A stretch of DNA of 64,000 bases. Source: a bacterium. Lineage in GTDB: Bacteria > Zhuqueibacterota > Zhuqueibacteria > Residuimicrobiales > Krinioviventaceae. Made by a program: the position numbers and the translations under genes. This document shows positions 1 through 64,000 of this stretch, piece by piece; position 1 is the stretch's first letter; each line of letters starts with the position of its first letter. Location of the stretch: the NCBI GenBank assembly GCA_029561455.1, contig JAKQIY010000068.1, positions 186,001 to 250,000 of the forward strand. Direction: 5' to 3'. Below the pieces are notes generated by a model, which searched no databases, had not been told where the DNA came from, and was given only the letters and a program-made list of their open reading frames with translations.

Positions 1-1
1 A

Positions 2-565
2 AGGGTTATTCGTCTCTTTGAGCAAACCCTTGAAAATAAACCACTTGTAGATGGTTATGACGATGCCGTCATGCCGGTAATCCGGCAAATGCATTATGCC
101 GTTAAATATGCCACGCAGGATCTGGAACGATTCCATTTTAATACCGCAATCAGCCGGATTATGGAATTTGTTAACCAGATCTATTTGTATATCCAGGACA
201 CACCACCGGAAAAACAATCTAAATCCTTGTTAAATCAAGTATTATATACACTAGTTCGGTTAATGGCGCCGTTTACGCCGCATATTGCCGAAGAGTTGTG
301 GGAACAACTTGGCAAGCCATACAGTATTTTTAACGCTGCCTGGCCGGATTATGATGAAAACATGTTGACGCTGGATACAATTAACCTGGGAGTGCAAATA
401 AACGGTAAAATCCGCGCCCAGATAACCGCGCCTGCCAATGCAAATGATGAAGAAATGATCAAGATAGCGCTCAATGATGAAAAAGCGCGGCCGCACCTGG
501 AAAATAAAACCATCGTTAAACAATTTATTATTCAAAAGAAACTGGTAGTATTTGTCGTTAAATAA
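2..565 (+). CDS. leuS: Leucine--tRNA ligase, C-terminal fragment
   Basis: Only the last 187 codons are present; the reading frame is open to the left edge at base 2. The fragment covers the class I anticodon-binding helical domain, with the motif LMAPFTPHIAEELWEQLG, and the small C-terminal domain with VQINGKIR and a terminal KLVVFVVK. These are characteristic of bacterial LeuRS, which charges tRNA-Leu in the cytoplasm. The catalytic core and the editing domain lie outside the window. The gene ends in TAA and is followed within 25 bases by a strong intrinsic terminator, so it closes its transcription unit. Confidence 0.96.
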   Translation, partial: RVIRLFEQTLENKPLVDGYDDAVMPVIRQMHYAVKYATQDLERFHFNTAISRIMEFVNQIYLYIQDTPPEKQSKSLLNQVLYTLVRLMAPFTPHIAEELWEQLGKPYSIFNAAWPDYDENMLTLDTINLGVQINGKIRAQITAPANANDEEMIKIALNDEKARPHLENKTIVKQFIIQKKLVVFVVK

Positions 566-585
566 TTAAAATAAACTATATGAAC

Positions 586-630
586 AAAAAGCGGAATAAT
601 TGGACTAAAAATTATTTCGCTTTTTTGTTT
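586..630 (+). terminator. Intrinsic terminator of leuS
   Basis: The stem GCGGAATAATT (591-601) pairs with AATTATTTCGC (610-620) with a single G-T pair. It is flanked by an A-run on the left and a T-run on the right, so it may work in both directions. It sits directly after the leuS stop codon. Confidence 0.88.
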
Positions 631-839
631 TTAGCAGGTAATCAAAATAAAAAAAAAGGGGTAAGAAATGTTGTCAAGTTTTGCTCAAAAGGATGATACA
701 GACAGGCTATGAACCGGAGGAGGATTGATATTTGCAAGTTAACATAACTAATATTATGCACAAATATTCAGGATTTGGATTTTCGGCAGGTAGCTGCCTG
801 GTTTGATAATTTACATATTATTAACAAGTTAGCTTTTTG
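631..839. other. Gene-free stretch after leuS with unattached ribosome-site-like sequences
   Basis: No convincing gene is present. An AGGGG precedes a 14-codon frame (668-712, ATG to TGA). A second purine-rich GGAGGAGG at 716-723 precedes another very short frame. These look like ribosome-binding sites without genes and may be remnants. A short hairpin, GGCAG-GTAG-CTGCC at 786-799, could weakly end the minus-strand TPR gene, but it has no clear T-run. Confidence 0.3.
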
Positions 840-2276
840 TTATCCCGTTATCTCCTGCATGGCTTCACGGGCTTTGTTTTTTAACGGCGATTTGAATTTT
901 GACCAGATAATCTCTTCAAAATTTTCCAACGCCTTGTCGTTTTGTCCCAGCTTTTTCAAGGTTATCCCCAGGTGATAACGCGCCGTCAAATTATTGGGAT
1001 TCAATTTTACGGCATCTTCAAGAAAATTCAATCCTTCGTTCCATTTATCCTGATAAATAAAACTTTTGCCGATCAGGGTTAAAATAATACTGTCCTGTTT
1101 ACCCAGTTCCACAGCATGACGCGCCGCATCGCCGGCTTCGGCATAGCGTTCCAGGTGGTCGTAAATAATTGCCGCCTGTTTATAGAATATAGCATTGTTT
1201 TCGGTCTCGTACGAAAGCGCTCTGGTAATCGATTCGACGGCATTTTCCAGGCTGCCGTTGCGGGCCTGACTCGACGCCAGCGACGCCCAAACATCCGCAT
1301 CGTTTTTATTGTATTTCAGGTATTCCTGGTATGCATCAATCGCTTTATCATAATTGCCGTCGATGAAGTACTGATAACCTTCGGCATACAACGTGTTAAC
1401 ATATTCAGGAATTTGTTCTTCGGTTGCTTCTTCAGGTTTAACCGGCTGCTGATCCGCTGCCGGTTTGATGTTCTCGGTAAAATCCAGACTTGCCAGTAGT
1501 TGTCGGGCCATCTTGCCAAAATTACCTTCCGGATCGAGTTTGACCACTACATTATAATAGCGCTCGGCATTCTCATAATCCTTTTTACCATGGTAAATTT
1601 TACCCATGCCCAGGTATGCCTTGATCTCTTTGGGCGAACGTTCGATAGCGCGATCAAAGCAGCGAATCGCTTCGTCAAATTTACGTAGTATACTGTATAA
1701 AGCTCCCAGGTTCACCCAGGCCTGCACATTGCTGTTATTCAGCAACAACCCGGTGCGCATGAATTCCTGGGCTTTTTCATACTGACGCATTTTGGTATAA
1801 ATACTGCCCAGCACAAAACAGGAACGGTAATAAACCGGACAAATACGCAGCGACTCCAGGCAGCAATTAATGCCTTCATCATTCTTTTGAGCGCCGATAA
1901 ATGCCAGTCCCAGGTTATAATGGTAATCCGGGTCGATCGGATTGATCTCGATAGCGTTGGCCCAGCATTGCAGCGCTTCGGTAAACTTTTTTTCGCGGAT
2001 ATACTGCAAGGCTTGTTGATTCAGGGCTTCGGCTTTTGGGATATTTTTAGTGTAATGCCAGTCTAATCGAGCTGTCTTGTCCCCGACAGTCACTTCCAAC
2101 AGTTCCTCCGAGCCCTGAAAACGGCCTTTGAGTAACTCGATCAGCGAGCTTTTTTGCTCGTCGCCGCTTAAAAGCTGGAGTTCCTTGTATTCGTTTAAAA
2201 AATCGGCAATATTAATATCTACGGATATACATTTATTCTTTACATCCTGTGCCGCGCCGGCTTCTGGAATAGTCAT
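840..2276 (-). CDS. Tetratricopeptide repeat protein
   Basis: A 478-residue soluble protein with no signal peptide. The first 80 residues are unlike TPR. From about residue 82 there is a run of TPR units (for example around 85-260, with signatures such as YHYNLGLAFIGA, AWVNLGALYSIL and AYLGMGKIYHGK). After an acidic, Pro-rich linker (about 268-290) a second TPR block reaches the C terminus. TPRs are protein-interaction scaffolds, so the function cannot be named. It is the first of several TPR proteins in the window; the others are tied to flagellar glycosylation, but this one stands alone next to leuS. It starts with ATG after a weak purine stretch. Confidence 0.85.
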   Translation of the reverse strand: MTIPEAGAAQDVKNKCISVDINIADFLNEYKELQLLSGDEQKSSLIELLKGRFQGSEELLEVTVGDKTARLDWHYTKNIPKAEALNQQALQYIREKKFTEALQCWANAIEINPIDPDYHYNLGLAFIGAQKNDEGINCCLESLRICPVYYRSCFVLGSIYTKMRQYEKAQEFMRTGLLLNNSNVQAWVNLGALYSILRKFDEAIRCFDRAIERSPKEIKAYLGMGKIYHGKKDYENAERYYNVVVKLDPEGNFGKMARQLLASLDFTENIKPAADQQPVKPEEATEEQIPEYVNTLYAEGYQYFIDGNYDKAIDAYQEYLKYNKNDADVWASLASSQARNGSLENAVESITRALSYETENNAIFYKQAAIIYDHLERYAEAGDAARHAVELGKQDSIILTLIGKSFIYQDKWNEGLNFLEDAVKLNPNNLTARYHLGITLKKLGQNDKALENFEEIIWSKFKSPLKNKAREAMQEITG

Positions 2277-2931
2277 AAGTCGATTACTCTGTCTTGAATG
2301 ATAAGATAAGATCTATTTATAACTTGTTGCTTATATAGTAATTTAAAGATTTTGATACATTTTTACAACACAAAAAACTGTAATCTTTACATATTTGTAA
2401 TCAGTAACTATGGTGTAAATGTCTTTTTATTATACCGTATTATTGTTATTTTGCAGATAATATTTATAGAAGTGGTGCTCTCCATTATAACCATACTCAT
2501 TCCGTAAAATAAACTACTGATCATTTAATGACATTTTGTAACAGTAAAAGTGATAGAGTAATACAGAAATATTACATTTAAAGCATCACTTGAAGTAATT
2601 GTATTATCTATTGATTCTTTCAATAAAATATGTTTTAAAAAGTTATACTTTAAGCGGAAAAAATTTATTTTCACAGGAATCAAAAAAATTTGTATCCGTT
2701 GAGCCACACCAGTTTGATAAAAATTATTTCTTTGTGATAATTATTTTACCTTACTCACTGTTACCCCCGTGCCACAAAAAATCACTTTTCAACTTCCCCC
2801 CTGCTTGATTTGTATCAAAAGACCTCAAGTTAAACCGGAAGGCGTTGTCTATTAATTTTCCCGTACTTGTACCGGAAGAAAAACACTTCTTACAAAAGGA
2901 TAATAAATAACAACACAGGTAATAATGAGGC
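2277..2931. other. AT-rich gene-free region
   Basis: This stretch of about 655 bases lies between two minus-strand genes. It is strongly AT-rich, and the short open frames in it have no family signature or good ribosome site, so I call no gene. The promoter of the TPR gene should lie in its left part, but I see no clear -35/-10 pair. No repeat or RNA fold stands out. Confidence 0.4.
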
Positions 2932-3693
2932 TCAATCCCGTTTTTGTTGCTGTTCCCACAATTTCATATACAGAGCCGATTTAACCATGGCAGTAACGGT
3001 CGCCAGTATAAATCCATGCATCCCGTCCCGAAAGCCCTGCAGGGTCACATATTGACGCCAGAACGCCGATAACGAATGCAGTGTAATATCGTACCAATGA
3101 ATGCGCCGGTTACCATTGTGCTCAAAGCGATCCTGCGCTTCCAGGCTGGAATAGCGATTCATACGCGACAGGCTTGCTTCGATGGTAACATGGGTGAAAT
3201 GCAGCAGATCATTGCGCAAGCGGCCGCATTGTCCTTCAACAATAAAACCTTCGTGTACCCGTGATTGCGAAACCCTGGTTTTGCTTTTTTGGAACAACCG
3301 CATTTGATACCCCGGATACCAGCCGCCATGACGGATGGGTTTACCGAGAAATGAACTCAGGCGTGGTATGGAATACCCGGCAATATCCGGGTCCGGGGAC
3401 TGCAAAAGGGTTTGAATTTCCTGTTTTAAAGACTCGGTAACCCGTTCATCGGAATCGATGCTCATAACCCAGGGCTTGGTGGCGCGATCCAGCGCATATT
3501 GCTTTTGGGCGGCGAATCCCGGCCAGGGATTTTCATAGATGGTGGCGTTAAATTCACGACAAATTGCCAGGGTATCATCGGAACTGCCGCCATCGACTAC
3601 AATGATTTCATCCGCCCAGCTTATACTGGACAGACAATCGCGTATGTGTCCCGCTTCGTTTTGAGTAATAATTATTATTGATATTTCATTCAT
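2932..3693 (-). CDS. Glycosyltransferase family 2, WaaE/KdtX-like
   Basis: A 253-residue GT-A fold glycosyltransferase. It opens with IIIITQNEAGHIRDCL and then VDGGSSDDT, the nucleotide-sugar binding segment, with a DSDE motif near residue 80 as metal site. The later segment WYPGYQMRLFQKSK and the following VHE are typical of the WaaE-like group that adds sugars to the lipopolysaccharide core. The C-terminal region is basic and likely membrane-associated. No LPS operon surrounds it, so the acceptor is inferred only from family resemblance. The ATG start follows an AT-rich leader. Confidence 0.85.
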   Translation of the reverse strand: MNEISIIIITQNEAGHIRDCLSSISWADEIIVVDGGSSDDTLAICREFNATIYENPWPGFAAQKQYALDRATKPWVMSIDSDERVTESLKQEIQTLLQSPDPDIAGYSIPRLSSFLGKPIRHGGWYPGYQMRLFQKSKTRVSQSRVHEGFIVEGQCGRLRNDLLHFTHVTIEASLSRMNRYSSLEAQDRFEHNGNRRIHWYDITLHSLSAFWRQYVTLQGFRDGMHGFILATVTAMVKSALYMKLWEQQQKRD

Positions 3694-3948
3694 AATAATA
3701 AATTAGATAAATAATTACATAATTCAAAATATATTTTGCGGTATAAAGTAGAAAAAGCAAATCCCACAATATAATATAATTGGAGTGCTTTGTTTATATG
3801 CAATGCGCGTATATCTATATATCAACGGTACACTCTGAACCAGGGACTGCTGCCCCTTGTTGCTATAAATAAATCTACATTATCTGCGTAATCTGCGGAT
3901 AAATTATTCCGCCTCCCTCCTGCTCATTTTCTGAAAATACTACAACAA

Positions 3949-4404
3949 TTAACCGAGATATTTACGCAACATATCAATGTGCGGTATATCGTCTTCCAGG
4001 TAATTATTACCTGTCCGGTAAAATTCAAAACGATTGTAAAATTTTTCCAGGTAGGTTTGCGCCGCGACCAGCATATCCATGCCGGGATAAAGTTCGGCTG
4101 TAATGCGCACCGCCTGCTCCATCAGGGCAATACCATAGCCATGACCGCGTCCCTCTGCCGTGGTCAGCACCCGGCCTATGGATGGTACAGCAAATTTTAC
4201 ACCCGGCGGCACAATGCGGCAATAAGCAACCAGCGTATCATTGTTGCGGCCCTGCAGGTGCCGGCATTGCGGATCGAGTCCGTCAATTTCCGGGAACGGA
4301 CAATGCTGCTCCACCACAAACACTGCCTGGCGCGCCTGCAGGATGGTGTACAATTCCCCGGTCGTTAATTGTGAAAAAGCCGAACAGGTCCATTTTAATG
4401 ACAT
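3949..4404 (-). CDS. elaA: ElaA-family GNAT N-acetyltransferase
   Basis: A 151-residue acetyltransferase with the ElaA opening: a WTCSAFSQLT-like strand, then LQARQAVFVVEQHCPFPEIDGLDPQ. The acetyl-CoA motif with RVLTTAEGRGHGYGIALMEQA follows, then the C-terminal QTYLEKFYNRFEF. Length and architecture match the family. The natural substrate of ElaA is not settled. The start codon lies 3 bases from a perfect dyad (4407-4422) that contains the GAGG ribosome site, so translation may be structure-controlled. It is divergent from the amgK operon across a 303-base region rich in palindromes. Confidence 0.88.
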   Translation of the reverse strand: MSLKWTCSAFSQLTTGELYTILQARQAVFVVEQHCPFPEIDGLDPQCRHLQGRNNDTLVAYCRIVPPGVKFAVPSIGRVLTTAEGRGHGYGIALMEQAVRITAELYPGMDMLVAAQTYLEKFYNRFEFYRTGNNYLEDDIPHIDMLRKYLG

Positions 4405-4406
4405 AC

Positions 4407-4422
4407 CATTACCTCGGTAATG
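4407..4422 (-). promoter_or_regulatory. Perfect dyad over the elaA ribosome-binding site
   Basis: CATTACC-tc-GGTAATG is a perfect 7-base inverted repeat with a 2-base centre, ending 3 bases upstream of the elaA start codon. On the mRNA the GAGG Shine-Dalgarno falls in the loop and stem. It could be an operator or an RNA hairpin that restrains translation. Confidence 0.45.
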
Positions 4423-4707
4423 TAATATAAGGCAAAAACGCGACAGGTGTATTATTATCGGGAAAAATGGTCATGCAATCCGATTCGAAAATTTACTAAA
4501 TTATGAGAATATTTCCATGGAAATAATGAAAACCTGACCTGTCACACTCCCGGTTCGTAAACCGGTATAGGGCTTGTTTAAATAGTTATCTGCGCCGATC
4601 TATGAGATCTATGCAAAAAATAAAATTCTCTCCTGGCTCACGAACATGAGATTCCTTTTGCATAGCAAAACAATATTTACTAACTTGTTCCAAACAATTG
4701 GATTTAT
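4423..4707. promoter_or_regulatory. Divergent control region of elaA and amgK with three more palindromes
   Basis: No gene is seen. Three further exact dyads are present: TATTTCC-AT-GGAAATA at 4510-4525, CCGGTT-CGTA-AACCGG at 4550-4565, and TTTTGC-ATA-GCAAAA at 4656-4670. A 10-base copy of half of the last one, CTATGCAAAA at 4609-4618, pairs with TTTTGCATAG at 4656-4665. The density of exact dyads suggests operators or structured leader RNA for the divergent genes. I cannot place promoters with certainty. Confidence 0.45.
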
Positions 4708-5727
4708 ATGACAGTTAATCGATTACCTCATTTACTCGCTCTCTATCGGCAGACTTTTGGCGAACCGTTGCAGGTTCTTAAACTGCAAGGCGACGGCTCG
4801 GATCGGCAGATATTCCGCATTTTAGGTGCACAGCAGACTGTCATCGGCATCATCGGCGCCAAAGCGGCCGAGAACCGCGCTTTTATCGGTTTTAGTCGCC
4901 ATTTTAAACGCAATAACTTACCGGTGCCGGACATTTTTGCCGTCGATGAGAAGCATGGCATTTACCTTGAAACCGACCTGGGCGATGAAACACTCTATGA
5001 ACGTATCCGCAAAGTACGCACCGCTAATGGTAAATTCACCGATGCACTGACATCGCTTTATAAAAAAGCGCTGGATCGACTGCCGGATTTTCAGATCACA
5101 GCCGGACGTACCCTGGATTATACTCTGTGTTACCAGTACCCGGTATTCGGCGCGGATGCCATCTGGCACGATATCAGTTATTTTCGCAGCCGTTTTCTGA
5201 AAACCCGACTTGATGTGCCGGTGAGTTTTAATAAATTAAACAGGGAATTCTCAACGCTGCTTCAGACGTTACTTGAAGCACGGCATGACTATTTCCTGTA
5301 CCGTGACTTTCAGTCCCGCAATATTGTGATCCTTAATGACGAGCCCTGGTTCATCGATTACCAGTCCGGCCGGCGCGGCGCATTGCAGTACGACCTGGCC
5401 TCGCTGTTATACGATGCCAAAGCGGAAATCCCTGATGTTATCCGCGAAGAGTTGGTCGATTATTATCTGCAGCGACTTGAAAACTATCCCGGCGTTGCAG
5501 CGGATAATTTCCGGCGTTATTATTATGCGTATTGCTGGATCCGAATTATGCAGGCTCTGGCGGCTTTTGCCTATCTTGCCGGCGTCAAGGGTAAGCGCGC
5601 GTTTTTATCCAGCATTCCCCCAGCTTTGCAGAATGTGAGGACTTTATTGGCAAAACCGACTATAATGAACGAGTTGCCGGAATTAAAAAATATATTTATA
5701 AACCTGGTTAATCAATCGAATGGCTGA
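4708..5727 (+). CDS. amgK: Aminoglycoside-phosphotransferase-fold kinase, AmgK-like
   Basis: A 339-residue small-molecule kinase. The catalytic loop YRDFQSRN puts the catalytic Asp near residue 200 and the metal Asn near 205. IDYQSGRRG carries the second metal-binding Asp near 217, and a partial nucleotide loop GDGSDRQIFR lies near 28-37. AmgK phosphorylates the anomeric position of N-acetylmuramate and N-acetylglucosamine in the cell-wall recycling shortcut. The assignment rests mainly on the partner: a MurU-like nucleotidyltransferase lies two genes downstream. Its stop codon overlaps the start of the RapZ-domain gene by 8 bases, showing translational coupling. Other APH-fold sugar kinases cannot be excluded. 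Confidence 0.8.
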   Translation: MTVNRLPHLLALYRQTFGEPLQVLKLQGDGSDRQIFRILGAQQTVIGIIGAKAAENRAFIGFSRHFKRNNLPVPDIFAVDEKHGIYLETDLGDETLYERIRKVRTANGKFTDALTSLYKKALDRLPDFQITAGRTLDYTLCYQYPVFGADAIWHDISYFRSRFLKTRLDVPVSFNKLNREFSTLLQTLLEARHDYFLYRDFQSRNIVILNDEPWFIDYQSGRRGALQYDLASLLYDAKAEIPDVIREELVDYYLQRLENYPGVAADNFRRYYYAYCWIRIMQALAAFAYLAGVKGKRAFLSSIPPALQNVRTLLAKPTIMNELPELKNIFINLVNQSNG

Positions 5728-6139
5728 AAACATGACCTCCAAATTACAGATCACAATTTATAGTTTTGGCTTTCACAAATCCGGTCCGCCACCGGATATT
5801 AACGGCAATGGTGGTGGGTTCGTTTTTGACTGCCGCGCCCTGCCGAATCCTCACTATGTACCTGAACTCAAAAACTTTACCGGACAGGATCGTCAGATAA
5901 CCGATTACTTGGCCCAATACCCGGTGGTGCAACAATTTATTGTGCTGGCCGCATCGCTGGTTCAGCTAACCGCTGAAAATTTCAACGCGCGCGAGTTCAC
6001 CCATTTGTATGTTGCTTTTGGCTGCACCGGCGGCAAACATCGATCCGTCTATTGTGCGGAAACTCTCGCGGCCATGTTGAAAGATCAGTATCAAATTACC
6101 CTTGAACACCGCGATTTACCCGGTAAACAGGAAATTTAA
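5720..6139 (+). CDS. Stand-alone RapZ C-terminal domain protein
   Basis: A 139-residue protein matching only the C-terminal half of RapZ. Features are YSFGFHKSGPP at the start, VFDCRALPNPHY, LKNFTGQD and the signature FGCTGGKHRSVYCAE. In Escherichia coli this domain of RapZ senses glucosamine-6-phosphate and binds the small RNAs that control glmS; the P-loop N-terminal half is absent here. It overlaps the kinase gene by 8 bases and abuts the MurU-like gene by 1 base, so all three are translated together. I infer a ligand-sensing or catalytic part in amino-sugar recycling. An in-frame ATG at 5732 is an alternative start. Confidence 0.85.
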   Translation: MAENMTSKLQITIYSFGFHKSGPPPDINGNGGGFVFDCRALPNPHYVPELKNFTGQDRQITDYLAQYPVVQQFIVLAASLVQLTAENFNAREFTHLYVAFGCTGGKHRSVYCAETLAAMLKDQYQITLEHRDLPGKQEI

Positions 6140-6140
6140 T

Positions 6141-6881
6141 ATGAAAGCATTGATACTGGCCGCCGGTATCGGTTCACGTTTGGCGCCGCTTACCGATACT
6201 TTACCAAAAGCATTAGTGCAGATAGGTGGTAAAACGTTATTGCAAATTGTGCTGGACAGGTTAAGTTATTGGAAATTTGATGAGATAATTATCAATATAT
6301 TTCACCATGCTGATCAAGTTAAGCGTTTTATTGAAAAATATGCTGAACAAAATCCAAAAATAACGATAAAGATCAGTCGTGAAGAACACTTATTGGATAC
6401 CGGCGGTGGGATAAAAAAAATGTTGAATTTTTTACGCAGCGACGAACCCGTGCTGGTACATAATGTCGATATAATTTCCGGAATTGATCTACAGGAATTT
6501 TATCAGAACCATTGCCGCAGCGGCGCGACAACCTCCCTGGCCGTGCAAAAACGGCCATCGAGCCGTCCATTATTGTTCGATGAGACCTTACACCTCTGCG
6601 GTCGGCTGCATCCCAAAACGGGCAATTACACAATCGTAACTAAACCGACTGGTCATGTTAGCGAATTTTCCTTCTGTGGCATTCAAATTATTGACCCCAA
6701 ATTATTCCTCACCTATCCCGCCGATAAATTTTACAGTATCGATGTCTATCTCAAAGCTGCCGCCGCCGGACAATTGATTCGCGGCCATGTCTGTGATAAT
6801 ATTTATTGGAAAGACGTGGGAACCGTGCAGGCAATTCAGCAAGTTGAAGCTGATATAGAAAGAGGAATTACTAGTATATAA
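6141..6881 (+). CDS. murU: Sugar-1-phosphate nucleotidyltransferase, MurU-like
   Basis: A 246-residue nucleotidyltransferase. It begins MKALILAAGIGSRLAPLTD with the GxGxRL nucleotide loop and PKALVQIGGK. HNVDII near residue 112 is the metal-binding Asp motif, and WKDVGT lies near the end. MurU makes UDP-MurNAc from MurNAc-1-phosphate, which fits the AmgK-like kinase upstream; related enzymes use other sugars, so the substrate is inferred from context. The ATG at 6141 is preferred over an upstream in-frame ATG at 6102 because it aligns with the family start and follows AGGAAA one base after the previous stop. Confidence 0.83.
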   Translation: MKALILAAGIGSRLAPLTDTLPKALVQIGGKTLLQIVLDRLSYWKFDEIIINIFHHADQVKRFIEKYAEQNPKITIKISREEHLLDTGGGIKKMLNFLRSDEPVLVHNVDIISGIDLQEFYQNHCRSGATTSLAVQKRPSSRPLLFDETLHLCGRLHPKTGNYTIVTKPTGHVSEFSFCGIQIIDPKLFLTYPADKFYSIDVYLKAAAAGQLIRGHVCDNIYWKDVGTVQAIQQVEADIERGITSI

Positions 6882-6956
6882 TCGCGCCGATTTAATAATT
6901 CGATAATGCCTCTCCCCCTTTAATTTTCCGGAAATTTTAATTGTTTGTACCATCAT

Positions 6957-8009
6957 TCAAGCGAGAGCGGTTTTTTCCCTGCCGATATGCGACAATAAAG
7001 CATCAATTTCCACAGCGATCATTCTTTGCATGTGGTTTTTTTCTTCATCACTCATGAAAGACGCCCGGATCGAATTTAAAACGATCTGCCGCAATTCCAG
7101 CGCAGTTAAATTAAAAGTCATGGCAGCTACCTGGTATTCGCCGGTCAGGGTTATATCAAACACATGCGGATCATCGGTGTTTAAAGTAACGCAAATGCCC
7201 CGTTGCAGAAATTGTTGAAATGGATGCTGCTCATAACTATCGACAACTTTGAGGCGGACATTGCTGGTCAGGCACTGCGTCAGGGGTATTTTGTACAGGG
7301 CAAGGTAATCCATCAATTGGTCATCTTCACTAGCGCGGGTGCCATGATCAATACGCTCTACCTGTAGATAATGAATGGCATCCCAGATACTTTGCGCGCC
7401 CATCGATTCACCGGCATGGGCGGTGCGATGCAGACCGGCTTCACGGGCAATTTGAAAGGCGAGGGTGAATTCTTTTTGTTGTACTGCGGCCTCGTCACCG
7501 GATAAGCCAATGCCCCGAATAAATGGATGGTTCAGTGCGATAATCTGTTGCACCAGGCGCTCGGCTTTTTCCGGGCCATGTCCCCGCAGCAGGTTGATGT
7601 TCAGATTGGCGACAATACGGTTCTGCATCTGAAAATTTTTGACGACAGTATAAATGCTATCAATGATCACATCGAGGGGAAAACCGATATCCAGGTATTT
7701 CTGAACAGCGCAATCAAATTCGACATAATGGACATTTTGCTTGCAAAGCGATTCCAGTAATTCGGCGGTTATGCGTTGCAAATCCTCAAGGGACTGAATA
7801 TTATTGGTGATGCGCTGCATACCGTTGACAAATTCTCCCAGGCTGTCGAAACGGTAGAGTTTGGATAACTCGGAATAATCTATATGCGGAGCACCTGGAT
7901 TTTGGCGGTAAAATAACTCCAGCGCGGTTACCGGACGTATGGAACCTTCCAAATGCAGATGCAATTCCACTTTGGGCATACGATTAATAAATTCAATTAA
8001 ATCCGGCAA
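6957..8009 (-). CDS. add: Adenosine deaminase
   Basis: A 350-residue purine deaminase that converts adenosine to inosine in the cytoplasm. The zinc ligands are seen in ELHLHLEG (His17, His19), HAGES (His198, catalytic Glu201), IDHG (His222) and NTDDP (Asp279, Asp280). Length is normal for the family, and some relatives act on adenine instead. The start codon is TTG at 8007-8009, supported by GGAG seven bases upstream; no ATG lies nearby. The gene converges with the murU-like gene, leaving 75 bases between. A dyad TTGCTA-ATA-TAGCAA (8036-8050) lies 27 bases upstream of the start. Confidence 0.93.
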   Translation of the reverse strand: MPDLIEFINRMPKVELHLHLEGSIRPVTALELFYRQNPGAPHIDYSELSKLYRFDSLGEFVNGMQRITNNIQSLEDLQRITAELLESLCKQNVHYVEFDCAVQKYLDIGFPLDVIIDSIYTVVKNFQMQNRIVANLNINLLRGHGPEKAERLVQQIIALNHPFIRGIGLSGDEAAVQQKEFTLAFQIAREAGLHRTAHAGESMGAQSIWDAIHYLQVERIDHGTRASEDDQLMDYLALYKIPLTQCLTSNVRLKVVDSYEQHPFQQFLQRGICVTLNTDDPHVFDITLTGEYQVAAMTFNLTALELRQIVLNSIRASFMSDEEKNHMQRMIAVEIDALLSHIGREKTALA

Positions 8010-8254
8010 TTGTTTACTCCGCTTATTTATACCTCTTGCTAATATAGCAAAAATCGGGCAAAATTTTAAGTTCTATATCACAAAAAATGCAAAAAAATCA
8101 AGAGATGCGGTCTAATTGTAAATTAAGATGTTAACACAGTTTCCCCGGATGATTATTCCGCAATCAATTTACACATCAGGTTTGCCTTGTACAATAATTG
8201 TAATACAGATTCATAATTGAAAATCAAAGCTGCTTGTGTTTTAGCGAACTGGAT
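8010..8254. promoter_or_regulatory. Upstream region of add with two dyads
   Basis: This AT-rich region has no gene. It contains the dyad TTGCTA-ATA-TAGCAA (8036-8050), close to the add start, and TACAAT-A-ATTGTA (8190-8202). Either could bind a regulator. No confident promoter hexamers were found. Confidence 0.35.
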
Positions 8255-8290
8255 AAAAAAAACGGCTTATTAATAAACAAAAAGCCGTTT
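8255..8290 (-). terminator. Intrinsic terminator after the PEGA lipoprotein gene
   Basis: On the minus strand AAACGGCTT pairs with AAGCCGTTT across a short AT loop and is followed by a run of at least six T. It lies 35 bases after the stop codon of the lipoprotein gene and probably ends the sucCD-nudix-lipoprotein unit. Confidence 0.9.
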
Positions 8291-8324
8291 ACTTGAAAAA
8301 AGTTTTTAAATTCTCATACAGCTA

Positions 8325-9116
8325 CTATTCGCTCTTTTGCAGTTCCTGCATCACATGTAAAATTTTTTCACCAGCAAAAGTAGTATGATCGAGAAACTTT
8401 ATGGCAGTCTGATATCCATCGGCGGAGAATTGTACAACATGGTCACTGCTCCGGTCAATTGCTACTTTTAACGGCGCATACCCTACTGTTTTATCATCGA
8501 CAATGACTTTGGCGTTTTCAGGAATGACATTAACCTGTAATATAATCGTATTATCAGCCGCTGGCGTAACCGGTGCGACCGGCGTCTGGGAGGTTGGTTG
8601 GACGGTGGTTAGCGGGGCTAACGACTCACTGTGAATGGTAAAATAACTCTTTTTCTCCAGCAATTCGCCATTGGCTTTTTTCACCAGCGATACGGATACC
8701 AGGGTGCGATTATCGTGGGTTACTTTAACCAGTACGTCCTGAGTAATAACAGCAAACTCCTCTTCTCCCCAGCCAACGTAAGCATGATATACAGCCTTAA
8801 CTTTATAATACCCGGGTTTAACCCGTAATTTATAGGTATAATTGCTTTCGGTATTGGCAACATCCCAATTGGGATTTATGTTGATGTCATTGACAAACAC
8901 TTCAATAGAATTTTTATAACTGGTGCCCTGATCGGCAACATTATCGATGCTGATGACCAGGTTATCAATAACTTGTTCGGGGAGTTCAAGTTGTTTGAGC
9001 GGACGCAATGTAGCATAAGCCTCATCGACCGCTATGCGTTTAGCAGCGCATCCCATTGAAAGCATAATTACCGCCAATAGAGAAAGATAACAAAAATACT
9101 TTATTGTTCGCCACAT
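8325..9116 (-). CDS. Lipoprotein with C-terminal PEGA domain
   Basis: A 263-residue envelope protein. A hydrophobic signal ends in the lipobox LSMGC (Cys23), so it should be lipid-anchored. The middle (about 50-165) is beta-rich and contains YKLRVKPGYYKVKAVYHAY, a PEGA-like pattern. A Pro/Thr linker (about 172-190) leads to a clear PEGA domain at about 193-245, with VNVIPENAKVIVDDKTVGYAPLK. PEGA domains are surface or cell-wall-associated beta modules of unsettled function. The gene follows the nudix gene after 80 bases and is closed by a strong terminator. Confidence 0.85.
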   Translation of the reverse strand: MWRTIKYFCYLSLLAVIMLSMGCAAKRIAVDEAYATLRPLKQLELPEQVIDNLVISIDNVADQGTSYKNSIEVFVNDININPNWDVANTESNYTYKLRVKPGYYKVKAVYHAYVGWGEEEFAVITQDVLVKVTHDNRTLVSVSLVKKANGELLEKKSYFTIHSESLAPLTTVQPTSQTPVAPVTPAADNTIILQVNVIPENAKVIVDDKTVGYAPLKVAIDRSSDHVVQFSADGYQTAIKFLDHTTFAGEKILHVMQELQKSE

Positions 9117-9196
9117 ATTTGCCTCCTTATGGCTAAATGAAAATAAACCGGCGATCTGATATTATAACGATTTTCTGGTGAACGAGTTCCATATCT

Positions 9197-9841
9197 CTAA
9201 CAATTACATAATATATCATAAAATATTTTATGCGGCAGCGCCCTGAATACTCCCCAATCTTTCCAATCCTCAGGGAGTTCCAACAGCTGCCGGTACACAT
9301 GATTAAGTTCATTATAGGCAACCCAGCGAAAGCCGCTAATATTTTCAGAATGATCATGAACAACCGGTTCGCCGGTTATGCCGTTACAGCGGTAAAGAAA
9401 AGTGAGAAACGGCATGGATAAAGATTCATGCTTGATAATAAAAAAGATCAGGGCAATACATTGTCCATTATCAACATGAAAACCGGTCTCCTCATACACT
9501 TCCCGGTGCAGGGTTTCGGCAACCGCTTCGCCCATGTTAATGCCGCCGGATAATAACCGGTACACGCCATTGGGAAAAAACGGTTTGGTATGTAACAGCA
9601 CGTCATTATGGGTATTTTCCAGCATAAATACAATTTCACCGCGGCGATGCGGCCGGTTGTACATGAACATAAAATGTTCACGCTGATAATGTAAAACAGC
9701 TTTATATATCGTCAAACCGGGATTATGGTTTGCCAGGTTTTTCAGTTCTTGCCGGTCGCTGATACGTGAAAAAAAATCCCATTGTAGCGCCTCTGCTAAA
9801 GAAATTTTTTCCAGTCCGCTATTTTCGCCGGTAGAGTTCAT
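9197..9841 (-). CDS. NUDIX hydrolase
   Basis: A 214-residue protein with a complete Nudix box at about residues 99-121 (G-x5-E-x7-REVYEETGF). It hydrolyses some nucleoside-diphosphate-linked compound; the substrate cannot be read from sequence. The 60 residues before the box form part of the fold, and the C-terminal 60 residues are less conserved. Its ATG overlaps the sucD stop as ATGA, so it is translationally coupled to the succinyl-CoA ligase genes. This suggests a link to CoA or nucleotide housekeeping, but that is only context. Confidence 0.87.
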
Positions 9842-10719
9842 TTTTTATCCTGCAAAATTCGTTTTACTGTAACACCAATTTCGGCGGGACTTTTACATAC
9901 AGTCACACCAGCCTGTTCCAGCGCCTGTATTTTTTCAACGGCAGTGCCTTTGCCGCCGGCAATGATCGCCCCGGCATGACCCATGCGGCGTCCCGGTGGC
10001 GCGGTTTGCCCGGCAATAAAGCCGACCACCGGTTTCTGCATTTTTGCTTTTATAAATTCGGCAGCGCGTTCTTCGGCTGAACCGCCAATTTCACCGATCA
10101 TAACTACCGCTTCGGTCTCCTCATCGGTGGCAAATAATTCCAGGGCATCGCGAAAGGTCGTGCCGATAACGGGATCGCCGCCAATGCCGATGCAGGTGCT
10201 TTGTCCCAGTCCGTTTTCCGTCAATTGATGTACCGCCTCGTAAGTGAGCGTGCCGCTGCGGGATATAACGCCGATTGACCCGGGCTTGTGTATGAATGCC
10301 GGCATTATTCCCAGCTTGCATTTGCCCGGCGAAATAATACCGGGACAGTTTGGGCCAATGAGACGGCAGTGTTTTTTTTGTAAATAATCGTACACTTTTA
10401 ACATATCGGCGACCGGTATGCCTTCGGTTATACAAACAATCAGTTTTATTCCGGCATCGGCGGCTTCAAGAATTGCATCGGCGGCAAAAGCCGGCGGCAC
10501 AAATATTACTGATGTATCTACCTTGTGTGCCTGTACAGCTTTGGAAACTGTATTATAAATCGGGATCTTTTCCAGGAACAATTGTCCTTCTTTACCGGGA
10601 GTTATTCCAGCGACAATTCCGGTGCCGTAATTAAGCATTTGTTCTGTATGAAAAGCGCCTTCGGTGCCGGTAATACCCTGCACAATGATTTTTGTGTTTT
10701 TATCGACCAGTATGCTCAT
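9838..10719 (-). CDS. sucD: Succinate--CoA ligase subunit alpha
   Basis: A 293-residue alpha subunit of the TCA-cycle enzyme that interconverts succinyl-CoA and succinate with nucleotide phosphorylation. The CoA-binding Rossmann start [16 protein letters not shown], the segment [20 protein letters not shown], and the phosphohistidine loop [10 protein letters not shown] (His248) are all present. Length is normal. Its start overlaps the sucC stop by one base and its stop overlaps the nudix start, so the three genes are one operon. Confidence 0.97.
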
Positions 10720-11897
10720 TATGCGGCCCTCCCGGTTTTATTTAAGGCGTCAACAACTTTACGAGCGGCATCGGCAAGATCATTGGCACTGATGATATTC
10801 AACCCGGAATTCTCCAGTAATTGTGCGGCAATATCGGCATTGGTGCCGGCCAGGCGGACGACCACCGGTACGGTAACGCCAATTTTTTGCGCGGCGTTGA
10901 TGACCCCGCGCGCCACCCGGTCACAGCGAACAATGCCGCCAAAAATATTAATGAGCACGGCCTTGACATTTTGATCGGCAAGAATTATGCGCAAACCGTT
11001 TTCCACAGTTTCTTCGGAAGCGCCGCCGCCGACATCGAGAAAATTTGCCGGTTCAGCGCCGGTATATTTAATGATATCCATCGTCGCCATTGCCAGCCCG
11101 GCGCCATTGACCATACAGCCGACTGTACCGTTCAGTTTTATATAGTTGAGATTGTATTTTGAAGCTTCAACTTCCAGGGGGTTTTCTTCATCCGTATCGC
11201 GCATTTTTTGAATATCCGGATGCCGGTACAAAGCATTGTCGTCGATATTCATTTTTACATCAAGGGCCAGCAGTTCGTCCGACCGGGTTAAAACCAGGGG
11301 GTTGATTTCAAGCAGGGAACAATCATTTTGAATATAAGCAGTATAAAGGCAATGGAAAAATTTTACAGCAGTACGCAGTACCGGACCAGTGAATCCCAGC
11401 GCAAAAGCAACTCGGCGGGCCTGGAAATCGCGCAAGCCCAGACTGTTGTCGATATATTCACGGATGATCTTTTCAGGGGTTTGCTGAGCAACCGTCTCAA
11501 TTTCCATACCACCCTCGGTACTGGCCATTAAAACCGATTGGTTACGTTCGCGATCCAAAACAATACCTGCGTAAAATTCTTTAATAATATCGGCGACCGG
11601 GGTAACAAGAATCCTTTTAACCACCCGGCCTTCAGGTCCGGTTTGTGGCGTGATCAGCGTCATACCCAGCATGGCGCGGGCTTTATCTAGTGCATCATCA
11701 AAATTTTGCACAATTTTAATACCCCCTCCCTTACCGCGGCCTCCGGCATGAATTTGCGCTTTTAAAACCAGCGGCCATTGGTTAAAACCTCTGATAATCG
11801 CTTCCAGTTCTGTTATGGAAAAGCCGGTTTTGCCGTTCACTGTAGGAACAGCAAATTTTTCCACTAATTCCTTGGCCTGGTATTCATGTAATTTCAT
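10719..11897 (-). CDS. sucC: Succinate--CoA ligase [ADP-forming] subunit beta
   Basis: A 392-residue ATP-grasp subunit. It starts [11 protein letters not shown], carries the grasp loop [15 protein letters not shown] near residues 46-60, the metal site LEINPLVL, and the C-terminal ligase domain with [19 protein letters not shown] and [10 protein letters not shown]. Length is usual for bacterial SucC. It is the first gene of the sucC-sucD-nudix operon. The promoter should lie in the 92 bases to the M16 peptidase gene. Nucleotide preference (ADP or GDP) is not decided by what I can see. Confidence 0.97.
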
Positions 11898-11989
11898 AAG
11901 TCCTCTGCCAGTTATTATTTATATTACTTATGAGTTGTCCTGATAATAAGCTTCCGGCATTATTGTGACGAATTCCGGCGACAAACTGT

Positions 11990-14842
11990 TTACTCTTTTT
12001 TTGTGGAATCATTTTGCGGCGCCAGGATCACACAAATTGTATTCTTACTGCATAAATATTTTTTTGCTGCTTTTTGTAACGTTTTGGAGGTCAGTCTGTT
12101 AATATAATTCTGCCGGTTTAAAATATCCTCATAGTTTATTTTATTTTGCTCAAATGACATTAAATTTGCCAGCCAAAACCGGTTTTCTTTTAAATCCACT
12201 TCCAACTGCCGACTTTGGGTTTCACGAATTTTTTCGACATATTCGTCCGCAGGGCCATAGGTGGCAATACTGTCGATTTGTGAATAAACCATTTCGGTTA
12301 ACTCGTTCACACGTTCTGGTGCACAGCCGAATGAAATGGAAAAGCGATACTCTTCGCGGGGCAACCGGGACGCGGTATTGCCAACATTCACACCATAAGT
12401 GCCGCTCATATCTTCGCGTAATACTTCGCGGAGTTTAATACGCAATAAATCGGTTAATGATTCGATATCATAAACATTTTGCATGGACCATTTGTAATTA
12501 CCGCAAATAACCAGGCCAACCCTGCTTTTGGGTTCGATACCTTTGTAGATAGTCTTTGCTATCGTACCCTGTGGAAAATGTATTGCCGGATCGCGCCAGC
12601 TTTCCTGGCGGGGTAGCGTCGGTAAAGAAGCCAGGTATTGTGCGGCTAGCAGTTTCACTACCTGCAGATCAAAATTGCCTACAAAGAAAAACGTAAAATC
12701 ATCAGCATCAGCAAAGCGTTCCCGGTAAAAAGCAAAGGACTTGTCCAGGTTCATTTCATTTAGCAAACCGAGAGACCAGGGACGAGCGCGAAAATGGTAA
12801 TTGGCCAACGTAACCTGCAAGGTATCCTGAAACGCCGATTCCGGACGAACATTGCGGTTTTCCAGGTATCCTTTGAGTCGGGTAATATACGCCTGGTATG
12901 CGGTAGTATCTATACGCGGCGCGGTAAAATATAAATAGATCAACTGAAACATGGTCTCGATATCTTGCGGCGAGGCCTGGCCGCCAATACCTTCGGCGGT
13001 TGTGCTGATCCAGGGAGTTACGCTGACAACCTTACCGGCAAGGATTTTCGGCAGCTCGATAAAATCAAATTCACCAACGCCCCCATCGGTTACAACATCG
13101 GTGGCAGTAAGCGCGGCGATATAGCTCGAATCTGGCGCCAGGGAATTGCCGCCATAGCTATAAGCGTTAAACCGGACTTCGTCATTCTTAAATTCTGTCG
13201 GTTTGCAAATTACTTTTATACCGTTTGATAATTGCCAAATGGTCAGTCCTACCGGCTCTACTTTTTTTTCAGAGACAACTGTACCGGGCGCTGGTAATTC
13301 GGCAATCAAAGGTTGTGAGGAAACCCGGTCGACCCAGGGGGTAAGCGTTAATGTGTCGACGGATGCAATAACCGCTTTCAGGTCCTCTTCTGTGGGAATT
13401 ACCAGGGTCGGTTTTTCCGGAGCATCGACCAGAATAACCTGGTTCTTATCGGTCAACCATTGTTCAGCTAGTTTGTTTACTTCATCGAGTTGAATACCTT
13501 CCATAAATTGATTGGCGAGCCGGTATTCATATTCTATGCCCGGTATCGTTTCATTTCTTAAAAAATTGCGGCTGAATTCACGGGCATACGCTATGGATTC
13601 GGTTTTATCACGCTCTTTCAGGGCTCGTTCCATGTAGCGTAATATTTCTTTTTTCATCCGTTCCAGTTCGGTTGCGGTGAATCCGTACTGCTTAACCCGC
13701 AAAGCCTCTACCAGTACTGTTTGCAGGCCGCGTTGAATGCCGGTTTCTTTAACAGTGGCGTTTAAAAAATAAGCGCCTTTACTGCGCACCAGATAGCCGT
13801 TGCCGGAATAGGCGTTTAAAAACGGCGGATCGGCTTGCTGCAAGAGTTCTTGCAGTCTGTTATTCATCATGGCGTTGTAAAGGTCTTCAATTAGTCCCTG
13901 CCGGTAATCGGCAACGGTGATATGAGGTACAAGATCGTACTTGAAATATATACTGACAGCTGTTTCTGTCGCTTCCGGATCGGCGGCAATGGCAAAAAGT
14001 GGTTCTGTATTATCCGGCACCGGGTATATGGTTCTTTCTCGAACTGGAGCAGGGTTGCTCAACCCGGCGAAATGCTGTTCAATAAGCGCCTGGATGCGGC
14101 TTTTATCAAAATCCCCGACAGCAATGACCGCCATTAAATCTGGTCGGTACCACTCCCGGTAGAATCTTTGCAGCGTTTCATGCGGAAAAGATTCTAAAAT
14201 CGCTTTTTTTCCGATTGGCAATCGGTTTGCGTATTGAGAATCTTTAAACAGGATAGGTAACTGTTTATCAAAAATCCGCTGCCCGGCGCCGCGCCCTAAT
14301 CGCCACTCCTCGATAATGATACCACGTTCCCGGTCAATTTCTATTGGCTCATAGCTGACCTGGTGTGCCCAGTCTTCCAGAATTTGAAAGCCTTTTTCCA
14401 GAATTTCATCATTATCGGTAGGCAGTTGCAGCATATAAATAGTTTCATCAAAACCGGTAGAGGCGTTAATTTCCGGCCCAAATTGCATGCCGATTGATTC
14501 CAGGTAATCGATTAACTGCTGCTTGTGAAAATTTTTAGTACCGTTAAATGCCATGTGTTCAGCAAAATGCGCCAGGCCCTGCTGGTCGTCATCTTCCAGA
14601 ATCGAGCCGACATTGACAACAAGGTGCAATTGCGCCCGTTTTTCGGGTCGCGCATTAGTTTTTATATAGTATTTTAGACCATTGACGAATTGCCCAATTG
14701 TAACGGACGAGTCAACGGGTATCATGTCATCCGGTTTTAACAGCATGGGATCGGATGCTGAAGCGGAGTTGAAATAAAACAGTGAAATAAAAAAAACCAT
14801 AAAATACATTTGATGCAGGCGAGCAAGAGGAGTCTTTTTCAT
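11990..14842 (-). CDS. Secreted M16 (pitrilysin-family) zinc peptidase
   Basis: A 950-residue, two-half M16 peptidase. A signal peptide (hydrophobic stretch around 12-26 ending SASAS) sends it out of the cytoplasm. The N-terminal half holds the inverted zinc motif HFAEH (His92, Glu95, His96) with the distal Glu near 179 in ERGIIIEEW. The C-terminal half (from about residue 500) is the usual inactive M16 partner, so both halves are fused. I chose the ATG at 14842, which gives a normal signal peptide, rather than one 24 codons upstream. Such proteins degrade peptides in the periplasm or at the outer membrane; the substrate is unknown. The neighbours give no functional clue. Confidence 0.9.
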   Translation of the reverse strand: MKKTPLARLHQMYFMVFFISLFYFNSASASDPMLLKPDDMIPVDSSVTIGQFVNGLKYYIKTNARPEKRAQLHLVVNVGSILEDDDQQGLAHFAEHMAFNGTKNFHKQQLIDYLESIGMQFGPEINASTGFDETIYMLQLPTDNDEILEKGFQILEDWAHQVSYEPIEIDRERGIIIEEWRLGRGAGQRIFDKQLPILFKDSQYANRLPIGKKAILESFPHETLQRFYREWYRPDLMAVIAVGDFDKSRIQALIEQHFAGLSNPAPVRERTIYPVPDNTEPLFAIAADPEATETAVSIYFKYDLVPHITVADYRQGLIEDLYNAMMNNRLQELLQQADPPFLNAYSGNGYLVRSKGAYFLNATVKETGIQRGLQTVLVEALRVKQYGFTATELERMKKEILRYMERALKERDKTESIAYAREFSRNFLRNETIPGIEYEYRLANQFMEGIQLDEVNKLAEQWLTDKNQVILVDAPEKPTLVIPTEEDLKAVIASVDTLTLTPWVDRVSSQPLIAELPAPGTVVSEKKVEPVGLTIWQLSNGIKVICKPTEFKNDEVRFNAYSYGGNSLAPDSSYIAALTATDVVTDGGVGEFDFIELPKILAGKVVSVTPWISTTAEGIGGQASPQDIETMFQLIYLYFTAPRIDTTAYQAYITRLKGYLENRNVRPESAFQDTLQVTLANYHFRARPWSLGLLNEMNLDKSFAFYRERFADADDFTFFFVGNFDLQVVKLLAAQYLASLPTLPRQESWRDPAIHFPQGTIAKTIYKGIEPKSRVGLVICGNYKWSMQNVYDIESLTDLLRIKLREVLREDMSGTYGVNVGNTASRLPREEYRFSISFGCAPERVNELTEMVYSQIDSIATYGPADEYVEKIRETQSRQLEVDLKENRFWLANLMSFEQNKINYEDILNRQNYINRLTSKTLQKAAKKYLCSKNTICVILAPQNDSTKKE

Positions 14843-15036
14843 TCTTTCCACCAGTAGATATGAAAATTCAGTATTTGTAAAATATACAGAAATTTTGTGA
14901 CAACTAAAAAGCATTTAATAAGATAATAACGACGACCCTCGCACATGATTAAAACGGTCGTGTAAAAAATGTTATTACTGTTTAAAGTTTAGTGAGTAAT
15001 GAAAATGCTTTCCCCGGTAAAAAATATTACAAAAAA

Positions 15037-15228
15037 TTATTCTTTAATAGTCTTTGTTACTCGTAGTTTGAATAATAAACAGGCATGACCCGAAGACTGA
15101 TAAACTTCGATTGCAGGCATCACTCGTGATTTGATTGAAAAGGCATTACAACCATAGGGGAATTTTTTATCATAGGTAATGAAAAAATGTTGACATTTAA
15201 AACAATTTTGTCGTTGATCCGATTTCAT
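15037..15228 (-). CDS. Small Cys-containing conserved protein
   Basis: A 63-residue protein with CFKCQHFFITYDKKFPYGC, then a second half with a conserved SSGHAC. The spacing Cys-x2-Cys, PYGC and the SGxxC near the end resembles a small conserved bacterial family of unknown function, possibly metal-binding through its four cysteines. It follows flgM after 111 bases on the same strand, so it may be the tail of the flagellar fliS-flgM unit. The Shine-Dalgarno is weak. The shared Cys pattern, rather than codon use, is why I believe it is real. Confidence 0.7.
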   Translation of the reverse strand: MKSDQRQNCFKCQHFFITYDKKFPYGCNAFSIKSRVMPAIEVYQSSGHACLLFKLRVTKTIKE

Positions 15229-15339
15229 TTTTTCAAATATTTCAGGGTATAATAAGGTAAGGCAATAATAAAAAAGCAGTAACTATTTAACAGTCCAGTT
15301 TGCTGGTTGAAAATATGTAATAGTAAATTTCAGATCAAA

Positions 15340-15714
15340 CTAGATATTCTTGTCAACTTTTTTAACATCCTGAAACATGAGTTTGGCAACCGAATTGATT
15401 ACCTGCTCTGAATCATAGTAACCATTGTTGATACGTTGCTTTATTTCTTCCAGCCGGGCTGCCGACAATTTGGTGTCCCTGGAAACATTCAAGCTGGGTG
15501 TAGAACCTGCATCACCAGTAGTTCCGGCGTTTTCGCTATATGGATTGGTTTTGCCGGATGTATTGGTGCGCACTAGCTGCTCACCAGATAATTCAACCCG
15601 GTCACGTAATTTTACATTACTTTCATTCGGGTTTACTTGCTTGGCTTTTTCTGTCTTGTCGCGCTCAATCTGGCGACTGGAAGAAATATTTGGATTTTCG
15701 GGATTAATTTTCAT
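15340..15714 (-). CDS. flgM: Anti-sigma-28 factor FlgM
   Basis: A 124-residue hydrophilic protein. The C-terminal helices RLEEIKQRINNGYYDSEQVINSVAKLM are the sigma-28-binding segment of FlgM. The N-terminal 80 residues are low-complexity and probably disordered, as expected of a secreted anti-sigma factor. It holds FliA inactive until the hook is finished and then leaves through the export channel. It is the last flagellar gene of the fliS-fliD-flaG-fliT-like run, 17 bases after the fliT-like gene; fliA lies 46 kb away at 61.6 kb. It is somewhat longer than the enteric protein. Confidence 0.88.
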   Translation of the reverse strand: MKINPENPNISSSRQIERDKTEKAKQVNPNESNVKLRDRVELSGEQLVRTNTSGKTNPYSENAGTTGDAGSTPSLNVSRDTKLSAARLEEIKQRINNGYYDSEQVINSVAKLMFQDVKKVDKNI

Positions 15715-15731
15715 AATCTATACCTGACTAA

Positions 15732-16190
15732 TTAACCATTAATATCGTATCGGGTTCTCTTTGTATTACTTGTAACATAACTTTCTGCGGCTTTATTCTG
15801 TTTTAACAAACCGGTCAATTTTATTAAAAAGGAACCTTGTATTTTTTGTGTTAAATCATTTAATAAGGACAATGATCTTTTTACTTCTGACGCTTTATTT
15901 TGAACCAACGTTTGTAAATGTAAAGTATTATTTTTTAATATGCCACTATTATTTTTATTCAACCTGGATAAGATAATTTTGATCTGGTTATCAAGGTTTT
16001 GAATTTCCTGATCCAGAGATTTTCGTTCCATTATTATTGTTACAAGGTCGTCAATGTCCTCGTTATTTAATTTTTCCAAAAGGAATGAATTAGCTTTTTC
16101 CAGCTGTGATAACTTTTCAATTTGCATGGTTAGTAAATTGTCCAGTTTATCTTCCATGCCGGAACTTGTAGTATTTTCTGAAACCGGCAA
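15732..16190 (-). CDS. FliT/FlgN-type flagellar export chaperone
   Basis: A helical, coiled-coil-rich protein of about 152 residues without a signal peptide. It contains a hydrophilic heptad pattern and MERKSLDQEIQNLD, similar to the small chaperones FliT and FlgN. Since flgN is present before flgK, and this gene sits beside fliD and fliS, FliT (chaperone of the cap protein FliD) is the better guess. No ATG suits the N terminus: a TTG at 16190, one base after the flaG stop with AGGG upstream, gives the tightest operon fit. A TTG at 16220 and an ATG at 16157 are alternatives. Confidence 0.6.
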   Translation of the reverse strand: MPVSENTTSSGMEDKLDNLLTMQIEKLSQLEKANSFLLEKLNNEDIDDLVTIIMERKSLDQEIQNLDNQIKIILSRLNKNNSGILKNNTLHLQTLVQNKASEVKRSLSLLNDLTQKIQGSFLIKLTGLLKQNKAAESYVTSNTKRTRYDING

Positions 16191-16191
16191 A

Positions 16192-16587
16192 TCAATATTC
16201 CCTGTCAAATAAAACGCCAATCACATCCTGCATCTTGGAAGCAATTTTTAAAATTTCCTCGCTGGGGATCTGACGTATTATCTCATCTGTTTCAGAATTG
16301 ATGATTTTAATGACGGTAGTTCCGGTCATTTCATCTTTGGAAAAATTTAAATGGGTTTGAAAATAATTGCTAAATTTTTCCAGGTCTCTAATGGCCTCAT
16401 CAATTTCATCCTCAGATACCTTTTTCTTTTCGGCTTCCTCTTTGGCTTTAGCATTGAGTTTTTCATACCGGGCCGAGGAATAATCCTTCATTTCCTTAGC
16501 AGGTGTTACCGAATTGATATCATCAATGAAATTCGGAGCGGCATTAAAGCTGAATAAACTGCTTTTTTCAACTTGTTCGATCATCAT
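16192..16587 (-). CDS. flaG: Flagellar protein FlaG
   Basis: A 131-residue protein with the FlaG C-terminal signature: TGTTVIKIINSETDEIIRQIPSEE followed by a helix ending in LFDREY. The N-terminal half is charged and helical. FlaG proteins influence filament length and are usually found next to fliD, as here, with a gap of 46 bases to fliD upstream. The exact role is not settled even in model organisms. Confidence 0.88.
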   Translation of the reverse strand: MMIEQVEKSSLFSFNAAPNFIDDINSVTPAKEMKDYSSARYEKLNAKAKEEAEKKKVSEDEIDEAIRDLEKFSNYFQTHLNFSKDEMTGTTVIKIINSETDEIIRQIPSEEILKIASKMQDVIGVLFDREY

Positions 16588-16633
16588 TTACTTTGCTCCT
16601 GTCCTGTTTTGACAGTTTGTTTAATATTAATTA

Positions 16634-18415
16634 CTAACTGTTTGTGGCCGACAAAATACTATTAACAGTATTTTGTTGCTGAACAATCTGATATAACAAA
16701 GTTTGCATGGATTGGAGTTTACTGCGATAATTTGTTTCAATCACTGTCATACGCTCTTCCATGCGTTTAATACTAGAGTCCATTGTTTCCAACTGATCGC
16801 TAATACTGGTCTTTCGACTATCAATTATGCCGTCGGTCTGGACATACGATTCAAGAAAATCATATAAATGGGTGGCGACGCCATCGCTGCCATTAAATAG
16901 ATTAGCTACAGCTTTCGGGTCGTTACTTAAAAATTCTTCGAGCTGCGATGAATCGGATATTTTTGCTTTCAGATTTTCATCAAAAGTAATGCCGATTTCT
17001 GCCAGGGAGGTTGGATCACCGGTTTCACCGCCAGTAACTGTGCGGGTTAGCGCATCAATTAATTCAAACCGTAAATTGCGAAATACAGTTTCACCGGTAA
17101 AAACTCCTCGGCTGTAGGTCGAAATGTTTACATCCGAAAGATTCTTGATATATAAAGTAGCGTTGTTGAAACTATCCAGAAATGACTGGATTTTGTTTTT
17201 AATAATACTGTTGTTTTTTGTTGAAGAGATAACGACCGATTCAGTTTCCGGGTCACTATAATTATCATTGGTTACAGTGGTATTTTTAAGCGTAATGGAT
17301 AAACCATTAATCTCAAAGTTATTGCTTGCTTTAGTAATTTCATCGCTGGCATCAGCGCTGTTTATGGTAAATTTGGCATCATTACCAACAGTTTGCACAG
17401 CTCCATCCAGTTTCAGAGTATCGCTCAGGAAATTTCCTTCAACATCTTCATACTGTATTTCTTCACTGCCGGTATCGTTGGCGGTTATCATGATTTTGTC
17501 GAGAGACTCGTCATAAAATACAGTTACATTTGCCGTTGATGTGTTAATATCGGAAATTAATTCATTAAGAGTATCTTCGGCAGCGTTCCAGTTAAAAGTA
17601 ACGCCATTAATCTTGAAACTGCCGGTTTCCGTTTCGCCCAGGGCATTATCAAAATTTGCTTTATACAATAATACATTACCCTGCACGCCGGTTGCAGATG
17701 GCGTCATATTCGGTTCGGCGCCATACGTCCCTGTTGCAATATTTACGGCGCCCAAGAAACCTGTGCCCGATTCACCGGCGATTTGCGATATTACCAGACT
17801 TGCCTGGTTATGATCATCATTTTCTATAATAAATTTATCAATATTTTCATCGTAATAAATATTTGCTGCTGCCGTTTCATCATTATTCACAGCAATTATA
17901 AAATCAGATACAGTATCGTACTCGTCCAGAGAAAAGGTTTTACCATTGATGGATACTGAACCCGAAGGTGTTGCGCTGAATCCTGCTTCTGAAAAACTTT
18001 TAAAAATATCCAGTTCATCAACTCCGGCTACAACCTGGGTAGAACTTTTGGCGGCAATCGTAGTGTTTAAACTTGCAGTACTTTTTAATTGCGTTGAGGT
18101 CGCCAATTGACGAACCCGTAAAGTATATGTTCCAACCGAAGCGCCGCTTTCTGCTGACACTGATACTATATCTGTTTTATTAGAGGAAACGTTCACACTG
18201 TTGAAAATAGAATCGCTTTCGGTCTCTTTTAACTGTTCGGCTAAATCCTGTAACGTTGTTAACCTGGTTTTGAGTGTATCATAATAGGAGGTTTTAGCGC
18301 TGACTTCCGATCGGCGCGTTTGCAAATTGGTCAGCGGCTGACGTTCAATCGCCATATACTGGCTGATTAAACCTTCCAGCGAACTGCTTGATGATACTGA
18401 ACTAACTGATGCCAT
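16634..18415 (-). CDS. fliD: Flagellar filament cap protein FliD (HAP2)
   Basis: A 593-residue hook-associated protein 2. The N-terminal domain (about 1-110) has the FliD features SLEGLISQYMAIERQPLTNL and SVSAESGASVGTYTLRVRQLA. The middle domains are variable and rich in Ser, Thr and Asp. The C-terminal domain (about 370-590) contains DSFNNATLYI and the heptad helix MEERMTVIETNYRSKLQSMQ. FliD sits at the filament tip and helps flagellin fold into place. It lies 27 bases after fliS and is likely bound by the fliT-like chaperone encoded two genes downstream. Confidence 0.95.
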   Translation of the reverse strand: MASVSSVSSSSSLEGLISQYMAIERQPLTNLQTRRSEVSAKTSYYDTLKTRLTTLQDLAEQLKETESDSIFNSVNVSSNKTDIVSVSAESGASVGTYTLRVRQLATSTQLKSTASLNTTIAAKSSTQVVAGVDELDIFKSFSEAGFSATPSGSVSINGKTFSLDEYDTVSDFIIAVNNDETAAANIYYDENIDKFIIENDDHNQASLVISQIAGESGTGFLGAVNIATGTYGAEPNMTPSATGVQGNVLLYKANFDNALGETETGSFKINGVTFNWNAAEDTLNELISDINTSTANVTVFYDESLDKIMITANDTGSEEIQYEDVEGNFLSDTLKLDGAVQTVGNDAKFTINSADASDEITKASNNFEINGLSITLKNTTVTNDNYSDPETESVVISSTKNNSIIKNKIQSFLDSFNNATLYIKNLSDVNISTYSRGVFTGETVFRNLRFELIDALTRTVTGGETGDPTSLAEIGITFDENLKAKISDSSQLEEFLSNDPKAVANLFNGSDGVATHLYDFLESYVQTDGIIDSRKTSISDQLETMDSSIKRMEERMTVIETNYRSKLQSMQTLLYQIVQQQNTVNSILSATNS

Positions 18416-18442
18416 TTTGCATATCTCCTTTAACTATCGGCG

Positions 18443-18784
18443 TTAAGCCGCTTTTTGTTTTTGCAGCGCTTCCGCCCAGGTGCTGCGCAAATCTACTAAT
18501 ATTGGTAATGCTTTGTGAAAATTCTTTTCGCGTATCATTCGTATCGAATATTCATATAATCTGAATAAACCGGTCGCAATTTCAGGATAATTGAAATCCA
18601 AAGAATCGATTAACTGCGCGATTGCTCTCGAGGCTTTTCGTTCGTCATCCGACTTGCATCCGGCAATTGCTTGATCATACAAAAATAATACCAACTTTTC
18701 AGGCGATGAGGATAAAACTTCATTTTTCTGATATATATTGACTTTATTTTTAATTGTTTTCGCTGTATAGACTGTGTTTAGCAT
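18443..18784 (-). CDS. fliS: Flagellin export chaperone FliS
   Basis: A 113-residue helical chaperone that binds the C terminus of flagellin and prevents early assembly. The motif YQKNEVLSSSPEKLVLFLYDQAIAGC is diagnostic, and LRSTWAEAL closes the last helix. I start it at the ATG of MLNTVY, six bases after GGGAG; an earlier in-frame ATG at 18838 would run into the fliC terminator hairpin. FliW in this window should compete or cooperate with FliS for flagellin. It is separated from fliC by a strong terminator, so it may depend on read-through or a promoter I did not find. Confidence 0.93.
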   Translation of the reverse strand: MLNTVYTAKTIKNKVNIYQKNEVLSSSPEKLVLFLYDQAIAGCKSDDERKASRAIAQLIDSLDFNYPEIATGLFRLYEYSIRMIREKNFHKALPILVDLRSTWAEALQKQKAA

Positions 18785-18823
18785 TGCATACTCCCTTGGA
18801 GAAAATATTGATATACAGAATAA

Positions 18824-18850
18824 AGCGCGCCCCTGCAACCGGGGCGCGCT
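18824..18850 (-). terminator. Intrinsic terminator of fliC
   Basis: A very GC-rich stem, AGCGCGCCCC pairing with GGGGCGCGCT, has a 7-base loop and is followed on the minus strand by TTTATT. It lies 16 bases after the fliC stop codon and before fliS. The T-run is short, so some read-through to fliS-fliD is possible. Confidence 0.85.
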
Positions 18851-18866
18851 CTATATAGTTAATCCA

Positions 18867-20093
18867 TTATTGGAACAACGATAACACTGCCTGCGGCTGG
18901 GTATTAGCCTGAGCCAGCATTGCGGTCGCTGTTTGTTGCAATATCTGATACTTGGTCGAATTTAATTGCTCTTCAGCCATATCGGCATTCATGATGCGGC
19001 TGTAAGAGGATTCGGTATTCAGTTTTGCAACTGATAATGATTCTTCCTGGAAGCTGAGTCGATTGTACTGACCACCGATATATGACAGAGCTTCTTTCAC
19101 ACCGGAAATTGCAGTGTCGATCTTGGCCATAAATAACTGCGCAGAAGCCTGGTTGGATACACTGTTACCGCTCTTGGTATAATCAAAGCCGATAGACAGA
19201 GATTGCGCAGATGCAGTGGAAATTGCACCCAGATCAAGAGTTATGCCAACGCCAAGATTGATGACGGCCGGGTTTGCACCACCGGCGATTGTCGTACTCA
19301 GGGCAGTGCCGACATAATTGGTGCTGCTCAAGGTATCGGAATTAATGGTCATCAAAGCGCCGCTATCATCGCGAACTTCGATGCTGACGGTACCATTGGT
19401 AGTTACGCCGACATTCAATGTATAGTGACCCGTGCCTAATTCTTCAGTCAATGAATTCAATGACGAAGAGGTTGCCAGTGTGCCACTGATGCCGCCGCTC
19501 GCATTGGTATAACCAACACTTATCGAGCCGGTGGCGGATGAAGATGCAACTACATCCAGGCCTGATGAATTCAGTCCGGTGGACGCGATATTGCCCAATA
19601 CATCCAGTACCAATTCATCTTTTACCACATCATTACCGGTACCGATCTGGAAATTCATAACTCCAGTTAACATATTGGTACCAAACCAGTCGGCCTGGGA
19701 AATTTCCGCGTCAATCTGTGAATTGAATTTCTGCAATTCCTGCAAAATAGCGGTTCTTTCGTTTACACCCAGGGTGTCGTTAGCAGCTTGAATTGATTTT
19801 GTTTTCATCTGGTTCAAAATTTCCAGTACGTTGTTTAAATGACCTTCTGCGGTGGTCATTACGTTTTTGGCAGAACCAATGTTGTCAATCGCCTGTCCCA
19901 AACCTCTTGCTTTGGTATCGAGACCACCGGCAATTGCCATACCAGCAGCATCATCAGCGGCGGAGTTGATTCGTTTACCGGTCGCCAAACGTAACTGGTG
20001 AACACTCAGTTTCGAATTGATCGATTTTAACGAATTCAATGCACTCAACGCACCGATATTGGTATTAATCCGAGTGAAATCTGCTGTTGCCAT
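18867..20093 (-). CDS. fliC: Flagellin
   Basis: A 408-residue filament subunit. The N-terminal D0/D1 region (about 1-140) has INTNIGALSALNSL, LRLATGKRINSAADDAAGMAIA and QTKSIQAAND-like features. The C-terminal D1/D0 region (about 320-408) has SRIMNADMAEEQLNSTKYQI and ends QPQAVLSLFQ. The centre (about 165-320) is Ser/Thr/Gly-rich with many small residues, the part exposed on the filament and available for O-glycosylation. It starts six bases after AAGGAGG, has a sigma-28-type promoter about 110 bases upstream, a CsrA-like leader, and its own terminator. It is the only flagellin in the window. Confidence 0.97.
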   Translation of the reverse strand: MATADFTRINTNIGALSALNSLKSINSKLSVHQLRLATGKRINSAADDAAGMAIAGGLDTKARGLGQAIDNIGSAKNVMTTAEGHLNNVLEILNQMKTKSIQAANDTLGVNERTAILQELQKFNSQIDAEISQADWFGTNMLTGVMNFQIGTGNDVVKDELVLDVLGNIASTGLNSSGLDVVASSSATGSISVGYTNASGGISGTLATSSSLNSLTEELGTGHYTLNVGVTTNGTVSIEVRDDSGALMTINSDTLSSTNYVGTALSTTIAGGANPAVINLGVGITLDLGAISTASAQSLSIGFDYTKSGNSVSNQASAQLFMAKIDTAISGVKEALSYIGGQYNRLSFQEESLSVAKLNTESSYSRIMNADMAEEQLNSTKYQILQQTATAMLAQANTQPQAVLSLFQ

Positions 20094-20100
20094 GATATTA

Positions 20101-20191
20101 CCTCCTTGTTATGTTCCTTTCAGGCATCCATGCCTGTATTTTTTGCTTTTTGTGAACGACTGATATAATTTAGTTAGTTATTTATCTGTCC
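20101..20191 (-). promoter_or_regulatory. fliC leader with putative CsrA-binding sites
   Basis: On the mRNA four GGA motifs occur: AAAGGACAG (tcc at 20189-20191), the loop of the perfect hairpin CAGGCAT-GG-ATGCCTG (20121-20136), AAAGGAACA (20115-20117), and ACAAGGAGGU over the Shine-Dalgarno (20103-20105). ACAAGGA matches the core ACARGGA of the CsrA consensus. In Bacillus subtilis CsrA represses flagellin mRNA through such a leader, and FliW relieves it. csrA and fliW are adjacent at 35.8-36.5 kb. Confidence 0.65.
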
Positions 20192-20203
20192 TTTCACTTA
20201 TAT

Positions 20204-20230
20204 ATATCGACAAGAGGTAATAAAACTTGA
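20204..20230 (-). promoter_or_regulatory. Sigma-28 promoter of fliC
   Basis: TCAAGTTT, 11 bases, GTCGATAT on the minus strand, against the sigma-28 consensus TAAAGTTT-N11-GCCGATAA/T. Seven of eight bases match in the -35 and seven of eight in the Bacillus-type -10. The predicted start near 20197 gives a leader of about 104 bases. Confidence 0.75.
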
Positions 20231-20272
20231 ATTTTTTATTTATCTTTCTGCGTGAAAAAATCGCCGTCAATA

Positions 20273-22000
20273 TCAGGTATGATCATTTTGCAGTATTTGT
20301 TGCAATACTTTAAGATTATGCAGCGCCTGCACATTCCCCGGGTCTAATTTAAGAATTTCAGTAAAGCCTGTAAAAGCAGAACGGTATTGTTTAAGATTGG
20401 CATAACAGGAAGATATAATATTCAACACATTAACATCAGTTGGTGCAAAAGTTAGGTACCGGCTATATACTTCTATTGCTTTTTCATATAAACCCATGGA
20501 AAGACAATATTCTCCGATTTGTTTTAACGGTTCCTTAAGCTTGGCATTTTCCAAAACCAGATCAACCATTTTTTGAAAAGTAACCCGATCATTTTTTTTC
20601 TTATAGATTGCAGCCAACCCTAAAATTGCCCCGAGATGGACGGGTGAATTTTCCAACACCAGTTGCCACTGTTCTTCAGCCTTGTTTATATCCAGGGCAG
20701 CTAACCGTCCGGCGTACAGGTTACGCAGTTCTACAGAATCATTAAACCTGGTTAATCCTTTTTCTATAACTGTGTTTAAATCGCTAAAATGTGGATATGC
20801 CAGACACAAGCCAGCCCATTTTTCATAAAACAAAGCCGACAAGGGTTGGCGCTGCTCAAAAGCGATCAGACTCTTTTCTGCATCGGCAGCACGGTTTAAT
20901 TCAATTAATATCCTTGCCCGGGCAGTTGTATACACCGGTATTTCAGGCTGAATGGCAATTGCTTTATCAATAGCCTCTAGCGCTTTTTCCATTTCATGCA
21001 AATAAAAATAACAATCCGAAATATTACCCCAGGCGCGATGCTCAAAATCAAAGGTATCTATGATTACCCGGGTATGCTGGGGATTTTTTTTGAACTCGCG
21101 ATTCAGGCTGATAAAATTCATCATTGCATCAATCGCATCGCGATAACGCTGCAAACCCTGTAATGCCAGGCCGAGGCTGAAATTAATGTCCAGGTTTTGC
21201 GGGTAAACAGCCAGTACTTTCCTGATAAGCTTTTCTGCATCCGCATAGTGTTGTAATGACAGCATGGCAAAAATCATATCACCACATATCATCTGATAAT
21301 TAAGCTCATCCATCCGGTCTTTACTGATTTCCAGCGCCCGGAAACCGCTTTCGATAGCTTCCTGGTAATGGTGCTGTACCCGCAATATGCGCAGGTAATT
21401 TTGCCAGGCAAACGGATTGGTTTGGTCTTCATCCAGTTGTTGTTTGAGCAATACTTCGGTGCGACGGTATTTCGCCTGCATTTCTTCAGGCGACAAGTTA
21501 TAACCATAATGGTAAATGCGAATATCAGTGTGCAGCCAGGCGCCTTCATGAATGAGCTGGTTATGTACGATTCCTTCATAATGCCCCTTGTCGCGCCGGA
21601 AGATGCGGTGTGAATAATTTTTAGAATCCCCGCTGGGACTGGCGCTGATGACTGAACAAAAAATTACATTATACTTGTCGGATTGCAGGGCATATTTCAG
21701 TAACGGAATGTCGGCGCGTTCCAGTTTTTCATCGGCATCGATCACCAGTATCCAGTCACAGGTCGCGTAGCTGAGGCTGATATTCCGCGCTTTGCTGAAA
21801 TTGCCTTCCCATGGATGATGATAAACCCGGGCATTATAACGTGTTGCAATTTCAACCGTTCGATCAGTTGAGCCGGTATCGACAATAACAATTTCATCAA
21901 CAACACCCTGGACGCTTTCCAGGCATTGCGGTAAAAATTTTTCTTCATTCTTCACGATCATGCATAATGACAAGGTTGGTGTATTAACAGAGTTTTTCAT
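20273..22000 (-). CDS. Family 2 glycosyltransferase with C-terminal TPR array
   Basis: A 575-residue soluble protein. The first 230 residues form a GT-A domain: LSLCMIVKNEEKFLPQCLESV, then VDTGSTDRTVEIA, and IDADEKLE near residue 85 as the DxD motif. The remainder is TPR repeats, for example around residues 225-330 and 470-570. A TPR next to a glycosyltransferase allows direct capture of a protein acceptor, as in the flagellin transferase FlmG of Caulobacter (there TPR first, GT second). It is the last gene of the glycan island, 180 bases before fliC, so flagellin is the likely acceptor; this is inference. Confidence 0.85.
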   Translation of the reverse strand: MKNSVNTPTLSLCMIVKNEEKFLPQCLESVQGVVDEIVIVDTGSTDRTVEIATRYNARVYHHPWEGNFSKARNISLSYATCDWILVIDADEKLERADIPLLKYALQSDKYNVIFCSVISASPSGDSKNYSHRIFRRDKGHYEGIVHNQLIHEGAWLHTDIRIYHYGYNLSPEEMQAKYRRTEVLLKQQLDEDQTNPFAWQNYLRILRVQHHYQEAIESGFRALEISKDRMDELNYQMICGDMIFAMLSLQHYADAEKLIRKVLAVYPQNLDINFSLGLALQGLQRYRDAIDAMMNFISLNREFKKNPQHTRVIIDTFDFEHRAWGNISDCYFYLHEMEKALEAIDKAIAIQPEIPVYTTARARILIELNRAADAEKSLIAFEQRQPLSALFYEKWAGLCLAYPHFSDLNTVIEKGLTRFNDSVELRNLYAGRLAALDINKAEEQWQLVLENSPVHLGAILGLAAIYKKKNDRVTFQKMVDLVLENAKLKEPLKQIGEYCLSMGLYEKAIEVYSRYLTFAPTDVNVLNIISSCYANLKQYRSAFTGFTEILKLDPGNVQALHNLKVLQQILQNDHT

Positions 22001-22006
22001 AAGAGA

Positions 22007-23152
22007 TCATTCTTTTCCTGTTTTGTACTTGCCGATGGTGCTGATAACTGTATCGATAACATAGTTGGTCTGTTCTGGTGTAAGTAACGGATAAAACGGC
22101 AGGGATATAGTAGAATCGCCGATCCGTTCAGAAACCGGGAAACTGCCGCGTCCTTTGCCGAAAAGCTGCATAAATCGGGTCAATAAATTGATGGATCGAT
22201 AGTTAACCGCAACACCTATCCCCTGGTCTTGCAAGTCGAAAAGGATTTTATCCCGGAATTGTGGATCAACCCAAATTGTAAATAAATGACAGGCATGGCG
22301 ACTGTCGGGCGTTTCGACAGGCATTTGCAGTCCAGAGATATTTTGCAATGCTTTTGTATAAGTGTTATAAAGTTCCTGTCTTTTCTGCAGGTTTTCATCA
22401 ATCTTGCGCAACTGGGGTAATAACAAGGCTGCCTGGATATTATCCATATTATACTTCCAGCCCGTCTCGATTAAATCCCAATGTTCATAGCGTTTGGTAT
22501 ATCGATCCGCAGCCTCGCGGTTAATACCGTGTAACCGCAGTATCTGGATTTTTTCCGCCAGTGCTTGAGAGTTGGTGGTAATCGCCCCACCCTCTCCCGA
22601 AGTAATGTTCTTGGTCGCGTAAAAACTGAAACAGGCAATATCAGCCAATTCCCCCACCCTGATACCGTCGCGTTCACTTTCAATAGCATGGGCGGCATCT
22701 TCAATAATAACGAGATTATGCCTGTCGGCAATTTGACGGATTTTGCGCATATCGCACATTTGCCCATACAAGTGCACCGGAATGATCGCTCGTGTTTTAG
22801 GGGTAACTGCCTCTTCAATTAAATCGGCGTTGATATTACCGGTATCTGATTCAACATCGACCCACACCGGGGTTGCGCCGGTATGCAGAATTGCAGTACT
22901 GGTGGCCACAAAGGTCATAGGAGTGGTTATCACTTCATCACCCGGCCCAATTCCCAGGGCAATGAGCGCCAGGTGCAGGGCCGCGGTACAACTGGTAAGT
23001 CCCACACAATATTTTGCCCCCAGGTAAGCGGCAAACTGTTTTTCAAACAGCGCCACACGATCACCGGTGGTTAAAAATATGGTATCAAGAACCGCATTAA
23101 CCGCTTCTTTTTCTTCCTGCCCCAAACTATGTTTATAAAATTCTACTTTCAT
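22007..23152 (-). CDS. DegT/DnrJ/EryC1 family sugar aminotransferase
   Basis: A 381-residue PLP enzyme. The internal-aldimine lysine is in SFYATKNITSGEGGA (Lys181), the cofactor Asp in EDAAHAIE (Asp152), and GLTSCTAALHLAL near residue 51 binds the phosphate. This family transfers an amino group to keto-sugar nucleotides, typically at C4 (as in PseC, ArnB or VioA) or C3. The 4,6-dehydratase-like gene lies one base upstream in the operon and could supply the keto-sugar, and an N-formyltransferase lies three genes further upstream. This predicts a 4-amino-4,6-dideoxy sugar, but the position is not proven. Confidence 0.9.
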   Translation of the reverse strand: MKVEFYKHSLGQEEKEAVNAVLDTIFLTTGDRVALFEKQFAAYLGAKYCVGLTSCTAALHLALIALGIGPGDEVITTPMTFVATSTAILHTGATPVWVDVESDTGNINADLIEEAVTPKTRAIIPVHLYGQMCDMRKIRQIADRHNLVIIEDAAHAIESERDGIRVGELADIACFSFYATKNITSGEGGAITTNSQALAEKIQILRLHGINREAADRYTKRYEHWDLIETGWKYNMDNIQAALLLPQLRKIDENLQKRQELYNTYTKALQNISGLQMPVETPDSRHACHLFTIWVDPQFRDKILFDLQDQGIGVAVNYRSINLLTRFMQLFGKGRGSFPVSERIGDSTISLPFYPLLTPEQTNYVIDTVISTIGKYKTGKE

Positions 23153-23153
23153 A

Positions 23154-24182
23154 TCAATGCATCACTATTTTACCTTCTTTGACTTTGATGGGAATTTGCC
23201 GCATCCATAATAACGGCTCCCACCAGCGTTGATTATTGACATACCAGTTGATCGTCTGTTCAAGACCGGTATCAAAAGCGGTTTCCGGCTGCCAATTTAA
23301 CAAACTTTGTGCCAGTTGATTGGAACCGATATGTCGTTCTACTTGACCGGGACGGTTAAAAGTATGCTGGATCAACTTTTTCGGTTTGTTAAGCCGTTCG
23401 AGAATTTTTTCAGCAATAGTATTCACAGAAATATCGATGCCGGTGGCAATATTGATCGCTTGGCCGAACAAATCATTTTTTTCAGATTGTAACACAGCTT
23501 CCAGGGCGCGGCAATGATCCAGCACATAGATCCAGTCGCGGGATGCCTGGCCGTCCCCATGAATGGTTAACGGAGCATTCAATATAGCGCTGGTAATAAA
23601 CCGGGGAATAAGCTTTTCCAGGTGCTGGTGCGAGCCATAATTATTAAAGGGCCGAATAATTATTGCCGGAATATCATACGTGCGCCAGTAGGAATAAACC
23701 AGCCGGTCGGCCCCGGCTTTGGCGCTGGCATAAGGACTGCATGGATTTAACGGATGTTGTTCGGTCATTGGCGCTTGCAGTGCAGTGCCATAGACTTCCG
23801 AAGTGGAGATATGAATGAATTTTCTGATCTTTTTATAATTTTTTAAAATTGCATTACAAATTGTCTGCGTACCGATTACATCGGTTTCATAAAATATTTT
23901 ATTATCAAAAATGGATCGGGCAACATGGGTTTCAGCGGCAAAATGAATGACATAATTGGCGCGTTCCACCAGCGCATTGACAATTTCCGCATTCTTTACA
24001 TCGCCATACCAAAATTCAAAACGCTTATCATTTTTTACCAGGCTACTGAAATTATCCGGGTTGCCGGCATATGTTAAAGCATCCAAAACAATAAAATGAT
24101 ACTGCGGGTATTTTTGAAACATATAATTGACAAAATTACTGCCAATGAAACCCGCGCCACCGGTAATTAATAAGGTTTCCAT
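23154..24182 (-). CDS. NAD-dependent sugar epimerase/dehydratase, RmlB-like
   Basis: A 342-residue extended short-chain dehydrogenase. GGAGFIG at 8-14 binds NAD, LDALTYAGNPDN near 33-44 is typical of dTDP-glucose 4,6-dehydratases, and YASAK (Tyr151, Lys155) is catalytic. The motif that is STDEVYG in RmlB is STSEVYG here (126-132), so the acid Asp is replaced by Ser, as in GDP-mannose dehydratase and UDP-glucuronate decarboxylase. The nucleotide and reaction are therefore uncertain, though dehydration at C4/C6 fits the aminotransferase next to it. It is tightly coupled, with 19 and 1 base gaps to its neighbours. Confidence 0.85.
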   Translation of the reverse strand: METLLITGGAGFIGSNFVNYMFQKYPQYHFIVLDALTYAGNPDNFSSLVKNDKRFEFWYGDVKNAEIVNALVERANYVIHFAAETHVARSIFDNKIFYETDVIGTQTICNAILKNYKKIRKFIHISTSEVYGTALQAPMTEQHPLNPCSPYASAKAGADRLVYSYWRTYDIPAIIIRPFNNYGSHQHLEKLIPRFITSAILNAPLTIHGDGQASRDWIYVLDHCRALEAVLQSEKNDLFGQAINIATGIDISVNTIAEKILERLNKPKKLIQHTFNRPGQVERHIGSNQLAQSLLNWQPETAFDTGLEQTINWYVNNQRWWEPLLWMRQIPIKVKEGKIVMH

Positions 24183-24201
24183 AGCATGAGCTCCATCATA
24201 T

Positions 24202-25356
24202 TTATAAATGTATCACCAAACCCTGGTAATTATTCAGGGTTTTTAACATAGCCGGAATCCCCTCCGGCCCGGCGCACAATACAATAGCATCCGCAGCCTG
24301 CATTGCCGCGCTGCTTTGCTGCACTGTCGTCTCCAGCACTTGTTCGCCTACTTTGCAGGGATTGTCGTCATAAATACCATAGATCAACTTTTGGGGAAAA
24401 TCCGTATTTGATAAAATGATCATCAGGGTAGTGCCCTGGCCATAAAACGCCACCTTTTTTCCTTCGGCTATGCAGGTTCTTATTTTAGCAAAAACACGCT
24501 GCCAATTAGCGACAATTTGTTTGACGGCATCTTTGATATTCTCTCGTTGCCGGTCTAGTTCAACGCGCCGGCTGATTTTGTCATGAGATATTTTTCTAAA
24601 CAGAAACCGCCATTTGCTGCCTTTAGTATCTTCACTCACCAGGTCAAGATGAAACTCTTCAGTCAGGGCCAAAATGTGTTCATGGAAATACATACAGGTA
24701 TGGTCGGCAAAAAACAGTTCAAATGGCGCTTGCGGGAAAATAACGATCTCGGCGCTGAACAGGCCGTCATCTTTTAAAAGCCGTTCGACCTCGCTGATAA
24801 ACATACGTGAAGGCACCCGGTTGAGAACTGCATGAATGCAAACCAGGTCATAACTACCGGCCTGGTAATCGCTGCCGATGAAATTTTTAGTATAAAAAGT
24901 TGCTGTCGGCACCTTTTTCCTGGCCATTTCAATCGAGGTAACACTGGGGTCAACACCCTCCATGTGCCATTCGGGGTAGCGGGAATAAAAGGCCTCTTTA
25001 AAAAAGCCTTTACCGCAGCCTATATCGAGCATCCGCCCTTTTTGTGGAAAAGAATGTGAAAAAACAAATGTATTCAGGGTTTCGGCAAAAGTTTTACCAT
25101 GCGAGTAATTCTTGTAATCATACACTTCCGACTTGAGTTTAGAAGAATACACTTGCCGGTAATAATGATCCAGATCTTCATCCAGTGGTGATCGTAACGT
25201 ATAAACAAAACCACAATGTGTACATAATCCTTTGACAAGCGGGGAATTTTTTAATACTTCACGACCTGAGCAAACGGAAATCATTTGTCCTTCGTTTAAT
25301 AATTCCCAGGATGAATTACCACATATTTCACATTTAATTGACATCCATTTTTCCAT
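24202..25356 (-). CDS. SAM-dependent sugar C-methyltransferase-like protein with zinc-binding N terminus
   Basis: A 384-residue protein with three parts. Cys9, Cys12, Cys45 and Cys48 form a zinc-binding N-terminal module. A class I methyltransferase domain follows, with MLDIGCGKGFFKEAF near residue 105. The C-terminal domain (about 265-384) has a nucleotide-like fold with KKVAFYGQGTT. This order matches sugar C-methyltransferases such as TylCIII. The ATG at 25356 follows GGAAGGA and is preferred over far upstream in-frame starts that would overlap the preceding gene deeply; it overlaps the WbqC gene by 23 bases. The target sugar is unknown. Confidence 0.82.
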   Translation of the reverse strand: MEKWMSIKCEICGNSSWELLNEGQMISVCSGREVLKNSPLVKGLCTHCGFVYTLRSPLDEDLDHYYRQVYSSKLKSEVYDYKNYSHGKTFAETLNTFVFSHSFPQKGRMLDIGCGKGFFKEAFYSRYPEWHMEGVDPSVTSIEMARKKVPTATFYTKNFIGSDYQAGSYDLVCIHAVLNRVPSRMFISEVERLLKDDGLFSAEIVIFPQAPFELFFADHTCMYFHEHILALTEEFHLDLVSEDTKGSKWRFLFRKISHDKISRRVELDRQRENIKDAVKQIVANWQRVFAKIRTCIAEGKKVAFYGQGTTLMIILSNTDFPQKLIYGIYDDNPCKVGEQVLETTVQQSSAAMQAADAIVLCAGPEGIPAMLKTLNNYQGLVIHL

Positions 25357-26038
25357 TATTTTTCCTTCCTGAAATATATTCGAGCGACTCTTGTCCGCAA
25401 TTAAAGAGTAAATCAATAACAGATAAATAAGGTATAAATGTTCCATATAATTGTGGATATACCGGGTGATGATACTCCTGAAAATGCACAGTGATCTGTT
25501 TTTGCGCAAACAAATCCAGATTAAGATAATCCTGGGCCGCAGAACCGGATAAATACTCGCTGGCGCCAAGTTTTACACATATATCGACCAGTTTTTGGGT
25601 ACGTTCACCGCTCACTGCCAGTTGCGAGGAAAAGAAAAGTTGTGTTTTAATCCCCAGACAGTGATTGAGATATTCAATCAGAGCGACATTTAAATCCAGC
25701 AAACGCGGATAAACTCCGGCAATGAGTCCGGCGATATCCGGGAAATAATCATTGAAAAACGGCGCTTTGCTGTAAAAATTCTGAATAGTTTTAATATGTT
25801 TAACCGCCCAGGTATTTTTATCCGGCATTTTCACATCCAGGATCATATCACTATGATGAGCTGTAACCGGAACAGTTAACCATACCGGACCATTAGGCCC
25901 TTTGACGCGGTTACGATTACGCCAGTCATTTTTAGTGTATTGGACGTCATCATAGAACACAAAAATATCAGCCCAATTCATCTGCTCAAAAAAACCGCAC
26001 CAGGGTAAATAACCCGGTTGTAAAATAACCACTTTCAT
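25334..26038 (-). CDS. WbqC family protein
   Basis: A 234-residue protein with the WbqC signature VVILQPGYLPWCGFFEQMNWADIFVFYDDVQYTKNDWRNRNRVKGPNG, shown here only as key residues LQPGYLPW and NRNRVK. WbqC-like genes occur in O-antigen and other glycan clusters; the biochemical role is not established to my knowledge. The ATG at 26038 overlaps the stop of the formyltransferase as ATGA, so the two are translationally coupled. Its repeated neighbourhood with amino-sugar modifying enzymes suggests a role in decorating an amino sugar. Confidence 0.85.
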   Translation of the reverse strand: MKVVILQPGYLPWCGFFEQMNWADIFVFYDDVQYTKNDWRNRNRVKGPNGPVWLTVPVTAHHSDMILDVKMPDKNTWAVKHIKTIQNFYSKAPFFNDYFPDIAGLIAGVYPRLLDLNVALIEYLNHCLGIKTQLFFSSQLAVSGERTQKLVDICVKLGASEYLSGSAAQDYLNLDLFAQKQITVHFQEYHHPVYPQLYGTFIPYLSVIDLLFNCGQESLEYISGRKNNGKMDVN

Positions 26039-26883
26039 ATTCTGTAACCTACACAATATAATACACCGTCGGCGCCATATATCGAGATCACCCCGGTCTC
26101 AATAAACCGGAAATCATATTCTCCGGGTGAAAATTCAATGAATTTTTTTAACAGGTAATAACGTTCTCCCAGTTTTACCCGCAAACCGGGAAAAGGTGAA
26201 CTGGCGCGTAATTGCCGGGACAATGCTTCGATGGAATAATTATCCTGCAGATCGATAGTTAATTGCTGAAACGGCGGGAAATTACATTCTTTAATACCGG
26301 CAATTCGGTTCGGAAATCCGTGGTCATTATCCAGATAATCGAAAAGATCAAGCACCAGCGGGTATTGTAATTCAGCAAGCTGCTGGCGTAATAACCCGTC
26401 GTCATAATAATTTTCTATTTCAACCGAGTATTGAGATATGACATAACCCGAATCCACCTTGTCGCTCATTTCATGCAGGGACACCCCTGATTTATGTTCG
26501 CCCAGTAACAGGCTGTATTTAGTGGGCGCTGCGCCTTTATAGCCGGGGAGCAGAGATGGATGGAAATTAAACGCACCCCGTTTTGGCGCGGTTAAAATTT
26601 CTTCCGGTAAAACCCGGTGATATGAAGCGCAAATGATCAGGTCGATGGTTTCATCAAAATGATCAGGACGATCATAGCTGTAAGCGATTGCATATTGCCG
26701 GGCAATATCTTCTACCGAACGGACCGGGAAATAGGGATGGGGAATTTTTTCCTCCCGCGTATAAACATGTACAATATCCTGACCGAGATCGAGCAAGTAT
26801 TGCAGCATAATACTGCCAAACCCTGTTAAACCGAATAATGCTATTTTGTAATTCATAACCGATTCCAGATTAATTACGATCAT
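26035..26883 (-). CDS. Sugar N-formyltransferase
   Basis: A 282-residue enzyme of the methionyl-tRNA formyltransferase fold. The catalytic triad is visible as Asn106 and His108 in NFHPSLLPGYKGA, and Asp144 in DKVDSGYVIS. The short C-terminal part lacks the full tRNA-binding domain, and the context is sugar-nucleotide genes, so an amino sugar (compare VioF, FdtF, ArnA) is the likely acceptor with N10-formyl-tetrahydrofolate as donor. The ATG at 26883 overlaps the previous stop as ATGA; a second ATG at 26856 starts nearer to the conserved YKIALFG and may be the true start. Confidence 0.85.
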   Translation of the reverse strand: MIVINLESVMNYKIALFGLTGFGSIMLQYLLDLGQDIVHVYTREEKIPHPYFPVRSVEDIARQYAIAYSYDRPDHFDETIDLIICASYHRVLPEEILTAPKRGAFNFHPSLLPGYKGAAPTKYSLLLGEHKSGVSLHEMSDKVDSGYVISQYSVEIENYYDDGLLRQQLAELQYPLVLDLFDYLDNDHGFPNRIAGIKECNFPPFQQLTIDLQDNYSIEALSRQLRASSPFPGLRVKLGERYYLLKKFIEFSPGEYDFRFIETGVISIYGADGVLYCVGYRI

Positions 26884-27806
26884 TGTGGATTAACAAATTC
26901 AGCATAACCAGACTGCCAGTCGCGGCAGTTACGGCACATTTCCGGTAACGCCTGCCAGTTATTGTGTAAATGCATATTCCGGTAATCTGCCAGCGCTGCG
27001 GCCCATAATTCCCGGATACTCTTTTCCCAGGCATTACCGCAAGCGACACGGCAGTGTAAATCAACGGCGCACAGGGCCACCCGGCCGTCGGCGCAAATCG
27101 ACATGGTTCGCATCAGCCAGTAACACGGTTTGCGGGTAGCGTCATTATTCTGCTGTAAATTATCGGCGCTCACCAGGCCTGCCCAACTCACTTTGGGGCG
27201 AATCTTGACTGTAATGCCATTGCTCGTCCAAAAATTTTTAAATGCCTCTACTTCATGTTCATTAATATCGCTAACCACAAATTGCACAAATAATTGTTGC
27301 CGACCGTTGCCATACTGCTTCAGCAAGTCCCGGTATTTTAATATATTGGCGACAGTTTGTTCAAAATTGCCGCCGATGCGAATTTGCGCATAAGTATTTG
27401 GGGTTGCCGCATCGATGCCGACATACATGGCATCCAGTCCTGACAGGATCAGGCTTTTGGCTTTATCTACTGTCATTAAAACACCGTTAGAATTGAGAAC
27501 CACATCCTGCAGGCCGGCTTTTTTGGCATAGGCGATACGTTCCGGCATATCTTTACACAAAAAAGGATCTCCAAAAAAGATCTGCCATACCCGCACACCC
27601 GGATTTTCTCGGGCAATTTCATCAATCAATTTGGTATATAAAGTAAAATCCATGATCTGAATCTTGCGGTATTTTTTTATGTTCTCATGGTCGCACATGG
27701 AGCATTTCAAATTACAGGCGCTGCAATTATCAATCAATATCACAGCCGGGAAATCTACTGCTTCGGCGATACGGTCGGCTTTTTTTATATCACTTTTATA
27801 ACCCAT
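26880..27806 (-). CDS. Radical SAM/SPASM domain protein
   Basis: A 308-residue radical SAM enzyme. The cluster motif CNLKCSMC places Cys31, Cys35 and Cys38. The C-terminal part has further cysteines (a CADG...CAVDLHC...CGNAW pattern and a final CRNC), typical of a SPASM domain holding auxiliary iron-sulfur clusters. Members modify peptides or sugars by radical chemistry, and some in glycan clusters act as dehydrogenases or epimerases. I start it at 27806, one base after the preceding stop, because the upstream extension has no family match. The substrate is unknown. Confidence 0.87.
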   Translation of the reverse strand: MGYKSDIKKADRIAEAVDFPAVILIDNCSACNLKCSMCDHENIKKYRKIQIMDFTLYTKLIDEIARENPGVRVWQIFFGDPFLCKDMPERIAYAKKAGLQDVVLNSNGVLMTVDKAKSLILSGLDAMYVGIDAATPNTYAQIRIGGNFEQTVANILKYRDLLKQYGNGRQQLFVQFVVSDINEHEVEAFKNFWTSNGITVKIRPKVSWAGLVSADNLQQNNDATRKPCYWLMRTMSICADGRVALCAVDLHCRVACGNAWEKSIRELWAAALADYRNMHLHNNWQALPEMCRNCRDWQSGYAEFVNPQ

Positions 27807-27807
27807 A

Positions 27808-30800
27808 TCATACCTGTACAACTGGTGATTGTTTGTGTGAATGCCGGGCATACATATCCAGGTAAGCATCCAGCAATGAATTTAACATGTATCGTTTATC
27901 CTGGTTAATGAGTTTGCGATTGTTCTCCATAAATAATGTGAGCAGCCGGGGTAAATTATGTATAGCGTAAAATAATGTCGCGGCAACATCCTGTTCGGTA
28001 ATTTTTGTACGCAAGGTGTTAACCTCATGATCGAGTATACCGTCAATATTCTCCGTATCCCGGACAATGGTTATTGCGCCGGAATAGGCGGCCTGCACAG
28101 TAGTGCTGGCAAAACCTGCATCATGCGAGGCAATGGAATAGACGATATTATGCGATTGTATTAATTCGGCGAATTCTGCTTCGCTTAGACTGCGGGGAAT
28201 GAACGAGCAATAGCGGATCACATCCAGCTCTTTTGCCAGGGCAATCATTTTTTCAAAATACTCGCGACCCTGCAGGGGATTTTGACCGATAATGAGGGTA
28301 ACGGTTGTTTGCGGGAATTCCCTGACCAATTGCGGCAACGCTTTGATCAACAAATCCTGCCGGTAAGCTTCACCCATGGCGCGGGATGACAGTATTTTTG
28401 GCGTTTCCTCAATTGTTCGTTTAAATTTATAATGCGAAAGATCTATAAGCGGACGAAAGACAACATATTTTTTGTCCGGTAAATTCTGAAAATGGTTTTG
28501 AAATTGTTTGAATATATTCGGCATACCGTGCAAAAAATAATCGAGGGTATTTATGCAGCGCTGCGCATAGGCCTTGACTAATTGATTGGGGGTAGTAATC
28601 GTTTCTATTGACCAGGGCTGCATTATTGTCGGTATATTGAACAGGTTATTGGCCAGGTAAACAGGGATACAGCTATACATTAGCGAATGTCCATGGACAA
28701 TATCCGGATTTTCCTTATTAATTATTGCTGTCAATTGCTCAGTCAATTTCTGTTCCATGTTTTGTGAGCGCCATTCGGGCAGACAATAATCCCGGTATGG
28801 GTATGAATAGACCGGAATATGCTTGGGGATAATACTGTGTTCAACCGGGTAATAACCAAAGACACATTGTTCAAATCCCAACCGGTCAAGTTCCTCAACC
28901 AAACTTGAAACATGAATGGAATGCGAGCCGCCAATATGACAGATTTTGGGCTTACCATGAGCAAAATGGGTAAAAGCGACCGGTTCTTCAATCACAGCGC
29001 CTGACACTTGGTTATCCTGGGTCATTTTCTGTTCCGCAAGCTGCATTTCGGCATTGATGGTTTTTTGATAGGTTTGCAGCCATATTTCAAGGCAGAGAAA
29101 CCGCCACAGGGACCATTCATTTTTTTGCCCGGCATCCCAGGCGGTAAAGAAATCCCGCAACGGTTTTTCACCGGTCATTTTAGCAACCTCGCCATCAGGT
29201 CTTAGTAACATATCCCGGATAAACTGTTTGTAACTGTTATCGGCCCATACTTTGAACGGGGTTGGAAATCCCTTTTTGTCTTTACGCCAGGTTATTTCCT
29301 TGGGCAGAAATTTTTCTACGGCTTGGCGCATAATATACTTGCTCCAGCCGGGGCCGGATTTTAAATCTTCCGTAATCGAAAAAGCATATTCGATCAGGCG
29401 GTGATCCAGGAGCGGTACCCGCGACTCGATCGAAAAAGCCATCGATAACCGGTCTTCATAGCGTAACAGCGCCGGTAACCGGGAATGAAGCAGTTCTTTA
29501 TACAAAAAGTTATCCAGATAACCCGGGAAAATATCAGGAACACTTGAATGAGCATTCAAGGTAAACAACTGCCGGCAATCGGCCCCAAGCTGAAAAACCT
29601 TTTCCAGTCCATAATTATAATAATAGCCGTTAATATTATTTTTATATAATAGCATTTTATTTTGTAACAGGCAGCTATACAATAAATGCGAAGCGTAAAA
29701 ATCATAACCTGCAAAAAGCTCGTCTCCCCCCTGTCCGTCCAGTACTACTTTAACCTCCCTGGCAGCGCCTTCCATAACATGCCATTGGGGGATGATCCCA
29801 ATCGCCATGGTCGGTTCATCAAGGTACCAGAGCATGGTTTGTATCTTGTTTAATACCTGGTCAGGGGTGATTTTAATTTTATGTGCATTGAGATGAAAGG
29901 TCGTGTTTACCAGGTCGGCGTATTCCGTTTCATTCCATTCATCGCCTTCGGCAAACCAGGAAGTAAAAGTCTTTAAATCCTGAATATCGTTGCTGCTTAA
30001 CCCGGCGACGAGACTGGAATCCAACCCGCCGGAAAGACAAACCCCAACCGGCACGTCGGATCGCAAATGCTTTTTGATGGCATCAGCAAATAGTGTAAAA
30101 AGATGTTCAGCCAGTTGTGTTTCGGTTTTACCGTTATTTTGTTCCCGCAAATCCAGCGCTATCCCGGGTAGATTCCAGTAAACCTGCTGGCGAATGATTT
30201 GGCCGTTTTTAACGATCATATACTGCCCGGGCCGGAAACGATTAATATTGCTAAACATTGTTTCATCGAGGCCATCGACAATACCGGTATTTAAATAGAT
30301 TTGTAAAGAATTTACATTTAAATCAACCGGCAACCCGGACTTTTTACGGTACAGTAATAAACTTTTAATTTCCGATGCAAATGCAAAACGGTCGCCATCG
30401 TTACAGAAATACAAAGGTTTAATGCCGACGCGGTCGCGGCATAATACCAGGTGCTGTTCTTGTTTATCCCAAATCGCCAGTGCCCACATGCCGTTGAAAC
30501 GGGCAAAACAATCGGTTCCCCAGTATTTATATGCTTGTAAAATGACCTCGGTATCGGTGCCGCTGAAAAACCGGGCGCCGAGTTTTTCAAGATCATGCCG
30601 TAATTCCAGGTAATTATATACTTCGCCGTTATAAGTAATATAATAACGCCCATCGCAGATCTGCATGGGCTGGTGGCCTTTGTCACTCAAATCAAGAATC
30701 GACAAACGCAAATGTCCAAGTAATACCGGGCCCAGGTCTACACAGCCACGGTCGTCGGGACCGCGATGCCGCATCAGTTCCAGCATATTATTGACGACCG

Positions 30801-30858
30801 GCATCCAGTAATTTGCGGCGATATAATTCTTTTCTGCTATTCCGGCAATTCCACACAT
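27808..30858 (-). CDS. Fusion of asparagine synthetase (AsnB-like amidotransferase) and GT4 glycosyltransferase
   Basis: A 1016-residue fusion. Residues 1-200 are a class II glutamine amidotransferase with nucleophile Cys2, HRGPDD and YNGEVYNY. Residues 240-610 are the synthetase domain with the PP-loop SGGLDSS at 276-282. After a linker (about 610-640) a GT-B glycosyltransferase follows (HIGGSHSIHVSSLVEEL; DIVHGHSLMY; and a donor-site half near 850-990). In glycan clusters AsnB-like enzymes turn uronic-acid carboxylates into amides. The fusion would couple amidation to transfer. Its start overlaps the previous stop by one base. I see no frameshift, so the fusion looks genuine. Confidence 0.88.
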   Translation of the reverse strand: MCGIAGIAEKNYIAANYWMPVVNNMLELMRHRGPDDRGCVDLGPVLLGHLRLSILDLSDKGHQPMQICDGRYYITYNGEVYNYLELRHDLEKLGARFFSGTDTEVILQAYKYWGTDCFARFNGMWALAIWDKQEQHLVLCRDRVGIKPLYFCNDGDRFAFASEIKSLLLYRKKSGLPVDLNVNSLQIYLNTGIVDGLDETMFSNINRFRPGQYMIVKNGQIIRQQVYWNLPGIALDLREQNNGKTETQLAEHLFTLFADAIKKHLRSDVPVGVCLSGGLDSSLVAGLSSNDIQDLKTFTSWFAEGDEWNETEYADLVNTTFHLNAHKIKITPDQVLNKIQTMLWYLDEPTMAIGIIPQWHVMEGAAREVKVVLDGQGGDELFAGYDFYASHLLYSCLLQNKMLLYKNNINGYYYNYGLEKVFQLGADCRQLFTLNAHSSVPDIFPGYLDNFLYKELLHSRLPALLRYEDRLSMAFSIESRVPLLDHRLIEYAFSITEDLKSGPGWSKYIMRQAVEKFLPKEITWRKDKKGFPTPFKVWADNSYKQFIRDMLLRPDGEVAKMTGEKPLRDFFTAWDAGQKNEWSLWRFLCLEIWLQTYQKTINAEMQLAEQKMTQDNQVSGAVIEEPVAFTHFAHGKPKICHIGGSHSIHVSSLVEELDRLGFEQCVFGYYPVEHSIIPKHIPVYSYPYRDYCLPEWRSQNMEQKLTEQLTAIINKENPDIVHGHSLMYSCIPVYLANNLFNIPTIMQPWSIETITTPNQLVKAYAQRCINTLDYFLHGMPNIFKQFQNHFQNLPDKKYVVFRPLIDLSHYKFKRTIEETPKILSSRAMGEAYRQDLLIKALPQLVREFPQTTVTLIIGQNPLQGREYFEKMIALAKELDVIRYCSFIPRSLSEAEFAELIQSHNIVYSIASHDAGFASTTVQAAYSGAITIVRDTENIDGILDHEVNTLRTKITEQDVAATLFYAIHNLPRLLTLFMENNRKLINQDKRYMLNSLLDAYLDMYARHSHKQSPVVQV

Positions 30859-33800
30859 CAGGACAATACCTCCTGGGCGAGCCGGGTTTTTACCGGATTT
30901 ACTGGTTTGTGGGCATTGAGGTAATCCAGTGTATGTAATAATCCGTTAAAAATGCAGGCTTGCTGCCGGATAAAATGCGCAAAGCGATTGACCTGAACGT
31001 TTCCATTGTGGATAGAGAAATGAGACACAAAACTACCGGAATTTGTTATTAAATGGTCAAAAGCCCAGGTAAGTAACCGTAACAATATATTTTCTGCCGG
31101 CTTGTAAAGAACAGCATTTTCCGCAAGTAAAATAATGATCATTCCTAAAGTCAGGGTATCAACACCGGTTTTTTGTGCACCCGGTTCCTGGGGTAAAAGA
31201 TTATTTGTAAAACATGTTTTAGAATAATGATCCATCATTAACGTTATTTGACGATCAAGCTCGGGTTTTTTTAATAGCCGGCTGATTCGCGTTAAAGCCA
31301 GCAAATGGTAAACATGATCCAGATGCTGACAAGATGCAGTAATTCCCTGTTTTTTAACAGAATTGGTGTACTTTGTTATAAATCCTTCCGGAGAAATTTC
31401 GTCGGTACTTGTTTGCAGTATCGTATTGGCCAGATCAATCCACTCCTGATTATTCACTTCCATGCCCAACCGTAAAAGAAATTCAGCAGCAAACAAGTTG
31501 GCACTATGAGTAAACAAATAATCGATGGGGCTAAAACTCAATGCTATTTTATCCTGATCACTCTCCCGGTTCAGGGAACTGGCATAAAATTCCGCAATCC
31601 GGCAGCAATCGTTGAGTATTTCTTGGTCATTTATGTTTTTAAAATAATTCCACAAGCCATCGCCAACAAAATAGGTAGTAATTGCATCCGGGACACCGGC
31701 CGGCAGCAGGTTATAGTTGTCCCGCAAATAAGGGAACCCCCAGCCCAAGCCGGTAAAATCTTTATTAACGCCTTGCAGCAAGGTTTCATAACAATATTGT
31801 TTCCGATTGGTTAAATTTAAATCATCCAGTTCAAAGGGGAGCAGACAAAATGCGGTTAAAAAGTGGCCGAACGAATCGGGATAAATATGTTGTTGAATCT
31901 CCAACTCTGTGCGGCATTGCATTGGCTCACTGAATTGCCGGGTTTTATACGATTCGCGATTGACTTTTTGCCCGGCAGTGGTATCAAGTTGTAACATTTT
32001 TGAATCAATATCGCCGGGATCATAACCGACAGTGCCATGTAATTTTAACCATTTATATAACTGGATAATCGCCTTGGATAAATGAATGATAAGGTTAGGA
32101 TCATCAAGGGCCAGTGGCGGGCTGTCTAGCAATGGAATATTTTGAACATAATCGGACGCTGATTCCATCTTGTCGTTTACACCGACCAGCTTTCCGGCAA
32201 TGACAAGCAAACCCGGTTGGGTATCGGTTTTTTCTTCATATTCACCGGCAATATTGGCAAGGGTATTTTTTATCACTTTACCGGTATAGCGGTAAATTTC
32301 CTCGCTGGGATTTTTATAAGTAAGCAACTGGTTTTTAGCGTCTTGAACGTCCTGTTCTGTAGCGGCTTGTGATTTTAAAAATTCGTTTATACTATCCGGT
32401 TGTCCATAACTTTTTATAATGAAATTGGTAAACTTGCCGGCAGTAAGCAGGGTCTCAAGCGATGAGTGGGAAAAGTAAAACAAATGATTGGGCAGATCGA
32501 GGATACTTTGCACACTATCGGCCGGGCAATACCGGCCCAATAACTGATAACGTAATGCTCCAGCATTGGGAACAGAAAAAAAGATAATTCCGTCGTCTGT
32601 CAATATCCGTTTTACCTCGGTAATAAAAGCTACCGGATCAGCCTGATGTTCCAGCACCTGGTGAAAAATAATAATGTCAAAAGAATTATCCGGAAACCTG
32701 AAATCATATACAGCGCCGCACTTTAAATCGAGACCGTAATTTTCCCGGCCATAGCGCAGTAATCCCTCATTTAAATCGATGCCTGTGCATTCATAACCCA
32801 TAGTCTTGAACTGCTGCAGAAATAATCCATCAAAACAACCAATATCCAAAACTTTTCCTTTGCCGGTCAGGGTTACAGTTTCCTGTAATACTTTAAAATA
32901 ATGGCAATAATTAAATTCATTTTGTTTGTGATTGGCAATTATCGCTTGCTGCAGGTCATTATTCCAGCGCTTTTTCTTTTCCTCTTCAGAATACCAGTTA
33001 CGCAAAAATTGGTCATCTGGACGGGGATGTACAAATAAAGTGTTGCATGCCGGACAATTGTGAACTTTAAAGCCATTTTGTTCGATTGTCAGATCGCACC
33101 CCGTGTGCCCGCATATCGGGCAATCGGCCATGAGTGGTAATTTTGTGGCAAGTGGAGGTTTTACGCGAGCAGCGATGACTGTTCGATACAGGTCTTCAAG
33201 CCGGGATATTTCATGTTCATAGGTGAAAACATATTTGCTAAAATCGGTTTTTTTAGCAATTTCAAGTAAGTCCGGAATGGCCAGGATAATTTCACTTCCT
33301 GTAGTAAAAGTTTTACCTACAGGATATTTATTGAAAAAATCGATATACGATAGTAAAGGTGAAGTAAAAACCGGTAGTCCGGCGGCAAGATATTCAAACA
33401 ATTTATTGGCAATAGTCGAGTCCAGGAATCGTTTGTTACCTTTTTCCAGGTTGAATGGTATAATGCCGATATCATATTGAGTCATTTGTTCCATAATCTG
33501 CTTTGGCGAGCAGGGTTGATAATAATGGATATTGGCAGTTTGTGCAAAGAAATCGGCCAGTTCCTGACTGTAAAAAGTGGGATAAATATGAATATGGATG
33601 TTGCCTTGCGCCAGTTGCCGAAACAATTCAATAAAATTACGATGTGTATTGCCGCCGATACCGCCTTCATAAACAATATGAACCTGGCCGTCGCGGGTGG
33701 AAAGTTTGGGTAATTTTACATCCGGCAAATCGGCTTGTGACGTATAATTGTAAAGCACAATCGAGGGGCCATCGCTGCCATATAACTGCTGCGCTTCCTG

Positions 33801-34628
33801 TAATTGATAAGGAGTGGTATATACCCGTCCGGCGACGCCACGGTTGGCAACACCCTCAAAATAGGTAAGATTGGCGTCGCCACTAGCCCGTAATGAAATG
33901 AGATCATGAGTATCGTGAATAACTGGTGCTTTACCGGCCAGAGCAGCAACAGTCAGAATATCGGGTTCATTATGACAATGGACTAGATCGTACTGGCCGG
34001 AAATATCCCACAATTGCTTGTGAGTGGTTAACTGAATGCACGCGGTATAAACATTATCATCCAGACCGGGATACATTTGACTCAGCCGGGCGCGGGTCCA
34101 GGCCAGGGTTACAGAATGGCCACGTGTCCGTAACGCCGCGGCCATTTTATAATTACGGATACAAGGCGCTTCCTGGACAAAAAGTATATTAAATTTATCT
34201 CTTTCCCCGGATTGAGAAACGGCCGGTGGAAGTTTTTCATTGCTTTGTTCAATACTATGTAGCAGTTCCACAGCCCGTGAATTCTGTGGCTGCAAGGTAC
34301 AACACTTTTGAGCATACAACCGGGCATTATCATGATCTCCCGATTTACGAAAAACTTTGGCCAAATTCATTGCCGCATCAAAATATTGCGGGTCATTTTG
34401 CAATGCATGCTGCAAATGCGTTTTTGCCAGTTCAAGTTTATTTTGGGCATAATAAATAACACCAAGATTATTATGGATGACTGCATCATCAGGTTTTAAG
34501 AGCAGCGCTTTATTTAACAGCGCTACCGCATCATCTGTACGATTTGATTGCACTGCTTGCTGAACCTGTAACATGATTTGTTCATAACTGGCTTGCCCCG
34601 TGTTTTCTGTTTTGTTTTTATGCGCCAT
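30858..34628 (-). CDS. Giant multidomain protein: TPR, GT4, zinc-ribbon methyltransferase, helical toroid
   Basis: A 1256-residue protein. Residues about 15-125 are TPR repeats. Residues about 145-480 are a GT-B glycosyltransferase (FNILFVQEAP; HDTHDLISL; NKLFEYLAAGLPVF). Residues about 505-540 contain a CPICG...CPAC zinc ribbon. Residues about 540-770 are a class I methyltransferase (VLDIGCFDGLFLQQF; HQVLEHQADP). Residues about 860-1245 are helical with repeated hydrophobic pairs and motifs such as GWGFPYLRDNYN and RFAHFIRQQA, resembling an alpha/alpha toroid. It could bind the acceptor, transfer a sugar and methylate it. The C-terminal role is unknown. Confidence 0.85.
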   Translation of the reverse strand: MAHKNKTENTGQASYEQIMLQVQQAVQSNRTDDAVALLNKALLLKPDDAVIHNNLGVIYYAQNKLELAKTHLQHALQNDPQYFDAAMNLAKVFRKSGDHDNARLYAQKCCTLQPQNSRAVELLHSIEQSNEKLPPAVSQSGERDKFNILFVQEAPCIRNYKMAAALRTRGHSVTLAWTRARLSQMYPGLDDNVYTACIQLTTHKQLWDISGQYDLVHCHNEPDILTVAALAGKAPVIHDTHDLISLRASGDANLTYFEGVANRGVAGRVYTTPYQLQEAQQLYGSDGPSIVLYNYTSQADLPDVKLPKLSTRDGQVHIVYEGGIGGNTHRNFIELFRQLAQGNIHIHIYPTFYSQELADFFAQTANIHYYQPCSPKQIMEQMTQYDIGIIPFNLEKGNKRFLDSTIANKLFEYLAAGLPVFTSPLLSYIDFFNKYPVGKTFTTGSEIILAIPDLLEIAKKTDFSKYVFTYEHEISRLEDLYRTVIAARVKPPLATKLPLMADCPICGHTGCDLTIEQNGFKVHNCPACNTLFVHPRPDDQFLRNWYSEEEKKKRWNNDLQQAIIANHKQNEFNYCHYFKVLQETVTLTGKGKVLDIGCFDGLFLQQFKTMGYECTGIDLNEGLLRYGRENYGLDLKCGAVYDFRFPDNSFDIIIFHQVLEHQADPVAFITEVKRILTDDGIIFFSVPNAGALRYQLLGRYCPADSVQSILDLPNHLFYFSHSSLETLLTAGKFTNFIIKSYGQPDSINEFLKSQAATEQDVQDAKNQLLTYKNPSEEIYRYTGKVIKNTLANIAGEYEEKTDTQPGLLVIAGKLVGVNDKMESASDYVQNIPLLDSPPLALDDPNLIIHLSKAIIQLYKWLKLHGTVGYDPGDIDSKMLQLDTTAGQKVNRESYKTRQFSEPMQCRTELEIQQHIYPDSFGHFLTAFCLLPFELDDLNLTNRKQYCYETLLQGVNKDFTGLGWGFPYLRDNYNLLPAGVPDAITTYFVGDGLWNYFKNINDQEILNDCCRIAEFYASSLNRESDQDKIALSFSPIDYLFTHSANLFAAEFLLRLGMEVNNQEWIDLANTILQTSTDEISPEGFITKYTNSVKKQGITASCQHLDHVYHLLALTRISRLLKKPELDRQITLMMDHYSKTCFTNNLLPQEPGAQKTGVDTLTLGMIIILLAENAVLYKPAENILLRLLTWAFDHLITNSGSFVSHFSIHNGNVQVNRFAHFIRQQACIFNGLLHTLDYLNAHKPVNPVKTRLAQEVLS

Positions 34629-34684
34629 CCTGTGCTTTCCCTGTTAGCCCGTCCATGAGCCGGAATTTTTATTACCAGTCCTTT

Positions 34685-35749
34685 TTAATCATTTATCTGT
34701 AAACTCATTGGTTGATTTCCACCCTGGTTTTGAGCAGGTTGAACTGTTGCCGCTAATAAATCCTGTAATTTTCTAACCAGGTCGCTATCTCCCATATCGC
34801 TAAAATAATCGACAAGAAATTGACAAACACGCCGGAATTCATTTTGCATTGGATCAGTATTCTCAAAAGGGGTGGTTCTAACCATTTCAACCCATTCCCG
34901 GTATGCGCTTGCCGCAGATTCACGGTTCTTTTTAGCTTCATAGGCTTTGCCTAAAAACAATAATGTGTCGGTCAGCAGGGGATCCAGTTTATAGGCTTTG
35001 GCCAGTAAGGGTATGGCCTGGTTGAAAAGATTTAATTTATAACAACAAAAACCGAGTTCAAAATAGGCGCGGGAATTAGAATCATCCAGAGATATAACCT
35101 TGCGGAAATTACCGATGGCATTCTCCCACTCCTTTTGTAATTTATGCACCTCACCCAGGGCAAAATATAATTGTTTTTGATCGGAATGAGAGACCAACGC
35201 AATTTTTAACGCCTGAATAGCCTGCTGATTTTTACCTGATTGCAAATATAACTCGGCCAGGTTGATCGCAGCATTTAAGGATTTGGGATTGATCTTGAGA
35301 CACGAATCATAAAATATTGTTGCATCATTATAATTATTCAGCGCCAGGCAGCAATCGCCCATTAATTCAAATGTCTCGGCATCATGCCCGGTAAGTAATA
35401 TATATTCTTTAAAAAAAGGCAGTGCCTTGTTGAAATAACCCTGTTTTTTATATAATAAACCCAGATTAAAAAAACCTTCAGCAGGCGTCGGTTCATTCTT
35501 GACGGCTTGCAAAAACATATCCTCGGCTTTTTCATCATTGTTCTTCAGCATCCACAAAACACCCATCTGGCAAAGGATGTCGCTTTTAACGCCGCTTCCA
35601 TTGAGTAATAATTGCTCAAGAACCGCCAGGGCTTCATCAAGCCGGTTCGCTTTGATATGATCCAATACCGGCTGCATATATGAATCCTGCGCTATATTAC
35701 CCGCAGTATTACTTTTCATCTTTATTCGCATTGCATTGTCTTTACTCAT
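34685..35749 (-). CDS. TPR protein of the flagellar glycan island
   Basis: A 354-residue soluble protein made almost wholly of TPR units from about residue 25 to 290 (for example AEGFFNLGLLYKKQGYFNKAL and AYFELGFCCYKLNLFNQAI, cited as pattern only), with a less regular C terminus. No catalytic domain is seen. It lies 24 bases after csrA and 56 bases before the giant TPR-glycosyltransferase. It may help deliver the glycosylation acceptor or a late flagellar substrate, but nothing in the sequence proves this. Confidence 0.85.
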   Translation of the reverse strand: MSKDNAMRIKMKSNTAGNIAQDSYMQPVLDHIKANRLDEALAVLEQLLLNGSGVKSDILCQMGVLWMLKNNDEKAEDMFLQAVKNEPTPAEGFFNLGLLYKKQGYFNKALPFFKEYILLTGHDAETFELMGDCCLALNNYNDATIFYDSCLKINPKSLNAAINLAELYLQSGKNQQAIQALKIALVSHSDQKQLYFALGEVHKLQKEWENAIGNFRKVISLDDSNSRAYFELGFCCYKLNLFNQAIPLLAKAYKLDPLLTDTLLFLGKAYEAKKNRESAASAYREWVEMVRTTPFENTDPMQNEFRRVCQFLVDYFSDMGDSDLVRKLQDLLAATVQPAQNQGGNQPMSLQIND

Positions 35750-35773
35750 TTTATTATCCTTTGTAGAGTCCGG

Positions 35774-36019
35774 TCATTGTTTTTTCCCGTGTTGTTGCAG
35801 AGACAATGCCAGCGATGAATAATCCGCTTTCATACTTTCGCTTGCCGCGATCCGGTTCTGCTCCTGAACTTTGATATAAATTTCTTCCCGGTGAACCGGT
35901 ATATGTTTTGGAGCCTGAATACCGAGACGGATACTTTTTCCATGTATCTCCAGGATTGAAATTCGGATATCATTACCAATGGCAATCCCCTCCCCACGCT
36001 TCCTCGTCAAAATCAACAT
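35774..36019 (-). CDS. csrA: Carbon storage/translational regulator CsrA
   Basis: An 81-residue RNA-binding homodimer, beginning [18 protein letters not shown], with [19 protein letters not shown]. The strand 1 and strand 5 RNA-contact residues (LTRK and VHREE) are intact. The C-terminal 25 residues are longer than in Escherichia coli. It sits 29 bases after fliW, its antagonist, as in many non-enteric flagellated bacteria. The target expected from this pairing is the fliC leader, which carries four GGA motifs. The ATG follows AAGGAAAGC. Confidence 0.97.
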
Positions 36020-36048
36020 ATTTTGCTTTCCTTAGCATTAAGAGTTAA

Positions 36049-36510
36049 CTAATTTTGGCTTCCTGCCAACATTGGTTGTTTTAACGAATACTCACTTTCA
36101 CTTAATATTATTTGTTTACCTAAATTACGATTTTCATTAATAATAATCGGGCCCCGCAGGTTGGTGGTTACCTGGTGCACTTCCCTGCCAACAGTAACTA
36201 TTGAATAAACCTTGCCGGTTTTGGCACTATCCAGACCTATACTTTGCAATTCACCATTATTACTGGCAACCTGATAATCGGGCATTACCAGGTATGGATC
36301 GATTATGGGTAAAAATATCGAGGCATCGGTTATACAGATCAACCATTGGAATGGTTCATAACCTTCTTTATTATAAATGATAAACTTGGATTTATCTTCA
36401 AAACCAATAATCCCTTCGGGAAACAAGATAATCTCCTGTTCACTGTAGGGTATATCACCAAAGACCAGAGTCTTTACAATCTTCTGTTCTAAAACGGTCG
36501 TATCGGACAT
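36049..36510 (-). CDS. fliW: Flagellar assembly factor FliW
   Basis: A 153-residue protein with the FliW signature: FGDIPYSEQEIILFPEGIIGFEDKSKF, and near the end LRGPIIINENRNLGKQIIL. FliW binds either flagellin or CsrA. While flagellin accumulates in the cytoplasm FliW is held by it and CsrA represses flagellin translation; export frees FliW to inhibit CsrA. Length is normal, and csrA follows after 29 bases. The gene is placed between flgL and csrA in a run starting at flgN. Confidence 0.95.
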   Translation of the reverse strand: MSDTTVLEQKIVKTLVFGDIPYSEQEIILFPEGIIGFEDKSKFIIYNKEGYEPFQWLICITDASIFLPIIDPYLVMPDYQVASNNGELQSIGLDSAKTGKVYSIVTVGREVHQVTTNLRGPIIINENRNLGKQIILSESEYSLKQPMLAGSQN

Positions 36511-36553
36511 GTATTATGATTCTCCATTCACCTGTTATACAGTTATCTTTGGG

Positions 36554-37450
36554 CTAGGCAAGATAATCCAGTATGCTGTTTTGCAATATTTTGGCACCAT
36601 ATTGTAAATTTGCCTGGTATATTGTTTCAATGGATTGATAATTGATTGCAGCTGTGGCAACATCAGCGTCTTCGATTGAAGAACGTAACGCTTCAGTTTG
36701 CAACTTGAAATCGGCAAGCGTTTGTTCAACATTGGTAACATGCTCATAACGCAAACCGGCAATTCCGGAATACCTGGTAATTTGCGTTGCTGCATCCTGC
36801 AATTGCATATAGGCGGCCTGAATTTGTTCCCGATCATTATTTTCCAGACTGTTGCGCAGGTCTACCAAAGTATCAAATATATTTGTACCTTCGATAAAGA
36901 CATCCCGGCCGGATAGATTAACCTGCACCTGGTCGCCTTTTAACAATTCCCGGATATGGGCGTTATCAATAGCATCTTCATTGGTCATTACAATGGTATT
37001 GTCATCCTGTTTTTCAAATGGCGCTTCTTTGACGACGGTGCCGCCAAAAATATATTTATTACCGTATTGCCGGTTGGATTCGGCTAAAACACGGTCTAGG
37101 ATATAATCAACTTGGTCGGCAAGCAATTTCCGCGCTTCTTCTCCGGTAGTATCTGAGGAGCCCCGCAAGCCTATGGTCAAAGCCTGTTGCACATTTTCAC
37201 TGACGGCGCTTAGGGAGGCTTCAGTTGCGGCTAAAAATGATTTGGCGTCATCAATATTTTTTTGATAATATTCAGATTGCGCCAGCACTTTATTCAATTG
37301 AATAACCCGTGCTGCGCCGGCCGGATCATCGGATGGTTTTTCAAGTTGTTTGCCCGAAGTTAATTGATTAAAATATTTTTGTCGTTGTGTTTTAACCTTG
37401 TTCAAATTTATCAACAACTGGCTGCTTTCTACATCGTGGGTAATTCTCAT
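36554..37450 (-). CDS. flgL: Flagellar hook-filament junction protein FlgL (HAP3)
   Basis: A 298-residue flagellin-like protein. The N terminus MRITHDVESSQLLINLNKVKTQRQKYFNQLTSGKQLEKPSDDPAGAARV, cited by its key SGKQLEKPSDDP, and the C-terminal ADVATAAINYQSIETIYQANLQ helix are the D0/D1 parts of FlgL. The IEDADVA segment corresponds to the flagellin-family C-terminal coil. It joins the hook to the filament together with FlgK. It follows flgK after 28 bases and is followed by fliW. Confidence 0.94.
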   Translation of the reverse strand: MRITHDVESSQLLINLNKVKTQRQKYFNQLTSGKQLEKPSDDPAGAARVIQLNKVLAQSEYYQKNIDDAKSFLAATEASLSAVSENVQQALTIGLRGSSDTTGEEARKLLADQVDYILDRVLAESNRQYGNKYIFGGTVVKEAPFEKQDDNTIVMTNEDAIDNAHIRELLKGDQVQVNLSGRDVFIEGTNIFDTLVDLRNSLENNDREQIQAAYMQLQDAATQITRYSGIAGLRYEHVTNVEQTLADFKLQTEALRSSIEDADVATAAINYQSIETIYQANLQYGAKILQNSILDYLA

Positions 37451-37478
37451 ACTCGTTCCTGGTTTTTATTTAATACTA

Positions 37479-38849
37479 TTAAACCAAATTTATTATTGTA
37501 TTATACATTTCATCGGCTACAGTGATCAGTTTGGCGGCAGCCTGGTAACCGCGCTGAAATTTAATGAGATTGGTCATTTCTTCATCAATAGCCACTCCGG
37601 ATATCGACTGCTGATAAGCAGTAAGTGAAGTTACAAACTGTTCCTGACCATCAAGCAAGATGGTAGCTTCTTTTCTGCGATTTCCTTCAGCGGTTACCAT
37701 GTTGGCATAAAAATCAGTGAATGTAAGGGTGTTGCCCGACATGGTAAATTCATCCTGCAAATTGGCAAGTAAAACGGCGTTAGTGCCGCTTCCTGTATTG
37801 CCGTCGCCGGATGCCGCCAGGTATTCATTATTGCTCAATAATTGAGGATTGATTCTGATGTTATGTGCATCCAACCCGGCTTCATCAAAAAAATTAATAC
37901 CGGTAGATCCATCCATGCCATAACCGGTTTTATGGATGGCGTTAACCCGGTCAACCATGGTCTTGGCAAATTCATCCAATTTGTCCAGATTTTCAGGAAT
38001 AATCTCTTCCCTTAATTCAATCAGCGCGCCTAATTTGCCGCCATTTGCCTGTTCGCTGACCGAGCCGTCTTCCCAATTGATATGATTAAGGTCGTTATCG
38101 AGTTTGGAGGAATCAACTTTAATCAGATGCGCTTTTTGCAGAAATACCTTACCGTTGAGGATCAGGTTGACCTGACCGTCGTCATTTTCAGAAACAGTGA
38201 TATCGGCTATTTCATCCATTTTTGCCAGCAGTTTATCCCGCTCATCCATTAAATTGCTGACCCCGCCACCCTCTTTATTTACATAAGCAAGTTTACGGTT
38301 GATCTCTACAATCTGTTCAGCATAAGCATTAAACTTGTCAATCTCCTGGCTCATTTCCAGGCTGATTTCTCCCTGTAAATTCGTCAGCCGATTTTCAATA
38401 AAGTTAATTTTTTTTGCCAGGGCATCGCCTTTGTAAATGACATTATCCCGCATACTGGGATTTTCCGGATTATTGGCAAGTTCATTCCATGAATTAAAGA
38501 AATCATTCATGATTGTGCCTAATCCGGTCGATGATGGTTCTTCAAATATCTGTTCCAGAATCTCATGTTTGGCGTCCATGGTTTTCCAATAGCTCAGGGT
38601 TTGATTCTGAAAACTGAGTTGACTATCAATATATCGGTCACGGGTCCTTTGGATTGCAGTGATATCAACTCCAGAACCCAAATTAAATTTATCACCCAAA
38701 AGTGTTACCGATGGTGTAAAAATTGGTATTTTACGGGTATAGCCTTCTGTCTCCACATTGGCAATGTTTTGACCGGTAAGGTTAATTGCAGTTTGATGTG
38801 CAAATAATGAACTTTTACCAATTTCCAATATATTATTAATACCTGGCAC
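37479..38849 (-). CDS. flgK: Flagellar hook-associated protein 1 FlgK
   Basis: A 456-residue hook-associated protein. The N terminus has the rod/hook-family pattern SLFAHQTAINLTGQNIANVETEGYTRK, cited by its ANVETEGY core, and the C terminus ends in EEMTNLIKFQRGYQAAAKLITVADEMYNTIINLV, cited by its FQRGYQAAAKL core. A coiled D1 region with NLMDERDKLLAKM lies at about 205. It forms the first ring of the hook-filament junction. The length is at the short end for FlgK, with a small central domain. FlgN, encoded just before it, is its chaperone. Confidence 0.95.
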   Translation of the reverse strand: MPGINNILEIGKSSLFAHQTAINLTGQNIANVETEGYTRKIPIFTPSVTLLGDKFNLGSGVDITAIQRTRDRYIDSQLSFQNQTLSYWKTMDAKHEILEQIFEEPSSTGLGTIMNDFFNSWNELANNPENPSMRDNVIYKGDALAKKINFIENRLTNLQGEISLEMSQEIDKFNAYAEQIVEINRKLAYVNKEGGGVSNLMDERDKLLAKMDEIADITVSENDDGQVNLILNGKVFLQKAHLIKVDSSKLDNDLNHINWEDGSVSEQANGGKLGALIELREEIIPENLDKLDEFAKTMVDRVNAIHKTGYGMDGSTGINFFDEAGLDAHNIRINPQLLSNNEYLAASGDGNTGSGTNAVLLANLQDEFTMSGNTLTFTDFYANMVTAEGNRRKEATILLDGQEQFVTSLTAYQQSISGVAIDEEMTNLIKFQRGYQAAAKLITVADEMYNTIINLV

Positions 38850-38863
38850 GAGAAATCTCCGAT

Positions 38864-39397
38864 TTAAGCAATATGCGATATTGTCGACACATCTTTTTGC
38901 TGATTCATTTTGCCATTCTGTCCATATTTATCCGAACGGCCAGCTTCACGATAGATTAGTTCCAGGTTCCGGGTAACAAACTCTAAAGATTTTTCCAGCA
39001 GGTAATGATTGATTTGATTCGTGTTTTTGATTTTTTTTAATGTATCAATTAAATTCTGTCGCAATTCGAGCAACCTGTCGGCATATTGCCGTTTACAAAT
39101 TGGTATTACCTGTTCTATAGAATTCAATTCCTTACTAGGCCGGATTTTTTCGGATACTTGTTTAATTTTATCGTATCGTTTAGCCGAAGCATCTTTTGCA
39201 TCGGTAATACAGGCTTCAGTATCTTCATTCAGCTCCGTTATATGTAATAAATCGCGATCTATAATTGCATAGCGCTGTACTTCCAGTTTGTTTAAAAGAG
39301 CTTTATAAGCCCGAACTTCAACCTGGATCAATGAAATAAATTCCTCAACCCATGAGTCTTCCAGTTCAGAATAAATATTTTCGACTACTGATGGCAT
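38864..39397 (-). CDS. flgN: Flagellar export chaperone FlgN
   Basis: A 177-residue helical protein with heptads (for example YKALLNKLEVQRYAIIDRDLLHI) and a disordered, Gln/Ser-rich tail. FlgN keeps FlgK and FlgL soluble before export, and its place directly before flgK and flgL supports the call; sequence similarity within this family is low. It heads a run of minus-strand genes with gaps no larger than about 56 bases reaching to 20273. A perfect sigma-28 promoter lies 47-73 bases upstream of the start, inside the end of flgJ. Confidence 0.8.
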   Translation of the reverse strand: MPSVVENIYSELEDSWVEEFISLIQVEVRAYKALLNKLEVQRYAIIDRDLLHITELNEDTEACITDAKDASAKRYDKIKQVSEKIRPSKELNSIEQVIPICKRQYADRLLELRQNLIDTLKKIKNTNQINHYLLEKSLEFVTRNLELIYREAGRSDKYGQNGKMNQQKDVSTISHIA

Positions 39398-39415
39398 TTT
39401 TCTTCTTTATTTAAG

Positions 39416-40204
39416 TTAAATATTTTCCAACTTCTTATTATATATATCGGCATATTCCAGCACTTTTTTAATATAATTCTGTGTTTCACTGAATGGAGGA
39501 ATACCACCAAACTTTTCAACATTTGCCGGACCCGCATTATAAGCTGCCAGCGCCAGTTCCGTATCGCCATTAAATTGATCGAGTTGTTCCCGCAAATATT
39601 TGACCCCGCCATAAATATTCTCTTCCGGATCAAAAGAATTGCGAACGCCCAGTTCTGCAGCAGTGCCATCCATTAACTGCATTAATCCCTTGGCACCGGC
39701 TTTAGAAATCACATTCGGGTTGCCGGATGATTCCTGGGCTATTACTCCGTAAACCAGATGCATTGGAACTTGAAACTTTTCCGCCGCAGATTTAATTACC
39801 GGGTGAAAATTGGATATCCGCTCAAAAGTTGAACTATCGGGTTTGAACGGTATATTGCGGATAAGTTTTTTTACCGAAATCGGTTCGGTTTCAAGGGTCT
39901 TTTCCATGTCCTTGCCGGTTAATTGTTTGTACAAGATAGCGGCTATACCCAAGCCACCGTTTTCGGCAATTTTTTCAGCCATTTTACTGTCAAACATGCT
40001 CTGATAAACTTCGGATCCCATGCCGTCGCCAAAAAGAGTCGATTCACCTACCGTGCTGCGCATACTCGTCAATAGTTTAGATACAAATAACGATTCAAAA
40101 TCGGTGCAGGATTTTCGCAAACGCTTTAATTCCTGTTCATCCTTGGCGCCGCTTTTTGCGGGGTCGACAGGTATAAAATCTGTGTTGAACGTTATGGAAC
40201 TCAT
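39416..40204 (-). CDS. flgJ: FlgJ-type rod-binding protein with SLT lytic transglycosylase domain
   Basis: A 262-residue protein of two parts. Residues about 25-95 are the FlgJ rod-binding domain (FESLFVSKLLTSMRST; SEVYQSMFDSKMAEKIA). Residues about 130-255 are a soluble-lytic-transglycosylase fold with catalytic Glu in IAQESSGNP, then GAKGLMQLMDGTA and ALAAYNAGP. Enteric FlgJ carries a glucosaminidase here instead, so a different enzyme opens the peptidoglycan for the rod. No signal peptide is seen, consistent with export by the flagellar apparatus. It lies 13 bases after flgI. Confidence 0.9.
   Translation of the reverse strand: MSSITFNTDFIPVDPAKSGAKDEQELKRLRKSCTDFESLFVSKLLTSMRSTVGESTLFGDGMGSEVYQSMFDSKMAEKIAENGGLGIAAILYKQLTGKDMEKTLETEPISVKKLIRNIPFKPDSSTFERISNFHPVIKSAAEKFQVPMHLVYGVIAQESSGNPNVISKAGAKGLMQLMDGTAAELGVRNSFDPEENIYGGVKYLREQLDQFNGDTELALAAYNAGPANVEKFGGIPPFSETQNYIKKVLEYADIYNKKLENI
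39444..39470 (-). promoter_or_regulatory. Sigma-28 promoter of flgN-flgK-flgL
   Basis: TAAA, 15 bases, GCCGATAT on the minus strand: an exact match to the sigma-28 (sigma-D type) consensus. It lies inside the last codons of flgJ, and the predicted start near 39437 is 40 bases from the flgN ATG. Confidence 0.85.
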
Positions 40205-40217
40205 AAGCTGGCTCCGT

Positions 40218-41345
40218 TTACATGATCACCAGTTCAGCCTGTAACGCACCTGCGGTTTTCAGAGCCTGAAAAATTGCAATAATATCGCGGGGCGTTACCT
40301 GCAAATTATTCAGCATCGCGGCAAGGTCGTTAACACTGGCCATATTGTTTAAAACGGCGACTGTGCCGGCGCCATCTTCGATCACTTCTGTTTGGGTTTG
40401 TGGCACTACTACAGTGGTGCCACCCGAAAAAGCATTCGGCTGGGAAATGACCGGCTGCGATGAAACACGAATAGTTAAATTGCCATGCGCCACGGCAACC
40501 GGGGCAAGTTTAACATTATTGCCGACAACCACTGTGCCGGTGCGTTCGTTAATTACTACACGCGCTTGCTGATCGGCGTTTACATCAAGTACTTCGATAC
40601 GGGCGATAGTCGATACAGCTTGCGAGGCATCGGCAATGGTCAACTCTACACGCCCGGGATCTACCGCTTTGGCAGCAGTTGCGCCAAGTTCGGTATTGAT
40701 CGCTTCGGCAATTCGTACCGCAGAGGTAAAATCTGGGTCGCGCAACAATAAATCAAGACTGGTAACATTTGCAAAACTGATATTGGCATCCTGGGTCATA
40801 ATTGCGCCGTTTGGCACACGACCGGCCAGAGCATAATTTTTACGATACTTTTCGCCACCTTCCGTTTCAATATTAAATCCACCAATACTTACCGGTCCCT
40901 GCGCAGTGGCAACTACCTGTTTATTGGGAGCGAATAGCTGGGTAGGCAGCAACGTGCCGCCTTCGAGACTGGTGGCATCACCAAGTGATGAAACAATGAC
41001 ATCAACCTGGCTGCCGCTTTGGGCAAATGGCGACACTTTGGCAATGACCATGACCGATGCGACATTGCGTAAATTCATATTTTCATCCGGCAAATTCATT
41101 CCGAATTTGGTCATCATATTACGCACCGCCTGCACAGTCATCAGGGCGCGGCGTGTATCGCCGGTGCCATCGAGGCCGGTGACCAGACTGTAGCCGATTA
41201 ATTGCTGATCCTGTAAACCGCGGATATTGACCAAATCTTTAATACGCGCCGGGAAAACTAGTGCTGGTAGACTCATTAGTATTATCAGGATTATGACCTT
41301 CAAGTCATGCCGCATTGCAGCGACCATTAGTTTATATACTTTCAT
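40218..41345 (-). CDS. flgI: Flagellar P-ring protein FlgI
   Basis: A 375-residue periplasmic ring protein. A signal peptide (hydrophobic about residues 17-33) precedes RIKDLVNIRGLQDQQLIGYSLVTGLDGTGD, the family start, of which RGLQDQQLIGYGL-type residues are key. Later QSGSQVDVIVSSLGDATSLEGGTLL and the C-terminal NLQVTPRDIIAIFQALKTAGAL are diagnostic. FlgI surrounds the rod in the peptidoglycan layer. The ATG at 41345 has GGAG seven bases upstream. It follows flgH after 29 bases. Confidence 0.97.
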   Translation of the reverse strand: MKVYKLMVAAMRHDLKVIILIILMSLPALVFPARIKDLVNIRGLQDQQLIGYSLVTGLDGTGDTRRALMTVQAVRNMMTKFGMNLPDENMNLRNVASVMVIAKVSPFAQSGSQVDVIVSSLGDATSLEGGTLLPTQLFAPNKQVVATAQGPVSIGGFNIETEGGEKYRKNYALAGRVPNGAIMTQDANISFANVTSLDLLLRDPDFTSAVRIAEAINTELGATAAKAVDPGRVELTIADASQAVSTIARIEVLDVNADQQARVVINERTGTVVVGNNVKLAPVAVAHGNLTIRVSSQPVISQPNAFSGGTTVVVPQTQTEVIEDGAGTVAVLNNMASVNDLAAMLNNLQVTPRDIIAIFQALKTAGALQAELVIM

Positions 41346-41374
41346 ACGAATACTCCAAACCTGTAAAGTATTAC

Positions 41375-41968
41375 TTAAAACATCCAGCCTAAAAAGCGGG
41401 TTAAAAAGCCGGGTTTGTGACCGGTTTCAACCAATCCTTTACCCTGATATGATATTTTGGCATCACCAATATTAACAGATAATACGGTATTTTGACTGGT
41501 AATATCTTGCGGACGCACAACACCGGAAACAGTCATTTTCTCCTTTTCGCCATTGACAACCACTTCCCGCTCACCATTAATAATAAAATTGCCATTTGCG
41601 GTTACATCGGTAATTGTGGCGGTTATTTTACCGGTCAGACTACCCTTGCGGGAGGTTTCCGAATCATTATCAAAACCATTATTGAACTGCCCTTTTATCC
41701 CAAACATCGGCATATAGGTATTGGCGCCGCTGCCGCCGGTAACCGTAACGCCGCGTTTGGTATCTTTTTGGGTGGAACTGTTGGCCTGACTTTTGGCGCT
41801 GGAATACTCAACAATCAGTATGGTAACAATATCGCCAACCTGACGAGCCCGCTGATCTGTGAATAAGGACTCGGAAGCATATTGTGCGTTAGCGATATTT
41901 ATTTTGCCGGTAATGCCGGTGGCTAACAGTAACAGGATTATCATAATAAATCTATATGTTGTTTTCAT
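41375..41968 (-). CDS. flgH: Flagellar L-ring protein FlgH, without lipobox cysteine
   Basis: A 197-residue outer-membrane ring protein with VGDIVTILIVEYSSAKSQANSSTQK and GEREVVVNGEKEKMTVSGVVRPQDI, cited by their cores VGDIVTI and SGVVRPQDI. The signal peptide ends ANAQYA and appears to be cut by signal peptidase I. FlgH is normally a lipoprotein with an N-terminal cysteine; this protein contains no cysteine at all. The outer-membrane ring must therefore be anchored without the usual acyl group. It lies 2 bases after flgA. Confidence 0.93.
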   Translation of the reverse strand: MKTTYRFIMIILLLLATGITGKINIANAQYASESLFTDQRARQVGDIVTILIVEYSSAKSQANSSTQKDTKRGVTVTGGSGANTYMPMFGIKGQFNNGFDNDSETSRKGSLTGKITATITDVTANGNFIINGEREVVVNGEKEKMTVSGVVRPQDITSQNTVLSVNIGDAKISYQGKGLVETGHKPGFLTRFLGWMF

Positions 41969-41970
41969 AA

Positions 41971-42702
41971 CTATCTCTTGGTTGATTTGTAAATAACTGT
42001 GTTTTCATCTATAATTTCAGCCAGGTAATATGCGTTGGTCGTTGCATTACGCACCTGAATAATGTCGCCACGGTATCCCTGTCCCTGGCTGATGACCGGG
42101 ATTTCGACATATAAATTCTTGTCAACAACTGTCATGGATAAATTTTCGCCGCGTTCTACTACCGGTATTTCTTCAACCATTGAGGAGGTCAGAACCCGTC
42201 CGGAAGTGATTTGCCGGGTAGTGCGTTTTCCAAGCGCGTTTTCAATATCGATTGCATATTCGCTCTTTGGCCAGGTCATTTCCCGTGTTGCCGGTTCCAG
42301 GTCGGTATGTTGAATGATGTGATGCCGGTCCACTCTTTTATTTATTATTAAAACCGGCACAATTTTTTTTACATCGGCAACAACCTGGCAAATTTTTTCC
42401 CGGTCGCCGTTTAAAGTAAGAGTAAATACCGTTTTACCCGAAATCGCCTCTGGTTTGCGGCATGACACCCGCCAATCACCCGCTCCTGCCGGCATCTTGG
42501 ACGGCATGGAGGTAATGTGAATTTGCGCCGTTTCATTCGGCCCTGATTGTGCATTGACATATTCCAGTAAAAGAGCGCCAAGTTGATCTTTGTTTAGCGA
42601 GTTTTCCTGGGCCGACACCGGAACGGGATAATTAGCCCCACTACTGATAACTGTTATCAATAATAGGGTCGAAAAAAGATTTTTTAATGCCAATCGCTGC
42701 AT
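41971..42702 (-). CDS. flgA: Flagellar P-ring assembly chaperone FlgA
   Basis: A 243-residue secreted chaperone. The signal peptide (about 1-31) ends VPVSAQ. The N-terminal domain is variable, and the C-terminal SAF-like domain (about 120-240) contains KRVDRHHIIQHTDLEPATREM, SGRVLTSSMVE, GENLSMTV and GDIIQVRNATTN-like features. FlgA helps FlgI form the P ring, and the gene stands before flgH and flgI as is common outside enterics. It lies 11 bases after flgG. Confidence 0.92.
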   Translation of the reverse strand: MQRLALKNLFSTLLLITVISSGANYPVPVSAQENSLNKDQLGALLLEYVNAQSGPNETAQIHITSMPSKMPAGAGDWRVSCRKPEAISGKTVFTLTLNGDREKICQVVADVKKIVPVLIINKRVDRHHIIQHTDLEPATREMTWPKSEYAIDIENALGKRTTRQITSGRVLTSSMVEEIPVVERGENLSMTVVDKNLYVEIPVISQGQGYRGDIIQVRNATTNAYYLAEIIDENTVIYKSTKR

Positions 42703-42713
42703 AAAACCTGAAA

Positions 42714-43502
42714 TTATCTCTTTAAATTATTGACAAGACTCATCATATCTTCACTGGTACGAATGGTTTTAGAATTGATTTCATAAGCGCGCTGCGCAAC
42801 AATCATGTTAACCATTTCTTCCACAACATCAACATTCGAACTTTCCAGGTAACCCTGGGCAATACCGCCCATTCCTTCCAGTTCCGGTACACCGATAATC
42901 GGTTCGCCAGAAGCTCCGGTCGCCACTAACAGGTTACGGCCGATATTTTTTAATCCGGCCGGGTTGATAAACCGGGCCAGTTCAATTTGTCCCAAATCCT
43001 GGGGTTCGGTAGAACCGGCAACTGTAACCGATACGATTCCATCCCGGCTGATTGAAATGCTTTGAGTTTCCGAAGGCAGTGTAATATTATTATCTAAAAA
43101 ATAGCCATCGGAATTGACAATTTGCCCATCGCGGGAAATTTTGAGAGCACCATCGCGGGAATAGGCAACACTGCCATCGGCCATACGAAACTGTAAAAAG
43201 CCGTCGCCCTCGATGGCTAAATCCAGGGCATTACCGGTTTGCACAACATCTCCCTGGGTAAACATTTTTGCAGTAGAAACCGGTGCAGTTCCGCAGCCGA
43301 TTTGCAATTCCGTTGGCGCCTCACTTCCTAACGATGTGCCAGCGCCGGCGGGACGAATTGTTTGATAGAGCAAATCCTGGAACTCTACTTTACTCTTCTT
43401 GAAACCGGTTGTATTGACGTTGGCAAGATTATTTGAAATTGTATCAATATGTAATTGCTGCGCTCTCATTCCTGAGGTAGCGGTACGCAATGCTTTATCC
43501 AT
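42714..43502 (-). CDS. flgG: Flagellar basal-body distal rod protein FlgG
   Basis: A 262-residue rod protein. The N terminus ALRTATSGMRAQQLHIDTISNNLANVNTTGFKKSKVEFQDLLYQT, cited by its SNNLANVNTTGFK core, and the C terminus SNVDVVEEMVNMIVAQRAYEINSKTI, cited by MIVAQRAYEINSK, are diagnostic. Length is exactly usual. It follows flgF after 37 bases. Confidence 0.97.
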   Translation of the reverse strand: MDKALRTATSGMRAQQLHIDTISNNLANVNTTGFKKSKVEFQDLLYQTIRPAGAGTSLGSEAPTELQIGCGTAPVSTAKMFTQGDVVQTGNALDLAIEGDGFLQFRMADGSVAYSRDGALKISRDGQIVNSDGYFLDNNITLPSETQSISISRDGIVSVTVAGSTEPQDLGQIELARFINPAGLKNIGRNLLVATGASGEPIIGVPELEGMGGIAQGYLESSNVDVVEEMVNMIVAQRAYEINSKTIRTSEDMMSLVNNLKR

Positions 43503-43539
43503 AATTTATAACCTCCACTTTACTTTACATCACAAAATA

Positions 43540-44244
43540 TCAGGTTCGGCCAACATCATTAACTGCTTTTTCCAGGGTTTCGTCCTGGGTACGCACTACC
43601 TTTTGGTTGGCTTCAAACTGACGATATACCTCGATCATATTAACCATTTCTTCGAGGGTATTGACATTCGAATCCTCCAGGTAACCAGCTTTGACCTGTA
43701 CCTGGTCGGAAATTCGTTCAGTAATTGCATTTTCGGCAGCTTTGAAATAACCGTTGCCGACACGACGTAACTGCATGGGATTGTTAAATTTTACAACTTC
43801 CAGATAATCAATAATATTACCATCCATAACAATGGCGCCGTCATCCTGAATTGTAAATTCTTTATCAAGTAAAACCGGGCCACCTTGACCCATAACATAA
43901 TCTCCATTACCGGTTACGTAATAACCCTCTTCATTGCGAGAAAAGTTTCCCTGCCGGGTATAATACAATTCGCCATCTTTTTGAATTGTAAAAAATCCTT
44001 CACCAACCAGGGCTACCGACATGGGATTACCGGATTCGATCAGTTTGCCCTGGGTAAAATCAACCAATTCGTTCGGCATAGCATCCTGATCCGGTTTCTC
44101 TTTGGCATTTTTCAGGGTTTGACTGAACACAATACTTTTCTTAAAACCCGCGCTGGATGCATTTGCGAGGTTGTTGGATATTACATCAAGAGCTCTGGAA
44201 TTTGTTTCAAGCCCATTGCTGGAAAATATTAAACTGCGTATCAA
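43540..44244 (-). CDS. flgF: Flagellar basal-body rod protein FlgF
   Basis: A 234-residue proximal rod protein: SSNGLETNSRALDVISNNLANASSAGFKKS (core SNNLANASSAGFK), GEGFFTIQKDGELYYTRQGNF, and a C terminus with NTLEEMVNMIEVYRQFEANQKV (core MIEVYRQFEANQK). I chose the TTG at 44242-44244 as start. It has AAGGAG eight bases upstream and aligns with the usual FlgF opening (M)IRSL. The upstream ATGs at 44310 and 44298 would overlap the response-regulator gene and lack the site. The gap to that gene is then 25 bases. Confidence 0.92.
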   Translation of the reverse strand: MIRSLIFSSNGLETNSRALDVISNNLANASSAGFKKSIVFSQTLKNAKEKPDQDAMPNELVDFTQGKLIESGNPMSVALVGEGFFTIQKDGELYYTRQGNFSRNEEGYYVTGNGDYVMGQGGPVLLDKEFTIQDDGAIVMDGNIIDYLEVVKFNNPMQLRRVGNGYFKAAENAITERISDQVQVKAGYLEDSNVNTLEEMVNMIEVYRQFEANQKVVRTQDETLEKAVNDVGRT

Positions 44245-44269
44245 CGCGTGATCTCCTTCACTTGTAAAA

Positions 44270-44644
44270 CTACCAAATTGAATGACGAACGATTGCATCG
44301 CGTGAAACACGGATCAGATCGTCCGGGTCGTATGGTTTGGGAAAATAATTATTAAATCCGGCCATTACACATTTTTCACAACCGTAAATTGCGTCATATC
44401 CTGTCATTGCGATTGTTTTACATTTTTTATGAGTTTTTTTAATCTCCTGGCATATTTTAAAACCATCAACACCCGGGATTTTAATATCGATTAGGGCGGC
44501 AAAATAATCATTTGTCTTACCAAGATCGATTGCGACGCTCTCTGTTGTTGCCAGATCGACATGATACCCGGAATCACGAAATGCCAATTTTAAAATAAGG
44601 CCGGTTTCCTTGTTTGCTTCTACAATAAGTATTTTGTTATCCAT
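44270..44644 (-). CDS. Response-regulator receiver protein with altered acidic pocket
   Basis: A 124-residue stand-alone receiver domain. The phosphoacceptor Asp53 (ALIDIKIPGVDG), Thr81 and Lys103 (FPKPYD) are present. The first acidic pair, normally Asp-Asp, is Glu9-Ala10, so magnesium binding may be weak. It has no output domain. It heads the flgF-flgG-flgA-flgH-flgI-flgJ genes and has a sigma-28-like promoter 210-236 bases upstream. It may be a pseudo-receiver that acts by binding a partner, or a CheY with changed kinetics. Confidence 0.82.
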   Translation of the reverse strand: MDNKILIVEANKETGLILKLAFRDSGYHVDLATTESVAIDLGKTNDYFAALIDIKIPGVDGFKICQEIKKTHKKCKTIAMTGYDAIYGCEKCVMAGFNNYFPKPYDPDDLIRVSRDAIVRHSIW

Positions 44645-44945
44645 CCCCGCTTTTCCTTAAACGGTAAATGAGTAGTTAAACATCAGCTTATTAACTAGAA
44701 AACAATTTATGATTATCAAATTATATGCCATTCATTATATAAAATGATATATAAAAAACAACAAGTTATGACTAATTTTTTGTAAAATGTATTAATTACG
44801 ACAAGACTGTGGTAATATTTTCCCCGTTCAAGTTCATTCTTACCCCTATCATATTATCGGCATAAAAAATTAAAAATTAAATTTTTTCTTTCCCGAATTG
44901 ATAACAGCCCCCGATAAATTTTATATCTGTCCGCCATAGTAAAGG
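44645..44945. promoter_or_regulatory. Intergenic region before the response regulator-flgF operon
   Basis: This 301-base AT-rich region has no gene. It contains a sigma-28-type promoter at 44854-44880. Downstream of it a 13-codon frame beginning MNLNGEN (about 44833 to 44792) follows AGGGG and may be a leader peptide or chance. No terminator is evident after cheB. Confidence 0.5.
44854..44880 (-). promoter_or_regulatory. Sigma-28 promoter of the response regulator-flgFG operon
   Basis: TTAATTTT, 11 bases, GCCGATAA on the minus strand. The -10 is an exact match to the enteric sigma-28 consensus and the -35 matches TAAAGTTT at six of eight. The predicted start near 44847 leaves a leader of about 200 bases before the response regulator. 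Confidence 0.65.
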
Positions 44946-46025
<1,080 letters not shown>

Positions 46026-46041
46026 TTATCAAATGTATTAA

Positions 46042-46500
46042 TTATTCTTGCGGTTTTTCACAAAACCAGAAAATTTCTGCAATACCTTCATCAAATGTTA
46101 ATTTATTATCAATCAGGCACCAGGAATCAGTTTTATATGATTCATCAATTTTATCAACAATTTCGGGTGCTTTAAGTCGATAGATTTTATCGCCACCGGC
46201 TAGAGAAGGAAGTACATTACCACAAATAACATTGGCGATCTCTCTGAGCGCATCCAATTGCTGCTGTTCGGTGGGAGTATTTTCTTCAGCCAATATGTTC
46301 TGGGCTAAAACGGGCAACATCGGGTTGGTTACCGATATATATAATATGCCTTTACTATGGCCGGAATAGGAAACACAGGTAATGGTAGTTTCCAAATCGT
46401 CGGCAGGTGGAGCATCCTCTGCCGGTATCGGCATAAGAAAAGCAAATTCTTCAAAAGTACGCAGTGAAATTTGCATTAATTGCTCTTTTAACTCATTCAT
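46042..46500 (-). CDS. cheX: CheX-type CheY-phosphate phosphatase
   Basis: A 152-residue protein of the CheC/CheX/FliY family. The active-site pair Glu87 and Asn90 is in REIANVICGNVLPSL, a single-helix ExxN as in CheX. It dephosphorylates CheY-P to reset the signal. The gene overlaps the cheY gene upstream by 8 bases, so phosphatase and probable substrate are coupled in translation. A second CheX-like gene lies at 60.2-60.7 kb. Confidence 0.85.
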   Translation of the reverse strand: MNELKEQLMQISLRTFEEFAFLMPIPAEDAPPADDLETTITCVSYSGHSKGILYISVTNPMLPVLAQNILAEENTPTEQQQLDALREIANVICGNVLPSLAGGDKIYRLKAPEIVDKIDESYKTDSWCLIDNKLTFDEGIAEIFWFCEKPQE

Positions 46501-46876
46501 TTGTATCTCCTAGTAATTCGAACACAGCGGCTTGTAAATTCTCAGGGGTAAATGGTTTATGGATAAAAAGGGCGCCCTTTTGCTGTAATATTTCGATTGT
46601 CCGGGTACTGCTTTCCGATGAAATAACAATAATTGCCATATTCGCCATATCGGGATTTTCCCGGATTTTATCGATCATTTCATCGCCGCTCATAACCGGC
46701 ATATTAATATCAGCCAGCACAAGATCAACCCAGTTATTTTCTATGATCTCCAATCCTTCCTTACCATTACCAGCTTCAAATATATTTTGAATCTGCAGGT
46801 CGCAAATATTGAGCACGCGCTTGACCATGGATCGCATCACAAAGCTATCATCAACAATTAACACATTCAACGACAT
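46493..46876 (-). CDS. cheY: CheY-like response regulator
   Basis: A 127-residue stand-alone receiver with Asp9, Asp10, Asp56 (LADINMP), Ser87 in the position of Thr and Lys107 (IHKPF). All catalytic positions are kept, so it should accept phosphate from CheA. Which of the three single-domain receivers in the window binds the motor switch cannot be told from sequence. It overlaps the cheX gene downstream by 8 bases. Confidence 0.9.
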   Translation of the reverse strand: MSLNVLIVDDSFVMRSMVKRVLNICDLQIQNIFEAGNGKEGLEIIENNWVDLVLADINMPVMSGDEMIDKIRENPDMANMAIIVISSESSTRTIEILQQKGALFIHKPFTPENLQAAVFELLGDTNE

Positions 46877-46901
46877 TTAAAGATCCTCCAAATATCCTGT
46901 T

Positions 46902-47384
46902 CTATAGGCTCTTTTCTACGCCTTCAATTCGTATTGATACTGCGCCATTATTTAAATCAATTGAGATATTGCGGGTAACAGCCCCGCCAACATCATAGGC
47001 TTTTAATAGAATTCCTTTTTTCCACAATACCTTCCGAAACATGGTAAAATTACGTTTGCCGATTTCAAATAAATCATTTTCACCGGGTTTTTTGAAACTG
47101 GCGCCTCCTGCAACCTTGACGATCATGCGTTTTTGGGCTCCCCCCTTTTTTTCAAACTCGGCAAACATATCATCCAAACCCGTATCAACAAACATATATG
47201 GATTTTTTGCTGCTTTACCCGGATCAATTGATGATTGTGGTAACATAACATGCAATAAAGCGCCAATTTTTGTTAACGGATCGTATATCGTTATACCGAG
47301 GCAACTTCCCAGTGCATAGGTTATAAGTGTGTCATTGGGATCTGTGGATATGATCATATCAGCAATGCCAACTATGCGCTTCAA
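46902..47384 (-). CDS. cheD: Chemoreceptor glutamine deamidase CheD
   Basis: A 160-residue cysteine hydrolase. The nucleophile Cys28 is in YALGSCLGI and His45 in LLHVMLP, as in all active CheD. It converts receptor Gln to Glu so that CheR can methylate it, and in Bacillus it also works with CheC. It lies between cheR and cheY in one run, with 20 and 25 base gaps. Confidence 0.96.
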   Translation of the reverse strand: MKRIVGIADMIISTDPNDTLITYALGSCLGITIYDPLTKIGALLHVMLPQSSIDPGKAAKNPYMFVDTGLDDMFAEFEKKGGAQKRMIVKVAGGASFKKPGENDLFEIGKRNFTMFRKVLWKKGILLKAYDVGGAVTRNISIDLNNGAVSIRIEGVEKSL

Positions 47385-47404
47385 ATTCTACTCCTTGGCT
47401 TTAA

Positions 47405-48232
47405 TTATTTCTGGTAAACGGCCGGCTGAATGTATTTAAAAGTATGACTGGAAGTTGTCAAACTTTCGGAATGACCAACAAAAAAATATCCTTCATTTGC
47501 AAGTAAATTATAAAACCTCTCTACCAATACTTGCCGGGTATGTTTGTCAAAATATATCATAACATTACGGCAAAAGATCAAATCAAATGGCCCCTTCATT
47601 GGCCATTCCCCCATCAAATTCAGATTTGCATATTTTATCATGGAACGAATTGAATCTTTAACCTGAAATTTAATGGTATTATGGTCGGTTTTCCTGAAAA
47701 AATACTTTTTTAATAAATTATCCGGCATTCCTTCCATTATTCCGGCTTCATATTCACCGGCTTTGGCGGTTTTCAAAACTTCTGTAGATATATCGGTTGC
47801 CAGGATTTTTATATCATAATTTTGCAGATCTGTAATTGCTTCGGCGAGTACAATTGCAATTGTATACGGTTCAGCGCCAATCGAACATCCGGCGCTCCAG
47901 ATACGTACCGGTTGTTTTTTCTGAAAACCAGGGATTATTTTTTCCCGCATGAAATTAAAATGTTGCAATTCTCGAAAAAAATCAGTCTTGTTGGTGGTAA
48001 TGATATCAATCATTTTAGTCAATTCCTGGCCGGAACTTTCGTGATTGACGTATTCGAGATAGCTTTCAAACGTACTCAGATTAAGACTTCGCAATCTCTT
48101 CATTAACCGGGATTTTACCAAGCCGATTTTTTCTGGCGGTAAATTTATTCCGGCAACCTGGTAAACTAATTTGCTGATTTTATCAAATGTCTGTATCGGT
48201 AAATCAAGAGTCATTAAATCCACAACCATCAT
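47405..48232 (-). CDS. cheR: Chemotaxis protein methyltransferase CheR
   Basis: A 275-residue SAM-dependent methyltransferase. The helical N-terminal domain (about 12-75) contains RLMKRLRSL; the catalytic domain begins at TTNKTDFFRE and has IWSAGCSIGAEPYT and DLIFCRNVMIYFD. It methylates receptor glutamates. Alternative starts at the second Met or at Met7 would change only a few residues. It follows the response regulator after 30 bases. Confidence 0.96.
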   Translation of the reverse strand: MMVVDLMTLDLPIQTFDKISKLVYQVAGINLPPEKIGLVKSRLMKRLRSLNLSTFESYLEYVNHESSGQELTKMIDIITTNKTDFFRELQHFNFMREKIIPGFQKKQPVRIWSAGCSIGAEPYTIAIVLAEAITDLQNYDIKILATDISTEVLKTAKAGEYEAGIMEGMPDNLLKKYFFRKTDHNTIKFQVKDSIRSMIKYANLNLMGEWPMKGPFDLIFCRNVMIYFDKHTRQVLVERFYNLLANEGYFFVGHSESLTTSSHTFKYIQPAVYQK

Positions 48233-48262
48233 ACGTCCTGTTGATAATTATTATCTTTTTTG

Positions 48263-48946
48263 TTATAAACGTTTATTGGCTTCTTTGCCGATCTTTTCAA
48301 TTAATGAAGATATTGGATTGGCAGGCTCTAGTGTTTCTTTAATTTGTTCAACAAAAGCGGCAATATTGCCCAATGCTTCGCGTTGTTCAATGAGTACCCG
48401 TTCCCATTTTTTTTGCGCCTGGAAAAAATAATCAATTTTTTGGTCTATTGATTTAAGCAATGGGTGTAATTCTTTATCACGCAATGAATCCCGGTTCTCT
48501 ATTAAATTCAGAACCTCATTGTGAATTGATTTATAGATATTGATCGTATTATCAGGATTTATGAAACTCCGGTATTCAAGAATCCGTTTGATTTTATTGT
48601 GCAAATCTTTTACTGAAAAAGGTTTATGTATATAATCAAACGCTCCGAGTTTCATTGCTTCTATAGCAGTTTCTATTGTTGCATACCCGGTAACCAGTAT
48701 AACTTCAGTTTCGGTGGCATCTTTTTTCAGATACCGTAATAAATCCATACCGCCTTCCATATTGTCATGCAAACCCGGCATGTTTTTATCGGTTATTACA
48801 ATTTCATATTTTTTTTCTTTGAGCAAGTCTATAGCGCTTTTCACATCACCGCTTTTATCTACAACATAACCGAATTCACTTAATACATTCGTAATTAGAT
48901 TCCGAGAATCTTCATCGTCATCCACAACTAGTATTCTTACTTCCAT
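48263..48946 (-). CDS. Response regulator with helical C-terminal extension
   Basis: A 227-residue protein. The receiver (about 1-125) has Asp9, Asp10, Asp53 (ITDKNMPG), Thr86 and Lys108 (IHKPF). An insertion (HDNMEGG) lies after the MPG loop. Residues about 130-227 are charged and helical, with no DNA-binding or enzymatic domain I recognise. Its place between the ParP-like gene and cheR suggests a chemotaxis-specific adaptor or phosphate sink. The extension may be a dimerisation or partner-binding coil. Confidence 0.82.
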   Translation of the reverse strand: MEVRILVVDDDEDSRNLITNVLSEFGYVVDKSGDVKSAIDLLKEKKYEIVITDKNMPGLHDNMEGGMDLLRYLKKDATETEVILVTGYATIETAIEAMKLGAFDYIHKPFSVKDLHNKIKRILEYRSFINPDNTINIYKSIHNEVLNLIENRDSLRDKELHPLLKSIDQKIDYFFQAQKKWERVLIEQREALGNIAAFVEQIKETLEPANPISSLIEKIGKEANKRL

Positions 48947-48997
48947 TTTAGGCTCCTGAATTTGTAGGAGATAAATTATAATAGTTATCTAGTACAA

Positions 48998-49840
48998 TTA
49001 TGTATAGGCTAAAGTTGCATCCAAAGACTGGTTGATCGATAATACCTTATCAATATCTAACAAAATAATAACATTCGTTGCGGTTTTGCCAATACCAAGG
49101 ATATAATCGGTATTGATACTCACGCCAAATTCAGGCACCGGTTCGATTTCTTCGGCCTGAATATTAATCACTTCTGAAACTTTATCGACCAGAATACCCT
49201 TTTCACCATATTTTGTTTGCACCACAATTATACAGGTTTCCTGGGTCGCCGCTATCTGTTCCATGCCGAATTTTACACGCATATCCATTACGGATACGAT
49301 TTTCCCGCGCAAATTTATAACACCCAGTATATGTTTCGGTGTTCTGGGGACGCGGGTTATCGGCATCAAACCATTAATTTCTTTAACCCGGTTTATTTGC
49401 AAGCCGTATTCTTCATTCGCAATTACAAAGGTCAGATACTTGCCTTCGTGTTCAAGGTTCTTTTTAATATTGGAATCGGATTTTTTTATATTTGCATCCT
49501 GAGATTTAGTCAGCAATTCCATTGATCGGGTTTGCAATATTTTGTTTTCCGGCGCCTTTATTTCTTTGACCGGTTCCAAAGGTATTTCCACCATCTTTAC
49601 AGGCTCTGGTTTGATAACTTGCTTTGCGGGTTGCCGGGAGTCGCTTGCAGCAGGATCAGTTTTCACAGGTTCGCTCTTTTCAGTTGGTTTTTCCTGTTTG
49701 ATGGACTCGACCTTTTTAACAGCAGGTGGAATTTCCTGCGCCGGTTTTGAAGATGGCGCCGGCGGTTCTGCGCTTTCATCTTTACGGCTATCACCAATCC
49801 AACTCAAGGGATCCGAACCCAGTCTGCCTTTTTTAACCAT
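48998..49840 (-). CDS. CheW-domain protein with long Pro/Lys/Glu-rich N terminus (ParP-like)
   Basis: A 280-residue protein. Residues 1-125 are low-complexity (Pro, Glu, Lys, Ser) and probably disordered. Residues about 130-270 are a CheW domain: FVIANEEYGLQINRVKEI, ITRVPRTPKHILGVINLRGK (core RTPKHILGVINLRG), VMDMRVKFG. It overlaps the ParA-like gene by 8 bases. In Vibrio, ParP has this design, a Pro-rich N terminus plus a CheW-like module, and links the ATPase ParC to receptor arrays. The resemblance is in layout; I cannot confirm homology of the N terminus. Confidence 0.82.
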   Translation of the reverse strand: MVKKGRLGSDPLSWIGDSRKDESAEPPAPSSKPAQEIPPAVKKVESIKQEKPTEKSEPVKTDPAASDSRQPAKQVIKPEPVKMVEIPLEPVKEIKAPENKILQTRSMELLTKSQDANIKKSDSNIKKNLEHEGKYLTFVIANEEYGLQINRVKEINGLMPITRVPRTPKHILGVINLRGKIVSVMDMRVKFGMEQIAATQETCIIVVQTKYGEKGILVDKVSEVINIQAEEIEPVPEFGVSINTDYILGIGKTATNVIILLDIDKVLSINQSLDATLAYT

Positions 49841-50594
49841 TTATTTTTCCTCTTTTTAAAATCTCATTTGACAAATTTTCATAATCCAAAGCGCCGCGGC
49901 ATTTTGGCCGATATTCAAATATCGTTTGGCCAAAACTGGGCGCTTCCGCAAGACTGATATTATCACGTATCACGGTCTTGAATACTTTATTACCAAAGTA
50001 TTGTTTTATTTTTTCGTAAACTTCATTGTGCAAATTCTTGCGGGAATCGTAGCGCGTACATATAATTCCGGTTATTTCCAGGTTCCGGTTAAGCCTCTTC
50101 CGGACGATATCGACAGTCTCAAGCAGCTTGGCAAGGCCCTGCATAGGTAAAAATTCCGTTTGCAGAGTAATATATACTTCATTTACTGAGGTCAGGGCAT
50201 TAAGTGTTAACAAACCCAGGGAAGGCGAACAATCAATAATTATATAATCATAATCTTGTGCGGACTGTAGCCGTTCGGACAACAGGAATTCCCGACCAGG
50301 CAGACTTGAAAATTCAATTTCGGCGCCGGACAGACTTAGGTTTGAAGGAATGATATCAAGATTTCCATGCTTGATTATCACATCTTTTAATTCAGTTTCG
50401 CCATTGAGTAGTTCATAAACCGTATTTTCAAGTTCATGAGCCAAAATCCCAAATGAATAAGATAAATTTGCCTGCGGATCCAAATCAATGAGTAGTACTT
50501 TTTTATTCAACAGGGCAAGACCGGCGCCGATGTTTACTGCTGTTGTTGTTTTTCCTACACCACCTTTTTGATTCAGAATGGCAATTGTCTGCAT
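49833..50594 (-). CDS. ParA-family ATPase of the chemotaxis operon (ParC-like)
   Basis: A 253-residue ATPase with deviant Walker A NQKGGVGKTTTAVN (Lys10, Lys15), LIDLDPQANLSYSFG, and IIDCSPSLG. It resembles Soj/ParA. No parB or centromere-like repeat lies beside it; instead it overlaps a CheW-domain gene and follows cheW. Such orphan ParA proteins in che operons (ParC, PpfA) position chemosensory arrays in the cell, so that is the likely role. A chromosomal ParA role is unlikely here. Confidence 0.85.
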   Translation of the reverse strand: MQTIAILNQKGGVGKTTTAVNIGAGLALLNKKVLLIDLDPQANLSYSFGILAHELENTVYELLNGETELKDVIIKHGNLDIIPSNLSLSGAEIEFSSLPGREFLLSERLQSAQDYDYIIIDCSPSLGLLTLNALTSVNEVYITLQTEFLPMQGLAKLLETVDIVRKRLNRNLEITGIICTRYDSRKNLHNEVYEKIKQYFGNKVFKTVIRDNISLAEAPSFGQTIFEYRPKCRGALDYENLSNEILKRGKING

Positions 50595-50812
50595 TTTGAC
50601 TTTCCTTCAGTTTACACCATTTTTAAATTGTCAAAAATCATGCCGGAAATATTTTATAATCAAATGATCAAAAACTCAATATATTATAGATTAATTTCCA
50701 GGCCTTTTTTAATCAGATGATCATTAAATACCGCTGATGCTTATCCAAAACAGTGCAATCAAAAGCCCGGCAGAGGAAAGGCAATGCGGATTGAACCTGA
50801 AATGATAATTTA
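50595..50812. other. Spacer between cheW and the ParA-like gene
   Basis: This 218-base region has no gene. A candidate minus-strand promoter (TTGAGT, 15 bases, TATAAA) lies in it but is weak. GTATTTAATGATCA recurs exactly upstream of the porin gene (55534-55547), probably by chance. Confidence 0.25.
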
Positions 50813-51343
50813 TTACACCGCTTCCAGTTCAGCCATAGAGGCAATTCTTTCAGTTTCGGAGGCGAGTTCTTTTATTTCATCGGTAAGAATGCCTTCAATA
50901 GATAATAATATTGTAACCTTGCTATTGAGCTTTGCCATACCAAGTATATAATCGGTAGTAATGCTCACACCAAAGTTGGGGGTGTCTTCAATATTGGTTT
51001 CAGTAATGGTGATTACTTCCAATACTTTATCCACTACTATGCCCATATTTACTTTATCGGTTTGGATAACAATGATAACAGTTTCATCATCGGCAGGTTT
51101 TCTGTCTAAATGGAAACGCAGTCGTAAATCCATAATGGGAATTATTTTATTGCGCAGGTTAATAATTCCCAAAATATAATCCGGGGTTTTTGGTATCTCG
51201 GTTATGGGCATGTAACCGATTATTTCTACAACTTTGAGGATCTCAATGCCATATTGTTCATCGCCTAGTAAAAAGGTTAAATATTTGCCGTCACGGCTAA
51301 TTTGCCCGGCGCTATTTCTTCCTGCGGTTTTCATATCTTCCAT
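50813..51343 (-). CDS. cheW: Chemotaxis coupling protein CheW
   Basis: A 176-residue SH3-like adaptor: FLLGDEQYGIEILKVVEI, ITEIPKTPDYILGIINLRNK (core PKTPDYILGIINLRN), IMDLRLRF, and VDKVLEVI. It links receptors to CheA. Residues 1-18 and the last 20 residues extend beyond the core. It follows the MCP gene with a gap of 165 bases that contains a GC-rich hairpin, so it may be partly separated from it. Confidence 0.95.
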   Translation of the reverse strand: MEDMKTAGRNSAGQISRDGKYLTFLLGDEQYGIEILKVVEIIGYMPITEIPKTPDYILGIINLRNKIIPIMDLRLRFHLDRKPADDETVIIVIQTDKVNMGIVVDKVLEVITITETNIEDTPNFGVSITTDYILGMAKLNSKVTILLSIEGILTDEIKELASETERIASMAELEAV

Positions 51344-51473
51344 ATTACACTCCTTTATTGAGAACAGCAGTAAAACTTGCTCGTATCTTTACACTATCAA
51401 AAATTCTCAAGTAATCAAGATACTTTTTGCTGGCTGTAGTGCAATTTTTCAACTGTCGACTAGATCATTATTT

Positions 51474-51500
51474 CCCGGAACCGAGCGTTCAAAATCCGGG
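51474..51500 (-). repeat. GC-rich hairpin after the MCP gene
   Basis: CCCGGA pairs with TCCGGG, with an inner GAAC-CGAGC-GTTC. It lies 8 bases after the MCP stop codon on the minus strand. It lacks a T-run, so it may stabilise mRNA or attenuate rather than terminate. Confidence 0.5.
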
Positions 51501-51508
51501 TTAATTAC

Positions 51509-53689
51509 TCAAAACTGTTTTAATATTCCTTCATCATATTTGTTAAGGTTTATATTATCATCCAGATCTTCATCAAAAGGAATTGCCTTTCTGGGATCTA
51601 TATGACCATTCTTATCCGTTAATGAATAACCAGGAACAGGTTTGACGGTTTTTTTATCGAAACCGGTTTTGTGTTGCATACCTGGCTTACGGGCGCCGGA
51701 TTCCGGTTTATAAATGTTTTGTTTATTGGTTTTAGCAGTTAACTTGAAATTCTTTACCATACTGCGCATTTCTTCTGTCTGGCTGGATAATTCTTCAGCG
51801 GTACTGGCCGATTCTTCGGAATTGGCGGCATTTTGCTGAGTTACCAGGTTTAATTGCTCCAGAGCGGTAGTAACCTGCTCAATGCCTTCGTTTTGCTGCT
51901 CCGAAGCGGCGGCAATTTCCGCAATCACTTCATTCATCTTGATTATCTGGTTCTGAATTTCTGTTAAATTTCCCAATACCTGCTTATTCAGGTCAACTCC
52001 CTGACCGGCATTTTTTACAGAATCCTGGATCATTTCGGCAGTACTTTTAGCAGCTTCTGCGCTGCGCATCGCCAAATTACGCACTTCTTCAGCAACTACA
52101 GCAAAACCTTTGCCGGCTTCTCCGGCGCGGGCAGCTTCTACTGCGGCATTAAGAGCCAAAAGATTGGTTTGAAATGCAATATCGTCAATTGATTTAATGA
52201 TCTTTGAAGTATTATCTGCCGATACCTTCATTTCATTAATTGCCTGGGATAAAGAATTCATACTTTCCATACTTTTGACGGTATTGGTGCGTGTCAGTTC
52301 GGAAAGGTTCTTGGCTTCATTGGCATTGGAAGAATTCTGTTTGGTAATTGAAGCCATTTCCTGCATACTGCTGGATATTTCCTGTAATGAACTTGCCTGG
52401 GTTGTTGCACCCTGGGCAATACCCTGGTTACCGGTGCTGATTTGTTCGGTACCGGTGGCCACCTGGTCGGCGCCAACAGAAATTTGTTCAAGGCTTTCAT
52501 CAAGATTATCCAATGCTTTATTTAATGACTCTTTAATTATAGCAAAATCACCTTTGAAATCGCCGGTCATTCGCACTGTCAAATCCTGGGCGGCTACTTT
52601 TTCAAGCACCTGCGAAGCATGTTGAATTGGAACGATCACGGCATCCAGGGTCGCATTTATACCGGCAATTATATCTTTATAACTGCCCTGGAATATCTCC
52701 TGGTTGCCGCGGGTTGATAAATTTCCAGCCAGGGCCGACTGGGTCAGACTGGCGGTTTCCTGAACAATCCCGTTAATCGATTTTACAGTCTCCAAAAGCG
52801 CCGGTGAGATTTCGTCTTTATCATCAAAAGGAGTAATTTGAATATTCAGGTTACCGATGGATATTTTTTTCATTGTGTCGATGACTACATTTTGCAAATC
52901 ATCGGCAAGTTTATCCATGCTGGCAGCCATAATACCAATCTCATCCTGGCGGTCGATTTTCAACCGTAAATTCAAATGTCCCTTGCCGATTTCATTGATC
53001 ATTACCGCAGCAGCTTTGACAGGCTTGATTACAAGCCGGTTCATTGATAACAGGGATAAAACAGCAACCGTGATTGCAGCAAAAATTACTACCAGTAATA
53101 TAATTATTGCATTTCGATAAGCATGCTCAGCGGTAATTTTTGCATCGTTAGCAAATTGCAGGTTATATTCCTGTAACTGATTCAGATATTCCCGCATAGT
53201 ATTGAATTTGGCGTTAGCTTCCGTTAAAGTCAGATCAATGGCTAATCGCCGGCCTTCACGGGTATCTTCAATTCTGCCATCGATGATTTGTTTGGTAACC
53301 GCCTGCCATTCACTCCGCGCCTTTTCATAATCTACAATTATCTGCTTTTCCTTATCAGTAAATTTATCAATAGCGAGAAATTGTTGCCAGCGTTCATCCG
53401 ATTGCTGCATATTATCATTATAATCGGTAATAAACTGTTGGAATTCAGGCGTTTCAGAACTGGCAAAAATCATGGAACGCTCGGCCACCAGTAATTGCTG
53501 CAAATCGCGGTCAATTTGTAAAACCAGGTCCAGGCTGGGCAGTCGGACTGAAAAAATTTCCAGCAGTTGCTTTTGTATTTTTGCCGAACTATAAAAGGCG
53601 GTAAAACCCAACAACAGTATGAACAAAAGTAATATAGAATTAATAACTAAAAGTTTCGCGCCGATCTTTAAATTCATAAACCACTTCAT
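51509..53689 (-). CDS. Methyl-accepting chemotaxis protein
   Basis: A 726-residue receptor. TM1 is at about 9-31 and TM2 at about 194-214, enclosing a helical ligand domain of the four-helix-bundle type. A HAMP domain follows (about 215-268), and a second HAMP-like region runs to about 400. The signalling domain carries the conserved tip [36 protein letters not shown], cited as [14 protein letters not shown] charged C-terminal tail of about 60 residues follows; no CheR-binding pentapeptide is seen. It lies 129 bases after the PDC sensor gene. The ligand is unknown. Confidence 0.95.
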
Positions 53690-53818
53690 TATTTCCTCCC
53701 GACAGCTTTATAAGCATTTAATAAAGAACTAACTGCTATAAACCTTTCTATGAATGATCCATTTGATAATCTTGCATTTTTATAATAAAATCAAGTTTAT
53801 TGAAAATTGTGTAACTTT

Positions 53819-54373
53819 CTAAATATTATCCACATCAATACCAAAAGTAATTGCACCAATGACTTTACTGCCATCCTTTACCGGCACAGAAACCTGGACT
53901 ATATAGAGTTGCGTGCTATCGTCAAACTCGACATCGCCGATATGAATGCCGCCCTGACCGTTTTTATAAGACTGGGTAAATTTATCTTCATCGCCCTGCC
54001 AATAATCGGAGGTCTTGTCCGTCATGGCAACATTGGCGCCCTGGTTATCCATTACAAAAATTTCGGCAAAATAAGCTTTACTGTTTAGTATTGCTTTTAA
54101 TCGATTACCACATTCCGAGGTCATAAGCGCTTTCATATAATCGACTATGCCAGGGGTGCTCTTCCATCTTTCATCCATAGCTTTAATATCGGCAAGTGAT
54201 TTGTTTTTTGCGTTTTCAGCTTTGACCGCTTTAACAATAACAGCATCAGTTCCATAAGCGGCCAGGGTTGATTTGGCCAAATCAATTACTTTTTGCGGGG
54301 CTTTTTCAGCGGCAAAAACTACTGTGGTCAATAAACACAATACAAAGATCATATAATATATTCGGGTTATCAT
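53819..54373 (-). CDS. Secreted PDC/Cache-type sensor domain protein
   Basis: A 184-residue protein. A signal peptide (about 1-21, ending VVFAAE) leads to a single PDC/Cache-like fold: YFAEIFVMDNQGANVAMT, TSDYWQGDEDKF, then DDSTQLYIVQVSVPVKDGSKVIGAITFGI, cited by core VQVSVPVKDG. No membrane anchor remains after cleavage, so it is probably a free periplasmic sensor. It follows the porin gene and precedes the MCP gene, so it may bind a ligand that enters through the porin and present it to that receptor. The ATG follows AAGGAG seven bases upstream; an earlier ATG at 54412 is less likely. Confidence 0.82.
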   Translation of the reverse strand: MITRIYYMIFVLCLLTTVVFAAEKAPQKVIDLAKSTLAAYGTDAVIVKAVKAENAKNKSLADIKAMDERWKSTPGIVDYMKALMTSECGNRLKAILNSKAYFAEIFVMDNQGANVAMTDKTSDYWQGDEDKFTQSYKNGQGGIHIGDVEFDDSTQLYIVQVSVPVKDGSKVIGAITFGIDVDNI

Positions 54374-54408
54374 GACATTTCTCCTTTTATACAAACATAC
54401 TAGAGGCC

Positions 54409-55404
54409 TCAAAAAGCGCCCTGGAACAAAAGCAGAATAGCGTCTCCGCCTTCCAGGTCGGAGGCCTGGTAATTTAGTTGAATTTTCGTTTCTTTATGAT
54501 TGTCCGGATTTATAAAGAAATTTACGCCGGCAGTAATCAGTTTTTGATCAAAATCATCATTATCAACATCAAACATATCATAACGGATGACCGGTTCAAA
54601 GTTTGGATGCACCAGGTATCCGACCTGGAAATTCATATCGGAACCATTGACTTTGGAATTTTGTTCATCTTTGCGTGATAAATATTCGCCCTTGACAGCC
54701 AGTTTATCAGTTACATTCAAGCGTGCGCCCAAACCATAGATATTGACATTTTCCTGCAAAGAATCACTGGTCAAAGCTGAACCGAATGATGCTTCCATAT
54801 AAAATGCTTTGGATGGGTTGATGCTGACATTGCCGGCAATTGTATAATCTTGCCCTTCAGCCGGATCACCGACATTATTAGCTTTATTCGGCCCGGCATT
54901 AAAAACACCCAGGCTATATCCAAACCCGGTATTACTAATACCGGTAGCATGAACCATAATTCCTGTATCCCAATGAAAAACCAGGGATTGGCTTAGTCCG
55001 CGGTATACAAAATCCAGGGCAGCAGCTGAGGTATTCCACTCCATGCCAACCGGAGTTTTAAATTTTCCAGCAGATATGTTTATTTTATCACTTGGTTTAA
55101 ATGTAAGATGTGCATAATTGATCATTGCCGGCGTTTCACCATCTTTACCAATGCCGGATTCCACAAAATCGATCAGTAAACGATAATCGGTATATTGATT
55201 GAGTTTACCTTTGGCGCCAAGCCGTACCCGTTCAAAACCAAACACAAATGCCTCGTTATCTTCAACCTTTGACGCTAACATTTGTGTATAGCCTTCAAAT
55301 TTAATTGAAGGACCAGAGTTCTGAGCCATTATGCTGGATAACATAATCATAACGAGTAATCCCGCCATTACCGGAATTGTCAAAAAATAATTATTTGTTT
55401 TCAT
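54409..55404 (-). CDS. Outer-membrane porin, OprP/OprO-like
   Basis: A 331-residue beta barrel. A signal peptide (about 1-27, ending SIMAQ) is followed by alternating strands, with KFEGYTQMLASKVEDNEAFVFGFERVRLGAKG, cited by its core FERVRLGAKG, and ends in phenylalanine as outer-membrane barrels do. GKFKTPVGMEW near residue 115 is typical of phosphate-selective-porin-like proteins; the solute here is unknown. It is the first gene of the porin-PDC-MCP run. A 19-codon frame lies upstream in the leader. Confidence 0.85.
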   Translation of the reverse strand: MKTNNYFLTIPVMAGLLVMIMLSSIMAQNSGPSIKFEGYTQMLASKVEDNEAFVFGFERVRLGAKGKLNQYTDYRLLIDFVESGIGKDGETPAMINYAHLTFKPSDKINISAGKFKTPVGMEWNTSAAALDFVYRGLSQSLVFHWDTGIMVHATGISNTGFGYSLGVFNAGPNKANNVGDPAEGQDYTIAGNVSINPSKAFYMEASFGSALTSDSLQENVNIYGLGARLNVTDKLAVKGEYLSRKDEQNSKVNGSDMNFQVGYLVHPNFEPVIRYDMFDVDNDDFDQKLITAGVNFFINPDNHKETKIQLNYQASDLEGGDAILLLFQGAF

Positions 55405-55413
55405 CTCACGACC

Positions 55414-55473
55414 TCATATTAAAGTAAATTTGCAAATCATCCAGTTAAGAACAACAAACAACCTGGTTTTCAT
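55414..55473 (-). other. Possible 19-codon leader ORF upstream of the porin gene
   Basis: A frame beginning MKTRLFV and ending before the porin start by 9 bases has AAAGGAG just upstream. The spacing of that site to the ATG is only two bases, which is short. It is hydrophobic and could be a leader peptide or chance. Confidence 0.25.
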
Positions 55474-55703
55474 TACTCCTTTCAATGTATCTGTACTCTT
55501 GTTACAATAAAAGTTAATGATTTGTTGTTGTGGTGATCATTAAATACTTGTTTATGTATTATCACTTGACTAGTAACAATTTTATTTTCCAGTTTATTTA
55601 TTCATAATAAACAATTAATTATACTACAATCAATCATATTATTCCGGTTATGCTATCCATAATCATTATAAAATCTGGTTCAAATTCTAAACATTGACCG
55701 TAA
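55474..55703. other. Spacer upstream of the porin gene
   Basis: AT-rich, gene-free. TAAA and GTGATAAT occur about 15 bases apart on the minus strand but align poorly with the sigma-28 -10, so no promoter is called. Confidence 0.25.
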
Positions 55704-57542
55704 TTACCTTGATTCAGACAACATAAATTTTTCAATCATATTGCGCATATTCTCTGCCTGGCTGGCTAGTTCTTCGGCAGCGCTGGCCGATTCTTCGGAA
55801 TTGGCGGCCGTTTGCTGAGTAACCTGGTTCATTTGCTCAACCGCGGCATTAACCTGATCAATTCCCTGACTTTGTTCTGTTGAAGCCGCAGCAATTTCCG
55901 CCATAACTTCGCCAACTTTAATAACCCGTTCATTAATTTCCATCAGGTTGTTTAATACTTTTTCATTCAGTTCAACACCATTCCCGGCATTGCGAACCGA
56001 TTCTTCAATCAAATGCGCAGTATCCTTGGCAGCTTGGGCGCTGCGCATGGCCAGGTTACGGACCTCCTCCGCGACAACGGCAAATCCCTTTCCAGCCTCG
56101 CCGGCGCGGGCGGCTTCAACAGCAGCATTCAAAGCCAATAAATTGGTCTGAAAGGCTATTGCATCAATGGTTTGAACGATCTTGGAGGTTTGATCCGAAG
56201 AATCTTTGATCTTTTCAATTGCAATTGAAAGATCATTCATACTGTCCACACCTTTAGTGGTACTTTCCTGGGCGCTTTGCGCCAGATTTTTCGCTTCATT
56301 GGCGTTGGCGGTATTCTGCCCGATAATTGAGGACATTTCCTGCAAACTGCTGGAAATTTCTTCCAGCGAACTGGCCTGATCCGATGCACCGTTGGCAACA
56401 GACTGGTTGCCATGGCTGATTTCGCGCGTCGAGATTGATACCTGGCTGATCAGGTTGGCAACACTCTGTAAACTGTTATCCAGGTGTTCAACTGCAATAT
56501 TCAAAGTATTGACAATTTCTGCATGTTTACCGCGATAATCGCCTTTAACCCGGCATGTTAAATCGTGATTGGCAATCTTTTTCAAAGCATCCATTACCAG
56601 GTTAATCGGCCCTAATAATGCATCCAGTGTATTATTAAAACCCAAAATAATTTTCCGAAAATCACCGCCATGTTTGCCGGCATCGGCGCGGAAATCCAGC
56701 TTGCCTTCGACAGCGGCAGCGGCCAGTGAATTGGCATCGGCGACTACAGAACGGACACTATCTTTCATTGTATTCATCGCTTTGCCCAATATATCATCGT
56801 TTGACAAAACTTTAACATCGACATCCAGGTTGCCCTGCGATATCTGGTAAGCTACATTCGCGCGTTCCTTTTGTGAAATTACTATTTCTTTGAATGAATT
56901 TGCCAGGTTGCCGATTTCATCTTTGCTGTTGATCTGTATATCCTGATCCAGTTTCCCCTGCGCCATATCTCCTGCTATTCGTGTGATCTTTCGAATTGGC
57001 CTGGTTATCATATTTGCTACCAGGATCGTAATGATCACAAAAATACAGATCATAACCACCGCTAAAATGATTGTGGCCATATTTGCTGCCGCCAGGGCTT
57101 TATTACGTTCTTCCAACAGCATGCCAATTGTAATCGTACCCAGCTTTGTGTTGTCCGATTCAACATTGGCATGATAAAAGATTTCACCCTTGATTTTTAA
57201 TTTTTCCAGATTGGACTCGTTAATTTGCGTTAGTCCTTTCTTTCTATAATTTAATACCTCTTTATTAGCTGCATTGGTTACGTAAACAAATGAAATTATA
57301 TCCTGACCGGTAAATGCCTGCAAGGCATTCGAGACTTCTTCGGCGTCGTCAAATTCCAATCCCAGTTTGGCAGCCTTACCGGCAATTTCTGTCATTACCT
57401 GCAAAGAAGAATGTAAATTTTTATCTAATGCTTGTTTGGTCACATTGGAATTAATAATGATCACGCCGATCATTAACAAGAAAATCGTTAGGGTAAAGAT
57501 AACCAACATTTTGCCTCTTATACCAAGAGTATTTAAATCCAT
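55704..57542 (-). CDS. Methyl-accepting chemotaxis protein with two HAMP-like regions
   Basis: A 612-residue receptor. TM1 (about 12-31) and TM2 (about 155-180) enclose a short periplasmic domain containing [28 protein letters not shown], a PAS/Cache-like pattern. HAMP is at about 180-235, and a further HAMP-like segment is at about 255-340. The signalling tip [13 protein letters not shown] is intact, and the protein ends MLSESR without a CheR-binding peptide. The ATG at 57542 has AGGAGG five bases upstream; an earlier ATG at 57578 is less likely. It follows cheA after 53 bases. Confidence 0.94.
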
Positions 57543-57565
57543 TGTATCCTCCTGTTGTCTTGGAT

Positions 57566-57589
57566 GCAGTTTTAACATTTATCAACTGC
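57566..57589 (-). repeat. Short hairpin between cheA and the MCP gene
   Basis: GCAGTT pairs with AACTGC across 12 bases. There is no T-run, so it is unlikely to be a full terminator; it may tune expression of the downstream MCP gene. Confidence 0.35.
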
Positions 57590-57595
57590 TTATAA

Positions 57596-60160
57596 TTAAT
57601 TCTTTAAAAGGCCTGTCCGTGCGGGCGGCATTTTTTCTTTACTAGTTTCACGTGCTAGTGTAATAAGATCAGATGTATCCAAAATTAACCCAACACGCCC
57701 ATCGCCAAGTATAGCCCCGCCTGATATTCCTTTAATATTTTGCATATCTTCACCAAGCGATTTTGTAACTACCTGTTGTTGACCCATTAACTGATCGACC
57801 AGCAATGCACATTTCTTTTCACCATCACCAATAATTACCAGCAATCCCGCAGTAGGATCGGTAATAGCATTGGTTATATCGAACAAATGATACATACGGT
57901 AAATTGGTATCAGGGTATCCTGGTACATCACCATTTCACCGCGCTGCGCTACGCTGAATAAGGATTTTTTTTCGGGCTGCAAGCTCATCTGAATATCAAT
58001 AATGGGAATGATATAAAATTCTTCACCTATTTTAACCAGCATACCGTCAATAATTGCTATGGTTAACGGGAAAGAGAGTGTAAAAGAACACCCCATACCC
58101 GCGATAGTATCAATATCAATCCGGCCATGCAATTGTTCAATATTCTTTTTCACAACATCCAGGCCTACTCCCCTGCCGGAAACATCGGTAACTTTTTCAG
58201 CGGTTGAAAAACCCGGTGCAAAAATTAAATTGTAAACATCATTTTCACTTAAATTTTTCTCATTATCGATGATGCCCTTTTCAATTGCTTTTTTCAGGAT
58301 TTTTTCCCGATTAAGCCCTCTGCCATCATCTTCAATCTTGATCATTACACTGCCGCCGGAATGATATGCCGACATTTTTATGGTCCCAACTGATGGTTTA
58401 CCCAATTGCTCACGTTCCTGGGGCGATTCAATTCCGTGATCCATAGCATTTCGCAGCATGTGAATGATAGGATCTTTGATAAGTTCGACCATTTTTCGGT
58501 CGATTTCAGTATCCTCACCCTGTTGAATAAAGTTGACCTTTTTATTGGTCTTGCTTGATAAATCGCGAACCAGGCGTGACATTTTTTGGAATGTACTGCT
58601 AAGTGGGATCATGCGCATTGATAAACTAAGGTCCTGCAATTCCCTGACAATTTTTCCGGCATGAATGACTTTACGGGTAAAATCAGGATTTTGCTCGTCA
58701 AGTACCATAAAATCCTGTGATATCATCGATTGGGCGATGACTAATTCTCCAACCATCTCTATAAGATCATCGAGTCGGTCTGTTCGTACACGAACAAATG
58801 GATCGACCCCGGTAGTGCTGCCGGAATCTGCCGAAGCCGCTTGCACCGGCGCCTTTTCAATTTTCATCTGGGGCGTATCTACAGCCGGCATGGGGATTTT
58901 TTCAGACGCTTTGACTGCTTCAACCGGCCGGGTTGCGGCTCCCTGCGTAACAGGTTCAGCTTTTTCCACCGTGGCCGTAACAGGAGCGCTCTTTTCCACT
59001 AATGGTATGGCAGACGGCTCTTCTGCCGATAACGCTTCTATCAACTGATCATAATTTGCCGGTTTGGTTAAGGGTTGTCCTCCTATTGCCAGTTCAACAG
59101 CATGGATCAGCGATTTTACCATATCAATACTTTTCAATGATAAATCTGCATTATGACCGGTACAGGTAATTTCACCATCGCGAATTCGGCTGAAAAACGA
59201 CTCGGCAACATGAGCAAAACCAGAACATAAAGATAATTGCAAAAATCCTGATGTGCCCTTTATTGTATGAAAAGCACGGAAAACAACATTAATAGCTTCC
59301 GCATCATTGGGATTATTCTCCAATTGTAATAATGCGGACTCAGCATCTTCCAGGTATTCATTCGACTCGGCAATAAATTCATTAATAATATCGGCATCAA
59401 AATCAGACGGCAGACTGTATACTTGATTACTCTCTGCTTTTTTTGCAATGGCAGGTTCGGGTTTGGCGCTTTTAACATCCCGTTTTGCAGTTCCTCCTTC
59501 AAGAATATCCAACGCCTGACTGATCAACGAACTGATCTCCGCAAACAGCGATTCATTATTAGCGGCAGGATTTTGGGCGATTTTACCCAGGTGTTCTATT
59601 GCCCTGCTGATATTTTGTTGAACAACATCGGGTAGAGATTTATCTTTTTCAATATTTTCCAGTGACGGGCGGATTTTCAACAACTCTTTAACATCTGTGG
59701 ACGCCAGTTGCATTAACAAGGCCGCAACATCATTAAGCACCAATTCCGGCATGTTTGATTTAATAATCTTTTCAGTCTTGGTAAGGTATGGGGATGTTTT
59801 GGGATCCCGTCCCAGAGCTGTCCATATTTCCTGACCCGATTCCATAATCGCTGTTTGTATCTTTTCATTATCTTCAGTCAACAGCGAATCGGATAGTTTG
59901 ACAAAAAATTCCGCCATAGTTTTGGAAAATAAATCGGGGGCTTTTAACTGTTTGTTATATATAGCCTGCAATCCTTCCAAACTCATAATAAAGATAGCAA
60001 CCAATTCCGTGTAATCATAAGGAATTTGCGACTTGATTTCTTCTGTAAGTTTGCCAATCGATATTAATTCCTGCCGGTCGTCAGGATTAAATTTTTGCAA
60101 TTTTTTTGCAATTGACTTGATTTGCGCAATCAGCGTTTTGTCGAGCCGTATTCTGTCCAA
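57596..60160 (-). CDS. cheA: Chemotaxis histidine kinase CheA with N-terminal extension
   Basis: An 854-residue kinase. An extra N-terminal region of about 250 mostly helical residues has no family I recognise. The HPt domain (about 255-360) carries phosphorylated His298 in VVFRAFHTIKG. A Pro/Ala/Glu linker (about 375-465) leads to the dimerisation helices, the ATPase with NAMDHGIESP and DDGRGL plus GFSTAEKVTDVSGRGVGLDVV (cited by SGRGVGLD), and a C-terminal CheW domain (about 700-840). It phosphorylates CheY and CheB. It follows a CheX-like gene after 9 bases. Confidence 0.95.
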   Translation of the reverse strand: MDRIRLDKTLIAQIKSIAKKLQKFNPDDRQELISIGKLTEEIKSQIPYDYTELVAIFIMSLEGLQAIYNKQLKAPDLFSKTMAEFFVKLSDSLLTEDNEKIQTAIMESGQEIWTALGRDPKTSPYLTKTEKIIKSNMPELVLNDVAALLMQLASTDVKELLKIRPSLENIEKDKSLPDVVQQNISRAIEHLGKIAQNPAANNESLFAEISSLISQALDILEGGTAKRDVKSAKPEPAIAKKAESNQVYSLPSDFDADIINEFIAESNEYLEDAESALLQLENNPNDAEAINVVFRAFHTIKGTSGFLQLSLCSGFAHVAESFFSRIRDGEITCTGHNADLSLKSIDMVKSLIHAVELAIGGQPLTKPANYDQLIEALSAEEPSAIPLVEKSAPVTATVEKAEPVTQGAATRPVEAVKASEKIPMPAVDTPQMKIEKAPVQAASADSGSTTGVDPFVRVRTDRLDDLIEMVGELVIAQSMISQDFMVLDEQNPDFTRKVIHAGKIVRELQDLSLSMRMIPLSSTFQKMSRLVRDLSSKTNKKVNFIQQGEDTEIDRKMVELIKDPIIHMLRNAMDHGIESPQEREQLGKPSVGTIKMSAYHSGGSVMIKIEDDGRGLNREKILKKAIEKGIIDNEKNLSENDVYNLIFAPGFSTAEKVTDVSGRGVGLDVVKKNIEQLHGRIDIDTIAGMGCSFTLSFPLTIAIIDGMLVKIGEEFYIIPIIDIQMSLQPEKKSLFSVAQRGEMVMYQDTLIPIYRMYHLFDITNAITDPTAGLLVIIGDGEKKCALLVDQLMGQQQVVTKSLGEDMQNIKGISGGAILGDGRVGLILDTSDLITLARETSKEKMPPARTGLLKN

Positions 60161-60169
60161 TTTGAACTC

Positions 60170-60679
60170 CTATTTATTTCTTCGATCATGGAATTTACCA
60201 GAAGTTAAACTTATGGCAAAATCTCCCTCGTTAGAAGTATAATGTAACTGAATTCGTGGTAAACGATCGGGAACATGTACTTCCATTTGATTACCACGCG
60301 CTACGGTCGGCAACGACATGTCGACTGAAGTACCAACGGCATCTAACTGGGCAACGATATCGCCGGCTAAAACGTTAATCAATTCTCCGGTTACGTCATC
60401 CATATCATCCGAATCATACGCTATATCAAAACCGGCAAATAACTTGGCCATATTTATTGCGGACTGTTTTGGCAACCCTAATGATACCGACCATGATAAA
60501 TCGCCTACCAGGGAAATAATCCCAACTATGCCTTCACTCATCCATAAAACTGAATTGGTATTTTCCCCCGTAAATTTTAAAGAATTATCACTAATAAAAT
60601 TAAAAGAGACTTCGATTGACTTTTTTAAACACTCTATATGTGTTGCGGAAAAATCTTCGGCAAAATCTTCATTGGACAT
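60170..60679 (-). CDS. Second CheX/CheC-family phosphatase-like protein
   Basis: A 169-residue protein with SVLWMSEGIVGIISLVGDLSWSVSLGLP, as CheC-family beta strands, and the active pair Glu99-Asn102 in TGELINVLAGDIVAQL. The fold and motif are those of CheX. It lies between cheY and cheA, so it likely dephosphorylates that CheY. It differs clearly in sequence from the CheX at 46 kb, so the two are not recent duplicates. Confidence 0.82.
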   Translation of the reverse strand: MSNEDFAEDFSATHIECLKKSIEVSFNFISDNSLKFTGENTNSVLWMSEGIVGIISLVGDLSWSVSLGLPKQSAINMAKLFAGFDIAYDSDDMDDVTGELINVLAGDIVAQLDAVGTSVDMSLPTVARGNQMEVHVPDRLPRIQLHYTSNEGDFAISLTSGKFHDRRNK

Positions 60680-60714
60680 GGGTTACCTCTTTTCGTTATG
60701 AGACAATAAGTGAA

Positions 60715-61134
60715 TTATAAACTATGAAAGAAATCTCCACCACTGGTTTTACTTAACTTGTCAATAATCGGCACTAATTTTTTCCGCAATTCCAGGGTTG
60801 TGAACGGTTTACATATGTAACTGTTGGCGCCGGCATCGGTTGCTTCAGTCATTTTTCCCATGGTCTTTTCACTGGTTATCATGATAAAGGGAATATTTTC
60901 CGTTTCACCCTTTTCACGCGCTTTATCGACAAATTCAATGCCATCCATGTTTGGCATATGAATATCGACAAAAGCAATATCAAATTTTTTCGGATGAAAT
61001 TTCTTTAAAGCATCTTTCCCGTCGGAAGCCTCGGTAAAAATGAATTCCGCCAGGCCGGTGCGTTTTAAATTTTCCATCACCATATTTCGCATAACCCGGG
61101 AATCATCTACCACAAGCGCTCTTAACTTTAGCAT
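60715..61134 (-). CDS. cheY: CheY-like response regulator
   Basis: A 139-residue receiver with Asp10, Asp11, Asp57 (FVDIHMPNMDG), Thr87 and Lys109 (CKPF). It is the closest of the receivers to canonical CheY, and sits between fliA-linked genes and cheA. Phosphorylated, it would bind the FliM switch. The ATG at 61134 has AAGGAG nine bases upstream; a longer frame from 61200 lacks such a site. About 16 residues follow the receiver core. Confidence 0.9.
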   Translation of the reverse strand: MLKLRALVVDDSRVMRNMVMENLKRTGLAEFIFTEASDGKDALKKFHPKKFDIAFVDIHMPNMDGIEFVDKAREKGETENIPFIMITSEKTMGKMTEATDAGANSYICKPFTTLELRKKLVPIIDKLSKTSGGDFFHSL

Positions 61135-61204
61135 AGTGCATTTCTCCTTTATTGATTCAAATACTACATATTTAACTTTATTCTGTCGTGCAAATACCAA
61201 CGAA

Positions 61205-61540
61205 TTAAACTGAAAAATCTATATTATTACCAATATTCATATCTTTTAAATCATCAGGGGAATTATGCTCTTTTGACAGTAACACTTTAACCTGATCCTT
61301 TCCGGGCTCCGAACCGGTATTATCATTCGAACTTTTGTCAAAATGATCCTGAAACTGCCGGTTTTCACGTTTATCCCGTTTCATTAAGGGCCGCCGTTGC
61401 TCAGCTTCGCGATTAGCCAGTTCCAATGACGACTGCTGGGCTGAATTATGGGTACTGTCCGCATGGGGTATTTCCACTACCTTTTCAGCATGGGAAATAT
61501 GAATGTTAATATTCTGCGGTATGTCAACAGGCGTAGACAT
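61205..61540 (-). CDS. Hypothetical hydrophilic protein of the flagellar cluster
   Basis: A 111-residue protein, highly charged and rich in Asp, Glu, Lys, Ser and Asn, with no membrane segment or motif I recognise. The middle has EQRRPLMKRDKRENRQFQDHF. It is probably disordered. It lies 18 bases after fliA and 70 bases before cheY, so it is likely co-transcribed. I do not know its function. Confidence 0.6.
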   Translation of the reverse strand: MSTPVDIPQNINIHISHAEKVVEIPHADSTHNSAQQSSLELANREAEQRRPLMKRDKRENRQFQDHFDKSSNDNTGSEPGKDQVKVLLSKEHNSPDDLKDMNIGNNIDFSV

Positions 61541-61558
61541 AATTTTTCTCTGTAAATT

Positions 61559-62326
61559 TTAAACCTGGTACAAATCTTTTTTCAATATTTGCGCCTTCAC
61601 AAGCAATAATGATTGGGCGTGGATCTGACAAACCCGCGATTCAGTTACATCGAGTACTGAAGCAATATCGGCCAGGTTTAATCCTTCATAATAATAGAGT
61701 GTTAAAACCAACCTTTCTTTGGTTGGTAATTTTTTTAAAATATCCTTTAATTGTTCTTCCAGGTCGTCATTCCATTGCGCAGCAAAATATTCCTCGCCCT
61801 GGTATGATTCAATAAATGTTTCACGACTTATCTCATTATCATCGTGCTGGAAAACTATATCCTGCAGCGATACAAAACGATCGGTATACATGGACTCCAG
61901 AATTTTATGATACTTTTCCAGGGGTATTGCAAGTTTATCCGCGACCTCTTCCTCAGTAGGATTCCGTGAAAGTTTATTTTGTAAATCGGAAATTACTTTG
62001 TATACCTGTTTAACATTACTTCTTACTTTACGCGGCGCCCAATCGATTTCCCGTAATACATCCAGGATTGCGCCACGAATACGAAAAGTTGCAAAGGTGG
62101 TAAATTTTATATTTCGCGAAATATCAAACCTTTGAATAGCTTCAATCAAGCCCAGAGTTCCGGCGCTGATCAAATCATCCCACTCCAATACACTGGAACC
62201 AAAAGACTGGAATCCTTTGGCAACATATCCAACCAGTGATTGATAATGTAACACTAGTTGATCACGGGACTGGCGGCTTTTAGTTCTGGCAAATTCCTGC
62301 CATATTTCATTTACATTTTCTTCCAA
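61559..62326 (-). CDS. fliA: RNA polymerase sigma factor FliA (sigma-28)
   Basis: A 255-residue group 3 sigma factor: region 2 with WDDLISAGTLGLIEAIQRFD and FTTFATFRIRGAILDVLREIDW, region 3 with RNPTEEEVADKL, and region 4 with LPTKERLVLTLYYYEGLNLADIA and VTESRVCQIHAQS (short cores cited). It drives late flagellar and chemotaxis genes and is held by FlgM (15.3-15.7 kb). It starts at a TTG (62324-62326) with GGAG eight bases upstream; no ATG fits. A perfect sigma-28 promoter 360 bases upstream suggests it activates its own operon. Confidence 0.96.
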   Translation of the reverse strand: MEENVNEIWQEFARTKSRQSRDQLVLHYQSLVGYVAKGFQSFGSSVLEWDDLISAGTLGLIEAIQRFDISRNIKFTTFATFRIRGAILDVLREIDWAPRKVRSNVKQVYKVISDLQNKLSRNPTEEEVADKLAIPLEKYHKILESMYTDRFVSLQDIVFQHDDNEISRETFIESYQGEEYFAAQWNDDLEEQLKDILKKLPTKERLVLTLYYYEGLNLADIASVLDVTESRVCQIHAQSLLLVKAQILKKDLYQV

Positions 62327-62359
62327 CCTTTATACTCCTGCACAAATCCACAAACTACC

Positions 62360-62602
62360 TCAGGCTTTCAGTGGAGCTTCATTCGAATTTTCTTTATGTG
62401 CCATATCTTCATCACTATTGGTATGTTTTTTATACATTGTAACAACAGCAACACCAAGTAAAGCAAGTCCTATTAAATTAGCAGCAATTAAACTGATCAG
62501 GCTGCGAATAAGAGCGGACTCGATAGCAACACCATTGATAATGCAGGCAATAAAAACACACAAGGCAATTATCCCGCTTATTGCGCTGATGATATCTTTC
62601 AT
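62360..62602 (-). CDS. Small two-helix membrane protein
   Basis: An 80-residue protein with two hydrophobic segments (about 5-25 and 34-58) and a charged C-terminal tail of 20 residues (SDEDMAHKENSNE). No family is recognised. It lies between flhG and fliA, 12 bases after flhG and 33 before fliA. A sigma-28 promoter in flhG reads into it first. A role in flagellar placement or sigma control is only a guess. Confidence 0.65.
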   Translation of the reverse strand: MKDIISAISGIIALCVFIACIINGVAIESALIRSLISLIAANLIGLALLGVAVVTMYKKHTNSDEDMAHKENSNEAPLKA

Positions 62603-62614
62603 GATCCACTCCTT

Positions 62615-63439
62615 TTATTTGTAGTTAATTCCATTCTGTTCAACCAGTTCATTTTCGAAAAGAATATCGGCGATATCATTGATATTTTTACCGGCGACCG
62701 AATCCTTGTATAGTAAAATGAATGGTTCTTGTTGGTTTACAGCCTGGCGGACTTTGCCGTCCAGGATAACATAACCGGCTATACCGATACTGAAATCCAA
62801 AAAATGATCCAGAACCAGTGTTAACCGCTGATAAACATCGGTAACTTCAGACGGCGATGTGACCATATTTAATAACAAATCAATGGGTATATTCTTTTTC
62901 ATCGAATTTAATATTTTTATCATCGCATAGGTATCATTGATCGCGGTTGGCTCGGATGTCGTTACCAGTAACACTTTATTTGAATGCACAGCAATATCCA
63001 GGGAGAGACTCGCTAAACCACCGGCAGTATCAATAATAATGTATTCGAAATTCTTTTTTAATTTTATCAACAATTCCAAAATCCGGGAATGCATGGTATC
63101 GGTTAAATCCTGCCAGGTCTTATTTCCTGAACTATTGGGTATAATCGATAAACCGGCTTTGTAACTATATAAAATGTTATTTATCGGGATATTATCCAAA
63201 ATATAATTCAAAAAATTATATTTGGGGTTGATTCCTGTCAATATATCAATGTTTCCCATATTGGTGTCGGCATCGACAAGGACAACTTTTTTCCCTTTGA
63301 GCGATAAAGCCAGGGCCAGGTTCAAAGCAATATTCGATTTACCTACTCCACCCTTACCGCTGGTAATAGTGATGATATGGGAAGACTGAGTATTTTGTGA
63401 TTCAACTAGTTCTTTAATATGATTTAACTGCTCTTCCAT
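62615..63439 (-). CDS. flhG: MinD-like ATPase FlhG (flagellar number regulator)
   Basis: A 274-residue MinD/ParA ATPase with Walker A SGKGGVGKSN (about 27-36), LVDADTNMGNIDILTG, and IIDTAGGLASLS. FlhG limits flagellar number and counteracts FlhF, encoded 3 bases upstream. The N-terminal stretch before the ATPase lacks the DQAxxLR activator motif that FlhG uses to stimulate FlhF. The last codons contain a sigma-28 promoter. Confidence 0.93.
   Translation of the reverse strand: MEEQLNHIKELVESQNTQSSHIITITSGKGGVGKSNIALNLALALSLKGKKVVLVDADTNMGNIDILTGINPKYNFLNYILDNIPINNILYSYKAGLSIIPNSSGNKTWQDLTDTMHSRILELLIKLKKNFEYIIIDTAGGLASLSLDIAVHSNKVLLVTTSEPTAINDTYAMIKILNSMKKNIPIDLLLNMVTSPSEVTDVYQRLTLVLDHFLDFSIGIAGYVILDGKVRQAVNQQEPFILLYKDSVAGKNINDIADILFENELVEQNGINYK
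62664..62690 (-). promoter_or_regulatory. Sigma-28 promoter inside flhG, reading toward fliA
   Basis: TAAA, 15 bases, GCCGATAT on the minus strand: an exact consensus match, lying within the last codons of flhG. The first downstream genes are the small membrane protein and fliA, so FliA probably amplifies itself. Confidence 0.78.
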
Positions 63440-63442
63440 AAT

Positions 63443-64000
63443 CTATCCTTTAAGAATCATATGTGTCAACTTGGTAGCATTGGCAATTTCTATATCATCC
63501 GGTATTGTTTGTCCGTTGCAAATAAAAGATAAGGGTTTGGAGAACTGTTGTAAAATCCCAACAACTCTACCAGGTTTTTTTACAGCATCAAACCGGGTTA
63601 AAATGATACTACAATAATTCAGTTTTTTATATAACTTGATAAATTTATCAATTTGCTCAATGTCGCTATCGGCCGGCAATACCAGATTGGTCTCAATGTT
63701 TTCGCTTATTGCCAAAAAGCGATTTACGAGGTCAATATTCTCAGGGGTGGTTATTGTTAATGCATAATCAATTACTATCAAATCCTTGTCTGCATGAACA
63801 TGTAGCAGTTTCGCCAATTCTTCCGGTTCCGATACTATTGCCAAAGGCAGTTTTGCAACCGAACTAAGCTTGCCTAAATGTTGTAATGTGGTACTTTCTG
63901 AATCGCTTATCAAAATAAGCGCTGTCTTTTTATCATTAATTATTGATGCCTGTAAAGCCAGTTTGATCGCGGTAGTTGTCTTACCGGCTTCAGGTGGTCC
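63443..64000 (-). CDS. flhF: Flagellar biosynthesis GTPase FlhF-like, C-terminal part
   Basis: Only 185 codons lie in the window, open to the right edge. The P-loop GPPEAGKTT opens the fragment, G4 appears as LTRFD and G5 as ICNGQTIPDDIEIA, as in the SRP-type GTPase FlhF. The G3 motif, normally DTAGR, reads DYALT, so GTP hydrolysis may be impaired. FlhF places flagella, usually at the pole. The gene lies 3 bases before flhG, the usual order. Confidence 0.85.
   Translation of the reverse strand, partial: GPPEAGKTTTAIKLALQASIINDKKTALILISDSESTTLQHLGKLSSVAKLPLAIVSEPEELAKLLHVHADKDLIVIDYALTITTPENIDLVNRFLAISENIETNLVLPADSDIEQIDKFIKLYKKLNYCSIILTRFDAVKKPGRVVGILQQFSKPLSFICNGQTIPDDIEIANATKLTHMILKG

Follow-up and report, generated by a model that had tools for sequence, protein, structure and literature searches.

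The CsrA-FliW-Hag homeostasis that acts on the hag leader of Bacillus subtilis was reportedly described by Yakhnin in 2007 and by Mukherjee in 2011. The fliC leader analyzed here, which belongs to the candidate phylum KSB1, resembles that of hag in having two CsrA sites, one of them over the Shine-Dalgarno sequence (PMC7652899; PMC6529632), and the two systems further share a csrA gene adjoining fliW and a CsrA protein with N55 and a C-terminal extension. The differences are the other phylum, the predicted nature of the KSB1 sites (with the hag leader outside our alignment) and the presence of a separate ANGGAN hairpin at the ribosome-binding site of KSB1 csrA. In Campylobacter jejuni, where flaA is the main target of CsrA, a flagellin leader with two ANGGA motifs has been proven to be targeted by CsrA; there, too, both motifs are in loops, of which the second covers the ribosome-binding site, and relatives show compensatory changes (PMC4894983). 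However, that leader is 45 nt long, versus about 104 nt in KSB1, and C. jejuni csrA has no adjoining fliW. The csrA gene of E. coli has a CsrA site over its own Shine-Dalgarno sequence (PMC7652899), as we predict for KSB1 csrA; the two differ in that the KSB1 site is at the boundary of fliW and csrA and that E. coli, without FliW in a control search, uses CsrB/C. Since the circuit has already been reported to be conserved in deep branches (PMC6529632), the novelty of our findings is modest. A limited literature search returned no report of a CsrA-FliW flagellin leader in KSB1, and what is new here is the covariation evidence at the RNA level, the covariance model and the predicted autoregulation of csrA.

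The analyzed stretch of DNA (64,000 nt, hereafter the window) comes from a KSB1 genome of 5.85 Mb in 85 contigs. The fliC gene (18867..20093, minus strand, as are all leader elements below) encodes a 408-aa protein with Pfam Flagellin_N/C domains, the single filament flagellin detected in the genome (the other match of the genome search being only of the FlgL type), and is followed by fliS and fliD. A sigma28-type promoter, TCAAGTTT-N11-GTCGATAT (20204..20230), is predicted from a consensus match only, with three mismatches to TAAAGTTT-N11-GCCGATAA; most KSB1 relatives have a similar element 112-189 nt 5' of the flagellin start, mostly with a spacer of 11 nt. Placing the start site about 7 nt past the -10 element (~20197) gives a 5' leader of about 104 nt (20094..20197) before the ATG (20093). 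The sequence-only reading had counted four GGA motifs in this leader, and four are indeed present from 20197 to 20093: AAAGGACA (20191-20189), for which no conserved counterpart was recognized; CAUGGAUG (20130-20128), in the loop of the hairpin SL1; AAAGGAAC (20117-20115), in the linker and inconsistent among relatives; and ACAAGGAGG (20105-20103), in the Shine-Dalgarno sequence. The weight laid on this count needs correcting, as at least four GGA occur in 8-14% of Markov-simulated 110-nt leaders, and for this reason we dropped it as evidence. A stem of at least 5 bp on an ANGGAN hexaloop arises in 0.2-0.4% of the simulated leaders, so that the layout of the leader is unusual and the GGA count by itself unremarkable (P 0.002-0.004 vs 0.08-0.14). 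Among the 59 genes of the window (all of at least 110 aa), only three others have an ANGGAN hairpin near the start.

SL1, CAGGC[AUGGAU]GCCUG (20121..20136, hexaloop 20131-20126), is the putative upstream CsrA site. The earlier placing of a GGA in a hairpin loop stands, while the perfect 7-bp stem proposed with it has to be rejected, because in this fold of CAGGCAUGGAUGCCUG the loop would shrink to GG, an impossible size at 2 nt, and the A of the GGA would be base-paired. The feasible folds of CAGGCAUGGAUGCCUG have either 5 bp and the hexaloop AUGGAU or 6 bp and the loop UGGA, the latter being drawn in one computed fold. Except for U in place of R, the loop and its C-G closure fit the CsrA SELEX consensus RUACARGGAUGU, and they also fit the ANGGAN loop observed by NMR in RsmE-RNA structures (PMC7652899). 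The second site, SL2 (20101..20109), contains the GGA that had been assigned, correctly, to the Shine-Dalgarno sequence, C[AAGGAG]G; its loop AAGGAG is closed by C20108-G20101. In the window SL2 has just 2 contiguous bp, while several relatives have longer stems; the short stem and the 18 nt between the SL1 and SL2 loops set the KSB1 leader apart from that of C. jejuni flaA.

We consider it highly probable, judging from the sequence, that CsrA uses the fliC leader as a translational operator, with relief by FliW, in the manner of hag/flaA. By analogy with B. subtilis and C. jejuni, one face of a CsrA dimer would bind SL1 through the C[AUGGAU]G hexaloop, and the bound protein would tether its other face onto the Shine-Dalgarno site, blocking the ribosome. 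FliW would then bind the C-terminal extension of CsrA around N55 and lift the repression, and unsecreted flagellin could be expected to titrate FliW, which would couple flagellin synthesis to export.

Conservation of the GGA sites and covariation of the hairpin had been named beforehand as checks on the CsrA reading, and both turned out in its favor. SL1 together with a C[ANGGAG]G Shine-Dalgarno sequence precedes fliC in nine KSB1 families (f1, f4, f6, f7, f12, f15, f16, f17, and f18; in f12, SL1 is found in one of the two flagellin copies), and the same arrangement recurs in other phyla. The KSB1 pattern is GC[ANGGAN]GC, 32-59 nt 5' of the flagellin start, and a single genome (G022), with the same core, has a stem below the length set by our mechanical rule. 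The distance from loop to loop is 13-27 nt in all relatives but one (39 nt), a spacing that a single CsrA dimer could presumably bridge. The A and GGA of the loop and the inner two pairs are invariant in 18/18 KSB1 leaders and the outer stem covaries, the loop site thus being kept by compensatory changes. In a set of 20 leaders, from KSB1 and, in five cases, from other phyla, with some near-duplicates left out, the two-hairpin structure accumulated 36 double-changed cells versus 14.6 in shuffles, and its covariation score was 0.474 versus 0.165 in shuffles, none of 500 of which reached the true value; slid registers scored 0.04-0.16. As to the possibility that SL1 is an intrinsic terminator or attenuator and not a protein-binding site, on the plus strand CAGGCATCCATGCCTG is followed by TATTTTTTGC with a terminator-like score; however, such a terminator would act antisense to fliC, the recognized genes nearby being on the minus strand. 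The relatives lack the T-run but keep the ANGGAN loop, and invariance extends from this loop to the two pairs that close it and not over the whole stem. The antisense direction and the loss of the T-run in relatives led us to reject this possibility, which we regard as extremely improbable.

Family f9 is an exception to the conserved pattern: no upstream ANGGAN hairpin was found in its fliC leaders, despite the presence of fliW, of csrA encoding N55 and of an ANGGAG Shine-Dalgarno sequence. In three f9 genera (leaders L024, L025, and L027) a hairpin GCC[ANGG(C/U)N]GGC, resembling SL1 with GGC or GGU replacing GGA, is seen by eye further upstream of fliC. Besides, leaders of several KSB1 families (L006-L010, L017, and L031) contain a near-perfect Shine-Dalgarno sequence, (A)GGAGGUGA, about 80-140 nt 5' of fliC, often followed at a suitable distance by a start codon that opens a very short reading frame without conservation; a decoy, a third CsrA site and a leader peptide are candidate readings of this element.

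Both proteins of the proposed circuit are encoded in the window, as the sequence-only reading had recognized: fliW (36049..36510, minus strand; 153 aa) belongs to the CsrA antagonist family (Pfam PF02623, E 2e-34), and the adjoining csrA (35774..36019, minus strand; 81 aa, strong Pfam score) is the only copy in the genome. This CsrA keeps the RNA-binding residues L4 and R44 as well as N55, required for FliW binding (PMC13407953), and its C-terminal extension is present; chains of 5dmb, a solved structure of the CsrA-FliW complex, ranked best and second best among the matches of the window's CsrA and FliW, with FliW matching the FliW of that complex. These features bear on the alternative that CsrA binds the leader free of any regulation by FliW and is controlled by other means, be it a small-RNA sponge that escaped notice or a different protein. 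Sponges of the CsrB type were looked for with Rfam in the window only; on the other hand, the N55 and C-terminal extension needed for FliW binding are kept (PMC13407953), fliW abuts csrA, and an anti-correlation has been reported between fliW and the BarA-UvrY systems, which drive sponge sRNAs (PMC7652899). Control of CsrA by such other means, without FliW, is, in our opinion, highly improbable.

The distribution of FliW provides further grounds for a FliW-relieved CsrA operator. Among the 30 KSB1 genomes examined CsrA is encoded in 28 and FliW in 24; G001, of the same genus as the genome of the window, gave no flagellin, CsrA or FliW match. In family f10 (G031, G039, G042, and G045) flagellin and CsrA are present, though no FliW match was found; the f10 fliC leaders examined are without SL1, and the f10 CsrA is shortened to 65-70 residues with a reduced tail. 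Residue 55 is K in 2/4 of these genomes, compared with N in every FliW-bearing KSB1 genome, and it is P or S in Calditrichia without FliW. The correlation of FliW with SL1 within KSB1 rests on this one FliW-less family. In 50 genomes of other phyla, SL1 was found in 17/35 with FliW vs 2/15 without it (Fisher 0.018, kinship ignored), the expectation from shuffled leaders of this set being 0.16. The f10 and cross-phylum counts thus agree, while f9 has FliW without SL1. The association, and the decay of the FliW-contact region of CsrA where FliW was lost, lend support to the earlier suggestion of a likeness to the hag/CsrA/FliW circuit. Two Chloroflexi MAGs (L039 and L042) have a two-site leader with FliW not detected, and one of the two is also without CsrA; since the L039 genome encodes CsrA with N55, fliW may have been left out of its assembly. 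The same data weigh on the idea that the leader merely ensures a high flagellin output, as an mRNA-stabilizing hairpin combined with a strong ribosome-binding site and with no part for CsrA. Flagellin is abundant, the Shine-Dalgarno sequence AAGGAGG is near perfect and the binding of CsrA here is predicted, all of which would suit this idea; but mere stabilization would explain neither the A-N-G-G-A and C-G closure fixed in 18/18 KSB1 leaders next to a variable outer stem, nor the absence of the hairpin where there is no FliW. We therefore hold it to be very unlikely.

A covariance model of the leader was used for genome searches. In each SL1-bearing KSB1 genome the fliC leader was the top match of the full model (with a tie in G046), and this included G007 and G028, whose leaders were outside the training set. 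As members of the family had partly trained this model, a leave-one-out model was built without the leader of the window; it gave this leader 40.8 bits and rank 1 genome-wide (E 4.7e-6), the next match having E 0.34. The model found no other target above chance in the genome of the window, and the element therefore looks dedicated to fliC there. In G046, the match tying with the fliC leader precedes a FlaG-like gene; it is a full two-site copy of the leader (L168:1501-1547), located after fliD, and CsrA may therefore control more than flagellin in this organism. No family of Rfam 15 matches the window at the gathering score, and in the relatives Rfam gave only two weak matches, both outside the leader.

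As for csrA itself, its ribosome-binding site lies in a covarying hairpin, UGCU[AAGGAA]AGCA (36024..36037, minus strand), a predicted CsrA site. ANGGAN hairpins with differing stems occupy the same position in KSB1 families f1, f6, f7, f15, and f17, being absent in f4, f9, f10, f12, f16, and f18, and compensatory changes conserve the hairpin: when the flanks were re-paired among genomes, equal agreement was obtained at P 5e-5. The csrA leader may have a second site in the hairpin UUGGC[AGGAA]GCCAA near the end of fliW (36055..36069, minus strand), to which a similar GGC[AGGAC]GCC corresponds in G007 and a weaker one in G002. When the window is searched with the fliC-leader model, this hairpin falls within the third-ranked match; as the csrA leader scores only 12 bits there, support for that leader comes from the separate flank test. 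The fold of the csrA leader is no more stable than its shuffles (z -0.25). The two hairpins suggest that CsrA limits its own synthesis in KSB1, as in E. coli (PMC7652899).

The homeostasis circuit of CsrA, FliW and flagellin is hereby extended, with evidence at the RNA level, to an uncultured phylum, in support of flagellin control as an old role of CsrA; the covariance model can trace the leader element in other phyla, and autoregulation of csrA is predicted in FliW-type systems. We propose tentatively, and with less than even confidence, that the two-site CsrA leader might be an ancient RNA element of flagellin genes, widespread across many phyla and outside Rfam, with a related device on the ribosome-binding site of KSB1 csrA, so that FliW would set the synthesis of flagellin and of CsrA in one closed loop.

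Two more hairpins of this kind were observed in the window. One, GGCUC[AUGGAC]GGGCU (34661-34646), is located about 28 nt 5' of a gene of 1256 aa starting at 34628, with AACAGGGAAAGC near the start of this gene, and could be a further CsrA site downstream of csrA. The other, CCGUUU[AAGGAA]AAGCGG (44664-44647), spans the Shine-Dalgarno sequence of a response-regulator-like gene (44644-44270), upstream of which a sigma28-like element GCCGATAA is found (~44879).
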